The notes beneath the pieces were generated by a model. It saw only the letters and a list, made by a program, of their open reading frames with translations. It was not told where the DNA came from and made no database searches. From assembly GCA_001803565.1 (NCBI GenBank), contig MHDQ01000008.1, positions 1-13,091 on the forward strand: a stretch of DNA of 13,091 bases, given 5' to 3'. The position numbers and the translations under genes were made by a program. Positions 1-13,091 of the stretch are shown piece by piece (positions within the stretch are counted from its first letter, which is position 1; each line of letters begins with the position of its first letter). Source of the DNA: Nitrospinae bacterium RIFCSPLOWO2_12_FULL_45_22. GTDB lineage: Bacteria > 2-12-FULL-45-22.

Positions 1-39
1 AAACTATTGGCAGATTTTTTTATTTGTGAACGGTTACTT

Positions 40-2634
40 TTATTTTATAATGTTTACCAGCACGCTGTCATAATACAACCGGTCAAAATCCGGGGTGCCG
101 TTCATAGTCATATCAACTCCGAAATAGAAGGTATATGTACCTTGAGGTAGTCCTGTCAGCAAGAGTTCAACAGGAGTAGTCAGATCAATTAAAGGGCCCT
201 GATATGTGACAGAAAAGCCAGGTAGCCAGCCTCCCTGTATCTCGTAGTATTTCAGTCCCGACGGTGTATCCATTACTAACCACCAATCAGCATTTTCACC
301 TGCATTGCCCCGGGCATCAAGGCTAACCTTAACTGAAAGGACATCATTTGTGCCTATGGTACTTGGATCATCTGAGCCATTTGCACTTATAGCAGGAACA
401 GGATTATCAATGCCTGTGCCTCCTCCGTATCTAAAGACTCCGCCTCCTTGGGTAGCAACATAGATTACCCGATCGTTTATGGCAATGTCTTTGACTGCAC
501 GTACCATCAATCCCGACATCTTCGAATCTGGAAATGGTGACCAGGTATTCCCCTTATTCAGGGATTGATAAACACCAGAATATAGATCTCCCGCATAGAT
601 AATATCAGTATTTTTAGGATCAATGACCAGGGCAGAAATATATGGATTACTAGAATTGAAACCGCTGTTGTGCGGACCTGTCCAGGATGTACCACCGTCC
701 TTACTTATCCATATCCCCCCAAACAATTCACCGGCAATCAGATAATCTGGTTGTTGTGGCTGAATAACCAGGGCTTCGATATGCCTGGTACCAAGGCTAT
801 CCAGATGTACCCAGCTTATTGCCCCATTTGTGGTTTTATAGACACCATTTGTCGTAGCTGCATAAACGATGGTGGAATTATTAGGATCAACCACTAATCC
901 GTTCACATTGTGGCCATCAATAATAGAGGCCATCGGGGAAAATGTAGCACCAGCATCATTAGATTTATAGATGACTGTTCCGATAGAAGGAGAAGAAATA
1001 AAGGTAGAGCGATCCTTGGCCAGGCCCGCATAAGCCACATCAGGGGCGGAAGGAGCAAATATCATGGTTTTAAATCCCTGGCGCCTATTTGGATCGCTGG
1101 GGTTAGTTTCTGGATGCCTGAATACCGTAATAAAATCTTTTCCCCCATTAGCACTGCGTAAAATAACGCCTTGATGCTCATCAGCTATCAAAACCAGGTT
1201 GGAGTTCGTGGGCTTAACAGCAACCGAATACCATTCGGCGAAATTTGCATCGCCGTTACCAATGCCGATCCAATCTCCTCCATAATTAGAGCTTACAAAG
1301 GGACCGCTCCTCCCGATTGCATAAACGGTGGAGGAATTACTGGCAGGGATACAGAGGTCGTGAATTTCCGCTCCAGAGTAACCCTTACTCCAATCTTTCC
1401 AGGTTTCCGACCCATCTGTGGAACGGAAAACACCGCCACCATAATTATTGGCATATAAGACGTCAGAGTTGACAGGATCAACAATTATATCAATTGGGAC
1501 CCCGGCTCTAACCCCTGGCGGCCCCCAGTCAGCATCTCCAGGCTTAGAAAAACTGCTCCAGGTTAACCCTCCATTGTTACTTCGATAGAATGCCCTTGCG
1601 CTTCCAGCGTAAACGATATTTGGATTCGAGGGGCTGAAATTCACCGTTGTCATGATATCGTTTGTGATTACCTTGGTCCAGAAGGCACCTCCATCGGCTG
1701 TTTTAAATAATCCACTAACAGGGTTACCCGTGTACTGTCCCGAGCATGCATTATTCCCTGTGGCGGCAAAGAGAATCTGCGGGTTAGTCGGATGCATTCT
1801 CAGGCTTCCAACATACAGATCAGTAAATCCATTATTAATCGGGGTCCAGGTTCCCCCCCCATCAGTGCTTTTTAAAACACCTACACCACCAGGGAGACTA
1901 TTTGTACAGTCAGAGTTATATGCCTCTCGATCAAAGATACCGGTGGATAGGTATAGAATATCGGGGTTGGTGGGGTTGATTATTAGATATCTGGCCAGGT
2001 TGTCTCCTTGCCAGATCAGGCTCCAGGATTCTCCACCATCTGTCGTTTTATATACCCGTCCTTTTACCCGGTTGAATTCCCATCCATTTACATCCGTTGG
2101 TATTTCGGCCTGAGCATAAACTACATTTGAGTTATCTTGCTGGATAGTAAATCCCCGGAAAACTATCCCGATGTCGTCACCTAGTGTAATACCATTGGTT
2201 TTTAATGTCCATGTGGTCCCACCGTCTGTACTTTTGAAAACCCCAAAAGCTGATCCCTCTCCATTCGTTCCTGCCCAAATAACATCATGATTATTAGGGT
2301 CTATGGTCAAGCTGAAAATATTGACAGCATCTCCTGAGGGGCCACCCTTTATAGAGATACCAGAATTGGCTTGATACCAGGTCTGTCCGGCGTTGATGCT
2401 CTTGGCTACCCCTGCATAATTGTCTGTAACATACATGATACTTTTGTTAGCAGGGTTTATACGAACATCATATCCCAACCCTCCTAATGGTCCACCAGTA
2501 CTCACCCATGAAGTCTGGGAAGCAGTTTCATCTGTACATAAAAATAGTAATAGAGCAATAAAGGACAAAAGAAGTAGTAACCTTCTCAGCTTTAATATAT
2601 TCTTTTTATGCCTTAAGCCCCTTGTCTGATTCAT
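40..2634 (-). CDS. Exported multi-BNR-repeat beta-propeller protein (VPS10/sialidase-like fold)
   Basis: This 864-residue protein is predicted to be secreted or surface-exposed. It starts with a basic stretch (RHKKNILKLRR) and a leucine-rich hydrophobic segment at about residues 18-33, which reads as a signal peptide. The body has about thirteen BNR/Asp-box-like turns, such as STDGGTTW, TTDGGESW, STDGGGTW, SNNGGLTW and SKDGGTSW. They are spaced 45-70 residues apart and alternate with 'DP.N..I.YA' strands, as in VPS10/sortilin-like and photosystem-assembly-like propellers. No sialidase catalytic set was recognised, so binding or scaffolding is more likely than glycoside hydrolysis (inference). 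After the propeller comes a separate C-terminal domain of about 120 residues (from about 745) with ADWWLVMDTPSG and GTYTFYFGVDMTMNG. The start is supported by AAGAGGT about 8 nt upstream. The gene begins 5 bp after the cytochrome stop codon, so the two are probably co-translated. Confidence 0.85.
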   Translation of the reverse strand: MNQTRGLRHKKNILKLRRLLLLLSFIALLLFLCTDETASQTSWVSTGGPLGGLGYDVRINPANKSIMYVTDNYAGVAKSINAGQTWYQANSGISIKGGPSGDAVNIFSLTIDPNNHDVIWAGTNGEGSAFGVFKSTDGGTTWTLKTNGITLGDDIGIVFRGFTIQQDNSNVVYAQAEIPTDVNGWEFNRVKGRVYKTTDGGESWSLIWQGDNLARYLIINPTNPDILYLSTGIFDREAYNSDCTNSLPGGVGVLKSTDGGGTWTPINNGFTDLYVGSLRMHPTNPQILFAATGNNACSGQYTGNPVSGLFKTADGGAFWTKVITNDIMTTVNFSPSNPNIVYAGSARAFYRSNNGGLTWSSFSKPGDADWGPPGVRAGVPIDIIVDPVNSDVLYANNYGGGVFRSTDGSETWKDWSKGYSGAEIHDLCIPASNSSTVYAIGRSGPFVSSNYGGDWIGIGNGDANFAEWYSVAVKPTNSNLVLIADEHQGVILRSANGGKDFITVFRHPETNPSDPNRRQGFKTMIFAPSAPDVAYAGLAKDRSTFISSPSIGTVIYKSNDAGATFSPMASIIDGHNVNGLVVDPNNSTIVYAATTNGVYKTTNGAISWVHLDSLGTRHIEALVIQPQQPDYLIAGELFGGIWISKDGGTSWTGPHNSGFNSSNPYISALVIDPKNTDIIYAGDLYSGVYQSLNKGNTWSPFPDSKMSGLMVRAVKDIAINDRVIYVATQGGGVFRYGGGTGIDNPVPAISANGSDDPSTIGTNDVLSVKVSLDARGNAGENADWWLVMDTPSGLKYYEIQGGWLPGFSVTYQGPLIDLTTPVELLLTGLPQGTYTFYFGVDMTMNGTPDFDRLYYDSVLVNIIK

Positions 2635-2639
2635 CCTGA

Positions 2640-4274
2640 TTACCTCTTGATTATTAAGTTTTTTCGAGCAATTTCTATATCGGGTATTTTTAAGCCCTTA
2701 GCGTCTAACAAATTTTTATACACCCTGCGATAGAGCAATCTGGTAGTTATGTGGAGTGATCTAGATAGGGTTTTGGGAACATGAAACTGATAGTTTGAAA
2801 CATCAGACTGATTGGCAGGAATCCTATCATCAGATTCTACAAGCGTGGGACGCCAATGGGGGGCTGGATATTCATTTTGAAAGTGCCGCTTCCTTCGCCC
2901 ATCAGGATAGGGCAATAGATCTTTCAACACCTTAGCAAATCCTTTGCCAGGCAAGCCTGCATAGTTCCCCTCTTCTACCGTTCCAACTCCACCCCATACC
3001 GGCACCCGTTCACCTTTGTTCATCAATAAACTGCTCCCATCTCCATCAACAACATCCACCAGCAGCAACATATTACGCATGGGATTCCCTGTGGGGTAAT
3101 GATGGCCTGCTTTAACATTTTTAACCGTTACACATACCTTCAATGTATCCCCTGCCAAATTGGCCTGGGTGATAAGGTCAATCGCCTCCATCATAAAGAC
3201 CCTATCTCTGACACCAAAAAACAGATGAGAAGGAATTGTCACCGGATCACGCAAAACCCCGCCTTCTTTTTCTAAAGCAAAGCGGGTCATTTTGCCATCG
3301 GGTTTCATATGGCAATCCTGGCAATGAATATTCTCTTTGGCATAAGAACTTTCAGCCCACTCCTGAAACTCTGAATAAGTCAAGACATTCCAAAATTTCC
3401 CGTTGTGACAAGGTGCGCAGTACTGGCTATTTTTATATAAAGGGTGGTAACTATCATCACCCGGAAAGACATCATCATACGGCCCATAAAAAGTCTGATG
3501 TCCATCGGCTGGCCGTTGTAATTTAATGGATAGAATTCCAGGATATCCGCCCGTCTGGTCAATATTAACACCGTTAATCTTATGACAAATATCGCAAAAA
3601 ATCCCTTCTTTTACAACTCCTTGGGCCTCATTGGGATCAGCACTAAATGGGTTATCTAGAGCTAAGGCCGGCACATGACAGGTAGTACAATTCCCATTGG
3701 AATTTGGAAAGTCCAGCTTATAGCCTAGCCCAATACCTTTTCCCCCGTAAGCATCAGTTCCATTAAAAAAGGCCAAAAATAGGGGATTTATTGCAGAACC
3801 GGCGTGAGCGCTGTTTCTCCATTGCTCCGTAAGCACCGGGTGGCATACCTGGCAGGGTTTAACTTCTACTGTGCTGTCAATTGGCCTAGGCATTTGATCA
3901 TGTGAGGGTGGAAGCCATTTATATTTCTGGTTATCACTCAACGGGATAGATATTAATATTATACGATACTCTTTGTTTTCCCTGGAAACAGGTTGCCCGC
4001 CATTATAAAAGCCAGACTTCCAGGCAGTGATATATTTTGAACTGATAACCTCATCAATAACTATGTTAAAATGACCTTTTTGATCAGTTAAAGTTAAAAA
4101 TGAAGTTCCCTGAAGGCGAACAACTGCGTTGCTAATCGGCTGCCCTTTCACATCAACCACAATACCTGAAAACTGGCTTGCAAAAACTACACTTTGTAAA
4201 AAGAATAGCTGGAAAAGAGATAAAGGCAAGTAAGCTTTTCTACTATACTTTCCCACTTCTCCATAAAGGAACAT
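2640..4274 (-). CDS. Exported five-heme cytochrome c with N-terminal carboxypeptidase-regulatory-like domain
   Basis: This 544-residue protein (ATG at 4274) is likely to act in the periplasm or at the cell surface in electron transfer. The N-terminus has a charged segment (KYSRK), a hydrophobic core and a probable cleavage site after VFA. Residues about 35-110 resemble a carboxypeptidase-regulatory/TonB-plug-like beta-sandwich (SGIVVDVKGQPISNAVV...D.KGHF). Five CxxCH heme sites follow at about residues 141, 196, 227, 286 and 318 (CQVCH, CTTCH, CDICH, CAPCH, CQDCH). The motif WRNSAHAGSAINPLF and a later AGHHYPTGNP are common in multiheme cytochromes, where such His residues can be heme ligands. 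An in-frame TTG at 4304 would add 10 residues, but its GGAG lies only 2 nt away. The ATG at 4274 has AAAGG about 10 nt upstream and leaves a normal signal peptide. The redox partner and acceptor cannot be told from sequence. Confidence 0.85.
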   Translation of the reverse strand: MFLYGEVGKYSRKAYLPLSLFQLFFLQSVVFASQFSGIVVDVKGQPISNAVVRLQGTSFLTLTDQKGHFNIVIDEVISSKYITAWKSGFYNGGQPVSRENKEYRIILISIPLSDNQKYKWLPPSHDQMPRPIDSTVEVKPCQVCHPVLTEQWRNSAHAGSAINPLFLAFFNGTDAYGGKGIGLGYKLDFPNSNGNCTTCHVPALALDNPFSADPNEAQGVVKEGIFCDICHKINGVNIDQTGGYPGILSIKLQRPADGHQTFYGPYDDVFPGDDSYHPLYKNSQYCAPCHNGKFWNVLTYSEFQEWAESSYAKENIHCQDCHMKPDGKMTRFALEKEGGVLRDPVTIPSHLFFGVRDRVFMMEAIDLITQANLAGDTLKVCVTVKNVKAGHHYPTGNPMRNMLLLVDVVDGDGSSLLMNKGERVPVWGGVGTVEEGNYAGLPGKGFAKVLKDLLPYPDGRRKRHFQNEYPAPHWRPTLVESDDRIPANQSDVSNYQFHVPKTLSRSLHITTRLLYRRVYKNLLDAKGLKIPDIEIARKNLIIKR

Positions 4275-4330
4275 GTAGCAAAAGCCTTTGTAAGGACATA
4301 GCAATACTCCGTCCCTACTTTTGGGATTCC

Positions 4331-4351
4331 TTCGTGTCTTTTCGTGACTAA
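4331..4351. repeat. Partial copy of the 'CACGAAG/CACAAAG' short repeat
   Basis: The gap between the glycyl radical enzyme and the cytochrome holds a 21-nt stretch reading TTCGTGTCTTTTCGTGAC. Its reverse complement matches the core of the long hairpin arm at 9739-9762, with the same GTCAC..AAGACAC spacing. Only one arm is present, so this looks like a decayed or partial copy. No terminator was seen in this gap. Confidence 0.45.
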
Positions 4352-4392
4352 AGAGTTACCAAGGATTTTATTTTCTGAACCTTCTACTAGAT

Positions 4393-6834
4393 TTATGCCA
4401 GGGCCTGTTCAGTGCGGGCAATGATCTGGTCTTGGACCTCTCTTTCCATATCCACGTAGTAAGCGCTAAAGCCTGCTACCCGCACTATTAGATCAGCATA
4501 GTTTTCTGGATGTTGCTGGGCGTCCAAAAAGATCTGGCGATCGAGGATATTGAACTGGATATGATGAATACCCATATTTACCCAGGTACGCAGATAGCTA
4601 AGAAAGGTATCCTGGTGCTCCGGGCTAAGGTACTGGGGTAGAATCTTCTGATTCAGCAGATGAGTAAAGGTATGGGTATGGTCTATCCTGGCCACTGACT
4701 GCAGTACCGCGGTAGGCCCCCGCTTATCGGTACCTATAGCCGGTGATACCGTGCCATCATTAAACAGACTGCGATCTTTGCGGCCATCTGGTGTAGCTCC
4801 AGTAAGACCACTGTAGGAATAGTAACTAGCACCACCCGTCCCATCCTCGAGGAACGGGCCGCCCCAAATATTCTTAAAGCCCCTGATGACCCCGGTAGTC
4901 CGCAGGTAGAGATCAGCGGCAAAGCGATCCACATAATCGTCATCATTACCAAATTTTGGGGCATTGAGGCACATCTGGCGCAAGGCATCTTTACCTTCCC
5001 AATTGGTTTTCATGGCCTCCAGCAGCTCTGCCATCGCGACCTTCTTGTCTTCAAATACCAGCTTCTTGAGCGCTACCAGCGAATTAACCACTGTAACCTG
5101 CCCTACGGGCTGGATAATGGTATTGGGGAAGTATTTGTAATGCCGACAGTCCTGCCCCCGCTCCAGGCAGCCATCCAACAGGGATGATAAGAATGGTTGC
5201 GGTAGATACTCTCCATCCAACACATCTACCAGGTTATAGATGGCAACCAATTTCTCGGTAAAGAACCGCACCTGGTTAAGATGGGCCCCGATGACATCTT
5301 CGATAGAAGAAAAGCTCCTTGGGTCTGGGGTAGGATAGCCGATCTGTTTGCCACTAAACTTATCAATGCCCTGGTTCAAGGCATATTCCAGACACTTGGG
5401 CAAGGCAAACATGCCGCCCAGGGCCCGCATACCCATGGCCTTACCCGGTATTATCCAGCGCATACATCCCTCCGTGGAATAGTCCCGGGCATCCTCCAGG
5501 GGTATACCCAGGTTCATCAGGTAAGGGATCATCATCTCATCATTGAAGAAGGAAAAGAGCCCCGCCATCTTTCTCAAGGTATCGGTAATGGCCACCAGAA
5601 ATTCCTTCGGAGAATTGCGATGGAGGCGGATAGCAACGGCGGGTTGGGTGAGCCTTACGGACTTGCTGGCATCCAGGGCAATATAAGTCATTTCATTAGT
5701 AGCATCCTCGCCCGTAAGGGTCTGGCCACCAATAGTCAATACCCGGGCGGTTATCAACCCGCCACCACCAGCCCCCTGCACCGGGGGGATCAACTGCCCC
5801 TCTTCATTCATCTTGAGCCAGAGGTGTTCGACTAACTCCTGGGCCTCTTCACGACTCGACCGGCCAGCTTCTCTATCTTTCCGATAGAAGGGAAACATGA
5901 TCTGGTCAAAGCGGTCCCCTAAGCCCGGGGTTTGTAAGTCCAGGATCCGGGTAATAAGGGTGATAAACCAATAGCATTGCAGGGCCTCATATAATCCCCT
6001 GGGCGGATTAGCTGGCACCCAGCTACATACCTTAGCTATTTCTTCTAATTCCTTTTTCCTATCTTCATCCTCTTCTTGCTTAGCCAGCTCCAGGGCCTTT
6101 TCGGCAAACCTCTGACCAAAGCGGATAGCCGCTTCACACGCTATTATGGTGGCTTCCAGGAATCGCTTCCGGGAGAGATATTCTTTGGCATTGAGATAGC
6201 TAGCCGGGTCAGTTCCAAGCTCTGCCAGCCGTTCTTTTGCCTCGGCTATTATCCCATTCAACCCCACCTGGAAGAGCTTATGATAATTAGGCACACCAGT
6301 ACGCCCCCCATGGATCCAGAGAAATACCCCTTGATTATTATAAAACCAATAGGGCTTGATCTGGTCAGGCAGCAGCTCCCGCTCCATGCCATGTACAGCC
6401 TTATTTTGCCAATACTTATGGATGGTGTGCAGTTCCCTCCGCTCATCTTCGCTCAGCAGCTCCTTATAGTCAGCATCTATGGCCTTATCTAACCAACGCC
6501 AGAATAGTTCTGGGTAAGTAATGAGGGAGCTGGGTTTACTGGCGATATTACCGACAATCCGTTCATGGGGTAAGATATATATAGTCATGTTATCTAAGAG
6601 CTTGGCTATGGCCCTGGCCCGGCGTAAGACCATAGGCTCCCCTTCGGTCTCCTGATAACTCTGAGTAATCAATCGGGCCCGCTCAATACAGAGCTTGATA
6701 CCAGCCCGATAAGGCATGCGACTCTCCTTTTTTTCCTGGGCCAGTATACGGCCCAGGCCCCGCATGCCCTTGCTCTGATAAATGGGTTCCTGCCGTAATT
6801 CTTTTATGGACTTCTTTTCTGCTACTACTGCCAT
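4393..6834 (-). CDS. Glycyl radical enzyme of the pyruvate formate-lyase superfamily, substrate unknown
   Basis: The protein has 813 residues, the usual length for PFL-like glycyl radical enzymes. The PFL domain covers roughly residues 20-680 and the glycine-radical domain the rest. The radical loop is RVAGFSAYYV with Gly788 as the predicted radical site, followed by the usual 'Q..II.RTEQA' tail. The thiyl cysteine is Cys457 in STEGCMRWIIPG. Most dehydratase, decarboxylase and C-S/C-N lyase members read GCxE here, with a Glu acting as acid/base. This protein has Arg459 instead. It also lacks the Cys-Cys pair of true PFL and the Leu-Cys of benzylsuccinate synthase. The reaction therefore cannot be named. 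The enzyme should be cytoplasmic, oxygen-sensitive and dependent on a radical-SAM activase, which is not in the window. The start is supported by GGGAGGGG just upstream. Two palindromes lie in the promoter region. Confidence 0.9.
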   Translation of the reverse strand: MAVVAEKKSIKELRQEPIYQSKGMRGLGRILAQEKKESRMPYRAGIKLCIERARLITQSYQETEGEPMVLRRARAIAKLLDNMTIYILPHERIVGNIASKPSSLITYPELFWRWLDKAIDADYKELLSEDERRELHTIHKYWQNKAVHGMERELLPDQIKPYWFYNNQGVFLWIHGGRTGVPNYHKLFQVGLNGIIAEAKERLAELGTDPASYLNAKEYLSRKRFLEATIIACEAAIRFGQRFAEKALELAKQEEDEDRKKELEEIAKVCSWVPANPPRGLYEALQCYWFITLITRILDLQTPGLGDRFDQIMFPFYRKDREAGRSSREEAQELVEHLWLKMNEEGQLIPPVQGAGGGGLITARVLTIGGQTLTGEDATNEMTYIALDASKSVRLTQPAVAIRLHRNSPKEFLVAITDTLRKMAGLFSFFNDEMMIPYLMNLGIPLEDARDYSTEGCMRWIIPGKAMGMRALGGMFALPKCLEYALNQGIDKFSGKQIGYPTPDPRSFSSIEDVIGAHLNQVRFFTEKLVAIYNLVDVLDGEYLPQPFLSSLLDGCLERGQDCRHYKYFPNTIIQPVGQVTVVNSLVALKKLVFEDKKVAMAELLEAMKTNWEGKDALRQMCLNAPKFGNDDDYVDRFAADLYLRTTGVIRGFKNIWGGPFLEDGTGGASYYSYSGLTGATPDGRKDRSLFNDGTVSPAIGTDKRGPTAVLQSVARIDHTHTFTHLLNQKILPQYLSPEHQDTFLSYLRTWVNMGIHHIQFNILDRQIFLDAQQHPENYADLIVRVAGFSAYYVDMEREVQDQIIARTEQALA

Positions 6835-6908
6835 CTCTCTCCCCTCCCTATAAAAATATTATCGGCCCTAGCTTCCCGCTAAATTTCCCACATCCTTCAT
6901 TTCGCACA

Positions 6909-6927
6909 AAAAGTAGCTACCACTTTT
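6909..6927. promoter_or_regulatory. Operator-like palindrome upstream of the glycyl radical enzyme gene
   Basis: A 19-bp near-palindrome, AAAAGTAGCTACCACTTTT, has 7 of 9 symmetric pairs matching. It lies about 75-95 bp upstream of the glycyl radical enzyme start. Position and symmetry suit a dimeric regulator, but no family was recognised and the match could be chance in AT-rich DNA. Confidence 0.3.
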
Positions 6928-6937
6928 ACTCAATAAG

Positions 6938-6951
6938 ATTAGTTCACTAAT
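6938..6951. promoter_or_regulatory. Second palindrome upstream of the glycyl radical enzyme gene
   Basis: ATTAGTTCACTAAT has perfect 6-bp arms around a 2-nt centre and lies 10 bp beyond the first palindrome. The pair could be a regulatory region. Alternatively this one may be the edge of the adjoining inverted-repeat element. Confidence 0.25.
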
Positions 6952-6952
6952 T

Positions 6953-7120
6953 CACCGAAGAGCACGCAGAAATTCTGGACGCAGATGAACGCAGATTATG
7001 CTATTTCGGGAATACAGAAGTCAGCATGGAAGGAACGATCGAGTTCTATTCTGAATTCTGACTACTGACTCCTGTATTCTAAGTTATCCGCGTGAATCTG
7101 GGGAAATCTGCGTCCTCTTA
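6953..7120. repeat. Nested inverted-repeat (MITE-like) element between the small ORF and the glycyl radical enzyme gene
   Basis: The 322-bp gap 6835-7156 holds no gene. Besides the two palindromes it contains nested inverted repeats. The inner arms are GAATACAGAAGTCAG (7010-7024) against CTGACTCCTGTATTC (7065-7079), 14 of 15 paired. The outer arms share GGACGCAGAT (6977-6986) with ATCTGCGTCC (7106-7115). Direct iterations of ACGCAGA-type units lie inside the left arm. Such hairpins are frequent intergenic repeats in many environmental bacterial genomes. No transposase or clear target duplication is visible. Confidence 0.6.
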
Positions 7121-7156
7121 TTCAACTTAACAGTTTATAGACAGGAGTATGGGCTG

Positions 7157-7378
7157 TCAATTTTTTATTTTCTTTTCCAGGGCTTCCCAGCACTCCCAGC
7201 GGCAATCATCTGATCCAAACCAACATATCCTGGGCCGATGACAATAAATATGACTGAGTTTGCTTATCTCCTTACCTGTCGCTGGCTGATGGGTCACCCA
7301 ACCACAAAGAATCTCCGTTTCTCCTACTTCTTCCGGGCAAATATGGGTTTCTAATTTAAATTGCAGTATCTGCTCCAT
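7157..7378 (-). CDS. Small cysteine-rich hypothetical protein
   Basis: This 73-residue product is not recognised. It has six cysteines (14, 25, 46, 52, 59 and 63). The last four form a C-x5-C-x6-C-x3-C pattern rich in Trp, Arg and His, so metal binding is possible but unproven. There is no signal peptide or membrane segment. The ATG at 7378 is preferred because AAAGGGGT sits about 8 nt upstream; an in-frame ATG at 7405 would add nine residues but has no such site. The gene lies about 100 bp after bioF and before the repeat-filled gap leading to the glycyl radical enzyme. It could therefore be read with the biotin genes, though nothing links it to biotin by function. Confidence 0.55.
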   Translation of the reverse strand: MEQILQFKLETHICPEEVGETEILCGWVTHQPATGKEISKLSHIYCHRPRICWFGSDDCRWECWEALEKKIKN

Positions 7379-7481
7379 ATCTTTACCCCTTTGCTTTTTT
7401 AGCATTAAATAAAATGGAAATTCCTATGCAATCAAGTTAAGTTTATCACCTTGACGCAGTTAGGGCTATCTTTATTCTCAC

Positions 7482-8666
7482 TTATATTATTCTTAGACAC
7501 TGGCCGACATTTTTCAGGGCTAGCAGGGCCCTTTCGAGCTGCGCAGAGGTATGGGTAGCCATGAGGCTTATCCGCAGGCGGCATTTGCCTTCTGGCACTG
7601 TAGGGGGTCGGATAGCGGGGGTATATACCCCTTGTTCCAGCAAGCCCTGGGCAAAGGCGCTAGTCTTCTCTAGCTCGCCTACTAAGATAGGGATGATATG
7701 GCCCTGGCTATCCATCAGATCAAAGCCTAGCTCTAGTAATGCCTGGCGGAAATAATTTACCCGCGCCCATAGTTGTTGTCGGAGCTGGGGTTGGCTTTCT
7801 ATCAATGCTAAAGCAGCTAAAGAGCCGGCCAGGATACTGGGTGGTGGCGCGGTAGAATAGATAAAACTGCGGGCCTTGTGCCGCAAATAATCCACCAACC
7901 TTTCTGTCCCCACCACGTACCCACCTAAGTTCCCCAGGGTCTTGCTCAGGGTTCCTATCTGGAGGGGTATTTTATCCTCCAGACCAAAATGCTCCACCGT
8001 ACCCCGGCCTTCCTTGCCTAACACGCCAAAACCATGGGCATCATCAATAAGGACCAGGGCCCCATACTCTTCAGCTAATTTACAGATTCCAGGTAATGGC
8101 GCCAGGTCTCCATCCATACTGAAGACCCCTTCAGTAATGATCCAGTGCCGGGCGTATTGCTGGCTTTGGGAGAGGATCTGTTTGAGGTGCTCTAAGTCTT
8201 TGTGACGATAGATGGCCCGGGCCGCACTACTGAGGCGGCAGGCATCAATAATACTGGCATGGTTCAACTGGTCACTGATGATTAAGTCCTGGGGGCCTTG
8301 GGCCAGGGAAGTAATAAGGCCCAGGTTAGCCATATAGCCGGTAGAGAATAGGATAGCTGCAGGGTATCCCTTGAACCGGGCCAGCTTCCTCTCTAGCTCT
8401 TCATGTAGGGCCAGGTTACCCGAGATTAAACGAGAAGCCCCAGTACCAGTACCATAGTGGGCCAGGGCCTCCTGCGCTGCCTTGATAACATGGGAATGGG
8501 CATGGAGCCCCAGGTAGCTATTGGAAGAAAGGAGGACTATTTCCTGGCCATGCCAGAAGGCTGTAGGACCCGGTATGCCGTCCAGACTTTTTAAAGAACG
8601 GGACAGGCCCTTTTGCGCTATCTCTTCCAAAGCCTGTCCCAGGTAATCCTCCAGCCAGAAGCTCAT
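7482..8666 (-). CDS. bioF: 8-amino-7-oxononanoate synthase (BioF), PLP-dependent
   Basis: BioF condenses a pimeloyl thioester with L-alanine, releasing CO2, to give 8-amino-7-oxononanoate (KAPA). The 394-residue protein is an alpha-oxoamine synthase of normal length. Landmarks are the N-terminal SNSYLGLHAH, YGTGTGASRLISGN, the Asp/His pair in LIDDAHGFGVLG, and the PLP-binding Lys at about residue 242 in GTLSKTLGNLGGYVVG. The family also includes 2-amino-3-ketobutyrate CoA ligase, but coupling to bioU and proximity to bioB favour BioF. The chosen ATG at 8666 overlaps the bioU stop as ATGA, which implies translational coupling. An upstream in-frame start at 8732 would add 22 residues lying wholly inside bioU and not resembling the family N-terminus. 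No strong Shine-Dalgarno site precedes the start, as is common for coupled genes. Confidence 0.92.
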   Translation of the reverse strand: MSFWLEDYLGQALEEIAQKGLSRSLKSLDGIPGPTAFWHGQEIVLLSSNSYLGLHAHSHVIKAAQEALAHYGTGTGASRLISGNLALHEELERKLARFKGYPAAILFSTGYMANLGLITSLAQGPQDLIISDQLNHASIIDACRLSSAARAIYRHKDLEHLKQILSQSQQYARHWIITEGVFSMDGDLAPLPGICKLAEEYGALVLIDDAHGFGVLGKEGRGTVEHFGLEDKIPLQIGTLSKTLGNLGGYVVGTERLVDYLRHKARSFIYSTAPPPSILAGSLAALALIESQPQLRQQLWARVNYFRQALLELGFDLMDSQGHIIPILVGELEKTSAFAQGLLEQGVYTPAIRPPTVPEGKCRLRISLMATHTSAQLERALLALKNVGQCLRII

Positions 8667-9655
8667 CGTACTATCATCGGCATAAATTCGGTAGAACCAT
8701 AGACACCATAGATAGCCTTGTCTCGCAGCCACCAGGCCCGCTTGAGATAACCCAGGGCGGGGCCTACCACATTATCGGCCATAGTGGTCTCATCACCTAA
8801 AACGAAGCGATGCGTGCTCTTCTGGCCACTCAAGGTTATACCGGTTAGGGTCATCGTGGTAGTGACCGGTTTCTTACTAGATCGGGTATCCATGATACCA
8901 CCCACTATGACCTTATTCCGGCTATCTACGACCCCTACTCTCTCCAGGAGTAAATCATCGGCGTGCTCCATCTCCTGAAATTCTAGCCTCCCCTCCCGGG
9001 CATCCAGTAATGCCTCTACTTCTTGATCGGTCAGGGCTTTAGCTGTTTCTACAGTATAACCGGGCAGATGGGCAATATCTTCCCGAATAGTAGCTTTATA
9101 ATCCTGCCAGCTAGAGACCCCTACCCCCCACCATATCTTTACCTCCTCTACTTGCTGGAAGGACTGGGCAGCTAATACCGCCGCGGCTGTTAATAGGCCC
9201 GGCGTCGCACCAGCACCAGTAATGTAGGTACTCCTGACTTCTTTCAGTCCTCGGTCTAGTTGGAACATCTGCTCCATAGCCCTGGTCCTTTTCAAGGCAT
9301 CAGTAAACACCCCGCTATAGCCGGCATCAATAAAGCGCTCTATTATTTTGGCGATAAAGTCATTAGGTAGATTAGGGAGGGCCACAAAGATCCCATCAAT
9401 AGACTTTCCCAGGGCAATAATCTCACCAATAGAGTCCGGGCAATGCACCCCACCCGAAAACAGATCAGCTACTGAACCCTGCGGTTTTATCTGGTAAATC
9501 TCCTGGCCATCCAACCCTTTTTCGCTATAGGCATAGCCCCCTTGATCACAGATAGCGACTAACCTCATCTCCCTTTTTAAGCTGATAAAACGGGCGGCTG
9601 CCTTACCCAGCCCGCCTGCCCCCAGGATAGCTATCCGGCATGGTCTTTTTTCCAT
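8663..9655 (-). CDS. bioU: BioU-like enzyme (saccharopine-dehydrogenase-like), probable KAPA to DAPA-carbamate step of biotin synthesis
   Basis: The 330-residue protein has an N-terminal Rossmann dinucleotide site (RIAILGAGGLGK, residues 7-18) and a saccharopine-dehydrogenase-like layout. Cyanobacterial BioU (Synechocystis) is a suicide enzyme. The epsilon-amino group of its Lys124 becomes the new amine of KAPA, and a carboxylated diaminopelargonate is made for BioD. Here a lysine falls at residue 122, in FTDALKRTRAM, after the first domain. I take it as the counterpart, without an alignment. Length, fold, lysine position and location between bioB and bioF, with no bioA in the window, all fit BioU. 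An alternative is an unrelated NAD(P)-dependent dehydrogenase that happens to be coupled to bioF. The ATG at 9655 is chosen over 9691 because AAAGGAGG lies 5 nt upstream. The 3' end overlaps bioF by ATGA. Confidence 0.78.
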   Translation of the reverse strand: MEKRPCRIAILGAGGLGKAAARFISLKREMRLVAICDQGGYAYSEKGLDGQEIYQIKPQGSVADLFSGGVHCPDSIGEIIALGKSIDGIFVALPNLPNDFIAKIIERFIDAGYSGVFTDALKRTRAMEQMFQLDRGLKEVRSTYITGAGATPGLLTAAAVLAAQSFQQVEEVKIWWGVGVSSWQDYKATIREDIAHLPGYTVETAKALTDQEVEALLDAREGRLEFQEMEHADDLLLERVGVVDSRNKVIVGGIMDTRSSKKPVTTTMTLTGITLSGQKSTHRFVLGDETTMADNVVGPALGYLKRAWWLRDKAIYGVYGSTEFMPMIVR

Positions 9656-9667
9656 CTCTTCCTCCTT
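9656..9667 (-). promoter_or_regulatory. Strong ribosome-binding site fixing the bioU start
   Basis: Read on the minus strand, AAAGGAGGAAGAG precedes the ATG at 9655. This is a near-perfect Shine-Dalgarno site 5 nt from the start. It rules against the upstream in-frame ATG at 9691. Confidence 0.8.
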
Positions 9668-9680
9668 TCTATAGCCGACG

Positions 9681-9930
9681 TCATTGGTCACTAGTGTAAC
9701 GTTACATTAAAATGTTTCCAATGCGTAACCAAGTCTTTGCCACGAAGTCACAAAGACACAAAATTTCTAATTCATTGTTTTTAAAGGAAAAAATAACTCT
9801 TTGTGCCTTAGTGCCTTTGTGGCTAATACAAGTTTTTAATGTATATATTTTAATGAAACGTTCTACTAGTCATTGGTCAATAGCAAATGCAGAGCAACAA
9901 GGATTTAACCTAATGACTAATGACCAGTGA
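9681..9930. repeat. 250-bp nested inverted-repeat (MITE-like) element between bioB and bioU
   Basis: Three sets of nested arms pair across this gap: 9681-9694 with 9917-9930 (12 of 14), 9698-9713 with 9847-9862 (15 of 16), and 9739-9762 with 9800-9823 (20 of 24). The central arm is made of CACGAAG/CACAAAG-type units. An extra direct copy of CATTGGTCA lies at 9871-9879. No coding sequence is evident. The right end abuts the bioB stop codon (TAG at 9933-9931). If transcribed through, the whole element could fold into one long hairpin. The layout resembles a non-autonomous mobile element, but no clear target duplication is seen. Confidence 0.65.
9689..9728 (-). promoter_or_regulatory. Possible bioU-bioF promoter inside the repeat element, over a 12-bp palindrome
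   Basis: On the minus strand, TTGGAA and TACACT are separated by 17 nt, each matching 4 of 6 consensus bases. The -10 overlaps the perfect palindrome TGTAACGTTACA (9695-9706). This could let bioUF be transcribed independently of bioB, but the matches are weak. Confidence 0.25.
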
Positions 9931-10920
9931 CTAATAACGGCCACTATAAGTTTCTAAGCCTAAATCTTTTATCATCTGCAAATCTTCGGCTGCATCCCTC
10001 CCGGGTGTAGTAAGATACCCACCGATAATTAAGCCATTGGCACCAGCTAAAATACCCAGGGATTGCAAATCCCGCAGATTTCTCTCCCTTCCACCAGCCA
10101 GCTTAATAATGCTATTTGGTAAAATCAGGCGAAAGATAGCAATAGTCTTTATTATCTCCCAGGGTGGTAGGGGGGGGGTATGCTCAAGGGGTGTGCCGGG
10201 TCTAGGGTTAAGGATATTAATAGTAGCACAATCTACTTCCAGCTCCTTCAAGGCAAAGGCTAGTTCCAGCCGCTGTTCCCATGTTTCACCCAGGCCTATT
10301 ATCCCCCCACAGCAAGCCTCTAAGCCCGCTTCCTGTACCGACCTTATTGTGTCCCAGCGTTCCTGATAAGTATGGGTAGAGCAAATATTAGGAAAGAAGC
10401 TTTCTGCGGTCTCCAGGTTGTGGTTATAGCGGCTAATCCCTACCCGGTGCAGCTCTATCATATATTCCCTGGGGAGGTGTCCTAAAGAGCAGTCCAGCCT
10501 TAGCCCGGTAGTTCTCTTTAACTCTTCCAGGGTCTCTAATATCATCCCAAATTCTGTCTTGCTTACCCTTTTGCCACTGGTGACGAGGCAGAAATGGTCT
10601 GCCCCGCGCTGCTCCGCTTCCCTGGCTGCCTGTATTATTATCGAAGGGTCTAATAGAGGATAGGAAGGAGCCGAGGAATTATAGTGGATAGACTGGGCAC
10701 AAAAGGCACAGTCTTCCTGACATTGCCCTGACCTGGCATTGATCAAAGAACAAAAATCCACCTTATCGCCTCTTTGCCTCTCCCGCACTTCACAAGCCAC
10801 AGCCACCAAAGCCAGGATATCATTCTTTCGGTTTAGGTCGGTTAAAACTCGGACCTCAGACAGGCTTATACCCTTACCTTCCAGAACCTTCTCTCCCAAT
10901 GTCTTAATCGCAGCTAGCAT
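9931..10920 (-). CDS. bioB: Biotin synthase (BioB), radical SAM sulfur-insertion enzyme
   Basis: BioB converts dethiobiotin to biotin by radical insertion of sulfur. The 329-residue protein has normal family length. The radical-SAM cluster motif CQEDCAFC (Cys67, Cys71, Cys74) follows FCSLINARSG. The [2Fe-2S] ligands are likely Cys111 (HFCLVTSG), Cys144 (LDCSLG), Cys203 (ACCGGIIGLGE) and Arg278 (AGGRE). The C-terminal GANGLIIGGYLTTPGR also fits the family. The ATG at 10920 lacks a Shine-Dalgarno site and is preceded after one codon by an in-frame TAG. Translation is therefore weak, leaderless-like, or starts slightly downstream. A run of nine C residues (10170-10178, minus-strand sense) encodes a Pro-rich spot. 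The stop codon lies at the edge of the inverted-repeat element that separates bioB from bioU. Confidence 0.96.
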   Translation of the reverse strand: MLAAIKTLGEKVLEGKGISLSEVRVLTDLNRKNDILALVAVACEVRERQRGDKVDFCSLINARSGQCQEDCAFCAQSIHYNSSAPSYPLLDPSIIIQAAREAEQRGADHFCLVTSGKRVSKTEFGMILETLEELKRTTGLRLDCSLGHLPREYMIELHRVGISRYNHNLETAESFFPNICSTHTYQERWDTIRSVQEAGLEACCGGIIGLGETWEQRLELAFALKELEVDCATINILNPRPGTPLEHTPPLPPWEIIKTIAIFRLILPNSIIKLAGGRERNLRDLQSLGILAGANGLIIGGYLTTPGRDAAEDLQMIKDLGLETYSGRY

Positions 10921-11046
10921 AAGCTATACCCATTCACTATGAAATTTATCAATGTAAAGCTTAAAACGAAAAGCGCAAAACTAAGGATAAATTACCTTAA
11001 TACTCTAATTCATAAGTTCGGTGACGTATTTAAAAACTATTTACTT

Positions 11047-11507
11047 GTGTAAAAAGAGGAGATTTTGAGATTATGGAGATGTGGAGATAATCCATCTATT
11101 CAGCCTCAATCCTTCGGAAGTCTGCCATCTCTTTTGCAAAATTGACAAGGATGGCCAATTTAAGTCCGGTGGCTTTCAGGTAGGAACGAACCTGAGCATA
11201 ATGTGCTTTGCTCAATTCTTCCACGGTTTTCAGCTCTACGATTACCCTATCTTCCACCACAAGATCAAGTCTGTGCCGACCTACTTCCTCATCTCTGTAA
11301 TAAATGATTACTTCCTTCTCCGTCTCCACTCTTAGAGACTGACTTCTTAATTCGATTAGTAACGTTTTGCGGTAAATGCTTTCTAAAAAGCCTGGACCAA
11401 GAGTTTGGTGAACTTTGATGATCGCTTGTATTATTGTCTCGGTAAGCTTATCTTGTTGATATTCCATAACTTTATCTCCAGCATCTCCTTATCGCCTTAT
11501 TTTACAC
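11047..11507. mobile_element. Putative GxxExxY cassette bounded by GTGTAAAA/TTTTACAC inverted repeats
   Basis: The left end starts GTGTAAAAAGAGGAG and continues with iterated GGAGAT units (11062-11090). The right end has TTATCTCCAGCATCTCC (about 11472-11488) and finishes TTATTTTACAC (11497-11507). Reverse-complementing the left end gives ATCTCC iterations ending in TTTTTACAC, so the two ends match with one internal gap. The 461-bp unit contains only the GxxExxY gene. No transposase and no obvious target duplication are present, so mobility is inferred from structure alone. Confidence 0.45.
11096..11467 (-). CDS. GxxExxY family protein (PD-(D/E)XK nuclease superfamily)
   Basis: The 123-residue protein has the name-giving motif as GFLESIY (Gly26, Glu29, Tyr32) in HQTLGPGFLESIYRKTL. 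A nuclease-like core follows: Asp68 in RHRLDLVVEDR and Glu78-x-Lys80 in VIVELKTVEE. This is the usual D...ExK arrangement of the PD-(D/E)XK fold and the length is typical. The role of the family is not established; DNA or nucleic-acid cleavage is an inference from the fold. It has no functional tie to the biotin genes on either side. Its Shine-Dalgarno site, GGAGAT about 8 nt before the ATG, lies inside the right-hand inverted repeat, so the repeat and gene behave as one cassette. It interrupts birA-bioB. Confidence 0.88.
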   Translation of the reverse strand: MEYQQDKLTETIIQAIIKVHQTLGPGFLESIYRKTLLIELRSQSLRVETEKEVIIYYRDEEVGRHRLDLVVEDRVIVELKTVEELSKAHYAQVRSYLKATGLKLAILVNFAKEMADFRRIEAE

Positions 11508-11594
11508 CCGCTGCGAGATTTAGCTGGGAGGTTTATAATATGTCAGCGTATTTGTGAATTCGTGTACTTAGTTTTAAGCTTTACACTCTACGCT

Positions 11595-12578
11595 TTACGC
11601 TTTGTTCATCTGCAGAGAGACATCCCCAGTATAGATTTTTATCTGTTGGCCGGAGGCTAACCGAAGGATCAGAGCCCCATGCTCATCTACATCTTCAGCC
11701 ATGCCTTCTAAGGTTCCCTGTTCAGAGACGACTCGTACCTCTTTATTCAGGGTCATCAATGAATTACGCCACTCTTTTACGATAAGAAGCCCCTTACCCG
11801 CTTGTAGCTCCTTATACTCCTTCTCCATCTCTTGTAGGAGACCCACCAGGAATTTTAGCCGGGAGATTTCCTGCCCTAGCTCTAAATAAATACTGGTGGC
11901 ACTATAGGCAATTTCAGGATATATAGTAGGATCGAAATTCATATTAACCCCTATACCTACGACTACATAGACCACCTGATCTTGCTCGGCCGAAAATTCT
12001 GTAAGTATACCACCAACCTTATTCCCGCGGATCATTATGTCATTAGGCCATTTTATTGAAGATTCCAACGGGGTTAGGGCCTCGATGGTTTTCACTACAG
12101 ATAGAGAGGCTATCATAGTAATATAGGACACCTGGATAGGCGAGAGATGGGGGCGGAGGATAAGGGATATCAATATGTTCTTATTGGCAGGCGAGAGCCA
12201 CTCCCGGCCCATCCTACCCCGGCCCTGGGTCTGCTCTTCTGCAATGACCAACGTACCTTCTCTGGCCCCTTGACTGGCCAACTCCTTGGCCAGCACATTA
12301 GTGGAAGTAGTAACCGGATAATAATAGACCTCCTGGCCAATGAAATCTGTCTTTAATTCCCTCTTGATAAAGACGGGGAGTAATTTATCCGGGCAACTGA
12401 TCAGGCAATAACCCAGGTTGGGCTGCGACTCTATATGAAAACCCTGCCCCCGTAATGTCTTTATCTTCTTCCAGACGGCTGTGCGGGAAACTTTTAACCT
12501 CTCGGCTATAGCCTCTCCTGAGATAAACCCTTTTTCTCTGATAAGCATATCTAACAAAACCATATCATCCCCCACCAT
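11595..12578 (-). CDS. birA: Bifunctional biotin-protein ligase and biotin operon repressor (BirA)
   Basis: BirA makes biotinyl-AMP and transfers biotin to carboxylase carrier domains. The repressor type also binds DNA. The 327-residue protein keeps both halves. A winged helix-turn-helix lies at about residues 6-60 (ISGEAIAERLKVSRTAVWKKIKTL) and the ligase domain follows, with GRGRMGR (119-125), KWPND (176-180) and GNKVGGILTE. A C-terminal SH3-like domain closes the protein. Length matches the bifunctional class, so it is probably a regulator. AAGGAG lies 4 nt before the ATG at 12578; an in-frame ATG at 12563 would remove five residues. The promoter is at 12641-12614, overlapping a BirA-operator-like site. 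The last codons and stop lie in a repeated GCTTTACGC unit. Confidence 0.95.
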   Translation of the reverse strand: MVGDDMVLLDMLIREKGFISGEAIAERLKVSRTAVWKKIKTLRGQGFHIESQPNLGYCLISCPDKLLPVFIKRELKTDFIGQEVYYYPVTTSTNVLAKELASQGAREGTLVIAEEQTQGRGRMGREWLSPANKNILISLILRPHLSPIQVSYITMIASLSVVKTIEALTPLESSIKWPNDIMIRGNKVGGILTEFSAEQDQVVYVVVGIGVNMNFDPTIYPEIAYSATSIYLELGQEISRLKFLVGLLQEMEKEYKELQAGKGLLIVKEWRNSLMTLNKEVRVVSEQGTLEGMAEDVDEHGALILRLASGQQIKIYTGDVSLQMNKA

Positions 12579-12613
12579 AGCACTCCTTCTCTCCAGGGAA
12601 AATATTATGGCCT

Positions 12614-12641
12614 ATTTTAATCCCAGATGCCCCATTGTCAA
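12614..12641 (-). promoter_or_regulatory. birA promoter
   Basis: On the minus strand a perfect TTGACA (12641-12636) is followed after 16 nt by TAAAAT (12619-12614, 5 of 6). The predicted transcription start is near 12607, about 30 nt before the birA ATG. Confidence 0.6.
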
Positions 12642-12667
12642 CCATTTTTTATTATCCCCGTTAACGA
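12635..12667. promoter_or_regulatory. Putative BirA operator overlapping the birA promoter
   Basis: The plus strand reads TTGTCAACC, 15 nt, CGTTAACGA. The E. coli-type BirA site is TTGTAAACC, about 16 nt, GGTTTACAA. The left half matches 8 of 9. The right half matches 7 of 9 against the GGTTAACAA variant (6 of 9 against GGTTTACAA). The left half contains the -35 box of birA, so binding would repress birA. The site could also affect the divergent NusG-like gene. Confidence 0.5.
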
Positions 12668-12774
12668 CCCTAGGCCTTAGTAACAGTTCACCAGGGTCAG
12701 GGATCAGTTGTCAGGCAGGTCTTTTTAGCGAGCAGTGAGAGGAGGTGTGGAAAAAAACTCCACTCGTTTTTGGG

Positions 12775-12803
12775 TTGACTACACTAGAATAAAGCACTAT
12801 CCT
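12775..12803 (+). promoter_or_regulatory. Promoter for the NusG-like gene
   Basis: TTGACT (12775-12780, 5 of 6) and TATCCT (12798-12803, 4 of 6) are exactly 17 nt apart. The predicted start near 12810 gives a leader of about 130 nt before the ATG at 12943. Confidence 0.5.
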
Positions 12804-12850
12804 ATTTGAACCTGATTTGTTCCGGGGATTTAATTTTAAATTATGGAGAC

Positions 12851-12934
12851 GCACCCCAGGCAGGGTGCCATAGCCTGCTGCTTCCTCCCTTCCTTTGTCA
12901 GCTCCCTCTCAGGGCTTGACATTTTCCCAGGAGG
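12851..12934 (+). promoter_or_regulatory. Structured 5' leader of the NusG-like gene
   Basis: Hairpin A pairs GCACCC (12851-12856) with GGGTGC (12863-12868). Hairpin B pairs GCAGG (12860-12864) with CCTGC (12874-12878). They share bases and cannot form together. A third hairpin, CCTC/GAGG plus GGG/CCC (12905-12914 with 12926-12934), would cover the ribosome-binding AGGAGG. This suggests leader-mediated control, but no known riboswitch class was recognised. Confidence 0.35.
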
Positions 12935-12942
12935 ATAGAACA

Positions 12943-13091
12943 ATGGAGTGTTGGTATGCCATTAATACCAAGCCCCATAAGGAATCTTTTTGTGAAAATA
13001 ATTTTCAGCGCATCTCTCTGGAGACCTTTTACCCCAGGTTGAAAGAGAAGAGGGTTATACGGCGAAAATATATCTGGACCACCGGCCCGCT
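12943..13091 (+). CDS. NusG/RfaH-like (UpxY-type) transcription elongation factor, N-terminal part
   Basis: Only the first 49 codons are in the window; the gene continues beyond the right edge. The product starts MECWYAINTKPHKE, the usual opening of the NGN domain in specialised NusG paralogs. ETFYPRLKEKRVIRRK...PL follows, as in the RfaH/UpxY/LoaP group. These factors bind RNA polymerase and help it read through long operons, often for surface polysaccharides. The downstream operon is not visible, so the target is unknown. Short length and the 'YP.LKEKR' signature make housekeeping NusG less likely. AGGAGG lies 8 nt upstream of the ATG. The gene is divergent from birA and has its own promoter and structured leader. 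Confidence 0.8.
   Translation, partial: MECWYAINTKPHKESFCENNFQRISLETFYPRLKEKRVIRRKYIWTTGP

Follow-up and report, generated by a model that had tools for sequence, protein, structure and literature searches.

The 13,091-nucleotide stretch of contig MHDQ01000008.1 from Nitrospinae bacterium RIFCSPLOWO2_12_FULL_45_22 (hereafter the window) raises the question of whether BioU, an enzyme spent in a single turnover, stands in for BioA in an anaerobe outside the cyanobacteria. A bioB-bioU-bioF cluster with bioU and bioF coupled by an ATGA overlap had been proposed in a sequence-only reading, and this arrangement was confirmed by profile matches and by the overlap itself (Table 1), the E-values excluding a chance origin of the bioB, bioU and bioF matches. 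Two short multicopy repeats part bioB from bioU, so that tight coupling is limited to bioU and bioF; several further copies or part-copies of the MITE-like one occur in the host genome. Scans of the window returned no Rfam family, no BirA-box-like site (simple consensus), and promoter and terminator signals at chance level only. The same reading saw in the ATGA coupling a means of matching the dose of BioU to that of BioF. This dosage argument is weak, since an overlap of this type was found in just 2/25 other bioU-bioF pairs, and in 3/7 pairs with a bioD partner; the overlap is sporadic and not a conserved dosing device.

Table 1. Features of the window and coordinates of the compared loci.
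Feature	Position	Strand or place	Description
Sortilin/BNR-repeat protein	40-2634		large; adjoins the multihaem cytochrome gene
Multihaem cytochrome	2640-4304	(-)	carboxypeptidase-regulatory-like domain
Glycyl radical enzyme	4393-6834	(-)	PFL2/dehydratase family; scores under the cut-offs of all NCBIfam models matched
ORF after bioF	7157-7405	(-)	82 residues, cysteine-containing; no NCBIfam/Pfam matches
bioF	7482-8666	(-)	394 aa; TIGR00858 456 bits, cut-off 426
ATGA	8663-8666		common to bioU stop and bioF start
bioU	8663-9655	(-)	330 aa, predicted BioA replacement; NF047886 E=1.7e-121
MITE-like multicopy repeat	9700-9870	bioB-bioU spacer	about 170 bp, imperfect inverted ends with CTAG
Second short multicopy repeat	9867-9930	bioB-bioU spacer	
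bioB	9931-10920	(-)	biotin synthase, 329 aa; TIGR00433 385.7 bits, cut-off 225
GxxExxY/PDDEXK_3 protein	11096-11467	(-)	between birA and bioB
birA	11595-12578	(-)	biotin protein ligase, helix-turn-helix domain at N-terminus
Abditibacterium GxxExxY gene	L043:5562-5945		just upstream of bioU; 34% identical to the 11096-11467(-) protein
DPANN biotin cluster	L025:2269-7607		bioB, bioF (opposite strand), bioU, bioD
DPANN biotin cluster	L026:2216-7401		as above
DPANN biotin cluster	L030:2458-7686		as above
DPANN biotin cluster	L034:2475-7637		as above

The gene between bioB and bioF had been called a BioU, and the call is borne out by its sequence and, as set out below, by its fold. The product aligns end to end with the characterised BioU Slr0355 of Synechocystis sp. 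PCC 6803 (Sakaki et al. 2020), at 51% identity (E=5.6e-103; ORF residues 14-342 against Slr0355 17-343), and its match to NF047886 (AmOxnSyBioU) spans the whole model (1-323/323). The score of this match, 405 bits, lies below the strict curated cut-off of 600, which is an annotation threshold and no biological defining feature of BioU. This cut-off appears to have been set for cyanobacterial sequences; NF047886 scores elsewhere were 463 in genome G013 and 629 in genome G048, the ribosomal proteins of which group with Picosynechococcus. As the sequence-only reading had anticipated, Lys122 aligns with Lys124, the suicide residue of Slr0355, at the position where the K124A mutant chain (PDB 6itd) has A, and His231 aligns with His233. 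Both residues are invariant in the 86/86 aligned homologues.

The predicted structure of the window protein (mean pLDDT 93.3, from a 34-sequence alignment) returned the five BioU entries 6ir4, 6itd, 6k36, 6k37 and 6k38 as its five best PDB matches, with TM scores of 0.92-0.94 (0.93-0.94 for 6itd, 6k36 and 6k38) and Z scores of 43-45. The top structural match, 6k38 (Z 45.3), is the H233A mutant of Slr0355 crystallised with the DAPA conjugate, in which the mutated residue is the equivalent of His231. These comparisons bear on the possibility that the protein is another member of the saccharopine/meso-DAP/amine dehydrogenase superfamily, placed in a biotin cluster by chance. Such enzymes have a Rossmann-type fold in common with it and reach Z scores of about 16-21, but their identity to it is 10-17%, against 50-51% for BioU, no fold other than BioU exceeds Z 20.9, and the lysine, the histidine and the gene order are all conserved; this possibility is therefore left with next to no probability, and the protein is closer to BioU than to any other dehydrogenase family.

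Taken as a whole, the locus is very probably a cluster of biotin genes with BioU standing in for BioA and Lys122 acting as single-use amino donor, the chemistry being read across from Slr0355. In the latter, Lys124 forms a conjugate with KAPA using NAD(P)H, the conjugate is carboxylated, and DAPA-carbamate is released with NAD(P)+, the lysine amine being lost (PMC12915131, PMC7133116). By analogy, 8-amino-7-oxononanoate (KAPA) made by BioF would condense with the epsilon-amine of Lys122, and the imine would be reduced by NAD(P)H; the conjugate would then be carboxylated and oxidised by NAD(P)+, freeing DAPA-carbamate and leaving a dead allysine at Lys122, so that one BioU molecule would be consumed per product. 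Ring closure by a BioD, a protein not found in the recovered genome, and sulfur insertion by BioB would complete the pathway. Closure of the ureido ring after the BioU step is the established role of BioD. No biochemistry on any BioU from the clade of the window was found in the literature. A catalytic relative of BioU, in which Lys122 would form the imine while an outside donor supplied the amino group and the enzyme was not consumed, would accord with a fold common to multiple-turnover amine and amino-acid dehydrogenases, and has a precedent in THI4, for which suicide and catalytic versions of one enzyme are described (PMC8454699). Such a form is nevertheless quite unlikely, as Lys122 and His231 do not vary across the family, the structure is far nearer to BioU than to any dehydrogenase, and the sequence gives no sign of a differing active site.

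Replacement of BioA by BioU can also be judged from the gene content of the host and of other genomes. The recovered host genome comprises 3.67 Mb in 321 contigs and is 85% complete. It was earlier noted that the window lacks bioA, and this holds both for the window and, over the cut-off, for the recovered genome, in which none of the five class-III aminotransferases (Aminotran_3) reaches the BioA cut-off; these are ArgD, a PRK05769-type protein, one encoded beside NeuB/cytidylyltransferase (CTP-transferase) genes, a lysine 6-transaminase and HemL. At 85% completeness, bioA could lie in the missing part, in which case BioU would be redundant with a true BioA. Against this, BioA over the cut-off was found in 0/32 BioU genomes, compared with 35/95 sampled genomes without BioU, some of which may not make biotin (Fisher p 6e-6, uncorrected for relatedness); co-occurrence of BioU and BioA would thus be exceptional, which makes a redundant BioU highly improbable. 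BioD exceeded its cut-off in 28/32 BioU genomes, and the two counts together are what would be expected of a BioU that takes the place of BioA and passes its product to BioD. A whole-genome search had been suggested for both genes, and bioD, like bioA, was not detected in the recovered 85%-complete genome (two models); a weak match on contig C97 was rejected as the cobyric acid synthase CobQ. This non-detection is probably due to genome incompleteness. BioD was also undetected in the BioU genomes of Desantisbacteria CG2_30_40_21, Poribacteria KatS3mg115 and Sumerlaeaceae SKW119 (L013 (G098), L046 (G120), L051 (G123)), and it is conceivable but unlikely that in the host lineage, and perhaps in these three, DAPA-carbamate is closed to dethiobiotin by a factor other than BioD. 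Misbinning of the contig was also considered and rejected: the repeats of the bioB-bioU spacer are present in several other contigs of the genome and tetranucleotide correlations are r 0.87-0.95, which together make a binning error unlikely.

The host had been described as a non-cyanobacterial anaerobe, and the first part of this description is right: a ribosomal-protein tree places the genome, with its order-mate G001, beside Schekmanbacteria (SH-aLRT 94). The second part is unsupported for this host. The glycyl radical enzyme and the multihaem cytochrome encoded in the window fit an anaerobic host. However, contig C278, which resembles the window in tetranucleotide composition, carries a caa3-type cytochrome c oxidase operon, with genes for SCO1, COX1 (511 bits), COX3 and a COX2-cytochrome c fusion, together with a UbiA-family gene, so that the host probably either is facultative or can at any rate respire O2. 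The broader proposal that an anaerobe relies on BioU is thus unsupported for this host but is probably valid elsewhere, since a heme-copper oxidase (COX1 match) was undetected in 19/32 BioU genomes, many of them incomplete; BioU probably operates in some anaerobes, though not demonstrably in this one.

A scan of species genomes yielded at least 557 stretches encoding BioU relatives, of which the best 80 were kept. Among these 80 are the bacterial phyla Omnitrophota, Desantisbacteria, Schekmanbacteria, Armatimonadota, Abditibacteriota, Sumerlaeota, Poribacteria, Coatesbacteria and cyanobacteria, and the archaea Woesearchaeota/Nanoarchaeota and Methanoperedens; phage and E. coli collections gave no BioU match. 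This breadth outside the cyanobacteria and the undetected bioD had both been unforeseen in the sequence-only reading. Cyanobacterial sequences make up one clade of the BioU tree (SH-aLRT 100). The window protein is placed in an unresolved group that also includes Desantisbacteria, Schekmanbacteria, part of the Omnitrophota and the DPANN archaea. The branching of the DPANN BioU among bacteria points to lateral transfer. In four DPANN genomes (Woesearchaeota/Nanoarchaeota), bioB, bioF, bioU and bioD lie together (Table 1); biotin clusters are unexpected in these lineages, which are often presumed auxotrophic.

Many non-cyanobacterial bioU genes adjoin bioB, bioF or bioD, whereas those of the cyanobacterial loci examined do not. 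The window BioU accordingly resembles Slr0355 in whole-length sequence, in fold, in its equivalents of Lys124 and His233 and in its predicted replacement of BioA, and differs from it in being clustered with bioB and bioF, in its non-cyanobacterial host and in having an activity that is predicted only. The closest relatives among the matches listed are those of Desantisbacteria, Schekmanbacteria and related lineages (L013-L024; 61-71% identical), most of which share the unresolved clade of the window protein; their neighbourhoods vary, with bioU either beside bioD or away from other bio genes. The order bioB-bioU-bioF-bioD occurs in haloarchaea, Omnitrophota, Coatesbacteria and Methanoperedens. 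In haloarchaea, such operons are carried on plasmids, including Natronococcus occultus plasmid 2 and Haloferax larsenii pHl5678-1; they share the bioB-bioU-bioF order of the window and encode a BioU 42-45% identical to that of the window, but include the bioD that is absent from the window cluster. The haloarchaeal plasmid bioU genes of L009, L010, L164 and L165, each within such an operon, are annotated as 'transcriptional regulator' or 'hypothetical protein'.

BioU has been presented in the literature as a cyanobacterial enzyme (PMC12915131, PMC7133116), and the scans reported here extend it to many bacterial candidate phyla and to archaea. The window protein is ordinary in kind, a BioU from a little-known lineage, and points to an under-annotated but widely distributed single-turnover route. 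Given the labels attached to the haloarchaeal plasmid genes, the genomes concerned may be scored as biotin-incomplete although their pathway is complete. All aligned homologues retain the donor lysine, including those from genomes in which no heme-copper oxidase was detected, so that, unlike for THI4, there is no sign of a catalytic BioU. This makes the affordability of single-use enzymes in slow-growing, energy-limited microbes directly testable.
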